Assembly (NCBI RefSeq): GCF_029531655.1
Contig: NZ_JANRMI010000001.1
Span: 930,001 to 994,000, forward strand
From: Bdellovibrio svalbardensis
GTDB lineage: Bacteria > Bdellovibrionota > Bdellovibrionia > Bdellovibrionales > Bdellovibrionaceae
Length of the DNA: 64,000 nt
Reading direction: 5' to 3'
The notes beneath the pieces are model-generated. The model was given only the letters and a program-made list of their open reading frames with translations. It searched no databases and was not told the origin of the DNA. Below, piece by piece: positions 1 to 64,000 of this stretch; the first letter of the stretch is position 1; each line of letters opens with the position of its first letter. Made by a program: the position numbers and the translations under genes.

Positions 1-2
1 AT

Positions 3-1115
3 ACTTTGTCTACGGATGAGGGCGGTGAAGACTCGGATGCGACTCCGGTCATCGAGCCCAAACGTGTGAACTTCATGACCGTGCATGCCTCCAAAGGTTT
101 GCAATTTGAGCATGTGATTTTGCCAGGTATGGGGAAAGATCCCCGAGCCAGCTTTGCGCCGATGATCAGCTTCCACGAAAAAACGGGGCAATGGACTTTG
201 AAAGTCCGCGATGAAGGGTCACAGGCGATGGCGGGCAGTGTGCTGGCCGATCAAATTGTTGATGAACTTCGTCAGCGCGAGGCTGAAGAATTCAACCGGG
301 TTCTTTATGTGGCTTTGACCCGCGCTAAAAGTGGTGTGACTTTGCTTTGGGATCATAAAGTCGGCAAAAAATCCTGGGCGGCTCAATGTCCACTCAATTT
401 GGAGGAAGGTCTGCACGAAGAGCAGGATTTCTCATATGTGGTCCGTCGTGAGAATCCTCAGCCAAGAAAAATGGCCGAGGAAGATTTGCAAAGAAAAGAA
501 CTGCGCAGCCCATGGCAGGCGTCGCAATCTGAAGAGCGGAAGAAATATATTTCCGTGACCGAGCTTGTGACTCCGGAAGGAGTGACGGGGGCGGAGTTCA
601 CGGCACGTGTTTCACAGTTGGCTCCAGGCTTGGCGAGAGCACAGCAGGGAACCAATGCGCATAGACTTTTTGAAGCCCTGAAGTACACCTCTTATAGTGA
701 TCTTACCAAGTTTGCGGATGAAGACTTGAAGAAACCGCTGGAATTTCTAGCGACGACCAAAGAATTGCCGATGCTTGAGATTATTGAAAAGGGTCACGTG
801 GAGTGGGGCTTTGCATTGTCATATCAGAACTCTTTGATGCAGGGGCAAATAGACCTTTGGGGTATTGTCGATGACACGCTTTGGATGGTCGATTACAAAA
901 CCGGCTCGCAGCGCTATTCAGACACCGCCTTCAAGCAGCTTGAGGCTTATACCTGGGCGGTTCACCGCATGAAGTATCTTGAGAACGTGAAGTCGGTGAA
1001 GCTGGCCGTGGTTTACCCAATGGATGAAGTGGTCAAGGTTCAGGAAATCAAAAGCCTGGCAGACCTCGATAAGCGACTGGAATCCCAAATTCAACACTAT
1101 CTAGCGAAGAAGTAG
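3..1115 (+). CDS. AddA-like UvrD/RecB-family helicase-nuclease, C-terminal part
   Basis: The reading frame runs in from beyond the window edge, so only the last ~370 residues are seen. The visible part starts in the SF1 helicase core: the motif TVHASKGLQFEHVILPG (about residues 25-41, counting from the first in-window TTG at position 6) and the final helicase motif RVLYVALTRAK (98-108). A PD-(D/E)XK nuclease of the RecB/Cas4 type follows, with H219 in GTNAHRLFE, D283 in GQIDLWG, D296 and K298 in VDYKTG, and the downstream Q/Y motif KQLEAYTW (310-317). A helicase fused to a C-terminal RecB-type nuclease is the architecture of AddA and related double-strand-break-repair nucleases, acting on DNA ends with an AddB partner; the partner should lie upstream, outside the window. 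Family assignment is firm; the AddA name is an inference, because a stand-alone UvrD-nuclease cannot be excluded. Confidence 0.8.
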   Translation, partial: TLSTDEGGEDSDATPVIEPKRVNFMTVHASKGLQFEHVILPGMGKDPRASFAPMISFHEKTGQWTLKVRDEGSQAMAGSVLADQIVDELRQREAEEFNRVLYVALTRAKSGVTLLWDHKVGKKSWAAQCPLNLEEGLHEEQDFSYVVRRENPQPRKMAEEDLQRKELRSPWQASQSEERKKYISVTELVTPEGVTGAEFTARVSQLAPGLARAQQGTNAHRLFEALKYTSYSDLTKFADEDLKKPLEFLATTKELPMLEIIEKGHVEWGFALSYQNSLMQGQIDLWGIVDDTLWMVDYKTGSQRYSDTAFKQLEAYTWAVHRMKYLENVKSVKLAVVYPMDEVVKVQEIKSLADLDKRLESQIQHYLAKK

Positions 1116-1136
1116 AAACTGATCCACCGGGTGAGA

Positions 1137-1166
1137 GAATCCGGCCCACACCCGCTATGGGTGTAG
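1137..1166 (+). repeat. 30-bp direct repeat with palindromic core (copy 1)
   Basis: These 30 bases match 3404-3433 at 28 positions in the same orientation. The core is a hairpin, ACACCC-GCTAT-GGGTGT, ending in GTAG. It lies just after the AddA-like gene. In the second copy the same bases encode the last residues and the stop codon of the HNH gene. The repeat may be a dispersed palindrome or the flank of an inserted cassette. Confidence 0.75.
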
Positions 1167-1186
1167 TGATCACGAGTCCAAAAACA

Positions 1187-1216
1187 AAACCCGCTGGTTG
1201 TGAAGTCAGCGGGTTT
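1187..1216 (-). terminator. Rho-independent terminator for the 1250-1969 lipoprotein gene
   Basis: A 10-bp perfect stem (AAACCCGCTG / CAGCGGGTTT) with a 10-base loop. Read on the minus strand it is followed by a T-rich run (complement of 1181-1189), as expected for a terminator of the minus-strand gene ending at 1250. It may also stop the converging AddA-like transcript, although no T-run follows on the plus strand. Confidence 0.7.
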
Positions 1217-1249
1217 GCTAAATGCATAGTTCGAGTGACTAAGGTTTTT

Positions 1250-1969
1250 CTACCAGACTAACTGACCTTGAATTTGAGTCATCGAACTGTTGCTTAAGCA
1301 CCAGCTGGCCATGTTGTTCGCGTAGGAGCCATAACTAACCCCAAACTTTGCGATGTAGGCTTGGTCTATAAACTGAGGCAACGAACTACCTTTGGCGAAA
1401 AAATTTGTTTGAAGACCTTCATTAGCTAGTTGCTGGTTGCGGCTATACGCCCTGGCCTCTGTGCAAAAAAGGGTTCCAAGAACATAAGATACAACTCGTT
1501 GGTCAAAATTATTAACACCCTGTGTTTTGTAGGTACTAACGAAGTTTTGTGATGCTGTACTTACATAAGGATATGATCGAAGATAGAAGTCGACCTCCAG
1601 ATCATCTTTTATATGTACAAGTTCGTGTGCGATTACATGCGCCTGCTCTTGGGACGCCAAGCCGTTGCTAACATAAATAGTGATGGCGCTGCCGCTGATC
1701 TTATAGCCGCCACCATTGTGACCATTAACAGATTGAATATCGCTACTGCTCATAGAGAGATAACTAATGGTGTAGCCTTGATTTCGTAAGGTGGTCAAAT
1801 CACCTAAAGACTGATTGCCTGTAGATGTTTTAGACAGCAGACCTTCTGCGCTGGAGCTATCGAGCACCATCAGGTCTCCGTTCGCCTTTTCAAATTGCGG
1901 AACGCAGCCAGTTGTTAATAGGCCTAAAAGCATCAAGGGCATAAAACTTTTTTTAAATAAATTTCCCAT
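1250..1969 (-). CDS. Putative lipoprotein with HExxH zinc motif
   Basis: A 239-residue protein if translated from the ATG at 1969, chosen because it puts a basic N-terminus, a hydrophobic stretch and a lipobox (LLTTGC, Cys22) at the start; the frame stays open 22 codons further to a GTG. The mature part is Ser/Thr/Asn-rich and has the segment AHVIAHELVHIKDD, a classical HExxH zinc-protease signature (H115, E116, H119). No third ligand or family assignment is obvious, so peptidase activity is only suggested. It is probably anchored in the outer or inner membrane facing the periplasm. The gene lies between two 30-bp direct repeats together with an HNH endonuclease gene, which makes it a candidate cargo gene. 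No strong Shine-Dalgarno sequence is visible at the chosen start. Confidence 0.6.
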   Translation of the reverse strand: MGNLFKKSFMPLMLLGLLTTGCVPQFEKANGDLMVLDSSSAEGLLSKTSTGNQSLGDLTTLRNQGYTISYLSMSSSDIQSVNGHNGGGYKISGSAITIYVSNGLASQEQAHVIAHELVHIKDDLEVDFYLRSYPYVSTASQNFVSTYKTQGVNNFDQRVVSYVLGTLFCTEARAYSRNQQLANEGLQTNFFAKGSSLPQFIDQAYIAKFGVSYGSYANNMASWCLSNSSMTQIQGQLVW

Positions 1970-2476
1970 AAATTTAGTATCAGCAATGCACATGCCATGT
2001 CTCATTTTGAGATTTTCTAATGCCGGTACGATCACTATTCAAATACTTCTGAGTCCCCAGCGGCGCAAAAATGCGCAGAATAACCGATTGTCCACTTTTG
2101 TCCCTGTGTGGAAGGGCATATACGTAAAATGGAATGGACTTATTTTTGGTGTCACATCTGCCTTCTTTCTCTGTTAGATAATTTAGAAAATCGGTGCGCC
2201 AGTAAAAGTTAATGAAAGTTTTAATAACTATCTTTTTCTTGTTGACGAGCATTCACGCTCACAAGCAGACGATCCCTGCTATTGAAATTCTGCTTGGCGC
2301 GCCAGCTATTCTTTTGCTCAAATTGTTGAATGGCGCCCAACTCTGGGCGATTCATCAGGCAACATTCTTAATTTGCAGAAGTCAGATGGCTTTGGGAAAA
2401 CCACCGAAAAAGCCTTTTTTAAAACCCGTGTTATACCTTCGGACTGAAAAATCCACATCCGTAGAGGAGGTAACTC
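1970..2476. other. About 500-bp gap; no intact gene recognised
   Basis: The stretch between the divergent lipoprotein and HNH genes is AT-rich at its left end and must hold promoters for both. Open frames on the minus strand (to 2252) have no recognisable domain and no ribosome-binding site. The plus strand carries the remains of a small gene (see 2212-2447). Nothing else is supported. Confidence 0.5.
2212..2447 (+). pseudogene. Possible frameshifted remnant of a small secreted protein gene
   Basis: ATG at 2212 opens a signal-peptide-like start (MKVLITIFFLLTSIHAHK). The continuing frame turns into implausible protein and runs into the start of the HNH gene. From 2286 another frame gives 53 natural-looking residues, including GDSSGNILNLQKSDGFGKTT, and ends at TGA 2445-2447. 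One frameshift near 2281-2286 would join signal peptide and mature part into a ~75-residue secreted protein. No clear ribosome-binding site precedes the ATG. This is an interpretation of reading-frame texture, not a family match. Confidence 0.3.
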
Positions 2477-3433
2477 GTGAATATTAAATTTCTATCAAAC
2501 ACCGAACTCATGACAAGATTTGGGAAGTTGGTTCAGACCGAAAGAAAGATCACGCATTTGGTGCTGGAATGTATTGCAGAAATTGATGCGCGAAAAATCT
2601 ATCTCGAGAGGGCTTATCCCAGTCTTTTTGAATTCCTGGTAAAAGAGTTCGGTTATAGTCCATCTTCAGCTGTTCGCAGAATTGAATCTGCCAGGCTGAT
2701 GCGCGAGCTGCCGCAGATTTCCGAGAAAATCGAGGCTGGAGCCTTAAATCTTTCACAGCTTTCAAAAGTTCAACAGGCAATTCGTACTGTTCAGAAAATT
2801 GAAGATCGTAGGATGGATGTTGATGAGAAGTGCGATCTTTTGAGAAAGATTGAGTACACCACTCAAGATCAAACGGAACTGATTCTGGCGCAAGAGCTGT
2901 CACTGTCAGGAGGGGCGGACGATCGCAAGAGAACTCATCGAGATGAATCCGTCACTTTGACCATCACGTTCACCAAAGAGCAAATGACTATTTTAGAGCA
3001 AGCCCAAGATATGATTGCGCACAACGTCCCTGAAAAGAAGTGGGCAAAAGTCTTTAGCTATCTTGCGCAGAAGGAAGTTGAGCGACGAGCTCAGGTTAAA
3101 AGGCAAAGCCAGGTTAAACGACCAAGCCGAGAAGAGGGGTTACGGACAAATGAAAATGATCAGAGTTCTCCAGCCACCGAGGTTAGACTCAACGAAAGAA
3201 AATCTATTCGTCCGAACCTTCGAAAGGAAATATTGGTTAAAGGAAAATGTTGTGAATATAAAGATCCACTGACTAAGAAAGTCTGCGGCAGTACACGTTT
3301 CGTTCAGATTGATCACATCAAGCCAGTTTGGGCGGGTGGAGACAACAGTCCTGATAATTTAAGAACGCTATGTCGACAACATAATAACTTTAAATATGCG
3401 AAAGAATCCGGCCTACACCCGCTACGGGTGTAG
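2477..3433 (+). CDS. HNH endonuclease family protein
   Basis: A 318-residue protein starting at GTG 2477, fixed by a strong AGAGGAGG seven bases upstream. The first ~150 residues are helical and charged, like the N-terminal region that precedes HNH domains in multi-copy bacterial proteins. The C-terminus carries the HNH motif: H280 in QIDHIKPVWAGG, N294 in DN, H302 in LCRQH, with several cysteines (C258, C259, C270, C299) that could bind a structural zinc. Such proteins are often selfish or mobile-element-linked nucleases; the target is unknown. The last eight codons lie inside a palindromic repeat also found at 1137-1166, and the TAG stop is the end of that palindrome, so the C-terminus may have been reset by repeat insertion. 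Confidence 0.85.
   Translation: MNIKFLSNTELMTRFGKLVQTERKITHLVLECIAEIDARKIYLERAYPSLFEFLVKEFGYSPSSAVRRIESARLMRELPQISEKIEAGALNLSQLSKVQQAIRTVQKIEDRRMDVDEKCDLLRKIEYTTQDQTELILAQELSLSGGADDRKRTHRDESVTLTITFTKEQMTILEQAQDMIAHNVPEKKWAKVFSYLAQKEVERRAQVKRQSQVKRPSREEGLRTNENDQSSPATEVRLNERKSIRPNLRKEILVKGKCCEYKDPLTKKVCGSTRFVQIDHIKPVWAGGDNSPDNLRTLCRQHNNFKYAKESGLHPLRV
3404..3433 (+). repeat. 30-bp direct repeat with palindromic core (copy 2)
   Basis: Near-identical to 1137-1166 (28 of 30). The core is a perfect 8-bp stem, CTACACCC / GGGTGTAG, with loop GCTAC at 3421-3425. It encodes the end of the HNH protein (SGLHPLRV) and its stop. Confidence 0.75.
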
Positions 3434-3469
3434 AGCAGCAGAGTACTAAACAGTGGCATCGGAAATAAA

Positions 3470-3497
3470 AAAAAGGGTGGATTGCTCCACCCTTTTT
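3470..3497. terminator. Bidirectional Rho-independent terminator
   Basis: A 12-bp perfect stem (AAAAAGGGTGGA / TCCACCCTTTTT) with a four-base loop sits between the converging HNH gene and the metalloprotease gene. T-runs follow the GC part of the stem in both directions, so it can end transcription from both sides. Confidence 0.85.
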
Positions 3498-3509
3498 GGG
3501 GTTCTTTAA

Positions 3510-3538
3510 TTTACTCCGACGAAGTCGGTTTTAGTAAA
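3510..3538. repeat. CTCCGAC-type dispersed palindrome
   Basis: ACTCCGAC-GAA-GTCGG at 3513-3528, with a degenerate right arm and outer pairing TTTACT / AGTAAA. It overlaps the last codons and TAA stop of the minus-strand metalloprotease gene. The same core recurs near 28.57 kb and 47.3 kb. Confidence 0.6.
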
Positions 3539-6500
3539 CATACTCAGGGTTCAACATGCTTGTGAAGCGAGCGAGATCTTCGATCGTGTACATCAAGTTT
3601 TGCTGAGCCGTTGTCAAAGGAGTTGCTTCCATCATCAAGCCCATGATCACATCACCAGAAATCGTGCCTTTGCCTTTCAAAGTGATTGAGATGTTTGCAG
3701 TCGCCTCTGTCAAAACTTCCTGGCCAAGACCTAGCAAATCAAGCTGTGCCATTGCTGCGTTAGTGGCTTTAACCGCAGAAACTTGTTGCAAGATTTGGTC
3801 AAGTTGATCAAGTGGAACCTGCTCAAGAAGCGGTTTCAGCTGAGTGAAGTAAGTCATTGATTTAGTCATCATGCCTCTCAACATTTTAACCTGAACATCG
3901 AGTGCCAAGTTAGGATTAGCAGCGATTTGTTGTTTGCTGACCAATACTTCATTCGCATTCAATTTTTCCAGAGACTTCACAAGGTCCTGAGCCACTTTTT
4001 CACCATCAGCCTGGAGTTTCTTCAACTCTTCACTTGTTGCGATGATCTCAGCCATTGCTTTACCTTTAAGTTTTGGGTCAGCCTTGATAGCTGCCGCAAC
4101 TTTTCCGTTCAAAGTCATGTCAGCGTTCAAGACATTGATGATGCCTTGAGAAAGATCCGCTTTATTCTCAAGCAAAAGACCTTTTCTTGCTGCGCGATCC
4201 ACAAGAACATTGGCGCCTGTCGCATTGTCAGCTGCGAAGAACTTAACACCCGCTGCTGATTTAGAACTTTGACCATAACGAGCCACTGCTGCGCGGTCTT
4301 TGATTGTTCTTCCACCTTTTAGAGTTCCCACTTTAAAGAACTCAGCAAAAGTGTCCAAGCCTACAGAACGGTATTGATTCGTGTCTGCCAAGCTGCCCAA
4401 AGTCGCTGCATCAAGCAAGTTTCTGTTCACTTCAACCGGCATATCCACCGTTTGAAGGTTGTGGTTTTGATCCACGAAACCCGCTTTCAATTCACCAGTC
4501 ATGATCTCAAGCAAAGTGATCATGTTAGTTGATTGAGAAGCGTCTTGAACACCCAAGAAGTACTGTTCAAACTCGTTGTAACCAATCCAGCCAGTTTGTG
4601 AGTCGTCAGTCAAAGCTGCTGGGTTTGCAGTCAACAAGAACTGAAGAGCAAATTGTTTGTCATAACCGATACCCAAAGTATCCAAACGATTTCCAGTCGA
4701 AGCAACAGAAGCATCGTAAACGCGGCGAGCTTCCAAGATCTTAATGTCGTTCTTCTCGTCGAATTTCGCTTTTCCTGCTGCATCGACCGCTTGAGAACCG
4801 TCTTCATTAAGAACAGGAGTTCTCAAAACATATGGAACCGGGATCAAACGAGCTTGAATTTCTTCTTTCGTTTTACCGAAACCATAGTCCGTATTCGGGA
4901 TACGTAGAACTTCGTGGAAGAAGTCGTAACCAAGGTATGCGGCTTCACGGAAGTCTGCCAATTCAGCTTGGTTCAAAGCCGAGCGGTAGATAACCATTTG
5001 GAAGTAGTCGTCTAGGAAGCCGCGCACTGTGCGGAATCTTTCGATAGAGCGACGGATAACCGCTACTTTGTTTGACCAACCGAAGTTGATACGATCGCCT
5101 GCATGGTAGCTTGTTGCATAAGATCTGTTATAGTTTTGGATCTCATTTTTAACGATTTCAGTTGCAGAAGCACCTTGGTCGTACAATGTACAAGCTGGTT
5201 CTACGCCCACCAATTCATCATGACATTGGCTGTAATGCTTCAACAAACCTGACTTATCAATGTTCTGTTTTTGCATTTCAGACCAGTTGCTGTAGCCCAA
5301 GAATTTCTTAACATCGTCAAGTTTCATGAACTTACCATCAATCACTGAGACTGATTCTTTAGCCTGGTTCGTGATCATACCGCCAGTTTTAGCCGCGATT
5401 TCTTTTGCTTTGTCACTCACTTCAAGCAAGCCAGTGTAGATCGCTCTCAAAGCGTGAACATCGTATGTACCAGGACCTACGTATTCCATTTCCGGAGCCG
5501 CGATGTAGTCCATGATTGAAGTGTAGTTACGAGCCGTTTTTTCACCAGCAAAGTTGAAGTTTTCTTTATCGAAAGAACCTTTGAAGTTGTGGCGAAGACC
5601 GATCGCATGACCTACTTCATGAAGCAAAGTTGCTTTGATTTCTTTTTTGAACAAAGTATTGAAGTCAGCTTCCAAGAACTTATCGTTGTACTCGTTACGA
5701 GAGTACAAGAAACAGCCACCGCGTTTTTTCGCAGCATTCTCGAATTTTGCCGTCATTTCCTTCATTTGTGCTTGCTTCGTCAAAACCGCTTTGATTTCAG
5801 GAGACAAGCCTTTTTCCGTGCGCACAAGTTCGCGAGCAATGATTGCTTCAAGCATCATTGGGTCATTCTTGAAGTCGCCAGCCAAGGCTGTTTCCAACAC
5901 ACGGCGAGTGAAGTCTTTATTTGAAGCAACTTGAGCCTCAGAAACCTGAGTTCTGCCTTTAACCGCCTTACCTTTAGTTTTCCCAGCTTTTGCTGCAGAA
6001 ACCAATGAAGTAATCTTAGAAGTCATTTTTTGGTTCACAACCGGACGAGCCGAAAGAACCAGTTTCTTCAAGTAAGCACCGAAATTCTTCGTCAATGAAG
6101 TCGCAGAATCTGCAGCTGCATTGCCAGTGCTTACACCAGCTCCTGCCGCTTGTCCCTTAGCTGCCGCTGCTTCTTCAGCCTGTTGTTTTTGGAATTCCGC
6201 CAAAGCTTGTGTTTTTGCTTCTTCCAAAAGTTTTTCGTACTCACGGGACTCTTTATAGTTTTCCATCATGCCGCGAACTTCGGTCTCTGAGTTGCCAGAG
6301 TACACGATCACGTTGTTGGCCATGATAGTTCCAGAGTATGGATTCGGAGCGAACTGCGCCACACCCAGAAGACCGTTTTCAGCTGGCATATCCATGAACC
6401 ACAAGTAGTTGCGGTCCAAGTCACCCAAGTGGCCGCGAGTGGCGTCATCTTCTGTGTTCAACACGATGAAGTCACCAGAGCGGTCCATGTCAGTACCTTT

Positions 6501-8570
6501 GAAAGCTTTGTGGAATGCTTCATTCCATTCGGCAACCACTTCTTTAGCAGCTTCCTCGATCAAAGCTCTTCTTTCTTTAGGAGCATTCGCAAGACCACCA
6601 ACCCAGTAGTTCAAAACTTTACCGTTACGGAAGTCATGAATGATCGGGCGGTTGATTTGGCTGCCTTCACGACCAGCACGAACACCAGGTGTCGTCACTG
6701 TGTCTGACATAGTGAAGATTGCAAAGTTCATTGAACTTTGTTGGCTCGTAGAGATGTTTGGTGCGAATTGCGTGTCATCTACTGCTGCGTTTGTTCTTTT
6801 CTTGAAAGAAAGACGCTCAACAACGTTGTAGTTAAGTTGCGCACCTTCAGCGGTTTGATTCGCACAGTCTGGTCTTACAGTGTAAGAACCTGCAAGAGAG
6901 AACTGCATGATGCCGTCGTTCGCCAATCTCATATCCATATCGGTTACGGATTGAGAAGTTTCTGCCTGCCAGCAAGCGCCAGCATCGAAGAATGCAAGTG
7001 GAGAGTTGGCTACCGGAATTGTATTTTTAGTCCAGTCGATCTCAAGGTATTCAGCATCTTCTTTTTTAGCCTCAATAAGCTTAGCTACTTGGACCGCTAC
7101 GCCATCAGCATCAACAGTTTCCAATTTGAAGTATTTTACCGGAACGCTAACCAATTCCTCTTTATCTTTAGGACCTTGGCCGATGTATTGGATCAAAGCT
7201 TTTTGATTGCGCACAACCAAGCGGTCTTTTTCAAGCTCGAACTTAACTACGGCCATGTCACCGCTGGTTCCAGTTTTGCCAACAACCATCATGTTCGAAG
7301 CGTCTTCAAAAGTTCTTCTGAAGTAGAACTCGCCATTGAGGTCAGAAACTTTGATAGTGTTCAAAGGATCGATGATACCTGTAGGGCGAGCGCGCTCTGC
7401 GCGAACTTCGCGAGAGATTTCCACCAAACCTTGAGCTTGAGCTTTCGTAACTTTTTGAAGCTCAAGAGTGTTGCTGGTGTTTTCTTTAGAGTCCGCTAGA
7501 TTCAAGCGGGCATTTTTGTAAGTCACTGGAACTTTCGCTACGAGGCGAAGAACACAATCCTTTTCTGTTGATACAGTGGCGTCACAGCGAAGGATTTCGC
7601 CATTTGCGCGACCAGTATTGATAAGTCTTTGCTCGTCAGCAGAAAGGGCAGACATTTTTGTCAATTCATAGACTTTCATGTCTTCGCTATCAAGTTTAGT
7701 CAAAACCTTTGCATCATCAGCTACGAACTTCATATTGAAGTTGTAACGAGCTTGCAAATCTGCCGCTGTAGAAACTTTGTTATCCAAAGATTCCATAGTG
7801 AAGATTTGATCCATTTCTCTTTTTTGCTCAACGCTGCCTACGTCTTTACGACCGTCAGAAGTTGTATTCAAACGGATGTGAGTCGCCTGGCTGAACTCCG
7901 TTTCACGAAGAGTCAAAGTAGACGTGCTTTCGCGAAGTTCATTCTTGGTTCTTTCAAGAACACCTTTAGCTTGGATGTCATATTTAAAGAGAGGAACAAG
8001 CACGTTAACCGCAGCGCGGTTCGTAATAGATAGAGAGCGAGCTTTTTGGGCCGCCGCCATTTTGGCAACGATTTCCTTCTTAGCGCTTGCAATAGTGGCT
8101 TTTTGAAGTTCGATAGACAATTGTACTTCGCCCGGAGAGACGGCGAGTTGTTTTTCCAATTTCGTCAGAGAGTTAAGGTTGTTCGTCAGTTTGTAGGCTG
8201 TCACATATTTAGAGTCGACGCCAAAAACGATTTTGAAGTCTTGGCTTTCTTGGCCCGAAACTTCAAGGTTGTTAAACATGAAGCGAAGACGCTGAGGGAT
8301 TGCGGAGTCCTCAGGGTCAATAGTTACAAGACCTTTTTCTTCAGAAGCTTTGTTGCCAATTGTATTGGCACCAAGGGTGCGAACACTGGCTTTGCTGCTG
8401 ACTTTGTATCCAGCGCTTTCTGAAATTGTACCGAAATCAGAAATTGCAAAAGTTTGCAAAGCTTCTGTATCAGTTAAAGCCGCATCCCGCGTTTTAGTAC
8501 AGCCTGACGCCAACAAAGCGAAAGACAGTAAAGCAGTAAAGGCTTTTGTGTATTGAGGTCTGTGAGCCAT
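3531..8570 (-). CDS. Giant zinc-dependent metalloprotease lipoprotein
   Basis: A 1679-residue protein from ATG 8570, preceded by GGAGAG; upstream in-frame codons lack a ribosome site and would bury the signal sequence. The N-terminus is a lipoprotein signal (FALLASGC, Cys24). Around residue 984 lies HEVGHAIGLRHNF, an extended HExxHxxGxxH metzincin-type zinc site (H984, E985, H988, H994), followed by an NYTSIMDY segment that may play the Met-turn role. This motif is typical of the large zinc-dependent metalloproteases carrying DUF5117/DUF4953-type regions in predatory and gliding bacteria. Long flanking regions contain beta-rich N-terminal and Ala/Lys/Gln-rich helical segments (about 800-900). 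The protein is probably displayed on the outer membrane or in the periplasm and degrades proteins, perhaps prey proteins (inference). It ends in a palindromic repeat and a terminator. Confidence 0.85.
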   Translation of the reverse strand: MAHRPQYTKAFTALLSFALLASGCTKTRDAALTDTEALQTFAISDFGTISESAGYKVSSKASVRTLGANTIGNKASEEKGLVTIDPEDSAIPQRLRFMFNNLEVSGQESQDFKIVFGVDSKYVTAYKLTNNLNSLTKLEKQLAVSPGEVQLSIELQKATIASAKKEIVAKMAAAQKARSLSITNRAAVNVLVPLFKYDIQAKGVLERTKNELRESTSTLTLRETEFSQATHIRLNTTSDGRKDVGSVEQKREMDQIFTMESLDNKVSTAADLQARYNFNMKFVADDAKVLTKLDSEDMKVYELTKMSALSADEQRLINTGRANGEILRCDATVSTEKDCVLRLVAKVPVTYKNARLNLADSKENTSNTLELQKVTKAQAQGLVEISREVRAERARPTGIIDPLNTIKVSDLNGEFYFRRTFEDASNMMVVGKTGTSGDMAVVKFELEKDRLVVRNQKALIQYIGQGPKDKEELVSVPVKYFKLETVDADGVAVQVAKLIEAKKEDAEYLEIDWTKNTIPVANSPLAFFDAGACWQAETSQSVTDMDMRLANDGIMQFSLAGSYTVRPDCANQTAEGAQLNYNVVERLSFKKRTNAAVDDTQFAPNISTSQQSSMNFAIFTMSDTVTTPGVRAGREGSQINRPIIHDFRNGKVLNYWVGGLANAPKERRALIEEAAKEVVAEWNEAFHKAFKGTDMDRSGDFIVLNTEDDATRGHLGDLDRNYLWFMDMPAENGLLGVAQFAPNPYSGTIMANNVIVYSGNSETEVRGMMENYKESREYEKLLEEAKTQALAEFQKQQAEEAAAAKGQAAGAGVSTGNAAADSATSLTKNFGAYLKKLVLSARPVVNQKMTSKITSLVSAAKAGKTKGKAVKGRTQVSEAQVASNKDFTRRVLETALAGDFKNDPMMLEAIIARELVRTEKGLSPEIKAVLTKQAQMKEMTAKFENAAKKRGGCFLYSRNEYNDKFLEADFNTLFKKEIKATLLHEVGHAIGLRHNFKGSFDKENFNFAGEKTARNYTSIMDYIAAPEMEYVGPGTYDVHALRAIYTGLLEVSDKAKEIAAKTGGMITNQAKESVSVIDGKFMKLDDVKKFLGYSNWSEMQKQNIDKSGLLKHYSQCHDELVGVEPACTLYDQGASATEIVKNEIQNYNRSYATSYHAGDRINFGWSNKVAVIRRSIERFRTVRGFLDDYFQMVIYRSALNQAELADFREAAYLGYDFFHEVLRIPNTDYGFGKTKEEIQARLIPVPYVLRTPVLNEDGSQAVDAAGKAKFDEKNDIKILEARRVYDASVASTGNRLDTLGIGYDKQFALQFLLTANPAALTDDSQTGWIGYNEFEQYFLGVQDASQSTNMITLLEIMTGELKAGFVDQNHNLQTVDMPVEVNRNLLDAATLGSLADTNQYRSVGLDTFAEFFKVGTLKGGRTIKDRAAVARYGQSSKSAAGVKFFAADNATGANVLVDRAARKGLLLENKADLSQGIINVLNADMTLNGKVAAAIKADPKLKGKAMAEIIATSEELKKLQADGEKVAQDLVKSLEKLNANEVLVSKQQIAANPNLALDVQVKMLRGMMTKSMTYFTQLKPLLEQVPLDQLDQILQQVSAVKATNAAMAQLDLLGLGQEVLTEATANISITLKGKGTISGDVIMGLMMEATPLTTAQQNLMYTIEDLARFTSMLNPEYVY

Positions 8571-8779
8571 TGTTCTCTCCATTCCATTAATGTCACCGCC
8601 GCATCCCCAATTCGAATACACCGAGGGCGCGGGCAGAGACTCTCTCTTAGGGATTACTAGTGCATTGAAAGTGCCATGAAGAAATTTCCCTAATGACTAT
8701 TAAATGGTTTTAACGGAATTTAACTGTCCAAAAACTTAACAGGGGACAATTCGCGGGCTTCTCATTTTTAGACTGAGTT

Positions 8780-9523
8780 TTAGAGGATAAAGACGTTTTT
8801 ACAAAGGGAGTTTTGAGACTTCGCAGACCACAAGTCTGAGGTGATTTGCGAGAATGGTTTGTCGGATTTTCTCGAGAGAACAATCGCCTCTTCCAGAAGA
8901 GATTTCCACATCAAGGCTTTGTCTTTTTCGTTCAACCAGGCTTGCTCGGTAGATGGGTAAAATTGCTGGGCAGACTGGCGGTTATCAAAGACTTTTTGAT
9001 AGTTGAAAACGCCCAAGGAGGGAACTGCTTTCCAAGGGGCTTTACTGAACTCCACCTGATCATCAATGAGGATTGTGCGTTGAGGTGTCGCCCCAGGCAA
9101 GAGTCCTTCAAAGGACTTCTTGTATCGTTGTGAGAATTTCAAGTTGCTGTCCTCTGAAACTTGCTGCAAGTTTTCTTTGGAAAGCACTCGGTAAGCGATA
9201 TCAAAAGCACGTCGGCCGTTGGGCAAAATAAGCTTCTTCAACAGTGCTTCATTGCGGGATTTTTCCCCACCGCTGAAAAAGCTGATGCGCACCTCAGGAT
9301 GTAAGGAGAGCGCTTGGAGTACTTCGCCCAAATGCTCTGTCGGGCGATAGGTTTTGCCTTCGATTGCGATGTTCTGATTGTCGATTTGATTCGGGGACGT
9401 GGTGTCGATGGAGTAAAAGGTTGTCCAGTCGATGTCGAAAACAATATCAATAGGTGCGGCCTGGGCATAAACACTCCCTTGAAAACTTAAAGCTAAGAAT
9501 AAGCTCGCAAGGAAGAGTTTCAT
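8780..9523 (-). CDS. Secreted HAD-superfamily phosphatase-like protein
   Basis: A 247-residue protein with a signal peptide (cleavage near residue 20, VYA-QA). Right after it comes the HAD motif I, VFDIDWTTF (D30 nucleophile, D32). A probable motif II Ser lies in ISFFSGG, and motif IV acids in ILIDDQVEF near residue 165. The domain is therefore a periplasmic HAD hydrolase, most likely an acid phosphatase, although motif I has Trp-Thr after the second Asp rather than the common Gly-Thr. An AGGGA sequence precedes the ATG. It lies 23 bases after the beta-barrel gene on the same strand and is probably cotranscribed. The substrate is unknown. Confidence 0.7.
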   Translation of the reverse strand: MKLFLASLFLALSFQGSVYAQAAPIDIVFDIDWTTFYSIDTTSPNQIDNQNIAIEGKTYRPTEHLGEVLQALSLHPEVRISFFSGGEKSRNEALLKKLILPNGRRAFDIAYRVLSKENLQQVSEDSNLKFSQRYKKSFEGLLPGATPQRTILIDDQVEFSKAPWKAVPSLGVFNYQKVFDNRQSAQQFYPSTEQAWLNEKDKALMWKSLLEEAIVLSRKSDKPFSQITSDLWSAKSQNSLCKNVFIL

Positions 9524-9546
9524 CGTTTTTCCCTATGAAATGCAGC

Positions 9547-10410
9547 CTAGAAGGCCACCGTCAAAGAGCCGTAAACCAAGGAACTATTTTCGTCGATCAG
9601 GGCGACATTTGAGTCAACGCCATTGGCTTTGAGAGCATTGCCTGAGTTCGTGTGACCCACGGCGACTGCGAAAGCGTCATTGATGGAGTAGCCAAGTTCT
9701 TCAGTATGTTCGAATGATTCTTTGATGTTGTTTTGGTAAGTCAGGCCATTTTTGTGGATGAACTCGCCGGAGATGCTGACGCCAGAAGCCCAGTCATAAC
9801 CCACAGAAATTGACTGAGATGAACTGTACTGCGTGTTCACCGCGCCATTCATGGCCGTATCATACTGATGGAAGTTTCTTCTCAGGGAAAGACCACTCAC
9901 GATGCTGAGTCCCTGAATGAGACGCTCGGGATTGATCGATACGCTCACGCTTCCAGAAACCGCGCCCTGCATGTTTTGCAAGGTTCTTGAGGCCTTTGAT
10001 GTTGGGGCCACGACGCCCACTTTATAGCCCATCATGATAAGCTTGCCGAGGGCCACTGGTGCGCGGAGCAATCCTAAAGAGGTGTCACCAAAGTCATCGC
10101 CTTGAGGATCAACGAGATCTTGAGAGTATCCACCGTCAAGACGAAGCGTGTAGTCCTTGGTAAGTTTCATATTGAAACGGGCAGCATAGTCCATACCGTC
10201 TTTGCGGGTGCCGTCTTGAAAGTCATAAAGGCTGGTCGAGCGAGAGGCTTGCACGAATCCACTGAAGATCGAACCATGACGGGGATCTTGCACTGTGGTG
10301 GTTGAAGAGGCGACAGACGCATTGTTGTTGGCAAAAACTTGCGTTGTCAAAAAAAGTGCTGGTAAGAAAACAGTCAAAAAACCAGTGACCGATTGAGCTG
10401 TGAATTTCAT
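9547..10410 (-). CDS. Putative outer-membrane beta-barrel protein
   Basis: A 287-residue protein from ATG 10410, chosen because GGAGG lies seven bases upstream and a clean signal peptide follows (cleavage after TTQVFA). The mature protein shows alternating hydrophobic/polar strands (for example SQSISVGYDWASGVSISGEF), small turns, and a terminal strand ending in Phe (YGSLTVAF), the outer-membrane insertion signature. No channel or transporter family is recognised. It is the first gene of a likely two-gene unit with the secreted HAD protein, and divergent from rnhA. Confidence 0.6.
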   Translation of the reverse strand: MKFTAQSVTGFLTVFLPALFLTTQVFANNNASVASSTTTVQDPRHGSIFSGFVQASRSTSLYDFQDGTRKDGMDYAARFNMKLTKDYTLRLDGGYSQDLVDPQGDDFGDTSLGLLRAPVALGKLIMMGYKVGVVAPTSKASRTLQNMQGAVSGSVSVSINPERLIQGLSIVSGLSLRRNFHQYDTAMNGAVNTQYSSSQSISVGYDWASGVSISGEFIHKNGLTYQNNIKESFEHTEELGYSINDAFAVAVGHTNSGNALKANGVDSNVALIDENSSLVYGSLTVAF

Positions 10411-10547
10411 AGACAGGCCTCCAAATAGGATTGATTGCGAAGGTGATGCCATTAAATGCATGACTGGGATGAAATATAAGGCTTTTGGAGCGCGACAAGA
10501 TGTTTAAGCATTAGACACCAAGCCCAAGTAGGGGCTAGGATCGCAGA

Positions 10548-11297
10548 GTGAAAAACACTCGAGACTATATTCAGATTTTTTCTGACGGAGCATGTTCTGG
10601 AAATCCCGGCCCGGGTGGCTGGGGGGCTATTATTCTGTTTCCCAGTGATCAGATCCTGGAGTTAGGTGATGGCGATCCGCAGACGACAAACAACCGCATG
10701 GAGATGAAGGCGGTTGTGGAGTCCTTGCGCGTGGTGGAGGCTCATCCTGAGCCGATTCGCTTCTACACCGATTCCACTTATGTGATTCGTGGAATTACGC
10801 AGTGGATTTTTGGCTGGAAAAAGCGCGGCTGGAAAACGGCCGAAGGTGGCGACGTCTCTAACAAGGATCTTTGGGAAGAGATTCTGAAGCTTGTGCAAAA
10901 GCGCGGGGCCGCAGGGAAAATCGAATGGCTTTACAGTCGTGGACATGTGGGCATTCCGGGCAATGAGCGCTGCGATGAGATTGCGGTGGCCTATTCCAAA
11001 AGAACCGGTGTCGATTTGTATGAGGGGTCTCTGGAAAACTACTCAGTGAATATTCTGGAAGTACCCAAGGATGGAAGTTTGCCGGAGATGAGATCTCCTG
11101 GTGAAAAGAAAGTGGCGCATAGCTATTTAAGTAACATCGGCGGGCTCGTATATCGTCACAAGGATTGGCCTTCGTGCCAACGTCGCGTGAGCGGTAAATC
11201 AGGGGCGAAGTTCAAAAAGGCGGGATCACCTTCTGAAGAAGTGACGATTCTGAAATCTTGGGGCTTGGACGCGAATACACAAATCAAAGAAGGTTAA
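10548..11297 (+). CDS. rnhA: Ribonuclease HI with C-terminal hybrid-binding-like domain
   Basis: A 249-residue protein starting at GTG 10548 with AGGA seven bases upstream. Residues 5-155 are an RNase HI domain with the catalytic set D13 (FSDGACSGNPGPGGWG), E52 (NNRMEMKAV), D75 (YTDSTYVI), H132 and D143 (RGHVGIPGNERCDEIA). It cleaves RNA in RNA-DNA hybrids. After a linker, residues about 190-245 (YRHKDWPSCQRRV, then SGAKFKKAGSPSEE) resemble the caulimovirus-viroplasmin / RNase H1 hybrid-binding fold. In eukaryotic and many bacterial RNases H1 that domain is N-terminal; here it follows the catalytic domain. Typical bacterial RNase HI is ~155 residues, so the extension is real extra protein. 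It stands alone ahead of an SDR gene. Confidence 0.9.
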   Translation: MKNTRDYIQIFSDGACSGNPGPGGWGAIILFPSDQILELGDGDPQTTNNRMEMKAVVESLRVVEAHPEPIRFYTDSTYVIRGITQWIFGWKKRGWKTAEGGDVSNKDLWEEILKLVQKRGAAGKIEWLYSRGHVGIPGNERCDEIAVAYSKRTGVDLYEGSLENYSVNILEVPKDGSLPEMRSPGEKKVAHSYLSNIGGLVYRHKDWPSCQRRVSGKSGAKFKKAGSPSEEVTILKSWGLDANTQIKEG

Positions 11298-11328
11298 TGG
11301 CCCCTTGGGCCGAAGAAGGTTAGACAGC

Positions 11329-12108
11329 ATGGAAATCACTAATCGTCAGGTTCTTGTTACAGGTGCAAGTCGTGGAATCGGTCGCGCATTCGCAAAAATG
11401 TGCGCGCAAGACAAAGCTTTTCTTCATATCGTACTTAGAAAAAATGATGAGACTTTGGTGAAGGAGCTTGAAGAGGCTGGCGCGAAAGCGGTGACTGTCT
11501 ATGAGGCTGATTTGAGCTCTCGTGAAAGTATTGATGCCCTTTTGCTTAAGCTCAAGGATACACCCATTGATATTCTTTTTAATAATGCGGGCGTTTTGAC
11601 CGGAGGCCTTATTGAAGAGCAGCCTTTGGATGATATCTACAAAATGTTCCAAGTGAATATCAATGCCTTGGTTCATCTCACTCACGGGATATTGCCGGGA
11701 ATGATTTCTCGCAAGCGTGGTAAGATTATTAACAACTCCAGCGTTTCCGCATACATGAACTTTCCGTGTGCGTCGACTTATGCTGCTTCAAAAGCAGCTG
11801 TGGCGGCGTTCACAAATTGCATTCAATTGGAGTTGAAAGATACCAACGTGACGACGCTGTTGTTGATCACTCCGGGGATTAAGACTCGCATGTTTGATGA
11901 GATTGAAACTTTGTACGGAAAGAATATACAAGTTCCTGGTGAATCAACAATTTCTCCAGGTAAATATGCACAGATCATTCGTGAGGCGATTTTGCATGAT
12001 TTGCCTGTGCTCGAGCCATCAGGCCTTACGGGGATTGGTTTGAAAGTCGCAAAATTTGTGAAACCATTGTTTGATTTCGAAATTTCCCGCCGCTTCCATC
12101 GCAATTAA
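11329..12108 (+). CDS. Short-chain dehydrogenase/reductase (SDR)
   Basis: A 259-residue protein. I start it at ATG 11329 rather than the in-frame TTG at 11305, because AAGGTTAG lies just before it and the Rossmann fold then begins at residue 6. Motifs: cofactor loop TGASRGIGRAF (11-21), NNAGVLTGG (85-93), Ser138, and the catalytic pair Y151/K155 in YAASKAAV. The protein is a classical NAD(P)-dependent SDR of the cytoplasm. The C-terminal region (GLKVAKFVKPLFDFEISRRF) is basic and amphipathic and may touch the membrane, as in acyl- or steroid-type SDRs. The substrate is unknown. It follows rnhA by 31 bases. Confidence 0.85.
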   Translation: MEITNRQVLVTGASRGIGRAFAKMCAQDKAFLHIVLRKNDETLVKELEEAGAKAVTVYEADLSSRESIDALLLKLKDTPIDILFNNAGVLTGGLIEEQPLDDIYKMFQVNINALVHLTHGILPGMISRKRGKIINNSSVSAYMNFPCASTYAASKAAVAAFTNCIQLELKDTNVTTLLLITPGIKTRMFDEIETLYGKNIQVPGESTISPGKYAQIIREAILHDLPVLEPSGLTGIGLKVAKFVKPLFDFEISRRFHRN

Positions 12109-12126
12109 GAAAAAGGTAAGAAAAAG

Positions 12127-12178
12127 GTACGGACACACTTATGGTGTCGCACATGCGTCACCATAAGTGTGTCCGTAC
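12127..12178. repeat. 52-bp near-perfect palindrome between convergent genes
   Basis: Arms 12127-12146 and 12159-12178 are perfect 20-bp inverted repeats (beginning GTACGGACAC). Inside, CGC/GCG extends the stem across one T-T mismatch to an ACAT tetraloop. Left of it an 11-bp sequence (AAGAAAAAGGT) is tandemly duplicated. T-runs flank it in both outward directions, so it can act as a bidirectional terminator for the SDR and lipoprotein genes. Its length and perfection exceed an ordinary terminator and recall REP-like or transposon-end palindromes; no transposase is nearby. Confidence 0.8.
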
Positions 12179-12188
12179 TTTTCAAAGT

Positions 12189-12770
12189 CTAAGGCTTGAA
12201 GTCCAAAGCAGCAGATCCAACAGAACCTGTGACCGTTAATTTCATAGGTAATGATTCGATGCTTTTCATCGGAACATTGAAAGTCACAGAGTAGGGTGTG
12301 TAGAAGCGGTTGAATGAAGGATAAAGGCTGATCAATTCAGGCGACGCTGTTTTAATCTTCGCAACTTTCCCTTCGTAGCGTTTTCCTGCGACATCAAGGA
12401 ACAGTCGCCATTGTGTATTGGGCTTGTTCAAATCATCGCTTTTGCGCTCGGGAGTGTAGAAGGCAACAAAGAACTCGGTTTCCTTGTTGAGTCGACCTTC
12501 GAATTTGGATTTCTCTTCAAGATATTTTTTGTCATCCCATTGATAGATCCGTGTCAGTTGATCCATCTGAGCTTCCATAACTTTTGAGTTCAAAGCGGTG
12601 CCTTGTACGTCCAACAAATTATAAAGGCCGGAGTACTTGATTTGCTGGTCTGAGTTTTGGTCGATCACATTGAAGTACTCGGACTCGGTGCGAATCGCAC
12701 GACCACCAGGTGTTACTTCATAAGAGGCACAAGCAGTCAGACATAGGCAGAGGGCGAAAAGATATTTCAT
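12189..12770 (-). CDS. Putative lipoprotein of unknown function
   Basis: A 193-residue protein with a short lipoprotein signal, MKYLFALCLCLTAC, lipidated at Cys14. The mature part has a charged helical segment (residues 60-95) followed by beta-rich sequence. It ends with a hydrophobic/polar alternating strand, PMKLTVTGSVGSAALDFKP. No family is recognised. Its start codon overlaps the stop of the upstream alpha/beta hydrolase gene by one base, so the two are translationally coupled and probably act together at the envelope. Confidence 0.55.
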   Translation of the reverse strand: MKYLFALCLCLTACASYEVTPGGRAIRTESEYFNVIDQNSDQQIKYSGLYNLLDVQGTALNSKVMEAQMDQLTRIYQWDDKKYLEEKSKFEGRLNKETEFFVAFYTPERKSDDLNKPNTQWRLFLDVAGKRYEGKVAKIKTASPELISLYPSFNRFYTPYSVTFNVPMKSIESLPMKLTVTGSVGSAALDFKP

Positions 12771-13621
12771 TATTTAGACTCCAAAAAACTATCCAAAAAC
12801 TTTTTTAGATCGGCAAACGCCGTATTTCTCATGACGTCGTTATAGATTTCATGTTTGGCATTTGGATAAATATAGATTTCTTTGCGTTTGCTTCCCATTT
12901 TTTCATAGAAAGACTTCGCATCGGGGGTGCTGCAAACAGGGTCATGCTCTGGCAGTTGGAACAAAGCAGGCTTCTTGATTTCATTCGCGCGGGGGCGAAC
13001 GTAATTCCAAGACTCCAACATGCCCAAGAAAACTCCAGGTGACATGCGCGTATGGCGTAAAGAATCCTGTTCATATTCACGAAGCACGTCCACGTCGCTG
13101 GAGAGCATGCTGTTGTCCAGTTCATTTCCCAATGTCACTTGGGGCAGAAGCTTGTGCAGGATGCTCGCGGCTCTCGATTTAATAGCCGGAACTGTGATCG
13201 CGAGGCCCAAAAGAGGGGAACTCACCACAATCCCATCAAATTTCAAATCTGGATTGCGCATCAGGGTTTTGAGCTCAATCAGAGCACCCATTGAGTGGCA
13301 CAATAAGATAACAGGTCCTTTGCGAACTTTTTCGTCCTGCAAAACCATGTCGAGGAAGATTTTGTAATCGCGACAGTAGTCGTCGAATTCCGAAGCGTAT
13401 CCGCGGCGACCATCAGATTTTCCATGGCCACGCAAATCCCAGCCATAGAAGCTCCACGAATCATTTTCAAAGGCGCTGGTCAGGCGGTGATAAGACTCAG
13501 AGTGCTCACCGTGACCGTGTGTGAAGATGATGGTTCCTTTTGCGTTGGGATTTTCCCAAATCTGAAAGAACAAGTTGATGTCTTGGTATCCCTTAAAGAA
13601 ACCTTCGGATCTTTTATACAT
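12770..13621 (-). CDS. Alpha/beta hydrolase, monoacylglycerol-lipase-like
   Basis: A 283-residue protein with the serine aminopeptidase S33 / lysophospholipase layout. It has an oxyanion-loop motif THGHGEHSESY (34-44), WDLRGHGKSDGRRGY (61-75), nucleophile S110 in LCHSMGAL, acid D227 in LPEHDPVCS, and H257 in NAKHEIY. The THGxGEHSxRY pattern and RGHGxSxG are those of monoacylglycerol lipases and lysophospholipases (PldB type). There is no signal peptide, so it acts in the cytoplasm or at the inner membrane. It lies 39 bases after nadB and is coupled to the lipoprotein gene that follows. Confidence 0.8.
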   Translation of the reverse strand: MYKRSEGFFKGYQDINLFFQIWENPNAKGTIIFTHGHGEHSESYHRLTSAFENDSWSFYGWDLRGHGKSDGRRGYASEFDDYCRDYKIFLDMVLQDEKVRKGPVILLCHSMGALIELKTLMRNPDLKFDGIVVSSPLLGLAITVPAIKSRAASILHKLLPQVTLGNELDNSMLSSDVDVLREYEQDSLRHTRMSPGVFLGMLESWNYVRPRANEIKKPALFQLPEHDPVCSTPDAKSFYEKMGSKRKEIYIYPNAKHEIYNDVMRNTAFADLKKFLDSFLESK

Positions 13622-13660
13622 GCGATTAGAGTGCCGCCAAATGCGATCTAGATCAAGTCT

Positions 13661-15274
13661 CTAGATGAGGCCGCGGACCACAATTGTATCGTGGGGGGCT
13701 GGCTCTTTATCGAGATGATCAATGTTGTAATGGATTCCGCGAGATTCTTTGCGTCGCAGAGCACATTCCACAGAAAGATCCGCCACGATGGCGATATTAC
13801 GCAGTTCTAAAATGTCTGAATGGATTTTCATGTTGGAGTAGTACTCTTTCACTTCATCCAAGATATTTTTGAGTCGATGCTGGGCGCGCTCTAGACGTTT
13901 GTTGGAGCGAACGATTCCCATATAGTTCCACATCAAACGGCGAATTTCTTCCCACATCGCCGTGATAACAATCATCTCGTCATCGTTGGATTCTTCAGGG
14001 TGTGACCAGGGCTTTGGATCAATCGCAATTGCCGTCAGCGAATTCCAGGATTTTCTAAGTTGCTCAGAACAATTGTGAGCGGTGGTGAGGCACTCTAACA
14101 AAGAATTGGAGGCCAGGCGATTGGCACCGTGAAGTCCCGTGCAAGCGGTTTCGCCGATGGCCCACAGGCCTGGAATATCCGTGCGACCATTCTCGTCTGT
14201 CACTACGCCTCCACAAAGATAGTGGGCTGCAGGGACGACAGGGATCGGCTGTCGAGTCATGTCGATTCCAAATTGCAGGCAAGTGTTGTGAATAGTCGGG
14301 AAACGGTGTTTGAGGAAGTCCGCATCCAGCTTGGTCATATCCAGATAAACACATTCAGAACCGGCGCGTTTCATCTCATTATCAATTGAGCGGGCTACGA
14401 TATCACGGGGAGCTAAGGAACCAAGAGGATGGTACTTCTTCATAAAGGCTTCGCCTTTTGAATTGATAAGCTCTCCACCTTCTCCGCGCAATGCTTCGGA
14501 GATCAAAAAATTTCTGGCATCTTTGTGATAAAGGCATGTGGGATGAAATTGCATGAACTCCAAATTGGCGATGCGCGCGCCCACTCGGTAAGCCATCGCG
14601 ATGCCGTCTCCGGTCGCACCACTCCAGTTGGAGGTATAGAGGTAGACTTTTCCAGCTCCGCCAGTGGCAAGAACTGTGGTTTTTGCTACAAAAGTATGCA
14701 CTTCTCCGGTGTCGGTGGCTAAAGCGTAGCAACCCACGCAGGTGGTTGGGGCCATGTCTGTGGCATCGACTTCTTTGTTCACGATAAGATCGATGGCGTT
14801 AAAGCGCTCCATCAAAACAATATTTGAATGCTCACGAACGCGTGCCAAAAGTTTACGATGAATTTCAAAACCTGTTTGATCTTCGAAGTGCAGAATGCGT
14901 CGGAAGCTATGGCCGCCTTCGCGCGTCAAATCGATTTCTTCGGTTTCTTCTCCGCCTTTGTTTCGTAAATCGAAATGAACGCCCCAGTTTATTAAATCCT
15001 GAATGCGTTCAGGGGCTTGCATAATGTAGTTACGAACAACAGTTTCGCGACAGAGACCAGCTCCTGCAACCAAGGTATCTTGAATATGAGATTCGAAGCT
15101 GTCCTCGTCAGACATTACGGCCGCGATTCCTCCTTGAGACATCTCAGAGTTGGTGTCGGTGAGTTTCTCTTTAGCGAGAACAACGACTTTTCCAAGGGGA
15201 GCCATCTTTAGAGCGAGAGCGAGGCCGGCAGTGCCGGAGCCGATGATCAAAACGTCACTGCGATATTTAGGCAT
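13661..15274 (-). CDS. nadB: L-aspartate oxidase
   Basis: A 537-residue flavoprotein, full length for NadB. It has the FAD-binding start DVLIIGSGTAGLALALKMA (7-25), the NSEMSQGGIAAVMS segment, the active-site REGGHSFRRILH region, the GARIANLEFMQFHPT motif and the C-terminal FAD contact near ANRLASNSLLECL. NadB oxidises aspartate to iminoaspartate, the first step of bacterial NAD synthesis; NadA and NadC are not in this window. The related fumarate reductase/SdhA flavoproteins are excluded by the NadB-specific Glu-rich and GIHYNIDHL regions. It heads a minus-strand unit with the hydrolase and lipoprotein genes. Confidence 0.93.
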   Translation of the reverse strand: MPKYRSDVLIIGSGTAGLALALKMAPLGKVVVLAKEKLTDTNSEMSQGGIAAVMSDEDSFESHIQDTLVAGAGLCRETVVRNYIMQAPERIQDLINWGVHFDLRNKGGEETEEIDLTREGGHSFRRILHFEDQTGFEIHRKLLARVREHSNIVLMERFNAIDLIVNKEVDATDMAPTTCVGCYALATDTGEVHTFVAKTTVLATGGAGKVYLYTSNWSGATGDGIAMAYRVGARIANLEFMQFHPTCLYHKDARNFLISEALRGEGGELINSKGEAFMKKYHPLGSLAPRDIVARSIDNEMKRAGSECVYLDMTKLDADFLKHRFPTIHNTCLQFGIDMTRQPIPVVPAAHYLCGGVVTDENGRTDIPGLWAIGETACTGLHGANRLASNSLLECLTTAHNCSEQLRKSWNSLTAIAIDPKPWSHPEESNDDEMIVITAMWEEIRRLMWNYMGIVRSNKRLERAQHRLKNILDEVKEYYSNMKIHSDILELRNIAIVADLSVECALRRKESRGIHYNIDHLDKEPAPHDTIVVRGLI

Positions 15275-15389
15275 GGTGAGTATCCATAATGTTGTTTTCT
15301 ACGCCCTTTAAATGTGTTTGGCAAAGGAGTCTTGCTTGATTCTTACCAGTTTCTAAAACTACAATAAAATCAAAGACTCACGCAAGGAA

Positions 15390-15417
15390 TTGGCGTGCTA
15401 AACTTGAGTACTAGAAT
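15390..15417 (+). promoter_or_regulatory. Putative sigma70-type promoter for the histidine kinase operon
   Basis: TTGGCG at 15390-15395 and TAGAAT at 15412-15417 are separated by 16 bases and lie 31 bases upstream of the ATG at 15449. An AAGGA ribosome site follows. The match to consensus is fair, not strong. Confidence 0.45.
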
Positions 15418-15448
15418 GAAGTAGGGTTTTACGGAAGGAACAGCCTCG

Positions 15449-17563
15449 ATGAAAGTGAAATTACTTGCAGTCCTGATCGCCGTGGCGGCCATTTTTATTG
15501 GCGCTGTTTTGTGGCGTACTGACAGCTTCGTATATGGCGATCGCATGAGCTGGGTGGAAGCACAGACGCGAACTCAATTGGGTTCGATGAACTATGCTCT
15601 TGCAGTCGAACTCAAATCTTTGCAAAGAGTTGTTTCAACTTTCAACGCCGAAAATTTTAGAAAAGAAAAATTCAATTGGACATCCGTAGCGCCATACTAT
15701 GCGGCCGCTTCTTTCGTTGTGACGAACGGAGAGTTCGATCCTCAAACTTTAATTTCCAAAGACAATTCGAAAGCAGCAACCTGGACAAAAGAGTTTGTGA
15801 AGTCTGCACTTGGTAAAGTGACCGAGCGCACGACGGACCTGCGCTACTTCGTGAAGCCTTTCCAGGATAACAATCGTGGTCGCTATGTCGCTTTGGTTTT
15901 CCTTGAAGGTAACAAAGCATATGCCTTGATCGGCAATGGTGAAATCTTTCAATCACTGATTGATGGTCAGCGTGGGTCTTTGAGTTCTTTCTCTGTGGTC
16001 ACCTCAACGGGGCTTACCGTAGGGCATTCGGTTCCGGAGTATCTGGGAACTGTGATGCGTGATGATCCGTTTTTTAAAGAAGCACAGAAGAGTTCGTCGC
16101 CACATGGTGGCGGTGTTTTCAAAATGCCGAATGGACAGGAACTCTATGGAATGTTCGAACAAATTCCGCAAAGTAATCTGCTCGTGATCAGCTCGGCTCC
16201 TTTGAGTGAGACCATGAAGGGACGCGCTGGATTGTGGTGGCAGTTCCTGCTGCTTGGATGTGGCTTGGTGCTTGTTGGGATTGCGGGTGTTTTGTGGGTT
16301 GTGGCTCCGGCGGAAAAAGAAATTGAAAGCCTGGAAATGCAATTGCAGGCAGCCAAACAAAAAGCCGCGGCGGTACCGGTTGCTGAAAAGGCCGTTGCGA
16401 TGGATCCAGCTCTTGCGCAAAAAGAAAAAACGCAGACCTCTATGAGGGTGGCTTCAGCATTGGCGCATGAGATGCGCGGACCTTTGACCTCAATCTTGGG
16501 ATATTCACAAATGATTTTGGCAAAAGCTCCTGAAGCTGAAATCGTTGCCAGCACGGATTCGATTCTGCGCGAGACGCGCGCAGCACATGAGGTTCTTGAT
16601 AAGTTGTTGGGCTATGCCGGCGAAGAGATCAAGGATAAGAATTCCATGAAGATGGAAGGTCCTTTGGCGCGAGCGCTTAAAAACCTGGATGGTTTGTTCC
16701 AAACCAAAGGCGTGAAGCTGACGAAGAATTTCCAAGAGACTGCTGCGATGGAGTTGCATGTTGAGGCCATGACGAAGGCCATTGAAAACATTCTTACCAA
16801 CAGCGTAGAAGCAATGGAAAGAATGCCGAAGAAAGAAATTAAACTGGATCTTTATGAAGACGAAAAGGCCATTCACTTGATCGTGGAAGATTGTGGTGAG
16901 GGAATTGAACCACAAAACTTGCAAAAGATTTTTGATCCCTTCTTTACGACCAGATCTTTCCAGAATCATATGGGGCTGGGATTGGCCACGGCCTTTGGAA
17001 TTTTGAAAGAACACAATGCGGAAGTCCAAGTGAGTTCCGAGCGTGGCAAAGGCACGAAAGTGTCCATCAGCTTTAAGAAACTAGAAACGGCTCCAGTATT
17101 GAAAGCGCCTTCAGCAAAGGTGGAAAAAGTGCAAGAAGTTATGATCGCTCCAGAATTGCCGCAATTGAAAGAACAGTCACCAGAACGCGAACAGGCGGAA
17201 ACGCATTATGCGGAAGTGAAGGCGACTGAAGCGGCGAAGCCTCCGCAGTCACCGTTGGACGTGAATATCGAAAATCTCTTGGAGCTACCGGCAATGGCAG
17301 AGGCGAAAGTGACTTCGACAGAGAACATCAACGACGACAAAACTCCTGTTATTGAATACGCGGGTTCGGCAATGGTGATTGAAAACAATCCAGCGGCTGA
17401 GTTGGCGGCCATGAATTCGGCGATGGATTCGATGGACTCTATGGATGATGAGCTGACTCCGGTGAATTTGATCAACGCACCAACGACGGCAGCGAAGCCT
17501 AAGGCTTCTAAGTTGGATAGTTATCGTGTGGACATTCGCAGACCAGGAAGAGGATTGAATTGA
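15449..17563 (+). CDS. Membrane sensor histidine kinase with long acidic tail
   Basis: A 704-residue protein. A first membrane segment (about 4-21) and a second (about 263-287) bracket a ~240-residue extracytoplasmic sensor domain with no recognised family. A coiled stretch (290-325) leads to the HisKA helix with H340 in LAHEMRGPLTS. The HATPase domain follows: N box IENILTNSVEAM, G1 EDCGEGI, F box FDPFFTT, G2 MGLGLATAFGI. After the kinase (from about 550) comes a ~150-residue Glu/Ala/Pro-rich, low-complexity tail. The stop overlaps the TTG start of the next gene. It probably controls, or is controlled by, the degenerate receiver/GGDEF protein encoded next; no conventional response regulator is adjacent. 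Confidence 0.88.
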   Translation: MKVKLLAVLIAVAAIFIGAVLWRTDSFVYGDRMSWVEAQTRTQLGSMNYALAVELKSLQRVVSTFNAENFRKEKFNWTSVAPYYAAASFVVTNGEFDPQTLISKDNSKAATWTKEFVKSALGKVTERTTDLRYFVKPFQDNNRGRYVALVFLEGNKAYALIGNGEIFQSLIDGQRGSLSSFSVVTSTGLTVGHSVPEYLGTVMRDDPFFKEAQKSSSPHGGGVFKMPNGQELYGMFEQIPQSNLLVISSAPLSETMKGRAGLWWQFLLLGCGLVLVGIAGVLWVVAPAEKEIESLEMQLQAAKQKAAAVPVAEKAVAMDPALAQKEKTQTSMRVASALAHEMRGPLTSILGYSQMILAKAPEAEIVASTDSILRETRAAHEVLDKLLGYAGEEIKDKNSMKMEGPLARALKNLDGLFQTKGVKLTKNFQETAAMELHVEAMTKAIENILTNSVEAMERMPKKEIKLDLYEDEKAIHLIVEDCGEGIEPQNLQKIFDPFFTTRSFQNHMGLGLATAFGILKEHNAEVQVSSERGKGTKVSISFKKLETAPVLKAPSAKVEKVQEVMIAPELPQLKEQSPEREQAETHYAEVKATEAAKPPQSPLDVNIENLLELPAMAEAKVTSTENINDDKTPVIEYAGSAMVIENNPAAELAAMNSAMDSMDSMDDELTPVNLINAPTTAAKPKASKLDSYRVDIRRPGRGLN

Positions 17564-19053
17564 ATATTCGCGATCATAGTTCTCAATTTACGATTTATGT
17601 CTTCACCACGGATGTGGATCAGGGGGCTTCTGTGAAAGTTTATCTTTCACAGGCGGGCTATGATGCGTACTTCTTCCAGGATCCTGAAGCTCTTGAAACA
17701 AGACTGAAGGAAAATCCACCGCATATTCTAGTATTCTCTACAGCGGCCCTTGGCGGTTCGCTCAGTGATTTTGTGACCCATGTTCAGGGTATTAATGATG
17801 AAATTCGATTTATCGCGATCACCGCTATTTCACAGTTTGATATTTTAGCTCAATACAATTCATTCGGATTTGTTGATGTGATTTCAGACGAGGCGGCCGC
17901 TTTGGAGACTCGAGTTGTCTGGTCCGTGGATAGAGCTTGTGAAAAGTTGTATCTCAGTTATCAAAACGAGCAGCTCTTTGATGATTTGCAGACGGTTAAG
18001 CAGCAGGTGGATGAAGTTCACAAAGCGGCCGTAACCAGTATGAAGGCCGCGGCTGCGGCAGAGAAGCTGGAGACGGTTTCTTTTGCGACGAAAATTGGTC
18101 AGTATCGTTCGGCGCATAGCAAAGAAGATTTGATTCAAAGGTTCTTGAATAATATTTCCGGCTCCATGTGTATCTTCTTTAAATTTTTGCCTTCTGTGCG
18201 TTCGTTCGTTGCGACTCATGGAAATGGTGTTGAAGGTTCACAAATTCAAGGCGTGGGCTGTCAGCTCGAGGCTGATGATGTGAAAGATTTGAATGGTCAG
18301 CTCTCCGTAGGACTTCTGCCGGCACGCTTTAATGCGATGTTGGTCGAGGCTTTCCACTTCAATCCTCCCAAAGGTTTGCCGCTTTACGGTGCGCAAAATT
18401 TGGAGGGCGTATTTGTTTACTCAGGAAGTTTGGAAAAAGGGGCGGCGACGCAGTTGAATGAAGAGTTTGCGCTCTTCTCGCTGTGCTACTCACATTTGGC
18501 GCTGGAAAAAAAGGTGGACGCTCTTGAGGTCCAAGATTTCGTCACAGAACTTCATAACCGCAATTACTATGTTAAAATTCTCGCTGACGAAGTGTCTCGT
18601 TCGCGCCGCTTGAAGCAGCCGGTCTCCGTGGTGAAAATCGCCATGGATGACTTTTATGAGATTGAATCATCTTTGGGTGAAGCGGTGAGAGATGAGTTGC
18701 TAAAATCCGTTGCGACAGTCATTGCTAAGACCAGCCGCTCGAACGATCAAAGTTGTCGAACGGCGGCGAATGAGATGGCGATGATTCTGCCTCACTGCTC
18801 GAAAAAAGGAGCAGCTTTGCGCGCGGAAAGACTTCGTCGAATTATCGAAGGAACTTCATTCCTGGATAAAGGCATGAAAGTTTCAATTAGTTTGGGAATT
18901 AGTGAGTATCCGTCTTTGTGTGATTCTGCGAAATCTTTGGATGAGTCAGCGACTAAAGCCCTCAGCCATATCGTGGATAAAGGTGGAAATAAAATCTGTT
19001 TGTACAAGGCGCCAGAGACTCATCGTCCTGACTTCGAAGTACCAGTAGAGTAG
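17560..19053 (+). CDS. Receiver-like / degenerate GGDEF protein
   Basis: A 497-residue protein starting at TTG 17560, which overlaps the kinase stop, with AGAGGA just upstream. Residues about 10-125 look like a CheY fold without the usual phosphorylation Asp context. A helical linker and a GAF-like middle region follow (about 180-320). From about 330 there is a GGDEF fold (HNRNYYVKILADEVSRSRR and VSISLGISEYPS), but the signature loop reads AANEM instead of GGDEF. It is therefore very unlikely to make c-di-GMP. It may bind a nucleotide or act as a scaffold or signal partner of the kinase. Coupled translation with the kinase supports a shared pathway. Confidence 0.8.
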   Translation: MNIRDHSSQFTIYVFTTDVDQGASVKVYLSQAGYDAYFFQDPEALETRLKENPPHILVFSTAALGGSLSDFVTHVQGINDEIRFIAITAISQFDILAQYNSFGFVDVISDEAAALETRVVWSVDRACEKLYLSYQNEQLFDDLQTVKQQVDEVHKAAVTSMKAAAAAEKLETVSFATKIGQYRSAHSKEDLIQRFLNNISGSMCIFFKFLPSVRSFVATHGNGVEGSQIQGVGCQLEADDVKDLNGQLSVGLLPARFNAMLVEAFHFNPPKGLPLYGAQNLEGVFVYSGSLEKGAATQLNEEFALFSLCYSHLALEKKVDALEVQDFVTELHNRNYYVKILADEVSRSRRLKQPVSVVKIAMDDFYEIESSLGEAVRDELLKSVATVIAKTSRSNDQSCRTAANEMAMILPHCSKKGAALRAERLRRIIEGTSFLDKGMKVSISLGISEYPSLCDSAKSLDESATKALSHIVDKGGNKICLYKAPETHRPDFEVPVE

Positions 19054-19070
19054 GGAATAGATAATAGTTG

Positions 19071-20267
19071 ATGGAAATGTATCGACGGACTTTTGCAGAA
19101 ATTAATCTTGATCACTTGGCACATAACATACGTGTCCTGCAGACGTCTTTTCCTGATGCTCCCTTTCTTTGTCCCATGGTGAAGGCAAATGCCTATGGCC
19201 ATGGTGACGTTCAGCTTGCGCGCTTTCTTGAAACTCTCGGAATCAAACATCTTGGGGTCTGCCTGATTGAAGAAGGCCTTTTGCTTCGTCACTTCGGGGT
19301 GAAGGCGGAGATCTTGGTTTTCCGTGGTTTCGACCGCGAAGGCGCTGAAAAGATCATTCAATACCGCATGACTCCGGTCGTAACAACCTGGGAGCAAATT
19401 GATCATCTCGAAGAAGTTGCGAAGTCACCGGTCAACATTCATTTGAAATTTGATACAGGCATGAATCGTTTGGGGTTTCGTCCTGAAGAGGCGCAGAAAC
19501 TTTACGAACGTCTTTGGCAGAATAAAAAGATACGCGTGAAGGCCTTGGTGACTCATCTTTATAACGGTGAGGATGCAATCTCTGATCAAGGCAACAGCGC
19601 GGATCAATTGCGCCGCCTGCATCAAGCCAGCGAAATTTTTAAACCTTTCGAAATCTTCTCTCATGCTCTGAACAGTGCGGGGATTTTAAATCTACTCAAG
19701 CTTCGTAAAGAGCATAAAGCAGAACATCCATTGCTTTTGCAAAACTGGGGATTGCGTCCTGGGTTGATGATCTATGGTTACAATCCAGTACCTGGTGTGA
19801 ATTGTGATTTGAAGCCGGTGATGAGTTTAAAATCCGTGGTCAATACCTTCAGACACCTCAAGGCGGGGGAAACCGTATCGTACGGAGGAACCTGGAAAGC
19901 CAAGCAGGATTCTGTCATTGCGGTTGTTCCGATTGGTTATGCCGATGGCTATCACCGTATTTTGTCGAATCAGTCCCATGCCTTGTTCAATGGAGTTCGC
20001 GTTCCGTTGGTGGGCAACATTTGCATGGATTATCTCATGCTGGATGTGACAGAGGCGGTTCGCGGAAAAGATTTGGTACAATATAAAGATCAAGAAGTGG
20101 TTCTTTTTGGCCAAGACTCATTTGGAAATTTTTTGTCTCCGGAAGAGCTTGCTGGAAAAGCAAAAAGCATCACTTGGGAAATGCTCACCAGTGTGGGGGA
20201 GCGGGTTCCGCGTGTTTATACTGGTGCGGATGCCAGTTTTGTTATCGAGAACGTTGGGGGAGAATAA
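19071..20267 (+). CDS. alr: Alanine racemase
   Basis: A 398-residue PLP enzyme that interconverts L- and D-alanine for peptidoglycan. K38 in MVKANAYGHG is the PLP lysine, and Y271 in VSYGGTW is the second catalytic base. Other family motifs are FDTGMNRLGF and GNICMDYLMLDV. Three starts are possible (TTG 19068, ATG 19071, ATG 19077); none has a strong ribosome site, and ATG 19071 is chosen. The stop abuts the ATG of the MlaE-like gene, so it heads a tight operon with a lipid-transport system. Confidence 0.93.
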   Translation: MEMYRRTFAEINLDHLAHNIRVLQTSFPDAPFLCPMVKANAYGHGDVQLARFLETLGIKHLGVCLIEEGLLLRHFGVKAEILVFRGFDREGAEKIIQYRMTPVVTTWEQIDHLEEVAKSPVNIHLKFDTGMNRLGFRPEEAQKLYERLWQNKKIRVKALVTHLYNGEDAISDQGNSADQLRRLHQASEIFKPFEIFSHALNSAGILNLLKLRKEHKAEHPLLLQNWGLRPGLMIYGYNPVPGVNCDLKPVMSLKSVVNTFRHLKAGETVSYGGTWKAKQDSVIAVVPIGYADGYHRILSNQSHALFNGVRVPLVGNICMDYLMLDVTEAVRGKDLVQYKDQEVVLFGQDSFGNFLSPEELAGKAKSITWEMLTSVGERVPRVYTGADASFVIENVGGE

Positions 20268-21095
20268 ATGACTATCGCGGATAGAGCTGCTTCGGCGGTG
20301 ACCTGGATAGGTGATTGGGTTATTAAATCAGTCACAGACTTTATTGAGCAGACCGGAAAGATCATTTTGTTCTTCAACGAAAGTGTACGGTTGATTTTCG
20401 CAAAGCCTTCACGCTTTCCCGAGATCATCAAGCACATGGAGTTCATTGGAAACCAATCCATTGCCATCATTAGTTTGACGGGTGTCTTCACTGGTCTGGC
20501 TTTGTCTTTCCAAATCTATTTGGGCTTCAAGATGTTCAATGCCGTCAATATGGTGGGACCGGTTGTGGCTTTGGGTATCACTCGCGAGTTGGGGCCGGTA
20601 TTAACGGGCTTGATCGTTGCCGCAAGAGCAGGGGGAGCCATGGCCGCTCGCCTTGGTACCATGCGTGTGAATGAGCAGATCGATGCTTTGGATGTGATGG
20701 GTGTCAATACCAAGCAATATTTGATTTCTCCAAGAATGGTCGCAGCAGTTATCTGCATGCCGTTGTTGACGGCGGTATTTGACTTCGTCGCGATGCTTGG
20801 AAGTTATGTTCTTTGTGTGAAGCTGGTTCAATTGGACGAAGCCGTTTTCTGGCAAAGAATCAAAGATATGATTGAAGTTAAGCATATCAACGAAGGTCTT
20901 TTTAAATCTGCCGTATTCGGTTTGTTCTTCGCTCTTATCTGCACCTATCGCGGTTTCAATACGACGGGTGGTGCAAAAGGTGTTGGCGATGCAACCAATC
21001 AAGGTGTCGTACAAAGTATGGTGGCCATTATCATTCTGGATTATTTCCTGACGAACCTGATTCGTTTCTACTACAACGTCATGGGGATTTCATAA
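20268..21095 (+). CDS. mlaE: MlaE/YrbE-family lipid ABC transporter permease
   Basis: A 275-residue inner-membrane protein of the MlaE family. It has an N-terminal amphipathic helix, then about five or six hydrophobic segments. The conserved stretch GITRELGPVLTGLIVAARAG is followed by AAMAARLGTMRVNEQIDALDVMG, where the coupling helix contacts the ATPase. MlaE proteins move phospholipids between inner and outer membrane with MlaF and an MCE protein, both encoded immediately downstream. The direction of transport here cannot be told. It starts directly after the alr stop and overlaps mlaF by one base. Confidence 0.92.
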   Translation: MTIADRAASAVTWIGDWVIKSVTDFIEQTGKIILFFNESVRLIFAKPSRFPEIIKHMEFIGNQSIAIISLTGVFTGLALSFQIYLGFKMFNAVNMVGPVVALGITRELGPVLTGLIVAARAGGAMAARLGTMRVNEQIDALDVMGVNTKQYLISPRMVAAVICMPLLTAVFDFVAMLGSYVLCVKLVQLDEAVFWQRIKDMIEVKHINEGLFKSAVFGLFFALICTYRGFNTTGGAKGVGDATNQGVVQSMVAIIILDYFLTNLIRFYYNVMGIS

Positions 21096-21859
21096 TGCGC
21101 AATGAATCTGCGATCGTTCTAAAAGACGTCACCAAATCCTTCGATGGTGGAAAAGATTTTGTTCTTAAGGGCATCAATTTAGAGGTTCCCAAGGGGTCAT
21201 TGACCGCGATTATTGGGTTTTCCGGGACAGGAAAAAGTGTCGTCTTGAAGCACTTGCTGGGCTTGTATAAACCAACCGCAGGAAGCATTGAGGTTTTAGG
21301 GACGGATCTAAGCACTCTCAATGAAGATCAACTCACTAAGTTTCGCTGTAAATTTGGGGTGCTCTTTCAATCGGCGGCATTGTTCGATGATATGACAGTT
21401 CTTGAGAATGTTTGCTTTCCACTTTTTGAGCATCGTCGCGATCTCAAAGAGACACAGGTCCTTCGTATAGCCGAGCAAAAGTTGCACGACGTTGGTTTGG
21501 ACCCAAAACATTTTCAAAAGCTCCCTTCGCAAATTTCTGGAGGGATGCAGAAGCGAACGGGGTTGGCCCGAGCTCTCGCCCTAGATCCAGAAATTTTGAT
21601 ATACGATGAGCCCACCACGGGATTAGATCCCATTCTGACTGAAATGGTGGATAATTTGATTCTGAGTACTCACAAATCAAGACCAGGCACGACATCAATC
21701 ATGGTTTCTCATGATTTGTCCGCCGCGTTTAGGATTGCCGATCATATCGCAATGTTAGATAGTGGCCGGGTTTTGCTTTTCGGTACTCCAGAGGATTTCT
21801 TCAATACCGATATTGAACTGGTGAAGAGATTCGTGAATAAAGGGATGAAACATCAATGA
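21095..21859 (+). CDS. mlaF: MlaF-type ABC transporter ATPase
   Basis: A 254-residue ATPase. Walker A is GFSGTGKSVV (41-50), the Q loop is in VLFQSAALFDDMTV, the signature is SGGMQKRTGLARALA, and Walker B is ILIYDEPTTGLDP with the catalytic Glu, followed by the switch His in MVSHDL. The sequence SGGMQKR is characteristic of MlaF/Ttg2A rather than other ABC ATPases. It is sandwiched between the permease and MCE genes, with one-base and four-base overlaps, and supplies energy for lipid transfer. Confidence 0.93.
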   Translation: MRNESAIVLKDVTKSFDGGKDFVLKGINLEVPKGSLTAIIGFSGTGKSVVLKHLLGLYKPTAGSIEVLGTDLSTLNEDQLTKFRCKFGVLFQSAALFDDMTVLENVCFPLFEHRRDLKETQVLRIAEQKLHDVGLDPKHFQKLPSQISGGMQKRTGLARALALDPEILIYDEPTTGLDPILTEMVDNLILSTHKSRPGTTSIMVSHDLSAAFRIADHIAMLDSGRVLLFGTPEDFFNTDIELVKRFVNKGMKHQ

Positions 21860-23214
21860 ATTTGCTCCGTGCGACTGAGTTTAAAGTTGGCCTCTTAGTG
21901 ATCATCGTGGGATCTCTGATCGCCGTGATGTCTATGCAAGTCAGTGATGATCCATCGTATTTGGGTCGCTCTAAAAAAGCCTGGTTCCTTATTCCTAATG
22001 CGGGTGGTTTGGTTAAAAACTCTGCCATCCGTTCCGCAGGTATTCCTGTTGGTGTGATCAAAGACATCCGCTTGCAAGATGGCCAAGCCCGCGTTGATAT
22101 CACTATTAAATCTGAAATTCCTTTGACGACATCAGCGTCTATTGAGATCAAAGCTCAAGGTATCTTGGGTGACTCACACGTTGAGGTATATCCTGGCTCT
22201 CCAACAGATCCTCCGTTGCCTGACAATGCCCAAATCACCAACATCAAAGCCAAAGGTTCTTTGGATAACTTGATGGCGGAAGTGGGGGAAGTGGCCTCTT
22301 CATTGAAAGTGGTGGCAAAGAACCTGGAAGAGGCAACGACAGAAGATGGCACTCGTAAGCATATCTTGGGTCGTATTGTTAAAAACGTAGAAACAATCAC
22401 GAACGATCTCGCTCACGTAACTTCTGAAAATAAAGATAAGATCGGCGAAATCGTAGATCAAATCCACGATGTCACTTCGTCTTTGCAAAAGATTGCTAAT
22501 GACAATAGCGATCAAGGTCTTAAAAAGACTTGGGAGCACTTGTCAGCAACTGTTAAAAACCTTGATGACGTAACTGCTAAGATCAGTCGTGGTGAAGGCA
22601 CCATTGGTAAACTTGTCAGCGATGAAACCACTGCTGAAAAAGTGGAATCTGCGATCGACGGGGTTAATGACCTTGTGGGCGCAGCAAGCCGTATTCAAAC
22701 TGCCATGGATTTCCACACAGAATATCTTGGAACCGTGGGAAGCTGGAAATCAACTATTGGGGTTTATATCCAACCAGGTCTAGATCGCTTCTACTATCTT
22801 GGTATCGTAGACGATCCAGCCGGTGTTGTGGAAACCACACGTACTCAAACGACGGGAACAACCACTTCCGATATCACAGAGAAGAAAACCTACGAGCAAA
22901 AAGTTAAATTCACTTTGCTCTTCGGTAAGAACTTCTGGGACCTTACTTTGCGTGGCGGTATCATCGAAAACGGTGGTGGTTTTGGAATCGATTACTACTT
23001 CTTCCGTCGTAAGTTGAAGGTTTCTACAGAGCTCTTCGACTTTACAAGAACGAACTGGCGTACCTTTGCCACATATTACTTCTATCGTGGTCTTTATGTT
23101 AATGTCGGTATCAACGACGCTCTTGATAAGAACGGTGCGAGATCTGGCTTTGCAGGAGCGGGTCTTTATCTTACCAACGATGACCTTAAATTTCTCTTAA
23201 CTAAAGGCCTCTAG
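21856..23214 (+). CDS. mlaD: MCE (MlaD-like) protein with C-terminal strand-rich domain
   Basis: A 452-residue protein. One N-terminal membrane segment (about 11-28) is followed by a single MCE domain (about 40-120: AGGLVKNSAIRSAGIPVGVI, GILGDSHVEVYPG). Next come long helices (about 130-290) of the kind that build lipid tunnels. The last ~150 residues are different: short alternating strands rich in Tyr, Phe and Gly (GGGFGIDYYFF, FATYYFYRGLYVNVG), looking like part of an outer-membrane beta-barrel. E. coli MlaD is only ~183 residues and lacks this. The protein might therefore reach from inner membrane to outer membrane by itself (inference). Confidence 0.85.
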   Translation: MNLLRATEFKVGLLVIIVGSLIAVMSMQVSDDPSYLGRSKKAWFLIPNAGGLVKNSAIRSAGIPVGVIKDIRLQDGQARVDITIKSEIPLTTSASIEIKAQGILGDSHVEVYPGSPTDPPLPDNAQITNIKAKGSLDNLMAEVGEVASSLKVVAKNLEEATTEDGTRKHILGRIVKNVETITNDLAHVTSENKDKIGEIVDQIHDVTSSLQKIANDNSDQGLKKTWEHLSATVKNLDDVTAKISRGEGTIGKLVSDETTAEKVESAIDGVNDLVGAASRIQTAMDFHTEYLGTVGSWKSTIGVYIQPGLDRFYYLGIVDDPAGVVETTRTQTTGTTTSDITEKKTYEQKVKFTLLFGKNFWDLTLRGGIIENGGGFGIDYYFFRRKLKVSTELFDFTRTNWRTFATYYFYRGLYVNVGINDALDKNGARSGFAGAGLYLTNDDLKFLLTKGL

Positions 23215-23217
23215 ATT

Positions 23218-25002
23218 ATGACAGCTGCGCCCGGCAACTCCGAAAGGAACTGGCTTGTTAAATCCTCCACGAGGATTCTCGGGCCGTATACTTTGGAAGA
23301 AGTGACGGGCATGTTGGCCAGCAAGCAAATCTCAATTATTGATGAGGTTCGCCAGCCCACCGGCCGCTGGTCTTATATTCGCGAAAGCGAACTTTTCATG
23401 GAGATCGTAAGAAACATCCGTGAGGAGCAAGATAACTCTTCTGAAAATACCATGACTCAATCAGTGGCTCAGCACACCGTCACCAAAACGGATGCTCAGA
23501 CCGCCAGTATTACAATTTCAGATGAGCTGACTCCGACGCCATTTCCTGTGATGGAAGTGAAGCCTCCTGCTATGGAGTCTCATATTAAAGATGTCACTCC
23601 TTCGGTTGAACGAGCGAACAGTCGTTCTTTGGCGACGGATAATGCTGCCGCTAAAAGTTATGGTTCGGCGGCAGACAATCGAGTTAAAGGTAAAATTCAG
23701 AAACAATCGAATGTTCTTCGTTGGAGTTTGATCGGTATTGCCGGCCTTGCAGCCGTCGCGATTGTCGTTAGCCTGTCTTTAAAGGGTTCCAAAAAATCTG
23801 CAGGCTATGAGGAGCTGTTAAAACAAGCTCTTCGCTACAAGAGTATGGGCTTGTACGATAAATCCCTCGCCGCTTATAAAAAGGCGTCTGCGATTAAAGA
23901 ACCTGATTCTGATACTCAAACACAAATGGCTCCGGTGCTTATTTCAGAAGATCGCCAAAGTTTGCAGGGGCGACGTATTCTTGAAAGAGCTTTGATTCAA
24001 GACGGAAGAACGCGTGAAGATTTGGTCGAAGCCTATTTGGGGATCTCTGTTTCTTACATGATGGATGGAGATTTAAAAGAAGCTGAAGATACTTTGCAAA
24101 AAGCGATTGGCCATGAGCCTTCGAATATCTCGGCACTTTTGAATTTGGCCATCGTGCAGATGAAAAAGGGAAACTACCTCGAAGCAATGCGCGATTTTGA
24201 AGTGATCTATCGCAAAAATGCCAACTCTGTTTTGGCATTGTTTGGTCGTGCAATGTCTGCGATGGAGTATGCAAAATCCACTCAGGATCGTTCGTTCTTG
24301 AAGCCACTGATTCATGATATAAAGACAAGTTTGCAAAAAACCGGCTATCTTCGCCAGGAACTGACCTTGTTCTTGGTTTACGCTCAGAATCTGATAGGCG
24401 ACACGGATGGTGTGAACCAGGCGGTTATTCAGTTCTTGGATTCAGAAGCGGGACTGGCAGAACGCTACACTCATCCGTTGATGGTGGACTGGCGCTTTAC
24501 CCAGTGGGATTATCTGGAAAAATACTGTTCAGAGCTTTTTGAAAAGAGCATTCAAACTGCGGAAATGAAAGCTTTGCGTTCTGTCTGCTTGATGGAAGTG
24601 AATCGTGATTCTGATGCGCAAAAGATGTTGCAAGAAGCATTAACGGAAGGACCGAAAGATCCTTACGTGCTTGCTGCGCAAGCCAGTTACTTGAATAAAG
24701 TGAATCGGTTGCCGGAAGCCATGACCATTCTAAAGATGCCGGAACTGACCAGCTTAAAAGTTAGGAATCATCTTTTGGGTGATATTTGCATCGCCAGCCA
24801 AGACCTGGCTTGCACGGAAAAGATCTTCACCCAAGTTTACCAGGATAATCGCAACGATGTGGCCGCTCTTTACGGTCTTGCTTGGGTTAAGATGAAAAAG
24901 AAAGATCGCGCCGGTGCATATGATTACGTGCGCGCAGGTCTTGAAGCCGAATCCAATTACATTCCAATGCTTGAACTCAGGGACCAATTGGAGTCTGAGT
25001 AA
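23218..25002 (+). CDS. GYF_2-domain, membrane-anchored TPR protein
   Basis: A 594-residue protein. Residues about 11-62 form a GYF_2/DUF4339-type module (NWLVKSSTRILGPYTLEEV, then RWSYIRESELF). A disordered Ser/Thr/Pro-rich linker leads to one membrane segment (169-188, WSLIGIAGLAAVAIVVSLSL). The rest is tetratricopeptide-like helices in the periplasm. GYF_2 domains are thought to bind peptides or partner proteins, so the protein would link a cytoplasmic recognition module to a periplasmic scaffold. It lies three bases after the MCE gene and overlaps the next gene by one base, suggesting a role tied to the lipid-transport or envelope operon. Confidence 0.75.
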   Translation: MTAAPGNSERNWLVKSSTRILGPYTLEEVTGMLASKQISIIDEVRQPTGRWSYIRESELFMEIVRNIREEQDNSSENTMTQSVAQHTVTKTDAQTASITISDELTPTPFPVMEVKPPAMESHIKDVTPSVERANSRSLATDNAAAKSYGSAADNRVKGKIQKQSNVLRWSLIGIAGLAAVAIVVSLSLKGSKKSAGYEELLKQALRYKSMGLYDKSLAAYKKASAIKEPDSDTQTQMAPVLISEDRQSLQGRRILERALIQDGRTREDLVEAYLGISVSYMMDGDLKEAEDTLQKAIGHEPSNISALLNLAIVQMKKGNYLEAMRDFEVIYRKNANSVLALFGRAMSAMEYAKSTQDRSFLKPLIHDIKTSLQKTGYLRQELTLFLVYAQNLIGDTDGVNQAVIQFLDSEAGLAERYTHPLMVDWRFTQWDYLEKYCSELFEKSIQTAEMKALRSVCLMEVNRDSDAQKMLQEALTEGPKDPYVLAAQASYLNKVNRLPEAMTILKMPELTSLKVRNHLLGDICIASQDLACTEKIFTQVYQDNRNDVAALYGLAWVKMKKKDRAGAYDYVRAGLEAESNYIPMLELRDQLESE

Positions 25003-25733
25003 TGAATAATGCAGCCAAGATTTACTCACTCTGGCTGTTTTTAGCACTGGGAGCCTGCACGAAGGATCCCGGCTTTCACGTTGCTGAATACAAAGAAATT
25101 AAATTTGAAGATGTCGCTTCGGATGTAAAAGTTCCGTCGAAAATTTGGGACATGTTGGAGTTCAAAGCCGTCAGCGAGCATGGTGAAGCTCAAGCCGCTT
25201 CTCATGGAGAGGCGCCGAAAGCCGAAGGCGGCGGCGAACACGGAGAGAAAAAAGAGGGTGCAGCCGGCCTGCCCAAAGAAATTATATTCTCTGAAGTGAA
25301 TGTGTTTTTGGTGGAGAAGAACGCTGACATCGTAAAAGGTGAGGCCATTAAGATCGAACTGCCAAAAGGTGGGGGCGAAATTGACTTGGCCCAATTCATC
25401 TCTGATCAAAAGGGTTCTTTTTACGTTGGATTTGAATTTCCAGAGTTCACAGAGTCGACCGCTCAAAAAGTGTTGTTTCTTAGCAAAGGCCGCAAACGTC
25501 GCATCGACGACAAGGTGATCGGGGCAGGTTGCAATCAGGTCCTCGATATTACAGCGTCTTTTATGAAGGCGATGAGCAAAGAGGGGCTAAAGGTTAACAC
25601 CACCCGCGAACGTTACACTTCAGTGTTGGCGGGAACATTCTTCATTGCTGCACAAAAAGCCGGAAACATCTATATTTCACAAGTGACTTTTAAGGACTCT
25701 AAACACCAGAATCTTTTCTGTGAGGTGCCCTGA
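25002..25733 (+). CDS. Putative lipoprotein with His/Glu-rich segment
   Basis: A 243-residue protein with lipobox LALGAC (Cys19). Residues about 58-90 are low-complexity and rich in His, Glu, Gly and Ala (HGEAQAASHGEAPKAEGGG), which could bind metal or be a flexible spacer. The C-terminal half is a globular alpha/beta-like region with no recognised family. One-base overlaps couple it to the GYF_2/TPR gene before it and the YhaM-like gene after it. Confidence 0.6.
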   Translation: MNNAAKIYSLWLFLALGACTKDPGFHVAEYKEIKFEDVASDVKVPSKIWDMLEFKAVSEHGEAQAASHGEAPKAEGGGEHGEKKEGAAGLPKEIIFSEVNVFLVEKNADIVKGEAIKIELPKGGGEIDLAQFISDQKGSFYVGFEFPEFTESTAQKVLFLSKGRKRRIDDKVIGAGCNQVLDITASFMKAMSKEGLKVNTTRERYTSVLAGTFFIAAQKAGNIYISQVTFKDSKHQNLFCEVP

Positions 25734-26695
25734 TGGATAAAAAAACGATTCAGAGTCTTCAAGACAAAGACAATGTCGATCAGCTTTTTCTGGTGAAGGA
25801 AAAGACTGTCGCCGTTGGTAAAAATGGTCGTCCTTTCATGGGGCTGCAATTGGGCGATGCCACGGGTACAATTGATGCCCGGTTGTGGGATCGCGTGGAT
25901 GAGTTGTCCCGCGAGTTTGAAAATGGTGACATTTTAAAAGTAAAGGGCTTGGTACAGCTCTTTCAAAATCGCAAGCAGTTGATCGTTCACAAATTAGAAC
26001 GCATTGACTCTTCCACAGTGAACTTTGAAGATTTTATTCCTCAGGCGTCTCGGAGTGCGGAAGATATGATGGCAGAACTGCTTCATCTTGTGCGCTCAAT
26101 GAAGAACGATCAAATTCGTCAGTTGGTTTTGGATACACTGGAAGATCCGGAAATTAGACCCAAGGTTTTACGTGCTCCTGCCGCGAAATCGATTCACCAT
26201 GCGTGGATTGGTGGTTTGCTGGAGCATATCTTGTCGATCTGTAAAATCATGGATTTTATGGGGACTCACTATCCTTTCTTAAATCGCGATTTGCTTTTGT
26301 TTGGAGCGATCTATCATGACATAGGAAAGATCACCGAGCTTTCCTATGATAATGGCATTTCCTATACAGACCGCGGTCGTTTGATCGGGCACATGCAAAT
26401 TGCCTGCGAGATGATTGATAAAAAAGCCTCGCGCATTTTAGGATTCGACGATGAACTGCGCGACATCTTGAAGCACATTATCCTGAGCCACCATGGCAAG
26501 ATGGAGTATGGTTCTCCAAAGCGTCCTAAATTTTTGGAGGCCATGGTTGTTGCCATGATTGATGATTTCGACAGTAAAGTCGCGACGGTGAAGACTATTG
26601 TCGACAATGAAAAAGGTTCTGGCGAGAAATGGTCTCGCTATAATGAACTGTTTGATCGCTATTTCCTGTTAGATGATCTGAATGAGAAGTATTAA
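25733..26695 (+). CDS. yhaM: YhaM-like 3'-5' exoribonuclease (OB fold + HD domain)
   Basis: A 320-residue protein with an N-terminal OB-fold nucleic-acid-binding domain ([22 protein letters not shown]) and an HD phosphohydrolase domain. The HD residues lie in [24 protein letters not shown], the later [16 protein letters not shown] and MIDDFDSK. This is the architecture of YhaM/Cbf1, which in Firmicutes trims 3' ends of RNA and DNA using Mn. It is cytoplasmic. Coupling to the lipoprotein gene upstream and cysE downstream looks organisational rather than functional. Confidence 0.88.
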
Positions 26696-27201
26696 TGCTT
26701 AAAAGAATTCAAGAGCTGCTCCATACCTATAAAAACTACGATCCAGCAGCGAAGTCGCTGTGGGAGATCGCAATCCTTTATCCGGGACCGAAGGCATTGC
26801 TATGTCATCGTATCGCTCATTATTTGTATGGTATTGAGTTGTTTTTCCTGGCGCGTCTGGTGGCGGAGATTTCTCGTTGGATGACAGGAATTGAAATCCA
26901 TCCCGGTGCCACGATTGGTCGCCGCTTGGTGATTGATCATGGCGTGGGCGTGGTCATCGGAGAGACGGCGATTATTGGTGATGATTGCATCATCTTCCAT
27001 GGTGTGACTTTAGGCGGAATTAAATTTGATCCGGTGAAAAGACATCCAACCGTGGGCAATCGAGTATTGATTGGTACCGGCGCAAAAGTCTTAGGCCCGA
27101 TTACCATTGGTGATGGAGCTACAATAGGAGCCAACTCTGTGGTTGTTCGCGATGTTCCTCCTGGAGCCGTGATGGTCGCACCGCTGGCTCAGCAAAAATA
27201 A
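26695..27201 (+). CDS. cysE: Serine O-acetyltransferase
   Basis: A 168-residue protein made of a short helical N-terminus and a left-handed beta-helix of hexapeptide repeats. Diagnostic motifs are [23 protein letters not shown], then FHGVTLGG and the catalytic-site histidines. It forms O-acetylserine from serine and acetyl-CoA for cysteine synthesis. The short form lacks the long N-terminal domain of E. coli CysE and resembles the EpsC/short CysE type. Its ATG overlaps the yhaM stop. Confidence 0.92.
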
Positions 27202-27207
27202 GGGACT

Positions 27208-27627
27208 ATGAAAACACTTGAACAGTGGTTTGCGGAATACAGCGAGAGTCATCAGAATCCTTTAAATCGACGTATTCATAAAGTCTGCGTGCCTGCGATT
27301 TTCTTTTCTATTGTTGGCTTGTTAATTCAAATTCCCGTGAACCTGGGACCTCTGCGCTTGGGCGAATTGGTTATCGCGATCGCACTGGGTTGGTATATGA
27401 CTCTGGGAAGAAAAGCCTTCCTTATGATGCTGGGGCAGGTCATAGCTTCCTATGTTTTGCTTTATATCTTAGGTCACCTTATGAGTCCGGTGATCCCTTT
27501 GTTGCTCATCTTCGTTGTAGCCTGGATCGGCCAATTTTATGGCCACAAAGTCGAAGGCAAAAAACCTTCTTTCTTCAAAGACTTACAATTTCTACTCATC
27601 GGCCCCCTGTGGGTTTGGACTCACTGA
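27208..27627 (+). CDS. DUF962 / Mpo1-like membrane protein
   Basis: A 139-residue protein. The opening MKTLEQWFAEYSESHQNPLNRRIHKVCVP contains the HxxxxNxxxHxxxxP pattern of the DUF962 (YGL010w/Mpo1) family. Three or four membrane segments follow, and the conserved WIGQFYGHKVEGKKP motif lies near the C-terminus. Yeast Mpo1 is an Fe(II) dioxygenase acting on 2-hydroxy fatty acids; the same chemistry here is inferred from family only. It is the last gene of the alr-mla-cysE operon and is followed by a short hairpin. Confidence 0.8.
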   Translation: MKTLEQWFAEYSESHQNPLNRRIHKVCVPAIFFSIVGLLIQIPVNLGPLRLGELVIAIALGWYMTLGRKAFLMMLGQVIASYVLLYILGHLMSPVIPLLLIFVVAWIGQFYGHKVEGKKPSFFKDLQFLLIGPLWVWTH

Positions 27628-27641
27628 GGTACGCCGTACCT
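27627..27641 (+). terminator. Short hairpin after the DUF962 gene
   Basis: AGGTAC-GCC-GTACCT, a 6-bp stem with a 3-base loop, begins at the last base of the TGA stop and is followed by TTTCT. It may be a weak terminator at the end of the long operon. Confidence 0.4.
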
Positions 27642-27770
27642 TTCTGAGGCTTGCTGCGTTATTCTCACTCTGTTTTCATGATCTAAAACTAATATTAAAT
27701 GCTTCGCTTTGCGCTGTGCGTCTCTGCAATAATAGTGGAGTACTTAATCTAGCACGAAAGGAGTTCGGCT

Positions 27771-27896
27771 ATGAAACAGGTAGAGCAAGATTCAACTCCA
27801 GCGAACACAAGCCCTAATTCAAAGCAAGTAGAGGGTACTGGAACAGGTACTCCGGTTCGCAAGAGAAATCGCCGCCGTAGACTAGCAGCTTGGTAA
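27771..27896 (+). CDS. Small basic protein, 41 residues
   Basis: ATG 27771 is preceded by an excellent ribosome site, AAAGGAG with seven-base spacing, and the frame runs 41 codons to TAA. The N-terminal half is polar (MKQVEQDSTPANTSPNSK). The C-terminus is strongly basic, with RKRNRRRRLAAW at the end, suggesting RNA, DNA or acidic-surface binding. There is no signal peptide and no family is known to me. It lies alone between the end of the long operon and a convergent secreted-protein gene. The strong initiation site is the main reason to accept it. Confidence 0.55.
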   Translation: MKQVEQDSTPANTSPNSKQVEGTGTGTPVRKRNRRRRLAAW

Positions 27897-27913
27897 AAGC
27901 TTAAAGTCTGCGC

Positions 27914-27951
27914 AATTCCTACTCCACGCATTCCGCGTGGTAGTAGGAATT
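27914..27951. terminator. Long hairpin at the end of the convergent 27.9-kb genes
   Basis: AATTCCTACT-CCACGC pairs with GCGTGG-TAGTAGGAATT, a stem of about 16 bp with one bulge and a five-base loop. It covers the TAG stop of the minus-strand gene and lies 18 bases after the small plus-strand gene. It is a candidate terminator or mRNA-end stabiliser, and another case of a palindrome supplying a stop codon. Confidence 0.55.
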
Positions 27952-28275
27952 ATAATCCCCCGCATTTTCCAGGACCGCCCAGCTTCCGTCTTTACGAACC
28001 AGAGTGCGCTTCGTCTCATCATCCTTACTCAAAGACACATAACCATCTTTTAGATCCTGAGCACTCAGCGTGCGTGTGATAGAACCGCCATCTGTCAGCG
28101 ATTCTTGAATCTCAAGAAGGCCGTTGGATTTTGCCGAGCTGACTTCGTGAATAACGATATCTTTGAGGTCGGTACGATCAATATTCTTACAGAAGAGCAA
28201 AGTCTTGGGAGCCGCTTGCGAAGTGGCCATCGCACACAAAATACTGGCACATAAAAGTGTCGATGTTAATTTCAT
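27919..28275 (-). CDS. Small secreted protein of unknown function
   Basis: A 118-residue protein from ATG 28275, chosen for the GGGGGG ribosome site and a clean signal peptide (MKLTSTLLCASILCAMATSQA-AP). The mature part (~95 residues) has KTLLFCKNIDRTDLKDIVIHEV and ends YNSYYHAECVE; the two mature cysteines could form a disulfide. No family is recognised. It is probably periplasmic. The last codons are inside a long hairpin. Confidence 0.6.
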   Translation of the reverse strand: MKLTSTLLCASILCAMATSQAAPKTLLFCKNIDRTDLKDIVIHEVSSAKSNGLLEIQESLTDGGSITRTLSAQDLKDGYVSLSKDDETKRTLVRKDGSWAVLENAGDYNSYYHAECVE

Positions 28276-28638
28276 GAATCCCCCCTCAAGCCGGAGGCCC
28301 TTTCTAGCAAAGGCTTTCCCGAGATGAAAGAAAAATGAGAACCAACGCACTACAAAAGTACTTTGCATTTAGTAGTAGTTTTTTGTCGCAGTAATCGTCC
28401 CCAGCCGTGTAGAGGTTCCCATCCATTCTCATTAGTCTTTCAGCGCGCTTTCACTGAATTCTCATCATATCGAAAAACATCAGAAGTTCTGTCCAAGCGA
28501 AACTGTTCGCTTTATCACTGAGTCCGAATTTAGATGACTCCAACAAATTACGGAGTGCAGAGAACCTACTCCGACGAAGTCGGAGTGTAGAGAGCTTACT
28601 CCGACCAAGTCGGAGTGCGGACCAGATAGGATTCAGAA
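28276..28638. other. 363-bp intergenic region ahead of the S4 gene
   Basis: No credible gene is seen. It holds a small hairpin AGCGAA-ACTG-TTCGCT (28496-28511) and then three tandem palindromes (28537-28616) that lie directly upstream of the ribosomal protein S4 start. The divergent secreted-protein gene must also have its promoter here. Confidence 0.6.
28537..28616. repeat. Three tandem CTCCGAC-type palindromes
   Basis: Copies at 28537-28556 (degenerate, ACTCCAAC...ACGGAGT), 28568-28586 (perfect 8-bp stem ACTCCGAC-GAA-GTCGGAGT) and 28598-28616 (same stem, loop CAA) have a period of about 30 bases, with spacers related to GTGTAGAGAGCTT. They end 22 bases before the S4 ATG, so they would fold in the mRNA leader. 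Confidence 0.8.
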
Positions 28639-29265
28639 ATGAAAAGAAAAGGTAAAACCCCTCGATTTAAAACTCAAAGACGTCTTTTGATGGAGCTTCC
28701 GGGCATGGGCAAAGCGGGTGCCATGGAAAGAAAGCCCTATCCTCCGGGACAACACGGTCAACGCCGTCGTAAGTATTCTGAATTCGGCTTGCAATTGGAA
28801 GAGAAGCAAAAGATTCGTTTCCATTATGGAGTTCGCGAAGAACAATTCCGTCGTCTTATCAAGAAGGCGCAAAAGTCTTCCAACTCGAACTGGGTCGAAG
28901 CTTTGGTCAATCTTTTGGAAAAACGCCTGGACAATGTCGTATTCCGCTTGGGTTTCGCCGTCAGTGTTCCGGCTGCGAAACAAATGGTTTCTCATGGCAA
29001 AGTTTTAGTGAATGGGAAGAAAGTTAATATTGGTTCTCAGATCATTAAAGTGGGCGATGTTATAACATTGAAACCTGATGCTTATGAAAATCAAACTTAT
29101 CTTCAGGCGAAACAAAGCCCGCGTTTACCGCTTCCGTCATTTATGATGAAAGAGGAAAAAGGTGGGGTGGAGTCAGGTCGTCTTATTGATGAACCGAATA
29201 TTGAAGCGGTTCCATTCGCGTTCGATGCCGGTCTTGTAATTAGCTACTACTCTCTACGTGGTTAA
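28639..29265 (+). CDS. rpsD: 30S ribosomal protein S4 (stand-alone, divergent copy)
   Basis: A 208-residue protein, normal length for S4, with family motifs YPPGQHGQRRRKYSEFGLQL, EKQKIRFHYGV, REEQFRRL, LLEKRLDNVVFRLGFA and an S4 RNA-binding domain around VSHGKVLVNGKKV. S4 binds 16S rRNA early in 30S assembly. It has no zinc-binding cysteines, i.e. it is a zinc-independent form. S4 is normally encoded with S11, S13 and RNA polymerase alpha; here it stands alone behind three tandem palindromes. It may be a second, stress- or zinc-responsive copy. AGGA precedes the ATG. Family call is firm; second-copy status needs the rest of the genome. Confidence 0.92.
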   Translation: MKRKGKTPRFKTQRRLLMELPGMGKAGAMERKPYPPGQHGQRRRKYSEFGLQLEEKQKIRFHYGVREEQFRRLIKKAQKSSNSNWVEALVNLLEKRLDNVVFRLGFAVSVPAAKQMVSHGKVLVNGKKVNIGSQIIKVGDVITLKPDAYENQTYLQAKQSPRLPLPSFMMKEEKGGVESGRLIDEPNIEAVPFAFDAGLVISYYSLRG

Positions 29266-29286
29266 TAAATCAACAGGAGACGTGAA

Positions 29287-29502
29287 ATGAAAAACACCAA
29301 ATTTCTGGAAGCGGAAGAGATTTCCCTCGAGGAAGTAAATAACGAGTGGGTCTCTGTGACAATGGCAGGCGAAAAGTTCGTATTCGACATGGATACTTTG
29401 TACGATATCTCTTTTCGCTTTGCTTCGTTTCTGGCCTATCTAGAGCAGCGTGAAGAAGATGGTGAGGCCATCTGCGCGGATTGTGCCGGCAAAGTTCACT
29501 AA
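29287..29502 (+). CDS. Small acidic protein with C-terminal CxxC
   Basis: A 71-residue protein with a good ribosome site (AGGAG) 21 bases after the S4 gene. It is acidic (LEAEEISLEEVNNEW) and ends in ICADCAGKVH, a CxxC that could hold zinc or iron. No signal peptide, no family recognised. Its end overlaps the end of the convergent hrpB gene by four bases. Proximity suggests cotranscription with S4. Confidence 0.6.
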   Translation: MKNTKFLEAEEISLEEVNNEWVSVTMAGEKFVFDMDTLYDISFRFASFLAYLEQREEDGEAICADCAGKVH

Positions 29503-32027
29503 GGGCTGCGACGACGTCCTTTGGCTTCGGGGGTTCCATCCGCAGGATCTTCGGGCCATTGGTGTTTGGGATATTTGATTCGCAATTCTTTGCGAACTTC
29601 CGGATATCCGTTCTTCCAGAAACTTTCGAGATTGGCTGTCACTTGCACGGGCCGGAAATTCGGCCCCAGCAAATGAAAGGTCACGGGGATCTTTCCAAAT
29701 AGAAGCTTCGGTGTTTCTTGAAGTCCAAAGACTTCTTGAATGCGCACTTCCAGGTACGGAGCTTTATCTTCCGGGTAAATGATTTTAATTTTACTTCCAC
29801 TCGGAACTTCGATGCGATCGGGAAGTTCTTTTCTGAGCGTGTGTACGAAATCCTGCGGGAAAACATTTTCAAAGAAGAACGCCAGGTCCTTCTCAAAAAC
29901 TGTCTGCATTTTGCTTTCACCCATGCAGGCTTGAGCAAAAGCTTCCAGTTTCAATTCCGGAATTTCAGACTCAAAAGACAGGCCTTCGTGGCGCTTGAAG
30001 AACTCAACCCGCTCCCACCACTGCGCAAGCTTTTCATTGTTTTTTAAGACCAAATCCCATTTTTCAACCAGGACTTGCGGCAGCTTTTCAGAGACTTCTT
30101 GCTGCGAGGCCGGTAGCAGGCTGGGTTCTTCCAAGGGAAGACCAAACAAAGACTTGTACTCGCGGATGAAGAATTGCCCCTTCTCTTCGATAAAGGTGAC
30201 GTCGCGAACTTTTTGAATCTCGTCTTTAAAATGGGAAAGAATAAAATCTTTCGAGAAACCACAGGCCAGGCTGACAATCGTTTCAGCATCACTGCTGCCT
30301 TCGACGCCATTGAGGGCCACGAAGAACTCCGAAGATTTTACAAGTGTTTCGTTTTGAAGTTTTACACCTCGTCCACCAACCATCAGGGCCCGATCTGAAT
30401 TTCCACGACGTCGACAAAGGCGGTCGGGGAAGGCTTTCAACAATAATGTGCGAAGTTCCAGATTGTTTGGCTCAGCTTGGGCCGCTTTACCTGGCACCAT
30501 TTTCTTGCCTAAGGAAAGAATTTGCCGTGTGGATTGCTCCACCGTTTGCAGGGCAAAGAAGCTCGCTTCGCGCGGAGCTTTCCCGGATTTTCTAAACTGC
30601 TGTAAAAGGTCCAAGCGCACGGTGATATCGCATTCAGTTTTGTCACCCAGGAACGAGCTGATCGCTTCACGTCTCAGGAAGTCTCGCTCCTGCAGAATCC
30701 CGGCAAGGTCGGCCCCCAATTCCGAAGAGCCGCGCTCCAAGGCTACTAACATCAATTTTGCCAGGCGCACGGGAAGAGGGAAGTGAAGAATCTTTCTGCC
30801 AGAGTCGGTGATCTTGTTCTTGCCGTCCAAGGCTTTCGCCAGGCGCAGATATTGAAGCGCTTTTTCAATGGCAATGGAATTGGGCTTTTCAAACCAAGTG
30901 AAGTTTTGAAAGTCGGCGACACCCTGGGCGGCCAAGAAAAGCAAACTCTCAGTGAGATCAACCCGTTGAATTTCAGCAACTTCACTTTTTGTGAAGGAAA
31001 GCTCATCCATCTTATTCCACAGGCGATAACAAATCCCAGGGAACTGACGAGCGGCACGGCCTGAACGTTGAATGGCACTTGAAAGGCTGATGCGCCCTAA
31101 TTCTAGGCGCGAAAAACCAGTTCGGTAATCTTGCTTCATATTCTTGGCAAGACCCGAATCAATAACAGTGTTCACACCATCTAAAGTGACAGAAGACTCT
31201 GCGATATTTGTAGAAAGAATGATTCGCTGTCTGGAGCCTTTTTGCAGAGCTTTTCTTTGCTCTTCAATGCCCAGGGAGCCATGCAGGGGAACCAGCTCTA
31301 TATTGCGGCCCTCGCACCATGAAGAAAGATTGTCTTTGGCTCGTTCAATCTCTCCCACACCAGGAAGAAAGACTAAAATGTCTTTAGAAGTTTTGCCTTG
31401 TGCCTCTTTGACTGTTGAAAAAAGATTTTCATAAAAAGCAGGGGAGGTTTGCAGCACTTGATGGTTCTTCTGGTAGATCACCTCAAGCTCAAAGAGCTTT
31501 CCGGGAACGCTGACAACGGGACTATTTCCCAAATAAGCAGAAATCTTTTCTGCTTCGAGGGTTGCCGACATTACAAGAAGTTTGATATCTCGCCCCAGCT
31601 CTTGCAATTCACGAAGCAAGCCCAAAGCGAGGTCCACGTGCATGGAGCGTTCATGAAACTCATCCAGAATAACCAGATCGACATCGGACAGTTCGGGATC
31701 ATCGATCATCTGTCTCGCCAACAAAGCTTCAGTCATAAAAATCAGACGAGTTTTTGCAGAAGTTTTATTGGCAAAACGAACTTGATAGCCGACTTCCTCG
31801 CCAACAGTCCAACCACGCTCTTCCGCAATCCGATGGGCTGCCGCGATGGCGGCCATCCGGCGGGGCTCTAGGACAATAATTTTCTTTTCAACAATATCAA
31901 GCAAAGCCGGAGGCAGTCGTGTTGTCTTACCCGCGCCCGGAGCTGCCGTGATGACAAGATTATTCCCCTCAGACAACCTGGTCTGAATCTGCGGAATAAA
32001 CTCATCAACAGGAAGGTTTAATTTCAT
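29499..32027 (-). CDS. hrpB: ATP-dependent helicase HrpB
   Basis: An 842-residue DEAH-type SF2 helicase of the length and order typical of HrpB. It has Walker A AAPGAGKTTR (28-37), DEFH at 122-125 (VILDEFHERSMH), SAT in LLVMSATLEAE, helicase C motifs around IILSTNIAESSVTLDG and QRSGRAARQFPG, then a winged-helix/HA2-like region and the HrpB C-terminal domain (FHLLGPNFRPVQVTANLESFW). DEFH instead of DEAH at motif II is a mark of HrpB. The exact RNA substrate in bacteria is unsettled. It is the third gene of a close-packed minus-strand set. Confidence 0.93.
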   Translation of the reverse strand: MKLNLPVDEFIPQIQTRLSEGNNLVITAAPGAGKTTRLPPALLDIVEKKIIVLEPRRMAAIAAAHRIAEERGWTVGEEVGYQVRFANKTSAKTRLIFMTEALLARQMIDDPELSDVDLVILDEFHERSMHVDLALGLLRELQELGRDIKLLVMSATLEAEKISAYLGNSPVVSVPGKLFELEVIYQKNHQVLQTSPAFYENLFSTVKEAQGKTSKDILVFLPGVGEIERAKDNLSSWCEGRNIELVPLHGSLGIEEQRKALQKGSRQRIILSTNIAESSVTLDGVNTVIDSGLAKNMKQDYRTGFSRLELGRISLSSAIQRSGRAARQFPGICYRLWNKMDELSFTKSEVAEIQRVDLTESLLFLAAQGVADFQNFTWFEKPNSIAIEKALQYLRLAKALDGKNKITDSGRKILHFPLPVRLAKLMLVALERGSSELGADLAGILQERDFLRREAISSFLGDKTECDITVRLDLLQQFRKSGKAPREASFFALQTVEQSTRQILSLGKKMVPGKAAQAEPNNLELRTLLLKAFPDRLCRRRGNSDRALMVGGRGVKLQNETLVKSSEFFVALNGVEGSSDAETIVSLACGFSKDFILSHFKDEIQKVRDVTFIEEKGQFFIREYKSLFGLPLEEPSLLPASQQEVSEKLPQVLVEKWDLVLKNNEKLAQWWERVEFFKRHEGLSFESEIPELKLEAFAQACMGESKMQTVFEKDLAFFFENVFPQDFVHTLRKELPDRIEVPSGSKIKIIYPEDKAPYLEVRIQEVFGLQETPKLLFGKIPVTFHLLGPNFRPVQVTANLESFWKNGYPEVRKELRIKYPKHQWPEDPADGTPEAKGRRRSP

Positions 32028-32028
32028 A

Positions 32029-32685
32029 TTAGGCCGGGTAGATCAAAAGCATGAACTCGGCTTTTTCAAAAGCATTTTTGTTGATGATCGAATCAATGGT
32101 GCCTTCGAGGACCAATTCATCTTCTTGCGAAAGATTGTAGGTGATCAAGAACTGACGATTTGGAAAATGCTCTTTCATGTCGTTCAAAGTTTTTTTCAAA
32201 CGATAAGGAGTGTCCATGATGACGATCGCACGCTTTTCTTTCGTCAGTTCACGAAGAGCGGCGCCACGGCTTTCTGTTTCTGCTGGCAAGAAGCCTCTGA
32301 ACACAAATTGATCCAGACGTTGTCCACTCAAGGACAGCAAGCCCATCAAAGATGAAGGACCCAAAACAGATTTAACCGCCAGGTTCTTTTTGCGGCACAG
32401 TCGCACAAGATCTGCGCCCGGATCTGCAAAGCCAGGAGTTCCGCAGTCGGTGATCAAAGCCACCATTTTCTCAGCGCACAAAGGAACCAAGGCCGCTTTG
32501 TCTTCCGGCGTGGAGTGCTCATCAAGGATTTCAAACTTTTTTCCAGTAATACCGTGCGACCGCAAAAGTTTCGAAGCTTCCTTTGTGCTTTCGCAAATAA
32601 TGACTTCGGCTTCTCTTAAAACATCCAGAGCACGCAAAGAAATTTCATTATAGTCTCCGATAGGAGTGGCCACCAGATACAACAT
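32029..32685 (-). CDS. RsmI-like tetrapyrrole-methylase-family SAM methyltransferase (short form)
   Basis: A 218-residue protein related to RsmI. It has MLYLVATPIGDYNEISLRALDVLREAEVIICES at the start (RsmI: ATPIGN...RA...L..AD.I.CEDTR), a glycine-rich LITDCGTPGFADPG SAM loop and GPSSLMGLLSLSG. RsmI 2'-O-methylates C1402 of 16S rRNA. This one is shorter than typical RsmI (~280 residues), with STKEASK where RsmI has the conserved DTR, so it may be a paralogue with a different target. It lies one base after the HAD gene and one base before hrpB. Confidence 0.75.
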   Translation of the reverse strand: MLYLVATPIGDYNEISLRALDVLREAEVIICESTKEASKLLRSHGITGKKFEILDEHSTPEDKAALVPLCAEKMVALITDCGTPGFADPGADLVRLCRKKNLAVKSVLGPSSLMGLLSLSGQRLDQFVFRGFLPAETESRGAALRELTKEKRAIVIMDTPYRLKKTLNDMKEHFPNRQFLITYNLSQEDELVLEGTIDSIINKNAFEKAEFMLLIYPA

Positions 32686-33414
32686 TTAAGACTCCTTTTT
32701 AGAGCGCAGGAAGTTCATAAGACGGGGAAGATTTTCCGGAGGATGGGCTTTCCCAGAGTGAGTGCTTTCGAAGAAGTAACTTTCCACTTGAGGACATTTC
32801 GTCGCCATCAGGTGGAGGATCACAGGTTCATTCTCAAAAAAGTAAATTTTCTGATAGGACTTCGTCAGTGCTCCCAGGAACCAGTCTGTTTTAAACTCCG
32901 CATCGTCCATGACTTTGTGAGGTTTTAAAACCAAGTGGGCATGATCGTTTAAAGGCAGCCCCCACTTGCGCAGCACTTGTTCTGAGCCGACACCCATGCG
33001 CTGCACATCGCGACCCGTAAGGTAAGCGATGTCAGCACCTGCGAGCGCCACTTCATTGACAAACTCAACAGCACCTTCAGTGGGCTTATCGTATTGCAAA
33101 TATTCATTCGAAAAAAAATGCTGATACCAAAAGTCCATGATGGCTTTTTTAAAATCCGGATGACTGTCGTCAACACCAGCTCGTTCCAAAGCACCCGTGA
33201 TGCCCCAGTCAGAATGCATAGTTTTAATGTCTTTAAAAAGAGCGACTTGTTCAGGGAAGCGATTTTGAAATTCAGGGACTGCCGCAAAGTCGAGGAGAAT
33301 GCGCTCCAAGCGAGGGCTGACGTCAAATAAGGTCGAATCCAAGTCAAAGACCACCAGGCACTTTGATCCTTGCGAAGAAACCCTCTGAATGTTGACAAGT
33401 AAAGCCTCTAACAT
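32686..33414 (-). CDS. HAD-superfamily hydrolase
   Basis: A 242-residue cytoplasmic protein with HAD motif I VVFDLDSTLFD (D24, D26), motif II Thr in IAYLTGRDVQRM, a Lys in LVLKPHK and an acidic motif IV near IYFFENEP. The family removes phosphate groups from small molecules or proteins; substrate unknown. AGGA lies before the ATG. First gene of the minus-strand set with the RsmI-like and hrpB genes and divergent from the phn operon. Confidence 0.75.
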   Translation of the reverse strand: MLEALLVNIQRVSSQGSKCLVVFDLDSTLFDVSPRLERILLDFAAVPEFQNRFPEQVALFKDIKTMHSDWGITGALERAGVDDSHPDFKKAIMDFWYQHFFSNEYLQYDKPTEGAVEFVNEVALAGADIAYLTGRDVQRMGVGSEQVLRKWGLPLNDHAHLVLKPHKVMDDAEFKTDWFLGALTKSYQKIYFFENEPVILHLMATKCPQVESYFFESTHSGKAHPPENLPRLMNFLRSKKES

Positions 33415-33461
33415 ACGGGGTCATCCTATCTGTTCAGGTCTGGTTAAGGCAAAGACTTTTC

Positions 33462-33489
33462 TTGCTCTCACAGGGCCAATTTCTATAAC
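33462..33489 (+). promoter_or_regulatory. Putative promoter and inverted repeat ahead of phnD
   Basis: TTGCTC (33462-33467) and TATAAC (33484-33489) lie 16 bases apart, 28 bases before the phnD ATG. An inverted repeat GTTCAGGT (33432-33439) / ACCTGAAC (33488-33495) brackets the -35 region and touches the -10 box, as a repressor site would. No regulator is identified. Confidence 0.4.
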
Positions 33490-33516
33490 CTGAACCTGTC
33501 TAAACCTGGAGTTTTT

Positions 33517-34413
33517 ATGATGAAAAAAATGATAGCTGTGCTCTCTCTCCTCTGTGCAACTGGACTGGCTGGCTGTCATTTCAGAAAGGAAGTTTTAGGG
33601 AGCGCTGAAAACCCTATTAAATTTCATCTTGTCCCCTCTGTGGACGCGAAAGTCCTGGCGGACAACTCGAAGATTTTGAAAGAGTACTTAGAGAAAAACA
33701 CGCCTTACAAATTTCAAATCACAATTCCCCAGTCTTTTGTTGCTGTCGTGGAATCCTTTGGAACCGAACGCGCCGATGTGGCCGCGATTAATACCTATGG
33801 ATACTACATGGCGCACAAAGCTTACGGTGTGGAAGCGCGTCTGACAGTGATTCGCTATGGTCTGGCAACTTATCAATCTCAATTCCTGGCAAGGTCTGAC
33901 AGTAAAATCAAAACTCTAAAAGATCTCCAGGGCAAAAAAATGGCCTTCGTCGATCCGGCATCGATGTCTGGATATCTGCTACCGCTTAAGACTTTGAATG
34001 ATAAGAAGATCACTCTCAAGCAAACAGTTTTTGCCATGAACCATGATGCGGTCGTGACGATGATCTATCAGGGGCAAGTTGACGCCGGGGCCACTTATTA
34101 CAGTCCTCCTCAGGACGGACATATTGAAGATGCCCGTCGCTTGGTAAAGACACAGTATCCTGATGTCGAGCAAAAAGTAAAAATCATAGAACTCTCAGAG
34201 CCCATTCCAAATGATCCCATTGTGTTTCGCAAAGATCTTCCCGAGGAAATGAAGGAAAAAATCAGCGATGCGCTCTTGCAGTTTGTGGCTACTCCTGAGG
34301 GGAAGAAATCCATGGATCTGATGTTAGGGGCTACCAATCTTAAGAAGTCGACTGACGCTGACTATGATACCGTTCGGGAAATGCTCAGAACGATGGTCCC
34401 GGAGAAAAAATAG
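33517..34413 (+). CDS. phnD: PhnD-like phosphonate/phosphite ABC transporter substrate-binding lipoprotein
   Basis: A 298-residue protein with a lipoprotein signal, lipobox GLAGC (Cys20). The mature protein has the PhnD pattern: IKFHLVPSVDAKVLADNSKILKEYL, then SFVAVVESFGTERADVAAINTYGY, the DLQGKKMAFVDPASMSGYLLP ligand loop and VDAGATYYSPP. It captures a phosphonate, phosphite or similar oxyanion in the periplasm and delivers it to the PhnE permease. ATPase and permease genes follow with overlaps. No C-P lyase or phosphonatase is in the window, so the true ligand could be another phosphorus compound. Confidence 0.85.
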   Translation: MMKKMIAVLSLLCATGLAGCHFRKEVLGSAENPIKFHLVPSVDAKVLADNSKILKEYLEKNTPYKFQITIPQSFVAVVESFGTERADVAAINTYGYYMAHKAYGVEARLTVIRYGLATYQSQFLARSDSKIKTLKDLQGKKMAFVDPASMSGYLLPLKTLNDKKITLKQTVFAMNHDAVVTMIYQGQVDAGATYYSPPQDGHIEDARRLVKTQYPDVEQKVKIIELSEPIPNDPIVFRKDLPEEMKEKISDALLQFVATPEGKKSMDLMLGATNLKKSTDADYDTVREMLRTMVPEKK

Positions 34414-35216
34414 TGAAGACTCAAATCTTATCAGTGATCTTATCGGTGAAAAATCTGACGAAGACTTATGGCAACGGCGTCAAGGCCTTGCGTGATGTGA
34501 GCTTCGATGTCGAACAGGGCGAGTTCTTGGTTGTGATCGGTCTGAGTGGCTCGGGTAAGTCGACACTCATGCGTTGTATAAATCGCCTGCAGGAGCCCAC
34601 GAGCGGAGAAATTTATTTTCAAGGCCAAGATATCGGCAAGATCGATAAGAAGGAACAAATCAGAGACCTTCGCCGGAAAATGGGAATGATCTTCCAGCAT
34701 TTCAATTTGATTCCACGGCAAAGTGTTCTAACGAATGTGTTGATGGGATGTTTGGGACGAAAAAACACCTGGCGCAACAGTTGGCTCAGTCTTCTTGGAA
34801 TCTTTTCTGAAGAGGATCGCAAGGAAGCTCTGAAAAATTTAAAACTCGTCGGTATCTCAGAGAAATCCCATCTGCGGGCGGATCAACTTTCGGGGGGACA
34901 AAAACAGCGAGTGGCTATTGCCAGGGCCCTTACGCAAAATCCGGTTCTTCTTCTGGCGGATGAACCGGTGGCCTCGTTGGATCCCGCCACTTGTCATGTC
35001 GTGATGGATTATTTGAAGAAAGTAAATCAAGAGCTCGGGATAACGGTGATCGCAAATCTTCACTTTCTTTCTTTGGTCAGACAATATGCAACCCGGGTGA
35101 TTGCTCTGAAGGAAGGACAAATCGTTTTCTCAGGAAAGCCATCTGAGATCACAGAGGAATGGTTTCAAAAAATATACGGGGAGGGCGCACAGGATGTTTC
35201 GACGGACGGTCTTTGA
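34413..35216 (+). CDS. phnC: PhnC-like ABC transporter ATPase
   Basis: A 267-residue ATPase: Walker A GLSGSGKSTLMRC (43-55), signature LSGGQKQRVAIARALTQ, Walker B LLLADEPVASLDP. The segment MGIFQH-like GMIFQHFNLIPRQSVLTNVLMG is typical of PhnC. Its GTG start overlaps the phnD stop by one base and its end overlaps phnE by 23 bases, so the three genes form a coupled unit. Confidence 0.88.
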   Translation: MKTQILSVILSVKNLTKTYGNGVKALRDVSFDVEQGEFLVVIGLSGSGKSTLMRCINRLQEPTSGEIYFQGQDIGKIDKKEQIRDLRRKMGMIFQHFNLIPRQSVLTNVLMGCLGRKNTWRNSWLSLLGIFSEEDRKEALKNLKLVGISEKSHLRADQLSGGQKQRVAIARALTQNPVLLLADEPVASLDPATCHVVMDYLKKVNQELGITVIANLHFLSLVRQYATRVIALKEGQIVFSGKPSEITEEWFQKIYGEGAQDVSTDGL

Positions 35217-36201
35217 TAGCATTCTTGGAGCATTTCTTCTTTCGGTGCTGGCAATCGCACTTTTTGTGGGAAGTGAAGAACAACTTCTGAATCTGACCAG
35301 AGATGTTCTTTTTGTTGGTGGGTTCTTCATTCTCAGTGCGGGGATCAGCTGGTCATTGCGTGCAAGAGGTGTGGTGACTTTGGGTGATGTACTTTTCAAG
35401 ACTGTGAAAAGTGAAGAAGCCCGGGCTTGGTACAAAAGTTTTTGGGGTTGGCAGTTGGTGGTCAGCTTGATTGTTGCGTTTATGGTCGCGGTGATTAAAA
35501 CGCAGTTTTCATTCGTCGAGTTGTTTGACTATCATGGTTTCGGCGGTGCGGTTCGTTTGTTCAAGGGACTTTTCAATCCAAATTGGGATGTTTTGCCTCG
35601 CGCTGTCCTTAATATCATAGAAACTATTTTTATGGCCTTCCTGGCGACGGCTCTGGCGATTCCGGTAGCTTTCGTACTGAGTTTTTTCTGTGCGAAGAAT
35701 ATTATGAAGGGCCCCGCAGGATATTTTGTCTATTTGATTCTTAGAACAGTGTTGAATGTCACGCGCTCGATTGAAGCCCTGATCTGGGCCATCATCTTTT
35801 CAGTCTGGGTGGGGATTGGGCCTTTTGCAGGGATGCTCGCTTTGATGATTCATTCTGTGGCCTCCTTAGCAAAGCAGTATTCAGAGATGGTGGAGTCCGC
35901 TGAAGAAGGGCCTATTGAAGCGATTGAGTCAACCGGCGCCAATAAACTGCAAACAATTTGGTATGCGATTGTTCCTCAAGTGCTTCTGCCTTATATTTCA
36001 TTTACGGTGTATCGCTGGGATATCAATGTGCGCATGGCCACTGTCATCGGACTTGTTGGCGGCGGCGGAATCGGGACGATGCTGATTCAGTATCAAGGAC
36101 AGGCGATGTGGCGAGAAGTGGGTTGTATCATTGCCGTGATTGCGGTGGTGGTATGGGCTCTGGATCAAGCTTCTGCGTATATCCGCGAAGCTTTGAAGTA
36201 A
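35194..36201 (+). CDS. phnE: PhnE-like ABC transporter permease
   Basis: A 335-residue inner-membrane protein with an N-terminal pair of hydrophobic segments (about 10-50) ahead of the usual PhnE core. The coupling (EAA) loop is ESAEEGPIEAIESTGANKLQTIWYAIVPQVLP-like, seen as IEAIESTGANKLQTI. It ends with the GLVGGGGIGTML stretch conserved in PhnE. It forms the channel for the PhnD ligand. The N-terminal extension makes it longer than most PhnE (~260-280 residues). Confidence 0.85.
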   Translation: MFRRTVFDSILGAFLLSVLAIALFVGSEEQLLNLTRDVLFVGGFFILSAGISWSLRARGVVTLGDVLFKTVKSEEARAWYKSFWGWQLVVSLIVAFMVAVIKTQFSFVELFDYHGFGGAVRLFKGLFNPNWDVLPRAVLNIIETIFMAFLATALAIPVAFVLSFFCAKNIMKGPAGYFVYLILRTVLNVTRSIEALIWAIIFSVWVGIGPFAGMLALMIHSVASLAKQYSEMVESAEEGPIEAIESTGANKLQTIWYAIVPQVLLPYISFTVYRWDINVRMATVIGLVGGGGIGTMLIQYQGQAMWREVGCIIAVIAVVVWALDQASAYIREALK

Positions 36202-36210
36202 GGATAAAAA

Positions 36211-36618
36211 ATGGCAGAAACATTTCATTATAAAGTGACAATCAAAGAAACCCATATTGATTCTTATGGTCACGTCAATAACGCGGCTTATTTGTCTTTG
36301 TATGAAGAAGCCCGCTGGGAGTTGATCACACCTCGAGGATATGGATTTTATAAAATTCACGAGATCAAAAAAGGTCCTGTTGTTTTAGATGTGAATTTGA
36401 AATTTATGAAAGAGATCCGTCTGCGCGAGACCATCACAATTACCTGTGAAGTCGTGGATTATAAGGGCAAAGTCGGCCATATGAAGCAGCAGATGATCAA
36501 GGAAGATGGCACCATCGCCAGTGAGGCGCTATTTACTTTCGGACTGTTTGATATGCAGGCTCGCAAGTTGATCGAAGCGACCCCGGAATGGATGACTGCA
36601 ATTGGAATGGGGGAGTAG
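36211..36618 (+). CDS. Acyl-CoA thioesterase, hotdog fold (4HBT/YbgC-like)
   Basis: A 135-residue cytoplasmic hotdog protein with the YbgC/FadM-type opening IDSYGHVNNAAYLSLYEEARWEL, in which the Asp and the GHVNN loop form the active site (the Asp is in HIDSYGHVNN). It probably hydrolyses acyl-CoA thioesters. It lies nine bases after phnE and is likely cotranscribed. Its TAG stop lies inside a palindrome shared with the stop of the convergent gene. Confidence 0.8.
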   Translation: MAETFHYKVTIKETHIDSYGHVNNAAYLSLYEEARWELITPRGYGFYKIHEIKKGPVVLDVNLKFMKEIRLRETITITCEVVDYKGKVGHMKQQMIKEDGTIASEALFTFGLFDMQARKLIEATPEWMTAIGMGE

Positions 36619-36632
36619 GCAAGACCTACTCC
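36612..36632. repeat. Palindrome holding both stops of convergent genes
   Basis: GGAGTAGG-CAAGA-CCTACTCC, a perfect 8-bp stem. The TAG of the thioesterase (36616-36618) and the TAG of the receiver-CheX gene on the other strand (36626-36628) both fall in its arms. The continuing CTCCGAC links it to the dispersed palindrome family. Confidence 0.65.
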
Positions 36633-37543
36633 GACTTACCCACAGGAAGTGCGACGACGACGATGTAGAACTTCCCTTTGCTTGTATTAAAGGGAATCAT
36701 CATTCCAGCTGAACCTTGCGCGCAGGGGACGACCTGATTGGCCCCCAGCAACACTCGTGGTACAGTCATTTTGACGCCAAAATTGGAAATTTCTGCTTTA
36801 GCATTACCAAAAATAATATTATTGATTTCGCCGACCGCATCTTGGTTGTCAGCGTTGAGTTCGGTTTGTTCTTCCATCAACATTGTGGAGACCACTTCGA
36901 GGTAGCTGCCTTTATCGAATGATACACACAGGAAACCCTGGAAAGTCTGACTTTGAATATCAACGACAGAAGAGACTTCACCCAGCAGAGGTTCATGCGG
37001 AGATCTCGGTCCGGCTTTGTCCATCTTTACAGAAGTCACACCAAATTGACCAAGGACCTTGGTAGTTGCCTGGATCACAGCATTAATCACCCGCACATCG
37101 ACAGCATACTTGGTCGCGGCAGCCGCGGTGGCGGGAGCATCTTTCACAACGCCATGGTGTTCTGCATTTAAAATTGAAATCATCGCGCTGATAAGTTCTG
37201 CTGGAGAAACAGGCTTTTTAAAGAACTTACATTTTTTTAGAGAGTCAGGCAGATCCGTAGCCTCTCTTTGGCTTACAACGATCAGCTCGGCATCCTGGGT
37301 GTTCTTATAGGTATGCAAACCGTAAACGAAGCCTCCATCCATCAGGCGGGGAACTTCGGTATCAATAAGGACCATATCAAACCGTTGGTTTTCTGATTTG
37401 ATCGCAGCCTCAGCTCCATCTTTGGCGCGGACAACGACGGGCGATACGCCGGAGTCCTTGAGCTGCTTCAGCAAAGGTTCTTTTACGAGTTGTTCTAACT
37501 CGCAATTGTTATCAACAATGAGGATATTTTTTCTGTAGTTCAT
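36626..37543 (-). CDS. Receiver domain fused to CheX-like phosphatase domain
   Basis: A 305-residue protein from ATG 37543; the frame stays open 10 codons to a TTG. Residues 5-126 are a CheY-like receiver with phospho-acceptor D61 (MVLIDTEVP) and K110-P111 (FFKKPVS), although the usual acidic pair reads D11-N12. Residues about 145-303 are a CheC/CheX/FliY-type domain with the catalytic E239 and N242 in GEINNIIFGNAKAEISNFG. CheX dephosphorylates CheY-P, so the fusion may dephosphorylate its own or another receiver in the chemotaxis or motility pathway. It is divergent from the PilZ gene. Confidence 0.82.
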   Translation of the reverse strand: MNYRKNILIVDNNCELEQLVKEPLLKQLKDSGVSPVVVRAKDGAEAAIKSENQRFDMVLIDTEVPRLMDGGFVYGLHTYKNTQDAELIVVSQREATDLPDSLKKCKFFKKPVSPAELISAMISILNAEHHGVVKDAPATAAAATKYAVDVRVINAVIQATTKVLGQFGVTSVKMDKAGPRSPHEPLLGEVSSVVDIQSQTFQGFLCVSFDKGSYLEVVSTMLMEEQTELNADNQDAVGEINNIIFGNAKAEISNFGVKMTVPRVLLGANQVVPCAQGSAGMMIPFNTSKGKFYIVVVALPVGKSE

Positions 37544-37739
37544 GTCTTTTTTCTGTTCAAACACCATAAACAATTATCGGTTTTATACAGCAATTCCTGA
37601 AGCAACCATTAACGCTTGGTAAGATATCGGCTATTGGTGGGGGAACTGAAAGGATTAAATTTGACCAGAAGTTCGACAATAAATTGGCACTAAAAGTCCT
37701 ATAAAATGTCTAAAATCCTACAGTTAAGTCAGGTCCTGT

Positions 37740-37764
37740 TTGCGCCGATAGATTGCGCAAGGAG
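37740..37764 (+). promoter_or_regulatory. Hairpin abutting the ribosome site of the PilZ gene
   Basis: TTGCGC-CGATAGATT-GCGCAA, a 6-bp stem with a nine-base loop, whose right arm overlaps the first two bases of the AAGGAG ribosome site (37759-37764) for ATG 37772. Folding could limit ribosome access. The loop also contains GCCGATAG, which resembles a flagellar sigma28 -10 element, but spacing and -35 match are poor. Confidence 0.35.
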
Positions 37765-37771
37765 TACTTCA

Positions 37772-38575
37772 ATGAATAAGCAATACTATCTTTCTAATAA
37801 TGGGACTCACGTCGGACCGTACACACTTGAGACCGTCTTGAAAAAGATTGAAATGCACGAAAATCAATGGACCGACTATGTCTTTGATGAATCCCTCGGT
37901 GAATGGATGATGTTGCTCGAGCATCCTGAGTTTTCAGTGAATCTTTCAAGCAAGCCAGCAACTAAACCAGACGTTGCGCCAATTCCAATCCCAACATCGT
38001 CGGTGGCTCCTCTTAAAGATAAAGAGTGGTTTATCCTTAAAGAAGGTAACAACTACGGTCCCTTCAGCCAAGTTGAGCTGGTGCAAATGCTTCAAGAAAA
38101 AACTTTGTTTGAATACGATTATGTATGGCATGCCAAACTTCCTGCTTGGCAGCGCATCGCTGAAATTGAAGACTTTGCGCCGGAAACAATCCGTGCATTA
38201 AAACAGTCCCACGAGCAAGGACTGGCAGAGATTTTCTTCCGTCGCCGTCATGCGCGCGCATCTTATGGCGCCTCTTTGATTGTCCATAACAACAAGACGG
38301 TCTTCCGCGGTCAGGCGCTTGAAATTAGCGCGGGCGGAGCGGGGGTTCTAATTGATAATCCAAATCTTCAGCCTGGGCAGTCCCTGTTCTTGCATTTCCA
38401 ACCAGGCGATGGGGTTCCTCCTTTCAATGCTGTCTGCCAAATCGTCAGTAAGCAGTTTGTGAAAGATGGTTCGGATGCCTCGGTCGATCCGGTGAGATAT
38501 GGTGTGAAGTTCACAACGCTCAGTCAGTCCGTTAGAGAGAGCATTAAGAACTACGCCACAGCGAAAGCGGCATAA
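37772..38575 (+). CDS. Double GYF_2 plus PilZ c-di-GMP-binding protein
   Basis: A 267-residue protein starting at ATG 37772, fixed by AAGGAG seven bases upstream. Two GYF_2/DUF4339 modules (about 3-50, NNGTHVGPYTLETVL; and 85-135, LKEGNNYGPFSQVELVQ) are followed by a PilZ domain with the c-di-GMP motif RRRHAR (157-162) and EISAGGAGV (184-192), a variant of D/NxSxxG. The protein likely binds c-di-GMP and, through the GYF_2 modules, a protein partner. It is cytoplasmic. A second GYF_2 protein is encoded at 23.2 kb. Confidence 0.82.
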   Translation: MNKQYYLSNNGTHVGPYTLETVLKKIEMHENQWTDYVFDESLGEWMMLLEHPEFSVNLSSKPATKPDVAPIPIPTSSVAPLKDKEWFILKEGNNYGPFSQVELVQMLQEKTLFEYDYVWHAKLPAWQRIAEIEDFAPETIRALKQSHEQGLAEIFFRRRHARASYGASLIVHNNKTVFRGQALEISAGGAGVLIDNPNLQPGQSLFLHFQPGDGVPPFNAVCQIVSKQFVKDGSDASVDPVRYGVKFTTLSQSVRESIKNYATAKAA

Positions 38576-38601
38576 CTTTAATTTAGTTAACGGAGAATAA
38601 A

Positions 38602-39600
38602 ATGGCAAAAAGCTACGGACTGGGCTTCGTCGCACTGGCTTCAGCAATGACTATGATGTTGTTGGGAGCCTGCGCACAAGATGTGAAATTTGATTTGCCA
38701 CCTACGAGCGACAACTTTGGTCAAAGCATCACGTATAACAATAAAGTCGATATTCTTTGGGTCATGGACAATTCATCGTCCATGTCAAAGCATCAAACAA
38801 ACCTGAGTCAGGCCATTCCTGGGCTGATGACCAAGCTGAATTCCTTAAAGATGGACTATCAGATGGCTGTCGTGACTAGCAGTATGGGCGGAACGAATCC
38901 TAATGGTGGGCAATTTATCGGTTCACCAGGCATATTGAACAAAAACACTCCGAACCTGACCAGTGTCCTTTCCTCGCGACTTGTGGTGGGTCAAGATGGC
39001 AGCGATAACGAACGAGGTCTTGAATCTATGGAGACCGTTCTTTCATCATCCTATCAAGCCAATCAAGGCCGCGGATTCTTGCGTTCGGATGCTCTTTTGG
39101 TTGTCATTGCCTTGTCTGACGAGGATGACAAAAGTAAATCATCGGCATCCGCAGTGAGCTATTATACGAACTTCCTGGATAGCATTAAGCGCCCATATTC
39201 TGACGGCACAAGATCCTGGATGTTTAACTTCATTGGAATTTTGAGTTTGAGTGGAACCTGCAACACCACTTCGTTGGACTACAAGGAGCCCGGATTGGCC
39301 TTTATGGGTCTTTCTGATGTGTCTGGTGGGACGAAGGGGTCCTTGTGCAATTCAGATATGTCCAGCGCAGTATCAGAGATTCGTGCGCGAATACTTCAGA
39401 TTCTCACCGACTTTAAACTTTCAAGTAAGCCGGTTGAATCAACGATCGTAGTCAAAGTGAACGGACAGGTTGTTGCCCGTAATGCCACCAATGGCTGGGA
39501 CTATCTGGCAGACAAAAACATCATCCGCTTCTATGGATCAGCAGTTCCTGCCGCAGATGCTTCAATTAAAGTTGATTTCAAGCCGGCAGAAGCAAACTGA
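38602..39600 (+). CDS. Lipoprotein with von Willebrand factor A domain
   Basis: A 332-residue protein with lipobox MLLGAC (Cys24) and a VWA domain: MIDAS D56, S58, S60 in WVMDNSSSMSKHQ, and a later ALSDEDDKS segment. VWA lipoproteins bind other proteins or matrix through a metal. Two cysteines (SGTCNTTS and KGSLCNSD) may form a disulfide. It is probably periplasmic or surface-exposed. The last 70 bases overlap the end of the convergent ABC gene. Confidence 0.78.
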   Translation: MAKSYGLGFVALASAMTMMLLGACAQDVKFDLPPTSDNFGQSITYNNKVDILWVMDNSSSMSKHQTNLSQAIPGLMTKLNSLKMDYQMAVVTSSMGGTNPNGGQFIGSPGILNKNTPNLTSVLSSRLVVGQDGSDNERGLESMETVLSSSYQANQGRGFLRSDALLVVIALSDEDDKSKSSASAVSYYTNFLDSIKRPYSDGTRSWMFNFIGILSLSGTCNTTSLDYKEPGLAFMGLSDVSGGTKGSLCNSDMSSAVSEIRARILQILTDFKLSSKPVESTIVVKVNGQVVARNATNGWDYLADKNIIRFYGSAVPAADASIKVDFKPAEAN

Positions 39601-41342
39601 TAATACAATCCCTGGGCTTTCATCAGTTCATCATGAGAGCCCACTTCCATGACTTCCCCTTGATTTAAAACCACAATGCGATCACATTGCTCAATCGTTG
39701 AAAGACGGTGAGCAATGATGATGCTCGTGCGACCCTTGGTGATTTCTTTTGTCGCCTCTTGAATGATGTGTTCACTTTCAGAGTCGATGTTTGCAGTTGC
39801 TTCATCCAAAATTAAGATATCAGGATTGAAGGCCAAAATGCGGGCAAAGGCAATCAGCTGTCTTTCGCCGACAGAAAGATTAGCACCACGCTCATCGACC
39901 GTGCTCAACAGATCTCGACCCGTGCGTTTCAGAAGATCCATATAACCCGTTTTCTCGCAAGCCGTGCGGATCTGTTCATCGCTGATGCGCGGATCTCCCA
40001 AGCCGATGTTGTCGCGAATATTGCCTCTAAATATAAAATTGTCCTGCTGAACGACGCCGACATGGTGGCGAATCTCTTCGCGCGGGGTGCGCTCAATGGC
40101 CACGCCATCGACATAGATCGTATTTGCTGGGGCATCGTAAAAGCGTTGTAGCAAAGAGATGAAAGTCGACTTGCCGCTGCCAGTGCGCCCAACCAAGGCA
40201 ATGGATTCGCCAGCCTTGAAATGTAAGTTGATATTTTTCAACACCAAGGGGAGTTGCGGTTCGTATTGGAAATTCAGGTTGCGAATCTCAATGTCGCCGC
40301 GAATGACCTGATGACTCTGCAGCTCGGCCGACTCACTTTCCTGATGCTCATCCATAAGTGTGAAAATGCGCTCGGCGCTGGTCAGAGAATTCTGGAACTG
40401 TTGATATTTTTCTAAGATCTCGCGAAGTGGGGGGATGAAGTCCTGAATGTTCATCAGGAACGCCACCAGGGAGCCAATCGCCAAAGAATTCTGTGCGCTC
40501 AGGAGACCGCCAAAATACAGGGCTGAAGTGATGGTCACCGCATTGAAAAGATTCATGATCGGCTGCATGAGAGCATAGGCGCGAATGGATCGCATATTGG
40601 TGTCGCGGTAGTCTGTAGACAGGGCCGTGAACTTTTCGCGATTTCTTTTTACACGATTGTAGAGTTGGACGACTTTGATTCCGTTTAGGTTCTCGGCCAG
40701 GAAGGCGTTGATGGTTGAGAGTTTTTTCTTTTGCTCTCTTAAAATATCACGGATCTTGTTGCTGAGATAAAAAGAAGCCCAAATAAATAGGGGTGCGAAA
40801 ATCAAACAGATGATCGTCAGCTTCCAGGAAATAAAAGCCAAGGCGACGACGACTGAACAAATGATCACGAACTGAGTGAAAACTGAAATCACGCCCTCGG
40901 TGAAGAGTTCTCCCAAGGAGGCCACGTCATTCGTGAGACGAGTCACAATACGTCCGGTGGGTGTTTTGTTAAAGAACTGAAGTGGCAGCCTCTGTACGTG
41001 GTTCATCAAATCCTCGCGAAGATGATAAAGCATGCGATTGCCAAAAAGCTGAAACAAGTAAACGTTGGTGAATGAAAACGTCGAGCGCAGAATCTCAAGA
41101 CCTAAATAGGCAAAGGCTACTTGAGTAAAAACATAATACTTTTTCTCTATCACACCGTGGTCAATGGCATAGCCGATCAACGCGGGAATCAAGCGTGCGA
41201 CCAGTGCTCCACCAGCGACGGCAAAGATTGCGAAGAACAACAGAACTTTTTCACGACGGGCATACGGCCAAAGACGCTTAAAAAGGACCGGGTAGGTGAC
41301 GGAAGTTTTTACCAGATCTTCATTCATGAAGTTATCACTCAT
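39531..41342 (-). CDS. ABC exporter half-transporter with catalytically active Walker B
   Basis: A 603-residue protein (ATG 41342; the frame extends 10 codons further). An ABC-type-1 membrane domain with six hydrophobic segments (about 25-310) precedes the ATPase: Walker A GRTGSGKST, signature LSVGERQLIAFARIL, Walker B DILILDEATANID with catalytic Glu. The signature lacks the canonical GGQ. It forms, with the gene upstream (41335-43092), a heterodimeric exporter of the YheH/YheI or LmrCD type, which expels drugs or lipids. The start overlaps the partner stop by eight bases. Confidence 0.88.
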   Translation of the reverse strand: MSDNFMNEDLVKTSVTYPVLFKRLWPYARREKVLLFFAIFAVAGGALVARLIPALIGYAIDHGVIEKKYYVFTQVAFAYLGLEILRSTFSFTNVYLFQLFGNRMLYHLREDLMNHVQRLPLQFFNKTPTGRIVTRLTNDVASLGELFTEGVISVFTQFVIICSVVVALAFISWKLTIICLIFAPLFIWASFYLSNKIRDILREQKKKLSTINAFLAENLNGIKVVQLYNRVKRNREKFTALSTDYRDTNMRSIRAYALMQPIMNLFNAVTITSALYFGGLLSAQNSLAIGSLVAFLMNIQDFIPPLREILEKYQQFQNSLTSAERIFTLMDEHQESESAELQSHQVIRGDIEIRNLNFQYEPQLPLVLKNINLHFKAGESIALVGRTGSGKSTFISLLQRFYDAPANTIYVDGVAIERTPREEIRHHVGVVQQDNFIFRGNIRDNIGLGDPRISDEQIRTACEKTGYMDLLKRTGRDLLSTVDERGANLSVGERQLIAFARILAFNPDILILDEATANIDSESEHIIQEATKEITKGRTSIIIAHRLSTIEQCDRIVVLNQGEVMEVGSHDELMKAQGLYYQFASAGLKSTLIEASAAGTADP

Positions 41343-43092
41343 GGCTTGCCTCCTGCCCCTGAATTTGCACAATTTTCTGGAAGGTTGGACTTGAGTTTAA
41401 GACTTGAGAATAAGTTCCCCAGGCCTCGACACGACCATCTTTGAGAATTAAGAGCTGGTCGACTGTTTTTAAAGAGGACAAACGATGGGCCACAATAATG
41501 CGGCTCATGCCGGAATCCCCTTTGCTTAATTCTTTTTCAATGGCTTTTTCAGTTTTGGTATCCACGGCACTTAATGAATCATCTAGAATTAAGACCGGAG
41601 TTTTCATGATAAGCCCACGTGCAATCGTCAGTCGTTGCTTTTGCCCGCCTGAAAGATTCACGCCGCGTTCGCCTAATTGTGATTCGAATTTCATAGGCAA
41701 TGCATTCACTTCGTTTGTGAGGTCCACAATTTCAGTCATGCGTTGGATGTCGGAATCAGAGGCACGTTCAGCAAGTCCGAAGCTGACGTTCTCGGTAATG
41801 CTTTCGCTGAATAAAAAAGCCTCTTGCGGGACCAGTAGGAAGACTTGGCGCAAAGATTCTTGAGTGATGTTTTCTATCGGAATCCCGTTGACCAGAATTT
41901 GTCCCTCTTCCAAAGGATAAAGGCGGGTCAGCAAATGCAGGAGGGTCGTCTTGCCGCTGCCGACAGGTCCCATGATGCCGAGGCTGTGGCCGGCTTGCAG
42001 CGTGAATGAAATATCCTTTAGAACATAAACGGGGCTGTTCTTATGCTTGAAAGAAACATGTCTGAACTCAAGACTTTCGAACTTGTTAATTTCAACAGTG
42101 CCGAGGTCAGGAATATCGGTTTCCGTTTGCAGAACTTCTTTCATGCGATCAAAGGAGGCATAACCTTTTTGGAAGAACGAGAATCCCATTCCCAAGGCGG
42201 TCATGGGCCAGACCATCTTTTGAATGTAGCGATGGAACGCCACAAAGGTTCCAATTGTCACAGCTCCAGAATAAAGATCATCCTTGGCGACGAACAGCAG
42301 AATCACGCTGCCGGAGGTCACTCCAAATTCCATCACCGGAACAAAGAAGGCATCAACGCGTGCAACTTTGTTGCAGGCTTTTTCGAAGGCGGCACTCACC
42401 CCATTAAATAATGTGGTGCGGTTGTCCTCTTGAGAAAAGCTTTTAATAACTCGAATGCCGCCAACTGTTTCCTGGGCGACACCAGTCAACTCAGAAAAAC
42501 GATCTTGCTGGGTCTTATAGTTGAGATGAATCAGCTTCATCACTTTCCAAATAAGGAAAGGCACCAAAGGCAGAAAGATCAGGGTCTTCCACGTCCAAGT
42601 CCAATTCATAGAAATCATAATCGGCAAAACCACCAGAATGATGATGATGCCATCTGCTAGAATGAGCATGCCCGGGCCAATGGCTTGGCGGAATGATTGG
42701 ACATCATTCGTCAGAAGACTCATCAGTTCGCCCACTTGATTCTTGTGGAAAAAGTTCGGACCTAAAGAGGTAACATGCTTAAAGAGTTTTTGACGAATGT
42801 GTTCAGCAGCAAAGGTGTGGAACTTGCCAAAGTGCGTGCGCCAGCCATAGCGAGTCACGGCAAGGCTTGTCATGATTGCAAAGAACAAAACACAGGTCTT
42901 GGTGATATCACTCATAGGAACGCGTCCTTCGATTTGATCCAGGGCCTTTTTCATGATGAGTGGGTAAACGCCGTCGAGCGCGTTCGTTAGGAATAGAAAA
43001 AACATCCCCAGGCCAAAAGCTCGGGGATTGTTTTTAATGTAATACCAAAGGGGACGTTTAAAGAGGGTCGAATTATCTGACTCAGTCTGCAT
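41335..43092 (-). CDS. ABC exporter half-transporter with degenerate Walker B
   Basis: A 585-residue protein. Membrane domain about 20-310, then Walker A GPVGSGKTTLLHLL, canonical signature LSGGQKQRLTIARGL and Walker B VLILDDSLSAVDT, where Asp replaces the catalytic Glu. It is the YheI/LmrC-type partner of the neighbouring half-transporter. Together they place one site with a consensus LSGGQ/Glu pair and one with a degenerate LSVGE/Asp pair, as known in heterodimeric exporters. An XRE-type regulator is divergent from it, about 285 bases upstream. Confidence 0.88.
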   Translation of the reverse strand: MQTESDNSTLFKRPLWYYIKNNPRAFGLGMFFLFLTNALDGVYPLIMKKALDQIEGRVPMSDITKTCVLFFAIMTSLAVTRYGWRTHFGKFHTFAAEHIRQKLFKHVTSLGPNFFHKNQVGELMSLLTNDVQSFRQAIGPGMLILADGIIIILVVLPIMISMNWTWTWKTLIFLPLVPFLIWKVMKLIHLNYKTQQDRFSELTGVAQETVGGIRVIKSFSQEDNRTTLFNGVSAAFEKACNKVARVDAFFVPVMEFGVTSGSVILLFVAKDDLYSGAVTIGTFVAFHRYIQKMVWPMTALGMGFSFFQKGYASFDRMKEVLQTETDIPDLGTVEINKFESLEFRHVSFKHKNSPVYVLKDISFTLQAGHSLGIMGPVGSGKTTLLHLLTRLYPLEEGQILVNGIPIENITQESLRQVFLLVPQEAFLFSESITENVSFGLAERASDSDIQRMTEIVDLTNEVNALPMKFESQLGERGVNLSGGQKQRLTIARGLIMKTPVLILDDSLSAVDTKTEKAIEKELSKGDSGMSRIIVAHRLSSLKTVDQLLILKDGRVEAWGTYSQVLNSSPTFQKIVQIQGQEASHE

Positions 43093-43104
43093 GTTGGAAG
43101 AACT

Positions 43105-43273
43105 CTATTTAATCCCGACCAGATCGACAAGTGATTTGACCTGTCGAGCGATTTGCGCAGAACAATTGCTCACGGCATAAAAAAGGTCGGCGTTCAAAGT
43201 CGCGCTGTTCCCAGTTGTAGTAGAAGACTCTTTCTGTTGTGAGTCGCAGAAAAAGGTTTTTAAGAAATTGCAT
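43105..43273 (-). pseudogene. Small gene broken by a one-base shift in an A5 run
   Basis: On the minus strand AGGAGG lies five bases before ATG 43273, but that frame gives unnatural Arg/Cys-rich protein to 43109. The adjacent frame is natural (TTTGNSATLNADLFYAVSNC, then SAQIARQVKSLVDLVGIK) and ends at TAG 43105-43107. Dropping one A from the five-A run at 43257-43261 would join MQFLK to this frame and give a 55-residue protein. Either the gene is inactivated, the ribosome shifts there, or the base is a sequencing error. Confidence 0.45.
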
Positions 43274-43376
43274 GTGAACCTCCTCACTGTCACCCCTAGG
43301 ATCGGCAGAAAAGACCCGTTATTCAATACTCTTGTCAATGGTATCGTATTGTAATACTCTGGTTTCGGAGGCCGAT

Positions 43377-44120
43377 ATGTCCCAGATAGACCAATTTCTT
43401 GGTGCTCTAAAAAGAACACTCAAAGCGAAGAATATTCTATATCGTGATTTGGCGAAGTCGTTGGATCTCAGTGAATCTAGCGTGAAGCGAATTCTCTCCA
43501 GCAAAAGTCTGAGTCTGGAAAGACTTGAGGAGATCTGCAGAATCGCTGACATCAGTTTTGCAGAGGTGGTTAAAGCCGCCAATCTGGAGGAGGCGAATCA
43601 GGTTGTGCTATTGGCGGAAGAGCAAGAACGCGCTCTGGCTGAGAATGCCCGCTTGCTGCATTTCTATATGATGCTACATGACGGGAAGACTCCGCAAAAG
43701 ATTGAAAAGGAATATCAGATTACTCGCGCGGAGTCGCAGAAATTTCTTTTCCAACTGGATCGATTGAATCTGATCGAATTGCATCCTCGCGATAAAGTGA
43801 AATTTAAAAAGCAAGGGTTCTTGCGTTTCCGTCGTGATGGCCCGGTGGGAAAGGCCCTTTTTGAACAAACGAAATCAAGTTATCTTTCTTACGAATTTAA
43901 GCCGGAAGACTACATTCGATTTACACTCTTGAAAGTCAGTCCTCCGACTTTGGCGAAATACAAATCAAAGTTAGATCGTTTGATGTTGGAAATGCAGGAA
44001 GAGGCTCGCTTCGAGGCGGAACATAATGTGCCGGTAGTGGACACCGGTGTCCTTTTGTCCTTCCGACCATGGCAGTATTCCTATATGGGAGCCATCAGGA
44101 AAAAAGATCAGCAAGGTTAG
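43377..44120 (+). CDS. XRE-family helix-turn-helix regulator
   Basis: A 247-residue protein starting at ATG 43377 with GGAGG eight bases upstream. An N-terminal XRE-type HTH (residues about 10-60: LAKSLDLSESSVKRILSSKSLSLERLEEIC) is followed by a winged-helix-like or coiled middle region and a charged C-terminus. It probably binds DNA and may control the divergent ABC exporter genes. An inverted repeat GTATT-GT-AATAC lies in the intergenic region. The effector is unknown. Confidence 0.75.
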   Translation: MSQIDQFLGALKRTLKAKNILYRDLAKSLDLSESSVKRILSSKSLSLERLEEICRIADISFAEVVKAANLEEANQVVLLAEEQERALAENARLLHFYMMLHDGKTPQKIEKEYQITRAESQKFLFQLDRLNLIELHPRDKVKFKKQGFLRFRRDGPVGKALFEQTKSSYLSYEFKPEDYIRFTLLKVSPPTLAKYKSKLDRLMLEMQEEARFEAEHNVPVVDTGVLLSFRPWQYSYMGAIRKKDQQG

Positions 44121-44178
44121 GATTTGTCTTTCGAACTCGTAATTTGCTCTCAGGCGAATTCCACAGGACTCTGGGCCC

Positions 44179-45012
44179 ATGAAAGAAATTCGTCTGATCA
44201 GCCTGGCTGTTTCTATTTTAATGTTTGGTATTCTTGCTCACGCGGGCTCGATGTTTGATCGCAAGACAACAGCAGGAAAATATCTTTTTGAAACCCTCTT
44301 GGATCAAGGGGTTCCGCGCGAACCCTTGGATCAAACTTTTCGGTTGTTCGATTATAATTCGGGCAGAATTCCCAACACAACTTATGCTGTGATCATTGAT
44401 CATTCCCTGCCTTCAACAATGAAGCGACTTTACCTGATGAACTTCAATACAGGTGTTGTGGAAAGATTCTATGTCGCTCACGGGATCAATTCCGGTGTGA
44501 TTGAAACGCGTAACTTTTCTAACCTTCAAGACTCTTGGAAAAGTTCGATTGGCTTCTATTATGCCAAAGGAACTTATATGAGCCAGAAAAATGGTTTGTC
44601 TTTGTACTTGGATGGAATTGATCGCTCCAATAATAATGCCCGCCTTCGCAATATTGTCTTGCATGGTGCGAAGTACGTGAGCGATGAGTTTATTCGCCAG
44701 AATGGCCGTCTTGGTTGGAGCGAAGGATGTCCTGCAGTCAGCTTAGAGGCGCTACCTTATTTGGTAAATTTGCTGCAAAATGGAAGCATTATATTTTCTT
44801 ATCACAAAGATTTGCTGCAGGCTTCGAAGCAATATCCGACCGAACAAAGTTTGGATGGCGATGAAGTGGTTCCACCGGGGACGAATACCAGTCGCACTCC
44901 TGGGGAGGGTGGTGGACAGCAGCAGGCGCCAGAGTATTTCCAGTTACCGGATATTCAATTCTCCGGTTTTCAATTCCCAGAGACGCCCCAGCTCCGAGTT
45001 CCTACTTTTTAA
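44179..45012 (+). CDS. Secreted L,D-transpeptidase-like protein (YkuD_2 type)
   Basis: A 277-residue protein with a signal peptide (cleavage near GILAHA-GS). The catalytic core carries the YkuD-related HxxxxxxxC-like site: H162 in NIVLHGAKYVSD and C184 in GWSEGCPAVS, with a basic/aromatic GWSEGC motif typical of the murein L,D-transpeptidase catalytic family. It would cross-link peptidoglycan 3-3 or alter wall stems in the periplasm. In Bdellovibrio such enzymes modify prey or host wall; here that is inference. The last ~55 residues are Pro/Gln/Phe-rich, a likely disordered tail. It overlaps the convergent tetR gene by 11 bases. Confidence 0.8.
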   Translation: MKEIRLISLAVSILMFGILAHAGSMFDRKTTAGKYLFETLLDQGVPREPLDQTFRLFDYNSGRIPNTTYAVIIDHSLPSTMKRLYLMNFNTGVVERFYVAHGINSGVIETRNFSNLQDSWKSSIGFYYAKGTYMSQKNGLSLYLDGIDRSNNNARLRNIVLHGAKYVSDEFIRQNGRLGWSEGCPAVSLEALPYLVNLLQNGSIIFSYHKDLLQASKQYPTEQSLDGDEVVPPGTNTSRTPGEGGGQQQAPEYFQLPDIQFSGFQFPETPQLRVPTF

Positions 45013-45658
45013 TTTCGATCGCCGTGGCGTAGGTGTCGACCACGAAGCGCATCCCTTGATTGAGTTTATCTTCTGGGTAGCCCATAAGGATTTTCTCGAA
45101 GAGCATCACGCCATGGAAGTAAGTGTCCAAAGTTTGAATGAACAACTCCAAATCCACATCAGTGCGAATCTTTCCTTGAGTCGCCAAATTCTCCAGACGC
45201 ATCTTTACGTCGGGATGAATTTTCTTCGGAATGATTTCGCGAATGCGTTTGAGGAATTTGGCATCTGTTAAACATTGTGAGATGACAATTTTAAAAAACT
45301 CTGAGTCCTTCTGGCAGTGTTTGTAGTACATGGAATCGATGAGTTTATGAAGCTCCTCGCGAACTGTTTCCTGGGGAGGGTAGGGCAGAATATCCAGAGG
45401 AACATCTTCGATATGTTTTTCAATAAGTGCGAAGAGCAGTCCCATCTTGCCATCAAAGTAGCGACCAATAAGTGATTCATTGAGTTTTGCTTTGTCAGCG
45501 ATCATTCGAGTGGTCGCGCCTTTAAATCCATGCTTTGAGAAAATATCTTCCGCTGCATTCAGCAAGCGCTCCTCAGATGCGGATCTATCTCGCTTTTTTG
45601 GCCTAGTGCGAGCAGTGCTCACATGTGCGCTCGTCTTTTGCTGAGATGTCTCATCCAT
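45002..45658 (-). CDS. TetR-family transcriptional regulator
   Basis: A 218-residue protein with a polar N-terminal arm and a TetR HTH (about 28-75: LLNAAEDIFSKHGFKGATTRMIADKAKLNESLIGRYFDGK). It is divergent from the OMF-RND efflux pair, and a GAGGAG ribosome site precedes it. By analogy with AcrR it should repress the pump until an inducer binds. The 194-bp gap between them carries two inverted operator-like sites (45742-45801). Its end overlaps the transpeptidase gene. Confidence 0.85.
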   Translation of the reverse strand: MDETSQQKTSAHVSTARTRPKKRDRSASEERLLNAAEDIFSKHGFKGATTRMIADKAKLNESLIGRYFDGKMGLLFALIEKHIEDVPLDILPYPPQETVREELHKLIDSMYYKHCQKDSEFFKIVISQCLTDAKFLKRIREIIPKKIHPDVKMRLENLATQGKIRTDVDLELFIQTLDTYFHGVMLFEKILMGYPEDKLNQGMRFVVDTYATAIEIKK

Positions 45659-45741
45659 AAAAAACTCCTCAAAATCTATCTTAAGTGTCTGATAAAGCTT
45701 GTCTTTCTATAATGTATCATAAAACTGCCGACCGAACAAGT

Positions 45742-45801
45742 AAGTAATTGCTTGAGTACTTTGTGAAATTACCGTAACTATATGTATGTAAGCGATTACT
45801 T
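45742..45801. promoter_or_regulatory. Pair of operator-like sites between tetR and the efflux genes
   Basis: AAGTAATTGCTT (45742-45753) and AAGCGATTACTT (45790-45801) are inverted copies of each other with one-mismatch internal symmetry, centred about 48 bases apart. They lie in the divergent promoter region, 51 bases and more before the OMF ATG. They are good candidates for the sites of the adjacent TetR repressor. Confidence 0.45.
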
Positions 45802-45852
45802 AATACTTCGATTTCCTCGGAGTCCGAACTGAACCAGATCAGGAGACAGATC

Positions 45853-47331
45853 ATGAAGGCAAAGAGCGTTCTTAACACCTCAAAGCTGATTCTCGCGCTC
45901 GGAATTAGCATCGTGAGTACAAGTGCGTCCGCACTCACTTTGGCAGATTACTTGGAGCAAGTTAAAACGGATAACACGTCCTACAAGGGAAGTTCTCAGC
46001 AGTCCGAAGGGGCGGCTTTGAAATCCCGTGAAGCGGATTTATTTTTTACTCCAAAGATGTTCGCAGAAGCGCAAGTGGGGCATGATGGGAAGCCGTCTCA
46101 ACCAAAGACTTCTGATAAAATCAAATCAGAAAACTACTCTTTGGGTCTTACACAGCAGTTCAATTTCGGCTTGCAAAGTAAACTGTACTACAATCTTGCA
46201 AAGACCGAGTTTGTGAATGCCAACACGAATATGATTTCCATGCCGGAATATTGGGATGCAACTCCAAAACTTGAGTTGTCGATGCCTTTGTGGGGTGGTG
46301 GTTTCGGTCGTACGGCGCAGGCCAATCAAGAGATCACTCGTCAGCAAAATTACGCAGATCAATTCCAGAGTTCATATCAGTCCGTCGGATACTTGGCGCA
46401 GGCTGAAGCGGCTTACTGGAAGTTGTCGGCTTGGAATGATGTTGTCGTGATTCAAGAAAATGCGCTGAAAGCGGCACAAAATATCTTTGATTATGTTAGC
46501 AAAAAGAAAAAAATGAATCTCGGTGAAGAAGCCGATGTGGTGCAAGCCCGCGCCTTGGTTGAGGCTCGTACGCTCGAGTTGCAAGTTGCCAATAACGAGA
46601 AAAAGGAAGCTCTTCGCAACTTCAATAAATATTTGAATCGCAATGCTGACGTGACGGTGGACTCTCTGGAGCCGGTAAACTATGCGGCTTTGGAAAATCT
46701 CACGGTTCCGCAGGTGCGTCCTGGTGATCGCTACGACGTGAAAGCGACAGAGGCCCAGTTGGCAACAGCGAAGGCTAATTCGCAGTTGGTCAATGAACGT
46801 AACAAACCGACATTTGATGTTTATGGTACCTATGCTCTGAATGGCCGCGATAAAGAACAAAGTGATGCCATGAAAAAGGCCGGTTACACAGAAACAGACA
46901 CCAGCTTTGTCGGTGTTCGTTTCAATATGCCTTTGAACTTCACTGCGACTTCAGATGTTAAATCCGGTGCTTTGAAAACGGAAAAAGCTGCGGAGTACAA
47001 TCGCCAGTATGCCCTTTATGCCCAAGAGCAAGATTGGATCAATTTGACTAAATCTTTGGGCGATGCGCGCGATAATCTTCGTCTGTTGGGCCGAATAGAG
47101 ACTCTGCAAAAAACCAAATTGGATGTCGAAAGAAGTCGTCTTCGCCAAGGGCGCACAACGACTTATCAAGTGTTGTTGTTCGAACAGGATTACTCACAGG
47201 CCGCACTTTCTAAAGTGAAGTCCGCTGCCAATATTTTGGGATTGCAAACACAAATCAAACTTTACAATGCCGCTGGCTCTCAATCCGACGCTGGTCTACA
47301 CTCCGACGCTGTCGGAGTAGAAGGAAAATAG
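45853..47331 (+). CDS. TolC-family outer-membrane efflux channel
   Basis: A 492-residue protein with a signal peptide (cleavage near TSASA-LT) and the two helical repeats of TolC (long Ala/Gln/Glu-rich heptads near 170-260 and 390-470). It would form the outer-membrane duct of an RND pump whose inner-membrane part begins three bases downstream. A CTCCGAC-type palindrome lies inside the last codons, giving the odd tail SDAGLHSDAVGVEGK. A GGAGAC ribosome site precedes the ATG. No adaptor gene is nearby. Confidence 0.87.
   Translation: MKAKSVLNTSKLILALGISIVSTSASALTLADYLEQVKTDNTSYKGSSQQSEGAALKSREADLFFTPKMFAEAQVGHDGKPSQPKTSDKIKSENYSLGLTQQFNFGLQSKLYYNLAKTEFVNANTNMISMPEYWDATPKLELSMPLWGGGFGRTAQANQEITRQQNYADQFQSSYQSVGYLAQAEAAYWKLSAWNDVVVIQENALKAAQNIFDYVSKKKKMNLGEEADVVQARALVEARTLELQVANNEKKEALRNFNKYLNRNADVTVDSLEPVNYAALENLTVPQVRPGDRYDVKATEAQLATAKANSQLVNERNKPTFDVYGTYALNGRDKEQSDAMKKAGYTETDTSFVGVRFNMPLNFTATSDVKSGALKTEKAAEYNRQYALYAQEQDWINLTKSLGDARDNLRLLGRIETLQKTKLDVERSRLRQGRTTTYQVLLFEQDYSQAALSKVKSAANILGLQTQIKLYNAAGSQSDAGLHSDAVGVEGK
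47300..47318. repeat. CTCCGAC-type palindrome inside the OMF coding end
   Basis: ACTCCGAC-GCT-GTCGGAGT, a perfect 8-bp stem. It encodes part of the OMF C-terminus. The sequence shares the core with copies at 3.5 kb and 28.57-28.6 kb. Confidence 0.75.
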
Positions 47332-47333
47332 TC

Positions 47334-50300
47334 ATGAGCTTACCTAAGATATCCATTAGCAGACCTATTTTTATGACCTGCGTGACTATCGCCATTGTGG
47401 TAGTCGGCTGGGCTTCATTCAAATCCATGAGCGTTGACTTATACCCGGATGTTTCTATTCCGGTGGTCACCGTCCAAACAGTTTATAAAGGGGCAGGACC
47501 GGCAGAGATTGAAACTCTGGTCAGCCGTCCTATTGAAGACGAAGTTAGTACCATCTCTGGTATTAAACGTATGACTTCTAAAAATATGGAAGGCGTCTCG
47601 CAAGTGATCGTGGAGTTCATCAGCTCTGTGGATTCAAAATACGCGGAACAACAGGTTCGCGATAAAGTAAATATTGCGAAACCAAAACTTCCTGAGGAAG
47701 TTGAAGACTCCGTCATCAAAAAGTTTGACCCTTCGGACACACCGATTGTCATGCTTTCGTTAACAGGCGATCTTTCCGATGCCCAACTTTATGATATTGC
47801 CGACCAAGTTATTAAGCCGCGCCTGGAGCAGGTCAATAACGTCGGGGCGATTGAAATTCTGGGTGGTCGTAAAAGAGAAGTTCACGTCCTGCTAGATCGT
47901 GCAAAACTTAAAGCCCGTGAAATCTCGGTTTCTCAAGTTGCGGCCCAAGTGGGCGCGATGGGGGAGAACATTCCAAGCGGTAAGGTCAATCAGGGCGGTA
48001 AAGAGCTCGTATTCCGAGGCTTGGGAGAATTCCGCAACGTTCAGGAAATTTCCGACACTCTCGTGAATCTTTATGGCAATGAAGTGCCGACTCGTGTGGC
48101 GGATTTGGGTGTTGTGAAAGATACTGTCGAAGATGAAAAGTCTCGCGGTTTCGTGGATGGCAAGAAGTCCATCTTCCTGCAGGTTTATCGCCAATCCGGT
48201 TCAAACACCGTGAAGGTGGCTGATGACGTCTTCAAACAAATGGCTAAAATTGAGCCTGAACTGGCGAAGATGGAAGGTGCGCCGAAAATTCAACTAGTGA
48301 CAAATGCCTCTCAAAAAATCAGAGACAACGTGGCGGACGTGAATGAGACGATTATTATCGCGATCATTCTGACCGTGATTACGGTGTTCTTCTTCCTGGG
48401 AAGTGCACGCACCACTTTGATCACGGCGTTCTCATTGCCGGTTTCATTGGTGGGCGCTTTCATGTTGATGAAAATGGCGGGTTTCTCGATCAATATCGTT
48501 TCGATGCTGGCGTTGACTCTCGCAGTCGGTCTTCTGGTCGACGATGCCATCGTTGTCGTGGAGAATATCTATCGACGCATGGAATTGGGCGAAGACTCCA
48601 TCGTCGCCGCTGAAAGAGGAACCACAGAGATTCAGATGGCCGTGATGGCGATCTCTTTGGTGGTCATCGCGGTGTTCGTGCCGGTAGGTACGATGTCAGG
48701 GACTATCGGTCAGTTTTTGAAGCAGTTTGGTTTCACTGTCGTGTTCTCAATGATTATTTCTTGGTTCGTGGCGATGACTATCATCCCAATGTTGACGGCT
48801 TACTTCGGTGGGTCAGGTCATGGTGGGGCTGGTCACGATAAAGAGGCGCATAAGCCAGAGTCTTTCTACGACAAAACTTTGGGTCGTATGGTGAAGGGCT
48901 TTGACCGCTTCCAATCTTTGCTTGAAAGAATTTACGAGAAATTCCTTAGAGTCACTTTACGCCATCCTTTGATGACGATCGGTGCGACTCTTTTGGTGTT
49001 CTTCCTGAGTATCTATACCGTTACCAAAGTTCCGGGTACCTTCATTGCCGATGACGACAGCGGCGAGGTGACCGTTACATTGGAAATGGAACCGGGCACG
49101 AGCTTGGATGGTACAAACAAAGTGGGTGAAGAAGTCGATAAGATCATCCATAGCAATTCCAATGTTTTGTACACAACTATGACCATCGGAAGTATCTATG
49201 GTGAGGCAAATAAAGCCTCGTTCTATGTTCGTCTTAAAGACGGTAAAGAACGTGGTATGAAGACTGAGATTTTCAGAGATAAACTACGTCAGCAGTTGGC
49301 GGGCTTCTCTTATGCAAATCCAGTTGTTAAAAAATACGATGCTTCAGGTGGTATGGCGGCTCAACCATTCATGTTGAATATCATTTCTCCTGATCCTAAA
49401 GATCTTGAGAAATATGGTATGCAAGTTTATGAAGCCCTGAAAAAAGATCCACGCCTAAAAGACGTCGACTCAAACTTCCGTGCAGGTAAACCAGAGCTGC
49501 AAGTTCATGTTAAGCCAGGTGCTGCAAAAGCTTACGGGATTAACACAAAAACAATGGGTGGCGAACTTCGTGCACAAGTTGAAGGGATGACGCCGGCAAA
49601 ATTCCGTGAAAAAGGCCGTGAGTACGATGTTCGTGTTCGCTTGAATGAAGATCAACGTGACTTGAAGAAAACATTCAACCAGGTTTATGTGCCGAATATC
49701 AATCGTAAGCTGGTGCGTCTGTCTGATGTTGCCAATGGTGATTTGACATCGGGACCGGCATCTATCGAGCGTATGGACCGTGGTCGCTATATCCAGATCA
49801 CAGCCGGCTTGGCTCCAGGTGTGGGTTTGAGTGATGTGGTGAATGACGCCGTAAAAATGATGAGTCAGGGCGATACGAAATTCCCATCGGGAGTTCGTTA
49901 TAACTTCGGTGGTGATGCGGAGAATATGCAAGAACTTGCAGGTTCAACGATCTTGGCGTTGGGCTTTGCCGTGATGTTTATCTATCTGATCCTGGCGAGC
50001 TTGTATGAATCTTTCATCACGCCAATCACTATCATGGTGGCATTGCCACTGGCCCTTTGCGGTGCCTTCTTTGGCCTGTATTTGGCGAATGAAATTATGT
50101 CATTGTTTGCGGTGTTTGGATTCTTCATGCTGATCGGGGTTGCGGGTAAGAATGGTATCTTGCTGGTCGACTTTACAAATCAGATGATGGCGGAAGGAAA
50201 GAGCCGCGCAGATGCCTTGGTGCTTGCGGGTAAAACTCGTTTACGTCCGATCCTGATGACGTCATTTGCCTTGATCGCTGGTACATTGCCAGTGGCCATC

Positions 50301-50495
50301 GGTATGAATCCGGCTTCAAAATCCCGCACAGCCATGGGGGTTGCGATTATCGGTGGTATCCTTTCATCGACGATTCTGACTTTGATTGTCGTTCCGGCCG
50401 TGTTTACATACGTCGATCGCTTTAGAATTTGGGCTAATAAAATTGGCGGCAAAATCACGACAAACAAAAAAGACAGCACAGCAGAGCAAGCGTAA
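47334..50495 (+). CDS. RND-family (HAE-1-like) efflux transporter
   Basis: A 1053-residue inner-membrane pump of full AcrB length. It has the proton-relay pair D403-D404 in LLVDDAIVVVENIYRRME, the large periplasmic loops, and the repeat of hydrophobic segments near 340-560 and 870-1030 (GVAGKNGILLVDFTNQ). A His/Gly-rich insert (about 490-510, GGSGHGGAGHDKEAHK) sits in the cytoplasmic loop and could bind metal. It couples proton flow to export of drugs or other solutes with the TolC-like partner encoded just upstream; the periplasmic adaptor must come from elsewhere. A MarR regulator follows. Confidence 0.92.
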   Translation: MSLPKISISRPIFMTCVTIAIVVVGWASFKSMSVDLYPDVSIPVVTVQTVYKGAGPAEIETLVSRPIEDEVSTISGIKRMTSKNMEGVSQVIVEFISSVDSKYAEQQVRDKVNIAKPKLPEEVEDSVIKKFDPSDTPIVMLSLTGDLSDAQLYDIADQVIKPRLEQVNNVGAIEILGGRKREVHVLLDRAKLKAREISVSQVAAQVGAMGENIPSGKVNQGGKELVFRGLGEFRNVQEISDTLVNLYGNEVPTRVADLGVVKDTVEDEKSRGFVDGKKSIFLQVYRQSGSNTVKVADDVFKQMAKIEPELAKMEGAPKIQLVTNASQKIRDNVADVNETIIIAIILTVITVFFFLGSARTTLITAFSLPVSLVGAFMLMKMAGFSINIVSMLALTLAVGLLVDDAIVVVENIYRRMELGEDSIVAAERGTTEIQMAVMAISLVVIAVFVPVGTMSGTIGQFLKQFGFTVVFSMIISWFVAMTIIPMLTAYFGGSGHGGAGHDKEAHKPESFYDKTLGRMVKGFDRFQSLLERIYEKFLRVTLRHPLMTIGATLLVFFLSIYTVTKVPGTFIADDDSGEVTVTLEMEPGTSLDGTNKVGEEVDKIIHSNSNVLYTTMTIGSIYGEANKASFYVRLKDGKERGMKTEIFRDKLRQQLAGFSYANPVVKKYDASGGMAAQPFMLNIISPDPKDLEKYGMQVYEALKKDPRLKDVDSNFRAGKPELQVHVKPGAAKAYGINTKTMGGELRAQVEGMTPAKFREKGREYDVRVRLNEDQRDLKKTFNQVYVPNINRKLVRLSDVANGDLTSGPASIERMDRGRYIQITAGLAPGVGLSDVVNDAVKMMSQGDTKFPSGVRYNFGGDAENMQELAGSTILALGFAVMFIYLILASLYESFITPITIMVALPLALCGAFFGLYLANEIMSLFAVFGFFMLIGVAGKNGILLVDFTNQMMAEGKSRADALVLAGKTRLRPILMTSFALIAGTLPVAIGMNPASKSRTAMGVAIIGGILSSTILTLIVVPAVFTYVDRFRIWANKIGGKITTNKKDSTAEQA

Positions 50496-50502
50496 ATAAA
50501 TA

Positions 50503-50520
50503 GCCGGCTTCGCGGCCGGC
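50503..50520 (+). terminator. GC-rich hairpin between the RND and MarR genes
   Basis: GCCGGC-TTCGCG-GCCGGC, a 6-bp all-GC stem eight bases after the RND stop, without a T-run. It could attenuate transcription or protect the upstream mRNA end, rather than stop it completely. Confidence 0.45.
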
Positions 50521-50543
50521 GCAGTATTGATCGGAGATAGGTT

Positions 50544-51068
50544 ATGGCAAAGTTATTTATTCAAGAGCTACCTAGCCGCGAAGAGATTCACAAGACAGCT
50601 TCCGAGCTGCACGCGGGTGTCGAAATGGATGCCTGGGTCTTGCATTCAAATTTGCTCTTTATGAAAGTCGCAACCGAACTGGAAATGAAGTTGGACAGCT
50701 TGCTGTCTGAATATCAACTTTCCAGTGGAAGGTTTACCTTGTTGTTTATTTTGCGCAACTCTCCAGAAGGCTTGATGCCATCTGTTCTGGCGCAAAAGGT
50801 GGGCGTGACCCAAGCGACGATATCGGGGCTGTTGAACAGTCTTGAAAAGGCGAACTTGATCGTGCGCGAGACCCATCAAAGGGACGGCCGTTCTTTTGTG
50901 ATAAAGCTCACAGAAAAGGGCGACAGTACGATCAAAGAGATTTTCCCGCGTTGGTATCCCTTTATCCAGTCTTTCTGGGGGCAGTTTGCTGACGATGAAA
51001 AATCGAATCTAGACCGTCTTTTGGAACGTATGATTCACACGACCACCCTGCAAAAGGCTGAGCAATAA
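50544..51068 (+). CDS. MarR-family transcriptional regulator
   Basis: A 174-residue protein with a winged-helix MarR core (about 60-130: LSSGRFTLLFILRNSPEGLMPSVLAQKVGVTQATISGLL, then NLIVRETHQRDGRSFVIKLTEKG). The LEKANLIVRE-DGR wing is characteristic. It lies 49 bases after the RND gene and is probably cotranscribed, giving the efflux unit two regulators (TetR upstream, MarR downstream). It should bind a small molecule, perhaps a pump substrate. Confidence 0.87.
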   Translation: MAKLFIQELPSREEIHKTASELHAGVEMDAWVLHSNLLFMKVATELEMKLDSLLSEYQLSSGRFTLLFILRNSPEGLMPSVLAQKVGVTQATISGLLNSLEKANLIVRETHQRDGRSFVIKLTEKGDSTIKEIFPRWYPFIQSFWGQFADDEKSNLDRLLERMIHTTTLQKAEQ

Positions 51069-51160
51069 CAGCTTCGGCCCATGCAATCCTGCAGTCTTGA
51101 TCCCTCCAAGGTCTTTTTGCTCTACTATTTTGGTATGAGCATTTGACCGAGGAGGACCCA

Positions 51161-51562
51161 ATGATTCCCAATCCATCTCAAGACAGCGATACAGCGAAAG
51201 CCATTAAGGCTTGTTTTTCTTGTTCCAGAACCTGTTTGGAAACTCTTCAGTATTGTCTTCATCAAAAAATTTCGAAGTTTACCGGTAAGCAGCTCGCGGT
51301 GATGCAGTTTTGTTCTGATTCCTGTCAGTTGGCCGCAAGCATGATGATGGCTGATCTTAATACTCAACACCAGAGCTGTGAATTGACGTTTGAATTGTGC
51401 ACGCGATGCGCAGACGAGTGCGAGCGATATCAAGACGATACGGTCTTGAGCCGTTGCGCCGAAGAATGCCGCCGTTGTGCAGAAATCTGTCGAGGCATGG
51501 CTGGAATGACGGTACAGGTTCGCAGCCCTAGCAAAGAGAGCGGAAAGTCAGCTAGGGCCTAG
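51161..51562 (+). CDS. Cysteine-rich four-helix copper-storage-like (Csp/DUF326) protein
   Basis: A 133-residue protein starting at ATG 51161, with GAGGAGG upstream (the frame is open six codons further to TTG 51143, which would bury the ribosome site). It carries 14 cysteines in helix-facing patterns (CFSCSRTC, QFCSDSC, ELCTRCADEC, SRCAEECRRCAEIC), as in copper-storage proteins (Csp) whose four-helix bundle binds many Cu(I) ions inside. There is no signal peptide, matching cytosolic Csp3 rather than secreted Csp1. It converges on the bufferin operon with 15 bases between the stop codons, placing copper storage next to copper-binding RiPP synthesis. Confidence 0.85.
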   Translation: MIPNPSQDSDTAKAIKACFSCSRTCLETLQYCLHQKISKFTGKQLAVMQFCSDSCQLAASMMMADLNTQHQSCELTFELCTRCADECERYQDDTVLSRCAEECRRCAEICRGMAGMTVQVRSPSKESGKSARA

Positions 51563-51577
51563 AAGGCTGTTTGGAAA

Positions 51578-52348
51578 CTACAGTGGTGTGATGTCGTCGA
51601 TAATGCCAGCTCTCATCATCATTTGAAAAAGCTGGGAAATCTTATCGGGTGACATCGAAGTGGGTTGCTCTGCAAGAGCTGCGGAGACGGATTTTCCATC
51701 CCGAAGCTCTTTCAGAATGCGAAACTCCTCATTGGCAATTTTCTTCACGTATATTTTTTTATCTTTCTTATAAAGAAGCAGATTTTCTGGAAGCTCCCAA
51801 TCAATATTTTCAAACTCATATTGAGGCTCTTTGCGCCGTGTCCAGATGTCATAAATTGCATAGGGGCTTTCGAAAAGTTCCATGGCTTCGACAAAACTGA
51901 CTTTAAAGTCATCTTCATTCATCAATTCCTGAATTCTTTCGACTGTAAGTGGATCAGGGCTGGGGGCGTGGAAGATATTTTTAAAGCGCCATTCAAAGCG
52001 TGCCAGATCAAAGACAAAAGGGATACCTTTGATGGCCGGGTGGAGACGGATGAAATCTGGAAAACTGGCGCCATAATCCGACAGGTTGTATGAGGTGGAG
52101 GGCTGAGTGTCGATATAGTTTTGGCAGACCTCCTGAAAAATGTGATCGCCCAAAACCCAATGAACCCCTTCAAAGGTTTCATCCAGGGCTTCGGTGAGAC
52201 GAGCAATGTAAGCTTTGTGGTAGACCTCAAAAGCCTCTTTGAGCTTCAGTTGTCCTCCGGGCTTGAAGGTTTTTAAAACTTCAGGATCCGCTTCCCCAGG
52301 AAAAAGGGTCTGCTTTTTAAACAAAGATTGGACTTCTTGCAGTTTCAT
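51578..52348 (-). CDS. bufC: BufC-like DUF2063 protein of a bufferin cluster
   Basis: A 256-residue protein from ATG 52348, with GGAGAAATC upstream; the open frame continues far upstream, but that part is antiparallel shadow of the DUF692 gene. It has a DUF2063-type N-terminal helical domain (QEVQSLFKKQTLFPGEAD, VYHKAYIARLTEALDETFEGVHWVLGD) and a C-terminal winged-helix-like region. In MNIO clusters the DUF2063 protein is the partner that presents the precursor peptide to the MNIO enzyme. It overlaps that gene by 32 bases. Cytoplasmic. No copper-binding motif of its own is visible. Confidence 0.85.
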   Translation of the reverse strand: MKLQEVQSLFKKQTLFPGEADPEVLKTFKPGGQLKLKEAFEVYHKAYIARLTEALDETFEGVHWVLGDHIFQEVCQNYIDTQPSTSYNLSDYGASFPDFIRLHPAIKGIPFVFDLARFEWRFKNIFHAPSPDPLTVERIQELMNEDDFKVSFVEAMELFESPYAIYDIWTRRKEPQYEFENIDWELPENLLLYKKDKKIYVKKIANEEFRILKELRDGKSVSAALAEQPTSMSPDKISQLFQMMMRAGIIDDITPL

Positions 52349-53171
52349 TTGATTTCTCCAAAATAGACGCGGCTTTGAGAATTTCAGCTTCAAGTTCGCG
52401 GAAGTCAGGGATGTTGTCATCGCGTTCAATACACACAGGAATATGGCGGATCTTTGGCGCAAGTGTTTTAAACAGACTCCAAACCGCATCCGGAATATCT
52501 TCGGCATGTGTATCAAACAGATGGGTGCCTTTATCTGTGGGGCCGGCCAAATGAATCTGTGCCACGCGCTCGAGTGGAATTGCATTCAGGTAAGTTCGGG
52601 GATCATAACCGTGATTGTAGGAGTTAACATAGACATTGTTAATATCCAGCAGAAGCCCACAGCCGGAGCGTTTAGATACTTCAGCGACAAACTCCCACTC
52701 AGTCATTTCATTGGCGCGGAAGCTTAAGTAGGTGGAAACGTTTTCCAGAACCAAAGGTGTTCGCAAATAGTTCTGAACAAAATCAATATTTTCAATCAGG
52801 CATTCCAGACTTTCTTGCGTATAAGGGAGGGGCAATAGGTCATGCATGTTTTGGTGGGAGGTGGCGGTCCAACAAATGTGATCAGAAACAATGAAAGGCT
52901 CCACTCGGTCTATGAGATCACGCAGCTTATTCAAATATTCGATGCGCACCCCGGAGGCGCTTCCAATGTTCATGCCCACGCCATGAAGAGCCAAGGGATA
53001 ATCCTTGCGAAGAGCGGTGAGCATTTCCAATGGACGCCCTCTGGAGTCCATATAGTTTTCTGAAACTGCTTCAAACCAAGCGACTTCAGTTGTCGGGCTT
53101 GTTTCTAGATATGGATAGTGGGGCGGGCGTAAACCCAGCCCCACTTTATGAGAATGAAATTGAGATCGCAT
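52317..53171 (-). CDS. bufB: BufB-like MNIO (DUF692) peptide-modifying oxidase
   Basis: A 284-residue TIM-barrel protein of the DUF692/MNIO family. It carries the conserved metal-ligand stretches: ALHGVGMN, VSDHICW, LVLENVSTYL, LLLDINNVYVN, AQIHLAGPTD, FDTHAEDIP and VCIERDDNIP. MNIO enzymes use a mixed-valent iron cluster to oxidise cysteines of a precursor peptide; in the bufferin pathway this gives thiooxazole-type heterocycles. Here the precursor (53172-53456) is directly upstream and the DUF2063 partner overlaps the end. The chemistry is family knowledge; only the motifs are seen. ATG 53171 abuts the precursor gene stop. Confidence 0.92.
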   Translation of the reverse strand: MRSQFHSHKVGLGLRPPHYPYLETSPTTEVAWFEAVSENYMDSRGRPLEMLTALRKDYPLALHGVGMNIGSASGVRIEYLNKLRDLIDRVEPFIVSDHICWTATSHQNMHDLLPLPYTQESLECLIENIDFVQNYLRTPLVLENVSTYLSFRANEMTEWEFVAEVSKRSGCGLLLDINNVYVNSYNHGYDPRTYLNAIPLERVAQIHLAGPTDKGTHLFDTHAEDIPDAVWSLFKTLAPKIRHIPVCIERDDNIPDFRELEAEILKAASILEKSNETARSPIFV

Positions 53172-53456
53172 TTAGGCACCTTTGTCTGCTTTGAATTTCC
53201 CGTGAGCCGCTTCGCATTTTTCTTTAGTCATTCGGAGCCAACCTTTGCCTTTGCAGGAGTTTTTTCCCGCGCAGCCATGGCCTTTTCCGCCACAGTCACC
53301 TTTGCCTTTGCAAGAATTCACTCCATGGCATTCGCCCTCGGCGGTGGCGGCATCCGGTTTCTGCGAGTCTGCTCCGTGTGCTTGTAAACTGACACTCAAG
53401 GCTCCCGCAGCCAGAAGACCGCTGATTGCTGCTTTTGTAAAAGTACCTTTTGTCAT
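53172..53456 (-). CDS. bufA: Bufferin-type RiPP precursor peptide (DUF2282, BufA-like)
   Basis: A 94-residue protein from ATG 53456. It begins with a signal peptide (MTKGTFTKAAISGLLAAGAL; cleavage near QAHGA-DS), unusual among RiPP precursors but typical of bufferins. The mature core has six cysteines (C43, C49, C55, C62, C68, C81) in the pattern ECHGVNSCKGKGDCGGKGHGC and NSCKGKGW, the CxGxNxCKGxG theme of DUF2282. After MNIO modification it would be exported to the periplasm and bind copper. It follows yceI by 25 bases and precedes bufB directly. Weak GGGAG ribosome site. Confidence 0.9.
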   Translation of the reverse strand: MTKGTFTKAAISGLLAAGALSVSLQAHGADSQKPDAATAEGECHGVNSCKGKGDCGGKGHGCAGKNSCKGKGWLRMTKEKCEAAHGKFKADKGA

Positions 53457-53481
53457 AGATGAAATACTCCCTATTTCCTGA

Positions 53482-54069
53482 CTACTTTGCTTTTGCCACC
53501 ATCGCTTCACCATCAATACTGATTTTCACTTCGTCACCAACGACAAAACCACCGGCTTCAATCGCTTTGTTCCAAACAAGTCCAAAATTTCTTCTGTCTA
53601 TTTTTGTCTCAGCTTCGAACGCGACACGACGATTGCCCCATGGATCCGTAACAGCCCCTTTGTATTCCACTTTAAGGGTCACAGGTTTTGTGACTCCGTG
53701 AATGGTTAAAAGACCTTCCACTTTTTCAGGCTTGGCGTGGTCGTAAATTGTTTTAGTACTTTTAAATGTCAGTTTTGGAAATTTTGTGACGTCCAGGAAA
53801 TTAGGTCCGCGTAAATCTTTGTCGCGATCCTTCTCGTTGGTATTGATGGAGTCCGCTGCGATTTCGATAGAAATATTATCGAGCTTTTGAGTTTTCTCGT
53901 CGAAGTCGAAGGTGCCCTCAAACTTGTCAAAGCGACCTTTTACTTTAGAGACAACCAAATGAGGCACCGTGAACTGTATTCCCGTATGGGAGATATCCAA
54001 AGAGAATTTTTCTGCGAAGGCAGTGCTCGTGGCCAATGAAACTAGTAATGCCGGAAGAAGAAGGCGCAT
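53482..54069 (-). CDS. YceI-family periplasmic lipid-binding protein
   Basis: A 195-residue protein with a signal peptide (MRLLLPALLVSLATSTAFA-EK) and a YceI lipocalin-like barrel (FSLDISHTGIQFTVPHLVVSKVKGRFDKFEGTFDFD, and RRNFGLVWNKAIEAGGFVVGDEV). YceI proteins bind isoprenoid-type lipids in the periplasm. It is the first gene of the unit with bufA, bufB and bufC; AAGGA precedes its ATG. YceI proteins are occasionally linked to stress or metal loci, but a place in bufferin function is only suggested by the gene order. Confidence 0.88.
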   Translation of the reverse strand: MRLLLPALLVSLATSTAFAEKFSLDISHTGIQFTVPHLVVSKVKGRFDKFEGTFDFDEKTQKLDNISIEIAADSINTNEKDRDKDLRGPNFLDVTKFPKLTFKSTKTIYDHAKPEKVEGLLTIHGVTKPVTLKVEYKGAVTDPWGNRRVAFEAETKIDRRNFGLVWNKAIEAGGFVVGDEVKISIDGEAMVAKAK

Positions 54070-54342
54070 GGAAGTCCTTTCGATGGAGGGAGTAAAATGT
54101 TGCTATTCACTTTTTTTGAAGTGCCCTGTTTTTACAAATTAAGATTAGGTAAGACGCTGAGTTGGAGGGTGGCTTTGTTTAAAGACACTGATGTCTCAAG
54201 TTTGAGCGCTTGGAATGAGTGTCGATATTATTCTAGGCAGTGCCTACTTCTTATTCGCTCATAGACAATAGAAGGGCTGCACGGGTGGCCCTAAACCTGC
54301 ATTACCTTATAGAAGGATCACTAACGGCTTTCTGGGGGAACT

Positions 54343-54528
54343 ATGATCATGCGAATACTTTTGCTTGCAGGAATGTTTGTCAGTTGTGTTGGCTGCGCCT
54401 CCTTGAAGAAAGCGGTTACATGGGGTGATCCCACCAAGAGCGACTATATTATGGATGCACCTATGGTTACCCCTGAGAAAACTGTACAGCTAAAGAAAAG
54501 CCGTAACATCGCAAGTAAGAGAAATTAA
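54343..54528 (+). CDS. Small lipoprotein upstream of the beta-barrel/TPR operon
   Basis: A 61-residue protein: signal with lipobox SCVGC (Cys18) and a polar 43-residue mature part, ASLKKAVTWGDPTKSDY and then basic. GGGGG precedes ATG 54343; ATG 54349 is a second possible start. A gap of 185 bases separates it from the next gene. By position it could be the lipoprotein partner of the outer-membrane module downstream (Glt G2 clusters contain such a lipoprotein, GltK), but its sequence alone does not say so. Confidence 0.55.
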   Translation: MIMRILLLAGMFVSCVGCASLKKAVTWGDPTKSDYIMDAPMVTPEKTVQLKKSRNIASKRN

Positions 54529-54713
54529 ACATATGTATTAATATTGTGCGGACCACAGTTCTGGCCCCACTTTGAGGCTGCACATCAGAGCCACAATGTT
54601 CCCCGGAATTTTGGGAGGAACGATCCGCTGACAATATCTTTGGGCTAGTTTGTGCCACTAGACACTCCAACTCCGTTGTCAACTCAACGGGAAGTTGTTG
54701 AAGTGAACTAATC

Positions 54714-55511
54714 ATGAGCATCAATCATTTTAGAATTATCATCTGTGGTCTTGCGTTGTTATGGAGTGTTGCTTCTTCTGCGCAAGATGCGAACTCTGAT
54801 CCCGAGCAAAAAGATATCGACTTTGTTGAGAAGTTGCTCGAAACGAAATCGGTCGAATTTAAAAATGCTCCGCCGTCACATGCAGCACCGGCTCAGAAAA
54901 AGCAGAAGGCTGAGTACTCGACAGTCCAGTCGGAGTCTTTCTATTCAGATTTAGCGACGATTCAGAAAAACTATATGCCCAAAACTGAACGAGTTCAGTT
55001 GAGTGGCGGTCTGACACTTCTTCCGTCAGACGTTTTTTATCGCACCCTGGGTTTGAACATTAAAACCAGTTACCACTTTAATGAAACCTGGGGAGTAGAA
55101 GCTTTTGGATATGTTTTCACGTCGCAGGCACGTGATGAAGTCAGCAAACTGGAATCTGTTCAAAAGCTTTCAGTCAAAAGTCTAGTTTCCTTAACCAGCT
55201 TTTATGGATTGAATCTCTATTTCAACTCTATCTATGGAAAAACATCCTTCCTGAACAACCGAATCATTCCTTTCGAGGTCTATCAAACATTGGGTGTCGG
55301 CAAAGTCCGCACGCAAAGCTCAGAGGAAGTCTCTAGCATCCAAGTGGGAATCGGTGACATCTTCTCTTTATCCAGGTCATCTGCATTACGAGTGGATTTG
55401 AATTGGGCCTTCTATAATGCCCATAATTATTTGGGGGAGGAGCAAGCCTCCAATTCACTATTTTTGACCGTGAGTTACGGTCGCTTCTTCCCGGAGCCTT
55501 CATACCGATGA
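54714..55511 (+). CDS. Outer-membrane beta-barrel protein, gliding-module type (first copy)
   Basis: A 265-residue protein with a signal peptide (cleavage near SVASSA-QD), a disordered Lys/Glu/Pro-rich stretch (20-95) and a small beta-barrel domain of the deltaproteobacterial outer-membrane beta-barrel family: VQLSGGLTLLPSDVFYRTLGLNIKTSYHFNETWGVEAFG. A second barrel of the same kind is encoded at 57301-58020. These resemble GltA/GltB, the outer-membrane barrels of the Myxococcus gliding complex. The stop overlaps the TPR gene start by four bases (ATGA). Ribosome site is weak. Confidence 0.68.
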   Translation: MSINHFRIIICGLALLWSVASSAQDANSDPEQKDIDFVEKLLETKSVEFKNAPPSHAAPAQKKQKAEYSTVQSESFYSDLATIQKNYMPKTERVQLSGGLTLLPSDVFYRTLGLNIKTSYHFNETWGVEAFGYVFTSQARDEVSKLESVQKLSVKSLVSLTSFYGLNLYFNSIYGKTSFLNNRIIPFEVYQTLGVGKVRTQSSEEVSSIQVGIGDIFSLSRSSALRVDLNWAFYNAHNYLGEEQASNSLFLTVSYGRFFPEPSYR

Positions 55512-57046
55512 AAAAAACTCTTACTTTCATTGCAGCATCTTTTCTGGGTCTCAACTTCGCCTTTGGAGCTTCACCGACTGCGTTGGGGTTAGCGGGGCAA
55601 TCTCTGCGAAAACAGGAATACCGGAAGGCAAGTAATCAGCTCTATAAGATTGTTTTTTCTTCTGATGCTGATGCCAACACTAAAATGCAGGCGCGTTATT
55701 ATCTTGGTGTTGCTCTGATGAAGCTTAAGCTATATCAAACGGCGGCCTTTCCTTTGATTATCAATGCAAGAGTGGCTTCGCCGAAAATCGCGCAGCGGTC
55801 CTTTGAGAAACTGGTTTTAATTTCAGATAATCTCAATGACTCGGGTCTTCTCGATTACACCTTAAAGAAACTTGATGCCAATGATTTGGGCGAAATTGCC
55901 AAAGAGCTCTATTACAACCGCATGGGACAGGCTCTGATGCGTGAGGGAAAATACGCAGAGGCAGTCACCTATCTGCAGAAGTCTTTGCAAATCAAACCCG
56001 ATAATGATGAGACTCTCTATACTCTGGCATTGGTTTATCTAAAAGAGAACAAGGCCACGGAAGCCTTGCCACACCTGCAGAAGCTTTATGATAAATATTT
56101 TTCTCTTCCCTCAACCAACGTGAAGCGGGGGTCTGCGGCGATGGCCATGGCCCGCGGATATTATCAAGCGAAACGCTGGGAAGATGCGGTAAATACTTAC
56201 CGTGAAATTCCCAAGGATCATGCGCTTTACCGGGAAGCTCAGATGGAACTGGCTTGGTCCCTGTTTAGAATGGCCAAATTCCGAAGTGCTATGAGTGCTA
56301 TTCAAACCCTGCACACTCCGTTTTACGAAAACTTCTATGATCCGGAATCTTTGACTTTGCGAAGTATTATTCTGCTTTTTGCATGTCAGAACTCGGAAGC
56401 GGAAAAAGCTTTGATCAGCTTCCGAAAAAACTATTCTTCCGCGTTCACGACACTGTCGGACATCAACAACTCCGATCAGAAGCCTGAGTACTTCTTCAGT
56501 CAAATCGAGGAGTCTCAGAAATATTTGAAGGCTCTGAAAAATGGTACAAAGCCAACTTATAGCGGCCAGGTTCCATTCTTTATCGTCAGGGCTTCGATGG
56601 AAGAACCGTCATTGAAAAATAAACTGTCCTATTTTGATCGAATTCAGCAGGAAAAAAATCGACTCGCTAAAGTGTTCAATCAACCGGAAGACGCGGCTCT
56701 TCGAAAGTACGCCTTGAAAATTTTGAACTCGCGACAAAAGAATGTTTCTGCTGAGGCGGGGACTGTCTTAAGAAACTCTCTGATTGCCAAAAGCAAAGAG
56801 CTTGCCCTGCTTGACGGCGACTTGGATTTGATCGGCTATGAAGTTCTGAATGCTCAGAAGAAAGAAGCACGGGCCGATTATATCAGAACTGTGAACAACT
56901 CAGAAGGCAGTCAAATCAATGCCGATGATACCCGAGACTTCTATGTGAAGAATGGTTATCGCTACTGGCCTTTTGAAGGTGAGTACTGGAGAGATGAAAT
57001 CGGCAACTATCAATATCTTGGGGTAAATCGCTGTGACAAAGAATAG
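55508..57046 (+). CDS. Secreted TPR-repeat protein, gliding-module type
   Basis: A 512-residue protein with a signal peptide (LNFAFGA-SP) and tetratricopeptide helices, most clearly near 145-230 (MGQALMREGKYAEAVTYL, ETLYTLALVYLKENKATEALPHL). It would sit in the periplasm and bridge barrel proteins to others. In Myxococcus GltC is the TPR component beside the GltA/GltB barrels, and gene order here (barrel, TPR, small protein, barrel) is similar. It overlaps the preceding gene by four bases and the next by 14. Confidence 0.7.
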   Translation: MKKTLTFIAASFLGLNFAFGASPTALGLAGQSLRKQEYRKASNQLYKIVFSSDADANTKMQARYYLGVALMKLKLYQTAAFPLIINARVASPKIAQRSFEKLVLISDNLNDSGLLDYTLKKLDANDLGEIAKELYYNRMGQALMREGKYAEAVTYLQKSLQIKPDNDETLYTLALVYLKENKATEALPHLQKLYDKYFSLPSTNVKRGSAAMAMARGYYQAKRWEDAVNTYREIPKDHALYREAQMELAWSLFRMAKFRSAMSAIQTLHTPFYENFYDPESLTLRSIILLFACQNSEAEKALISFRKNYSSAFTTLSDINNSDQKPEYFFSQIEESQKYLKALKNGTKPTYSGQVPFFIVRASMEEPSLKNKLSYFDRIQQEKNRLAKVFNQPEDAALRKYALKILNSRQKNVSAEAGTVLRNSLIAKSKELALLDGDLDLIGYEVLNAQKKEARADYIRTVNNSEGSQINADDTRDFYVKNGYRYWPFEGEYWRDEIGNYQYLGVNRCDKE

Positions 57047-57320
57047 CTTAATGTTGGTCATGTTGCTTTTTTTCTCTCTGCAATCTTTTGCGCAAGATAA
57101 AGCTCCGGATAAAGCCCCGGCTAAAGCAGCTGTTGCAAATAAAAAAACCAAAAAAGTCCAAGTGTCCTTTGATGACGAATTGGTCAAAGGCGCAACTGAA
57201 AAACCTGATTTGAGCAATATGAACACTAAGACAGACTTCAATTATAAAAAGCTCATTCGCGTAAGAGAAAACTTTGTGAACGAGATGGAGGGGGGCCTCG
57301 ATGATTTCAAAGGCAACTAA
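57033..57320 (+). CDS. Small secreted protein, possibly CglF-like
   Basis: A 95-residue protein starting at GTG 57033 inside the TPR gene end. It has a signal peptide (QSFA-QD), an Ala/Lys/Pro stretch, then KKVQVSFDDELVKG and a conserved-looking end, DFNYKKLIRVRENFVNEMEGG. The FDD-LVKG then LIRVRENFVxEM pattern recalls the short segment shared by CglF-type adventurous-gliding proteins; I cannot verify that. The stop lies inside the next gene. It would be periplasmic. Confidence 0.5.
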   Translation: MTKNSLMLVMLLFFSLQSFAQDKAPDKAPAKAAVANKKTKKVQVSFDDELVKGATEKPDLSNMNTKTDFNYKKLIRVRENFVNEMEGGLDDFKGN

Positions 57321-58020
57321 GATCCTCCTAGTGCTCGCTCTGAATTTATTTGCACTGAGCAGTCAGGCGACTGTTATACAATTTGATGCAGACGAATTGC
57401 CGACGGAGTCCGTGGTCCCAATACTTGACAGCAATATGGCAGTAAAGAACAAGGCCATTCCTCTTGCGGGACGATTGGAAGTGGGGCTCTTTACAGCCTC
57501 TGTCATCGATGAGATGTTTTTTAATAACAGTCTTTGGGGTTTTGAAGCCTTTTACTCATTTTCTGAAGACAAAGCCTGGGGCTTGAAATACGCCGATCGC
57601 ATGTCTGGACTAAGCAGTTATTCGGATCAGTTTCAAAGCACTTCAGCAAAGCCGAGTTTTTCAAAAGCTCCGGCTCCGAGTTCAATTTTGACAGCGTCTT
57701 ATCGTTGGACGTTTCTTTATGGGAAAATGAGTCTTTCCAAAAGCATGGTTCTGCCAACGATGTTTGCGACAGAAGTAGATGCGGGTGCGAATAAGGTCGG
57801 AGGTCAGTCTTTGCCTTATACATCTTTTGGAATCACCCATAAGTTGTTTTTTAAGAAACATGTTGGTGTCGGTTTGTCATACAGACTGCTTTTGTATCAA
57901 ACTTTGGATCCTGTTTCAGTGGATTTGGGAAGTGCAGCACCGACGCCAAGTGAGTCAGATTTCTCCAAGAAGATCCAATTGAGCCAAAGCTTGGATATCG
58001 CACTGTCTTATTTGTTTTAA
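57301..58020 (+). CDS. Outer-membrane beta-barrel protein, gliding-module type (second copy)
   Basis: A 239-residue protein starting at ATG 57301 with GGAGG just upstream, overlapping the small protein gene by 20 bases. Signal peptide (LFALSSQA-TV), then a barrel domain with the same strand pattern as the first (AGRLEVGLFTASVIDEMFFNNSLWG, HKLFFKKHVGVGLSYRLLLYQ). It ends SQSLDIALSYLF with terminal Phe. The two copies plus TPR protein are consistent with a GltA/GltB/GltC-like outer-membrane assembly used in surface motility or attachment to prey (inference). Confidence 0.68.
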   Translation: MISKATKILLVLALNLFALSSQATVIQFDADELPTESVVPILDSNMAVKNKAIPLAGRLEVGLFTASVIDEMFFNNSLWGFEAFYSFSEDKAWGLKYADRMSGLSSYSDQFQSTSAKPSFSKAPAPSSILTASYRWTFLYGKMSLSKSMVLPTMFATEVDAGANKVGGQSLPYTSFGITHKLFFKKHVGVGLSYRLLLYQTLDPVSVDLGSAAPTPSESDFSKKIQLSQSLDIALSYLF

Positions 58021-58052
58021 AATGGAACACAACTGCGCGTTGGGCTCCATTT
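58020..58052 (+). terminator. Imperfect hairpin after the barrel operon
   Basis: AAATGGA (58020-58026) pairs with TCCATTT (58046-58052), with inner pairing CAAC/GTTG. It begins at the last base of the TAA stop of the last barrel gene. Only a short T-run follows, so it is probably a weak terminator. Confidence 0.4.
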
Positions 58053-58179
58053 GTGAGATGTAGATTTATTTAACAAAAATATAAGTTAGACACACATTCT
58101 CAGATACGTTTGAGGAGAAGCTTAAAATAGGGGGTGCACAATCTTTGCATCAAAGTTTGTTTATCGATCAGGGGGAAGT

Positions 58180-59016
58180 ATGAAGATCAGAGTATTGCAG
58201 GTTGTAACGATTGCAGCGATTCCAGTTCTTCTTTTGGGATTCCAGAACTGCGCCAAATTGGGAACGAACGGTATCGCCGTGGGTGATAAAGTTTTGACTG
58301 CAGAATCAGTTGAAACCATCAGTCCTATGGAGCCAGTTGGCGGTCTTCCGAACACGCCAAGCACTCCAGAAGCTGGATCTGAAGTTTCTGGTGGCACGGT
58401 TCCTAGCAACCCAGAAGTTGTCTCCGAGGAGCCTGTTAAAGAAGAACCAGTTAAAGTTGTTGAAACTCCAGCTCCTCCAAAAAACAATGGTGGCGGTTCT
58501 GGACATGATGAAGTTAAAAATCCACCAGCAAATAATGGTGGCGAAGTTGCAGATAATTCTGATGATGAAGAGGATGAAGTTTCGACTCCAGTGGTGGATG
58601 TAAAGCCACCTGTTGAAATCGAAGATGCCGAGGTGGCGGACGCAATCAAGTATTGTGAGCAACGTGCTGCGCAGGCGAATCCTTCAGCAAATCTTGATTT
58701 GAAGTTTAACCATGAGAGCTTTGAAATTGATGCTGCCAAAGTAACTGCTATCAAAGGCAATTACGGTGGTCAGAGTGCGGTGAGAGCGACTGGAGAAGGC
58801 GCTTTGGCCGGAGACATTCAAGTGAATCACACATCGTTGGTGATTTGTGGATTTGCTAAAATCGAAAGCATCAAAGGTGCACAGGATAACATTATTGTTG
58901 TTGGCGGCGACATTCAAAGCCTTCAGCTTAATAACTCGACAATCGCTTTGGTTAACGCCAGTGCGAATCAAGTTAAGGGCGCAAACTTGATTATCAAGAA
59001 GTATTCCCTTAAGTAA
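58180..59016 (+). CDS. Putative secreted lipoprotein with GFQNC lipobox variant
   Basis: A 278-residue protein. The N-terminus PVLLLGFQNCAKLG has Cys24 in an unusual GFQNC context, which recurs in predatory deltaproteobacteria (recalled, not checked). Residues 40-155 are a Pro/Glu/Val-rich linker with acidic runs (DNSDDEEDE). The last ~120 residues are a compact repeat-like beta domain (LKFNHESFEID, then AIKGNYGGQSAV, and AQDNIIVVGGDIQSLQLNNSTIALV), probably a parallel beta solenoid. No function known. It ends before the 59051 terminator. Confidence 0.6.
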   Translation: MKIRVLQVVTIAAIPVLLLGFQNCAKLGTNGIAVGDKVLTAESVETISPMEPVGGLPNTPSTPEAGSEVSGGTVPSNPEVVSEEPVKEEPVKVVETPAPPKNNGGGSGHDEVKNPPANNGGEVADNSDDEEDEVSTPVVDVKPPVEIEDAEVADAIKYCEQRAAQANPSANLDLKFNHESFEIDAAKVTAIKGNYGGQSAVRATGEGALAGDIQVNHTSLVICGFAKIESIKGAQDNIIVVGGDIQSLQLNNSTIALVNASANQVKGANLIIKKYSLK

Positions 59017-59050
59017 AACTTCCTGAATCCTGATTGGACATAAGGCAAAA

Positions 59051-59082
59051 AAAATCCCCTGATCTTGCGATGAGGGGATTTT
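59051..59082. terminator. Bidirectional Rho-independent terminator
   Basis: AAAATCCCCT / AGGGGATTTT, a perfect 10-bp stem with a 12-base loop, flanked by A-runs on the left and T-runs on the right. It serves the converging lipoprotein and subtilase genes. Confidence 0.85.
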
Positions 59083-59104
59083 TATTTTTATCAGCTTCAA
59101 TTCT

Positions 59105-60538
59105 TTAGAACTTCAGTAAAGCTTCCACATCGAGCTTCCCGCCGGAAACTGTTTTGTCAGAGAGATTTGGAAGTTTCTTCGCGGAACCGATAAGGGCCGC
59201 TTTCACATCCGCATAGGTCTTCTCTGGATGGGCTGACCAGTAAAGAGCGGCAGCGCCAGCAACATGCGGGCACGCCATAGAAGTGCCATCCCAGGTCGCT
59301 TTAAAGCCGAATTTATCAATCACGATGTCAGAATACTTATTACCCACCATTGTTGAGTAAACAGCAACACCAGGAGCCGCGATATGCACAGTCTTCACGC
59401 CCCAGTTGGAGAATGAACCCAAGTTGTCGCGCACATCAATAGCCGCTACGGAGACGATGTTATCGTGCGGATAGGTTGCAGGGTAAGAAGGCTTAGGATC
59501 AGTGTCATTGCTGTAGCCTTTGCCTTGATGGCCGTTGCCAGCCGCTGCCACGAAAAGAACATCGTGATCTTTTGCGTATTGAACAGCATCACGCAAAGCT
59601 TGGTTCTCTTGGCCTTCAGCAGGGTCTTCCCCTTCAGAACCCCAAGAGTTGCTCAAAACCTTGGCGCCATTATCCACAGCATACTTAATAGCTTTAATTG
59701 CATCAGCTGTGGTGCCTTGGCCTTTCTCTGTGATGAAGCGAAGAGGCATGATCTTTACGTTTGGTGCAACGCCAGAGATACCTTTGCCGTTGTCGCCGCG
59801 AGCGGCAACGTTTCCAGCGCAATGGGTGCCATGGCCTGGGTTGCCGCCTTTGAATAAGATATCCAAAGGATCCATCGCAAGGTCATAAGGCTTGTTGTCA
59901 TTGGCAGCGAAGTCCCATCCGATCACATCGTCGATGTAGCCGTTGTTATCATCGTCAATGCCGTTGTTTGGAATCTCTTTAGTATTTCTCCAGATATTTG
60001 GAAGAAGATCTTCGTGAGTATAATCGACACCCGTATCGATGACCGCCACGATGAAGTCGGGATTGCCCTTGGTCACCTTCCAAGCTTCCTCAATTCCAAT
60101 GTTCAGCATGCCCCATTGTTTTGGGAAGAGAGGATCCGCACCAGTTGTTGCTTGCGGAGCGTCAGGGATGGCAGGGTTGTCTGCAGCAGCGAGAGCTGTT
60201 GGCTGAGGATTTCTGCGAATCATTTTCGCCAAAGCTGCACGACGAAGTGAGTCTTGAATTTGATAATCATCCATCAAGGAGATTTTATAGTTGGGTTGAA
60301 CAAACTCAACAGCAGGATTTTTTGTGAAATTATGCAGGCTGAAATTCTTAGGGGCGAGCACTCGAACCCAGGAATCAGTGATCTTTTCGACTTTAGCGCC
60401 TTGAAATTCAACTTCCGTAAACCCAGGTGCCAACTTAATAAGCAAATCTTGGGTTTTATGCTGTGCTGAATGTTGCGCTGGGGCTGACAAACCGAACGAG
60501 AGAAGGGCAGTTGCGACGTACAGGGCCACTTTGTTCAT
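59105..60538 (-). CDS. Secreted subtilisin-like serine protease (S8 family)
   Basis: A 477-residue protein from ATG 60538, chosen because AAGGAGG lies upstream and a signal peptide follows (GLSAPA-QH). Residues about 25-95 look like an inhibitor I9-type propeptide. The catalytic triad is D168 (VAVIDTGVDYTHEDL), H236 (GHGTHCAGNVAA) and S420 (GTSMACPHVAGAA), with oxyanion N335 (AAGNGHQG). A calcium-like acidic loop, IDDDNNGYIDD, lies near 194-204. It is secreted or periplasmic, with a maturation step by self-cleavage. A role in prey digestion is plausible. The reading frame also runs 28 codons further upstream, without a ribosome site. Confidence 0.92.
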   Translation of the reverse strand: MNKVALYVATALLSFGLSAPAQHSAQHKTQDLLIKLAPGFTEVEFQGAKVEKITDSWVRVLAPKNFSLHNFTKNPAVEFVQPNYKISLMDDYQIQDSLRRAALAKMIRRNPQPTALAAADNPAIPDAPQATTGADPLFPKQWGMLNIGIEEAWKVTKGNPDFIVAVIDTGVDYTHEDLLPNIWRNTKEIPNNGIDDDNNGYIDDVIGWDFAANDNKPYDLAMDPLDILFKGGNPGHGTHCAGNVAARGDNGKGISGVAPNVKIMPLRFITEKGQGTTADAIKAIKYAVDNGAKVLSNSWGSEGEDPAEGQENQALRDAVQYAKDHDVLFVAAAGNGHQGKGYSNDTDPKPSYPATYPHDNIVSVAAIDVRDNLGSFSNWGVKTVHIAAPGVAVYSTMVGNKYSDIVIDKFGFKATWDGTSMACPHVAGAAALYWSAHPEKTYADVKAALIGSAKKLPNLSDKTVSGGKLDVEALLKF

Positions 60539-60715
60539 GTTTTTTCCTCCTTGATGAAAACTACTATCAATCGAGCGCGAGAAGGTCACCACGTGGTGTG
60601 GCGGTCTCATGTGTAGAGACATAGTAAGGTGGCCCGACGGATGTAGAGTTGAAATTTGAGTTTGTTAGTAAATGAGAGGAGAATCAATTTCATTACTCGC
60701 ATTTGGAAGGGTGCG

Positions 60716-60744
60716 TTGAGGAAATCAGACGCGGGCCCTATAAT
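60716..60744 (+). promoter_or_regulatory. Sigma70-type promoter of the nuo operon
   Basis: TTGAGG (60716-60721) and a perfect TATAAT (60739-60744) with ideal 17-base spacing. A ~70-base leader follows to ATG 60821, with AGAGG as ribosome site. A palindrome CACCACGTGGTG (60587-60598) lies upstream and may be a regulator site for either this operon or the divergent subtilase gene. Confidence 0.72.
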
Positions 60745-60820
60745 GAGATATCTAGTTGTCAGGATTACGGATTTTCACTATTACTTAATGATAGCTAATT
60801 GAAATTGCAGAGGTGTATTT

Positions 60821-61384
60821 ATGCACAACAATCCAGTGCAGGGTTCAGCGTCGCATGGCGGGGCTTCAGGAACTCAAGCAGTAGATGATATGTCGCGAGA
60901 TTTCGCGTTCACATCGAAGATCGATCACATCGTAGCATGGGGTCGTAAAAATTCTTTGTGGCCAATGCCGTATGGTACTGCTTGTTGCGGTATCGAATTC
61001 ATGTCGGTGATGGGGCCGAAGTATGACCTAGCTCGTTTCGGAGCTGAGGTTGCACGCTTCTCTCCACGTCAAGCCGATCTTCTTGTTGTTGCGGGTACGA
61101 TCACAGAGAAAATGGCTCCGGTCATCACTCGTATCTACCAACAAATGCTTGAACCAAAATACGTCATCGCAATGGGCGCATGTGCAAGCTCTGGTGGTTT
61201 CTACCGCGCTTACCACGTTCTTCAAGGCGTAGACAAAGTTATCCCTGTCGATGTTTACATCCCAGGTTGCCCTCCAACACCAGAGGCGGTGATGGACGGT
61301 ATCATGGCTTTGCAACGTATGATCGCTACAAATACTCCACGCCCTTGGAAAACAAACTGGAAGAGTCCATATGAGCAAGCTTGA
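60821..61384 (+). CDS. nuoB: NADH dehydrogenase I subunit B
   Basis: A 187-residue subunit that carries the N2 [4Fe-4S] cluster: C55 and C56 in [12 protein letters not shown]121 in [10 protein letters not shown]150 in [10 protein letters not shown]. It hands electrons to quinone in complex I. An N-terminal tail of ~25 residues ([14 protein letters not shown]) is not usual. Start 60821 has AGAGG upstream. The stop overlaps nuoCD by 14 bases. No nuoA gene is seen upstream of it. Confidence 0.95.
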
Positions 61385-63053
61385 GACTTTAAAACAAAAC
61401 CTAGCTGGTAAGTTCAAGGTTGAGAATTTCAAATTCACTCACGCTGTAGGTGATGACATTCTTGAGGTTCCAAAAGAAGACGCTCCGAAAGTGATTCTTT
61501 TCCTAAAGGAAACCGGCCAATTCGACTTCTTGATGGACGTATGCGGAGTGGATTATCCAACTCGCGAAAAACGTTTTGATGTCGTTTACAATTTATTCTC
61601 TTCAAAAGACAACTCTCGTTTGCGTATCAAAGCGCAAGTGGGCGAAGGCGAGTCTATCGGAACTGCGATTCCCGCTTTCCGCGGTGCTGACTGGTTTGAG
61701 CGCGAAGCTTATGACATGTTCGGTATCATCTTTGATGGCCATCCAAATCTGCGCAGAATTTTGACTCACCACCAATTCGTGGGTCATCCACTTCGTAAAG
61801 ACTACGATGCCAATCACCAACAGGCTTGTACGACTTCTTTGCCAATTCATTTCAACAACGAGCCGGGCTCTCCTGGTAACGTATTGAATGATAAATATGT
61901 TCCTTTGAACATCGGTCCGGCCCATACAGCAATGCATGGAACTCTTCGTGTGATGGCTGAAATGGACGGGGAGACTATCGTTCGTTGTAACAACGAAATC
62001 GGGTACCTTCACCGTTGTTTCGAAAAAATGGCGGAAACTCATCCGTACAATCAAGTTATCCCTTATACAGATCGTTTGAACTATTGCTCGGCGCCGATGA
62101 ATAACATCGGATATTGCAAAGCGGTTGAGCGTATCTTGGGTGTGGAAATTCCAGCGAAGGCGCAGGCAATGCGTGTGATCCTGGCGGAACTTTCTCGTAT
62201 CATCGACCATACGATTGCTATCGGTACGGGCGCGATGGACTTGGGTGCTTTGACTTCATTCTTCTTCATGTTCGGACTTCGTGAGCAAGTTTACGGCTTG
62301 TTCGAAAAACTTTGCGGAGCTCGTTTGACTGTATCTATGACTCGCGTCGGTGGTATGGCTCAAGATGCGCCGGAAGGCTGGTACGATGAGGTTTTGGCAC
62401 TTTGTAAAGAAATTCGCAGAGGCACAGACGAGATGGCTTCGATGGTTTTGGATAACAAAATCTTCATCAACCGTACTCGTGGTGTTTGTCCAGTAAGCGC
62501 GGCTGACGCTATTCAATGGGGCTATACCGGTCCTTTGCTTCGCGCAGCGGGCGTGAACTTGGATTTGCGTAAAGCGACTCCTTATTATGGATATGATTCA
62601 TTGGATTTCGACGTTCCAGTTGGAACTTCTGGTGATATCTATGACCGTTACCTTGTTCGTTTCGAGGAAATGCGTCAGTCCGTTCGTATCGTTGAACAAG
62701 TCTGCAAAAACGTTCCTGGTGGCGATTACACAATCCGCGACAAAGGCATCGTTCTTCCAGAGAAAAAAGACGTTTACGGCAATATCGAAGGTTTGATGAA
62801 TCACTTCATGTTGATCATTAAAGGTCTTCGCCCACCAGTGGGTGAAGTCTACGATGCAACAGAAGCAGCGAATGGTGAGCTTGGTTTCTATCTCGTAAGT
62901 GATGGTTCCGCGAATCCATATCGTTTGAAAGTTCGTCCACCGTGCTTCGCGATCTATCAGTCTTATCCGACGGTAGTAAAAGGGGCTCAATTGGCAGACG
63001 CGATCGCAACAATCGCTTCTATGAACCTTATTGCCGGCGAACTTGATCGCTAA
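61371..63053 (+). CDS. nuoCD: NADH dehydrogenase I fused subunits C and D
   Basis: A 560-residue fusion. Residues about 1-150 are NuoC (30-kDa; [19 protein letters not shown], [13 protein letters not shown]) and about 175-560 are NuoD (49-kDa; [38 protein letters not shown], and the C-terminal [20 protein letters not shown]). NuoD helps to bind quinone. GPAHTAMHG replaces the more common GPQHPSTHG-like signature. Fused C-D is known from Escherichia and some other bacteria. Confidence 0.94.
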
Positions 63054-63071
63054 TTTTTGGGGTAAGTAACA

Positions 63072-63545
63072 ATGTTTAAACTTTCTGAACAAGGTTTGGC
63101 TGACGTAAAAAAAGAACTCGCTCGCTACGAAGCGCGTGAGTCTGCGATCATTCCAAGTCTTTATATTGCTCAAAAAGAAAATAAAGGCTTCATCACGCCG
63201 GATATTATCCGTCACTTGTCTCAAGTGATGGATATTCCTGAGGCGCGTATCAATGAAGTTTTCAAGTTCTATACGATGTTCAACCAAAAGCCTGTGGGTA
63301 AATACCATGTGCAAGTGTGCACAAATATTTCCTGCGCTTTGGAAGGTGGCCGTGAAATGGCTTCCCACATCTGTCATGAACTTGGCGTGAAATACAATGA
63401 AGTGACTGCGGACGGTCGTTTCACAGTTAGCAAAGTTGAGTGCTTGGGTTCTTGTGGAACTGCGCCAATGATGCAAGTGAACGACACTTATCACGAAAAA
63501 CTCACTCCAGAGACTGCAATGAATCTCTTGAGAGGTATGAAATAA
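63072..63545 (+). CDS. nuoE: NADH dehydrogenase I subunit E
   Basis: A 157-residue subunit with the [2Fe-2S] cluster ligands C83, C88 ([12 protein letters not shown]), C124 and C128 ([11 protein letters not shown]). It sits in the NADH-oxidising arm with NuoF and NuoG. It follows nuoCD by 18 bases with GGGGTAAG as ribosome site and overlaps the nuoF start by one base. Confidence 0.94.
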
Positions 63546-64000
63546 TGGCTGAAGTAAAACTACTTACAGAATTCTATCATTTGCCAGAATATCAAACTTT
63601 GGCGGGTTACAAAGCTAAAGGCGGCTATGCAGTTTTGCCGACAGCTTTGAAAATGCAACCTCAAGCGATCATCGACGAAGTGAAAGCTTCTGGTCTTCGC
63701 GGTCGTGGTGGCGCGGGTTTCCCGACGGGTATGAAATGGGGCTTCTTGCCGAAAAACGGTGAGCCTCGCTATTTGTTGTGCAATGCCGATGAAGGTGAGC
63801 CTGGTACATTCAAAGATCGTATGATGATGGAGCGTGCTCCTCACCAATTGATCGAAGGTATGATCATCTCGGCTTTCGCAGTGGGATCTCATAAAGGTTA
63901 TATCTACGTTCGTGGTGAATACGTTTACCCGATCGAAGTTTTGAATAAAGCGATCAAAGAAGCTTACGATGCAGGTCTTCTTGGTAAAAACATCTTGGGT
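63545..64000 (+). CDS. nuoF: NADH dehydrogenase I subunit F (partial, runs off the window)
   Basis: The first ~152 codons of NuoF, cut by the window edge. The FMN/NADH-binding motif [15 protein letters not shown] (about 49-63) and [14 protein letters not shown] are present. NuoF binds FMN and the NADH. The ATG overlaps the nuoE stop. Confidence 0.94.

Follow-up and report, generated by a model that had tools for sequence, protein, structure and literature searches.

Gene content and organization of the locus

The window, that is, the whole stretch of 64,000 nucleotides of Bdellovibrio svalbardensis DNA that was analysed, contains a cluster of four minus-strand genes that is met head-on by a gene for a small cysteine-rich protein, which in turn follows a regulator and an efflux pump on the plus strand. 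The features, in order of position, are as follows.

45853-47331, plus strand: TolC-like gene, 5' of the RND pump gene
47334-50495, plus strand: RND pump, scoring best as a multidrug permease and not as a heavy-metal permease
50544..51068, plus strand: marR-family regulator (PF12802, E=5.1e-11), immediately 5' of csp on the same strand
51161..51562, plus strand: csp, 133 aa with 14 cysteines, profile match to solved Csp-family chains
51578..52348, minus strand: bufC, DUF2063 partner of the MNIO enzyme (PF09836, E=3.3e-17)
52317..53171, minus strand: bufB, MNIO bufferin maturase (NF050167, 339.6 bits, cut-off 310; PF05114, E=1.4e-101)
53172..53456, minus strand: bufA, 94 aa with six cysteines (NF050166, 66.2 bits, cut-off 60)
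53482..54069, minus strand: yceI, predicted exported lipocalin-like protein with no cysteines (PF04264, E=3.6e-46; assigned also by synteny and tree)
54131..54143, minus strand: upstream element CTTAATTTGTAAA, 13 bases, at roughly 62 bases 5' of the start of yceI

The layout given in an earlier note on this DNA is confirmed: the four genes of the minus strand, and csp converging on them, lie at these coordinates, with 15 bases between the stop codons of csp and bufC. The order of transcription on the minus strand is yceI-bufA-bufB-bufC, of which the last three genes follow the strictly conserved bufA-bufB-bufC order of bufferin clusters (PMC12452194). The genes are closely spaced, with a gap of 25 bases between yceI and bufA, none between bufA and bufB, and an overlap of 32 bases between bufB and bufC; therefore, the four genes very likely form a single transcription unit. 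The combination of yceI-bufABC with a convergent csp is far more than would be seen by chance. The locus was compared across 144 genomes, namely the window genome, 23 other Bdellovibrio genomes and 120 from elsewhere in the class.

The precursor and its maturation enzymes

Bufferins are a recently described and widespread form of bacterial copper buffering by modified peptides. The precursor gene of the window had been described as encoding a DUF2282 protein with a signal peptide and six cysteines. The six cysteines are present and the N-terminus, judged by eye, resembles a signal peptide, but the family label has to be replaced. The protein has no Pfam matches, which excludes the DUF2282 (PF10048, Buf1) assignment, and it scores above the curated cut-off of the BufA2 model NF050166, which places it in the Buf2/Buf_6Cys family; in fact, no DUF2282 match over the cut-off was found anywhere among the 24 genomes of the genus.

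The identification of the adjacent gene product as a DUF692/MNIO enzyme with its metal-ligand motifs is borne out by a score above the NF050167 cut-off and by the conservation of the active site. In TglH, the iron ligands are His71, His107, Glu151, Asp184, His216 and Glu258, and site 3 consists of Asp184, Asn187, Asp229 and His231 (PMC10880893). All nine ligands of this type are intact in the window BufB (H63, H98, E143, D176, N179, H207, D220, H222 and E249), as placed by alignment to the structures 3BWW and 8HCI and, for the first two histidines, by motif. The related enzyme HvfB is inactive when any of its site-3 residues N175, D242 and H244 is replaced (PMC13419390). The DUF2063 partner is likewise found where the earlier note had it, directly after bufB, and is recognized by its Pfam family.

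The oxazolin system HvfABC of Haemophilus shares with the window the pairing of an MNIO enzyme with a DUF2063-RRE partner (PMC13419390) but has a precursor of the EGKCG type, and both window proteins fall under the corresponding cut-offs: BufB scores 236 bits against the HvfB model (cut-off 360) and BufC is a weak match to the HvfC equivalog (32 of 142 bits). With the Buf2 (Buf_6/12Cys, BufA2) clusters the operon has in common a six-cysteine precursor with a signal peptide, the MNIO enzyme, the DUF2063 partner and the bufABC order; it departs from them in being led by a yceI gene, and in that most of the genus keeps the enzymes without the precursor. The gene for DoxX, a usual member of bufferin clusters, is absent from the window buf cluster. 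Its absence, the distance of BufC from the HvfC cut-off and the missing bufA in most relatives count against the bufferin interpretation of the operon, which is based on BufA2 and BufB scores above curated cut-offs, the nine intact ligands, the bufABC order and the distinct clade of the associated YceI.

YceI as a member of the buf operon

In 18 of the 19 buf loci of Bdellovibrio, a yceI gene lies directly upstream of bufB or bufA, and the site of the locus within the genome is constant, with a subtilase/nuo block on one side and an L,D-transpeptidase/ABC block on the other. Five genera of the class outside Bdellovibrio (G033, G035, G044, G070 and G119) also show the complete order yceI-bufA-bufB-bufC, and further genera have bufABC without YceI. 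The YceI domain of the window protein matches the E. coli YceI structure 1Y0G (E=1.2e-32) and, like that protein and BcnA of Burkholderia, is predicted to be an exported lipocalin-like protein. Unlike these, it belongs to a separate clade tied to bufABC and is not accompanied by cytochrome b561. The buf-linked YceI sequences form one clade with 94% bootstrap support, which includes a single YceI from a genome that has no BufB (G042), and several residues that are invariant among them are rare in other YceI proteins.

The 13-base element CTTAATTTGTAAA stands 5' of yceI in 14 of the Bdellovibrio buf loci and has no other copy in those 14 genomes. It is degraded in four species (G011, G012, G021 and G022). 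Two buf-less genomes, G004 and G013, each contain a single copy, located inside an unrelated coding gene. We infer that the element is a putative operon-specific control site. Its use as a marker of a wider regulon was considered and rejected, because each genome that carries it has a single copy and those in G004 and G013 fall within unrelated coding genes.

The synteny in Bdellovibrio and in five other genera, the shared clade and the upstream element uphold the earlier placement of YceI in the buf unit and support the view that, as judged by comparative sequence analysis, YceI is a stable fourth member of the buf operon, both in Bdellovibrio and in some related genera. YceI is not mentioned in a published survey of MNIO clusters, which found other conserved genes only at extremely low frequency (PMC12452194), and no paper in which DUF692 and YceI are both named came up in a full-text search. 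The locus thus adds an exported YceI, absent from that survey, as a stable member of bufferin operons.

The csp gene and its neighbourhood

Taken alone, the Csp sequence is under the Pfam DUF326 cut-off (18.6 versus 20.4 bits). A profile of 21 sequences, built from this Csp and its relatives, matches solved structures of the family, with E=2.7e-29 for 3lmf and E=2.5e-23 for RkCSP3; therefore, the earlier description of the protein as Csp-like holds, as does its count of 14 cysteines. The window Csp has no evident export signal, which it shares with the cytosolic members (Csp3 group, RkCSP3, 3lmf) of this cysteine-rich four-helix-bundle family. It differs from them in that it belongs to a Bdellovibrio "QDSD" subfamily, present in 23 of the 24 genomes of the genus and characterized by an N-terminal QDSD motif and 11–16 cysteines, with Thr, Ser or Ala at several of these positions in relatives; copper binding by this subfamily is a prediction. 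The window genome encodes a second Csp (L030/L109, G000:C2:587013-587318), of 128 aa with 12 cysteines, which is more canonical and has no QDSD motif, and similar paralogues are found in G005, G018 and G020.

The earlier note had named the co-occurrence of csp with buf genes in relatives as a test of the pairing. Adjacency of the two is seen in only seven of the 23 Csp-bearing Bdellovibrio species (six full loci and a contig-end fragment in G010), all of which fall into a single clade in the NuoB/CD/E and subtilase trees. Given this single clade, we rejected the possibility of two independent gains of the pairing, which had been hinted at by two classes of BufB scores. In the remaining 16 species, csp is found near pheT-ihfA (five species) or at a third site (eleven species), and four species with Csp (G008, G013, G015 and G016) have no BufB at all. 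Moreover, csp still faces bufC in the group in which bufA is gone and the site-3 ligands of BufB are lost; therefore, the adjacency alone is weak evidence of joint function.

These observations bear on the proposal that Csp, the bufferin and YceI act as one copper-defence module, with Csp taking charge of cytosolic copper and the bufferin of periplasmic copper. In one clade, seven species have kept the two genes in convergent adjacency through large sequence divergence, the literature ties both families to copper, and a genome from a different genus (G029) has csp and yceI in direct convergence. We nevertheless regard such a module as unlikely, considering that 16 of 23 species have Csp at one of two other conserved sites, that it occurs in the four species devoid of BufB, and that it stays beside buf after the loss of bufA and of site-3 ligands. 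Furthermore, by eye, csp and yceI share no upstream element, convergent genes cannot share a promoter, and a Csp with no evident export signal would be in a different compartment from a periplasmic bufferin. Of the earlier suggestion that Csp, YceI and the bufferin work together, the part concerning YceI is retained, as membership of the operon, on account of synteny and clade, whereas the part concerning Csp is not sustained by an adjacency seen in seven of 23 species of one clade. The functional link between Csp and buf is accordingly weak; a real one is nevertheless conceivable, given the convergence in G029 and the adjacency that seven species retain. The G029 locus (L175:5350-6678) shows a zero gap between the converging csp and yceI genes and contains no MNIO genes.

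Alternatively, csp could belong with the upstream TolC-RND-MarR genes, as part of an efflux unit for drug or stress resistance, and touch the buf operon incidentally. The gene is on the same strand as the regulator and begins 92 bases past the MarR stop, the pump scores best as a multidrug permease, and the order TolC-RND-(NDH-like)-MarR-Csp, common to five related genomes, is kept wherever the clade has a full locus. This explanation is nonetheless doubtful, since Csp occurs without the block in the 16 other species and some species have a long upstream region of csp's own, with a terminator-like sequence. It is possible that csp is co-transcribed with marR. The NDH-like oxidoreductase found between the RND and MarR genes in related genomes is missing from the window, and no adaptor gene is seen between or beside the TolC-like and RND permease genes (45853-50495).

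In the G002/G006/G016/G023 group, several core cysteines are missing from the QDSD Csp: 11–13 remain, and Thr, Val or Ala take the place of the others (alignment; L081-L084), which suggests a lower or changed metal capacity.

Retention of BufB, BufC and YceI without the precursor

That most Bdellovibrio species retain BufBC and YceI without a precursor is, in our view, a more interesting fact than the pairing with csp. BufB is encoded in 19 of the 24 Bdellovibrio genomes, and a recognizable bufA accompanies it in only two, the window genome and G005. The other genomes of the genus, several of which are single contigs, have no BufA2 or DUF2282 match over the cut-off. An alternative precursor within the bufA-less operons was considered and rejected, as there is no room for one: in the 16 bufA-less genomes that keep yceI, the distance between yceI and bufB is -4 to 35 bases. 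A scan for unlinked precursors with a CKGKG-coding pattern gave matches in every genome, controls included, and had no discriminating power.

Because bufA is found at this very position in other genera, loss of the gene is the simplest reading of this distribution. A tree was built from the subtilase, NuoB, NuoCD and NuoE, with seven further genera as its root and low support at several deep nodes; under vertical inheritance it would imply at least three losses (in G017, in the G010–G022 group and in the large remaining clade); one loss followed by a later regain is also possible.

The enzymes that remain fall into two groups. All nine ligands are kept in 11 of the 17 BufB proteins from bufA-less species, and N179 and H222 are lost in the other six (G010, G011, G012, G021, G022 and G017), with further ligands lost in G010 and G017. 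Pairwise dN/dS values for BufB, obtained with a simple counting method, are 0.01–0.05 in the ligand-intact group and 0.06–0.13 in the ligand-lost group; the corresponding values in the ligand-intact bufA-less group are 0.02–0.13 for BufC and 0.02–0.09 for YceI. Thus, BufB and BufC are under purifying selection in the absence of bufA in 17 species, and so is YceI. Since the operon persists without bufA in most relatives, its conserved function may not be the production of a bufferin.

Accordingly, we weighed the possibility that the main conserved job of BufBC-YceI in Bdellovibrio is to act on another client, either YceI or an unlinked protein, and that the window bufA is a relic of the ancestral state that few species retain. 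The 17 of 19 BufB genomes with no recognizable BufA2 or DUF2282, the position of YceI in the precursor's place directly before bufB, and the combination of intact ligands in 11 bufA-less BufB proteins with low dN/dS for all three proteins are compatible with such a role. On the other side, YceI has no cysteines in most species whereas most MNIO clients are modified at cysteines, and a divergent, unlinked precursor is possible, as the precursors in the class are very variable and the whole genomes were searched by family or pattern only. On balance, we hold this alternative to be a tentative one, to be kept in mind but not favoured. A more specific form of it, which appears rather unlikely to us, is that BufBC became independent of the bufferin precursor and that selection maintains the pair for a different client, perhaps YceI, which is an envelope protein and not a RiPP; the MNIO proteins that are still conserved despite the loss of site-3 residues, found in a single sub-clade and in a basal species apart from it, would then suggest a non-catalytic role. 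The presence of intact maturation enzymes without a recognizable precursor, in a genus with genetic tools, makes the search for other MNIO clients directly testable.

For the window itself, we consider it likely that the operon makes a periplasmic copper-buffering bufferin of the Buf2 (BufA2) type, and that csp is a separate unit whose place beside buf arose once. BufA would be made with a Sec-type signal peptide and presented by BufC to BufB in the cytosol, where BufB, as an iron enzyme, would oxidize core cysteines of BufA to thiooxazoles, by analogy with characterized bufferins. The modified peptide would then be exported and bind up excess copper, as expected from what is known of the family (PMC12452194). 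YceI may serve as an exported accessory or client in the envelope. Csp is probably a cytosolic four-helix bundle, predicted to store copper and expressed from its own transcription unit, perhaps together with the MarR gene; its placement next to buf would have arisen once in one Bdellovibrio clade and would not necessarily imply joint function. The earlier rationale that the pairing makes sense for predatory bacteria, which meet copper released from prey or host phagocytes, is not supported, as most of the sampled Bdellovibrio species have no bufferin precursor.

The precursors themselves vary across the class. The loci L176, L177, L099 and L103 include some BufA2 precursors from related genera with a lipobox-like cysteine in the signal region and, in G044 and G119, two tandem bufA genes. 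Other genera of the class have, directly before bufB, very different small exported ORFs rich in Lys, Gly and Cys (L100, L102, L104, L106, L107, L181 and L184), which are not scored as BufA2 but may be precursors of other types.
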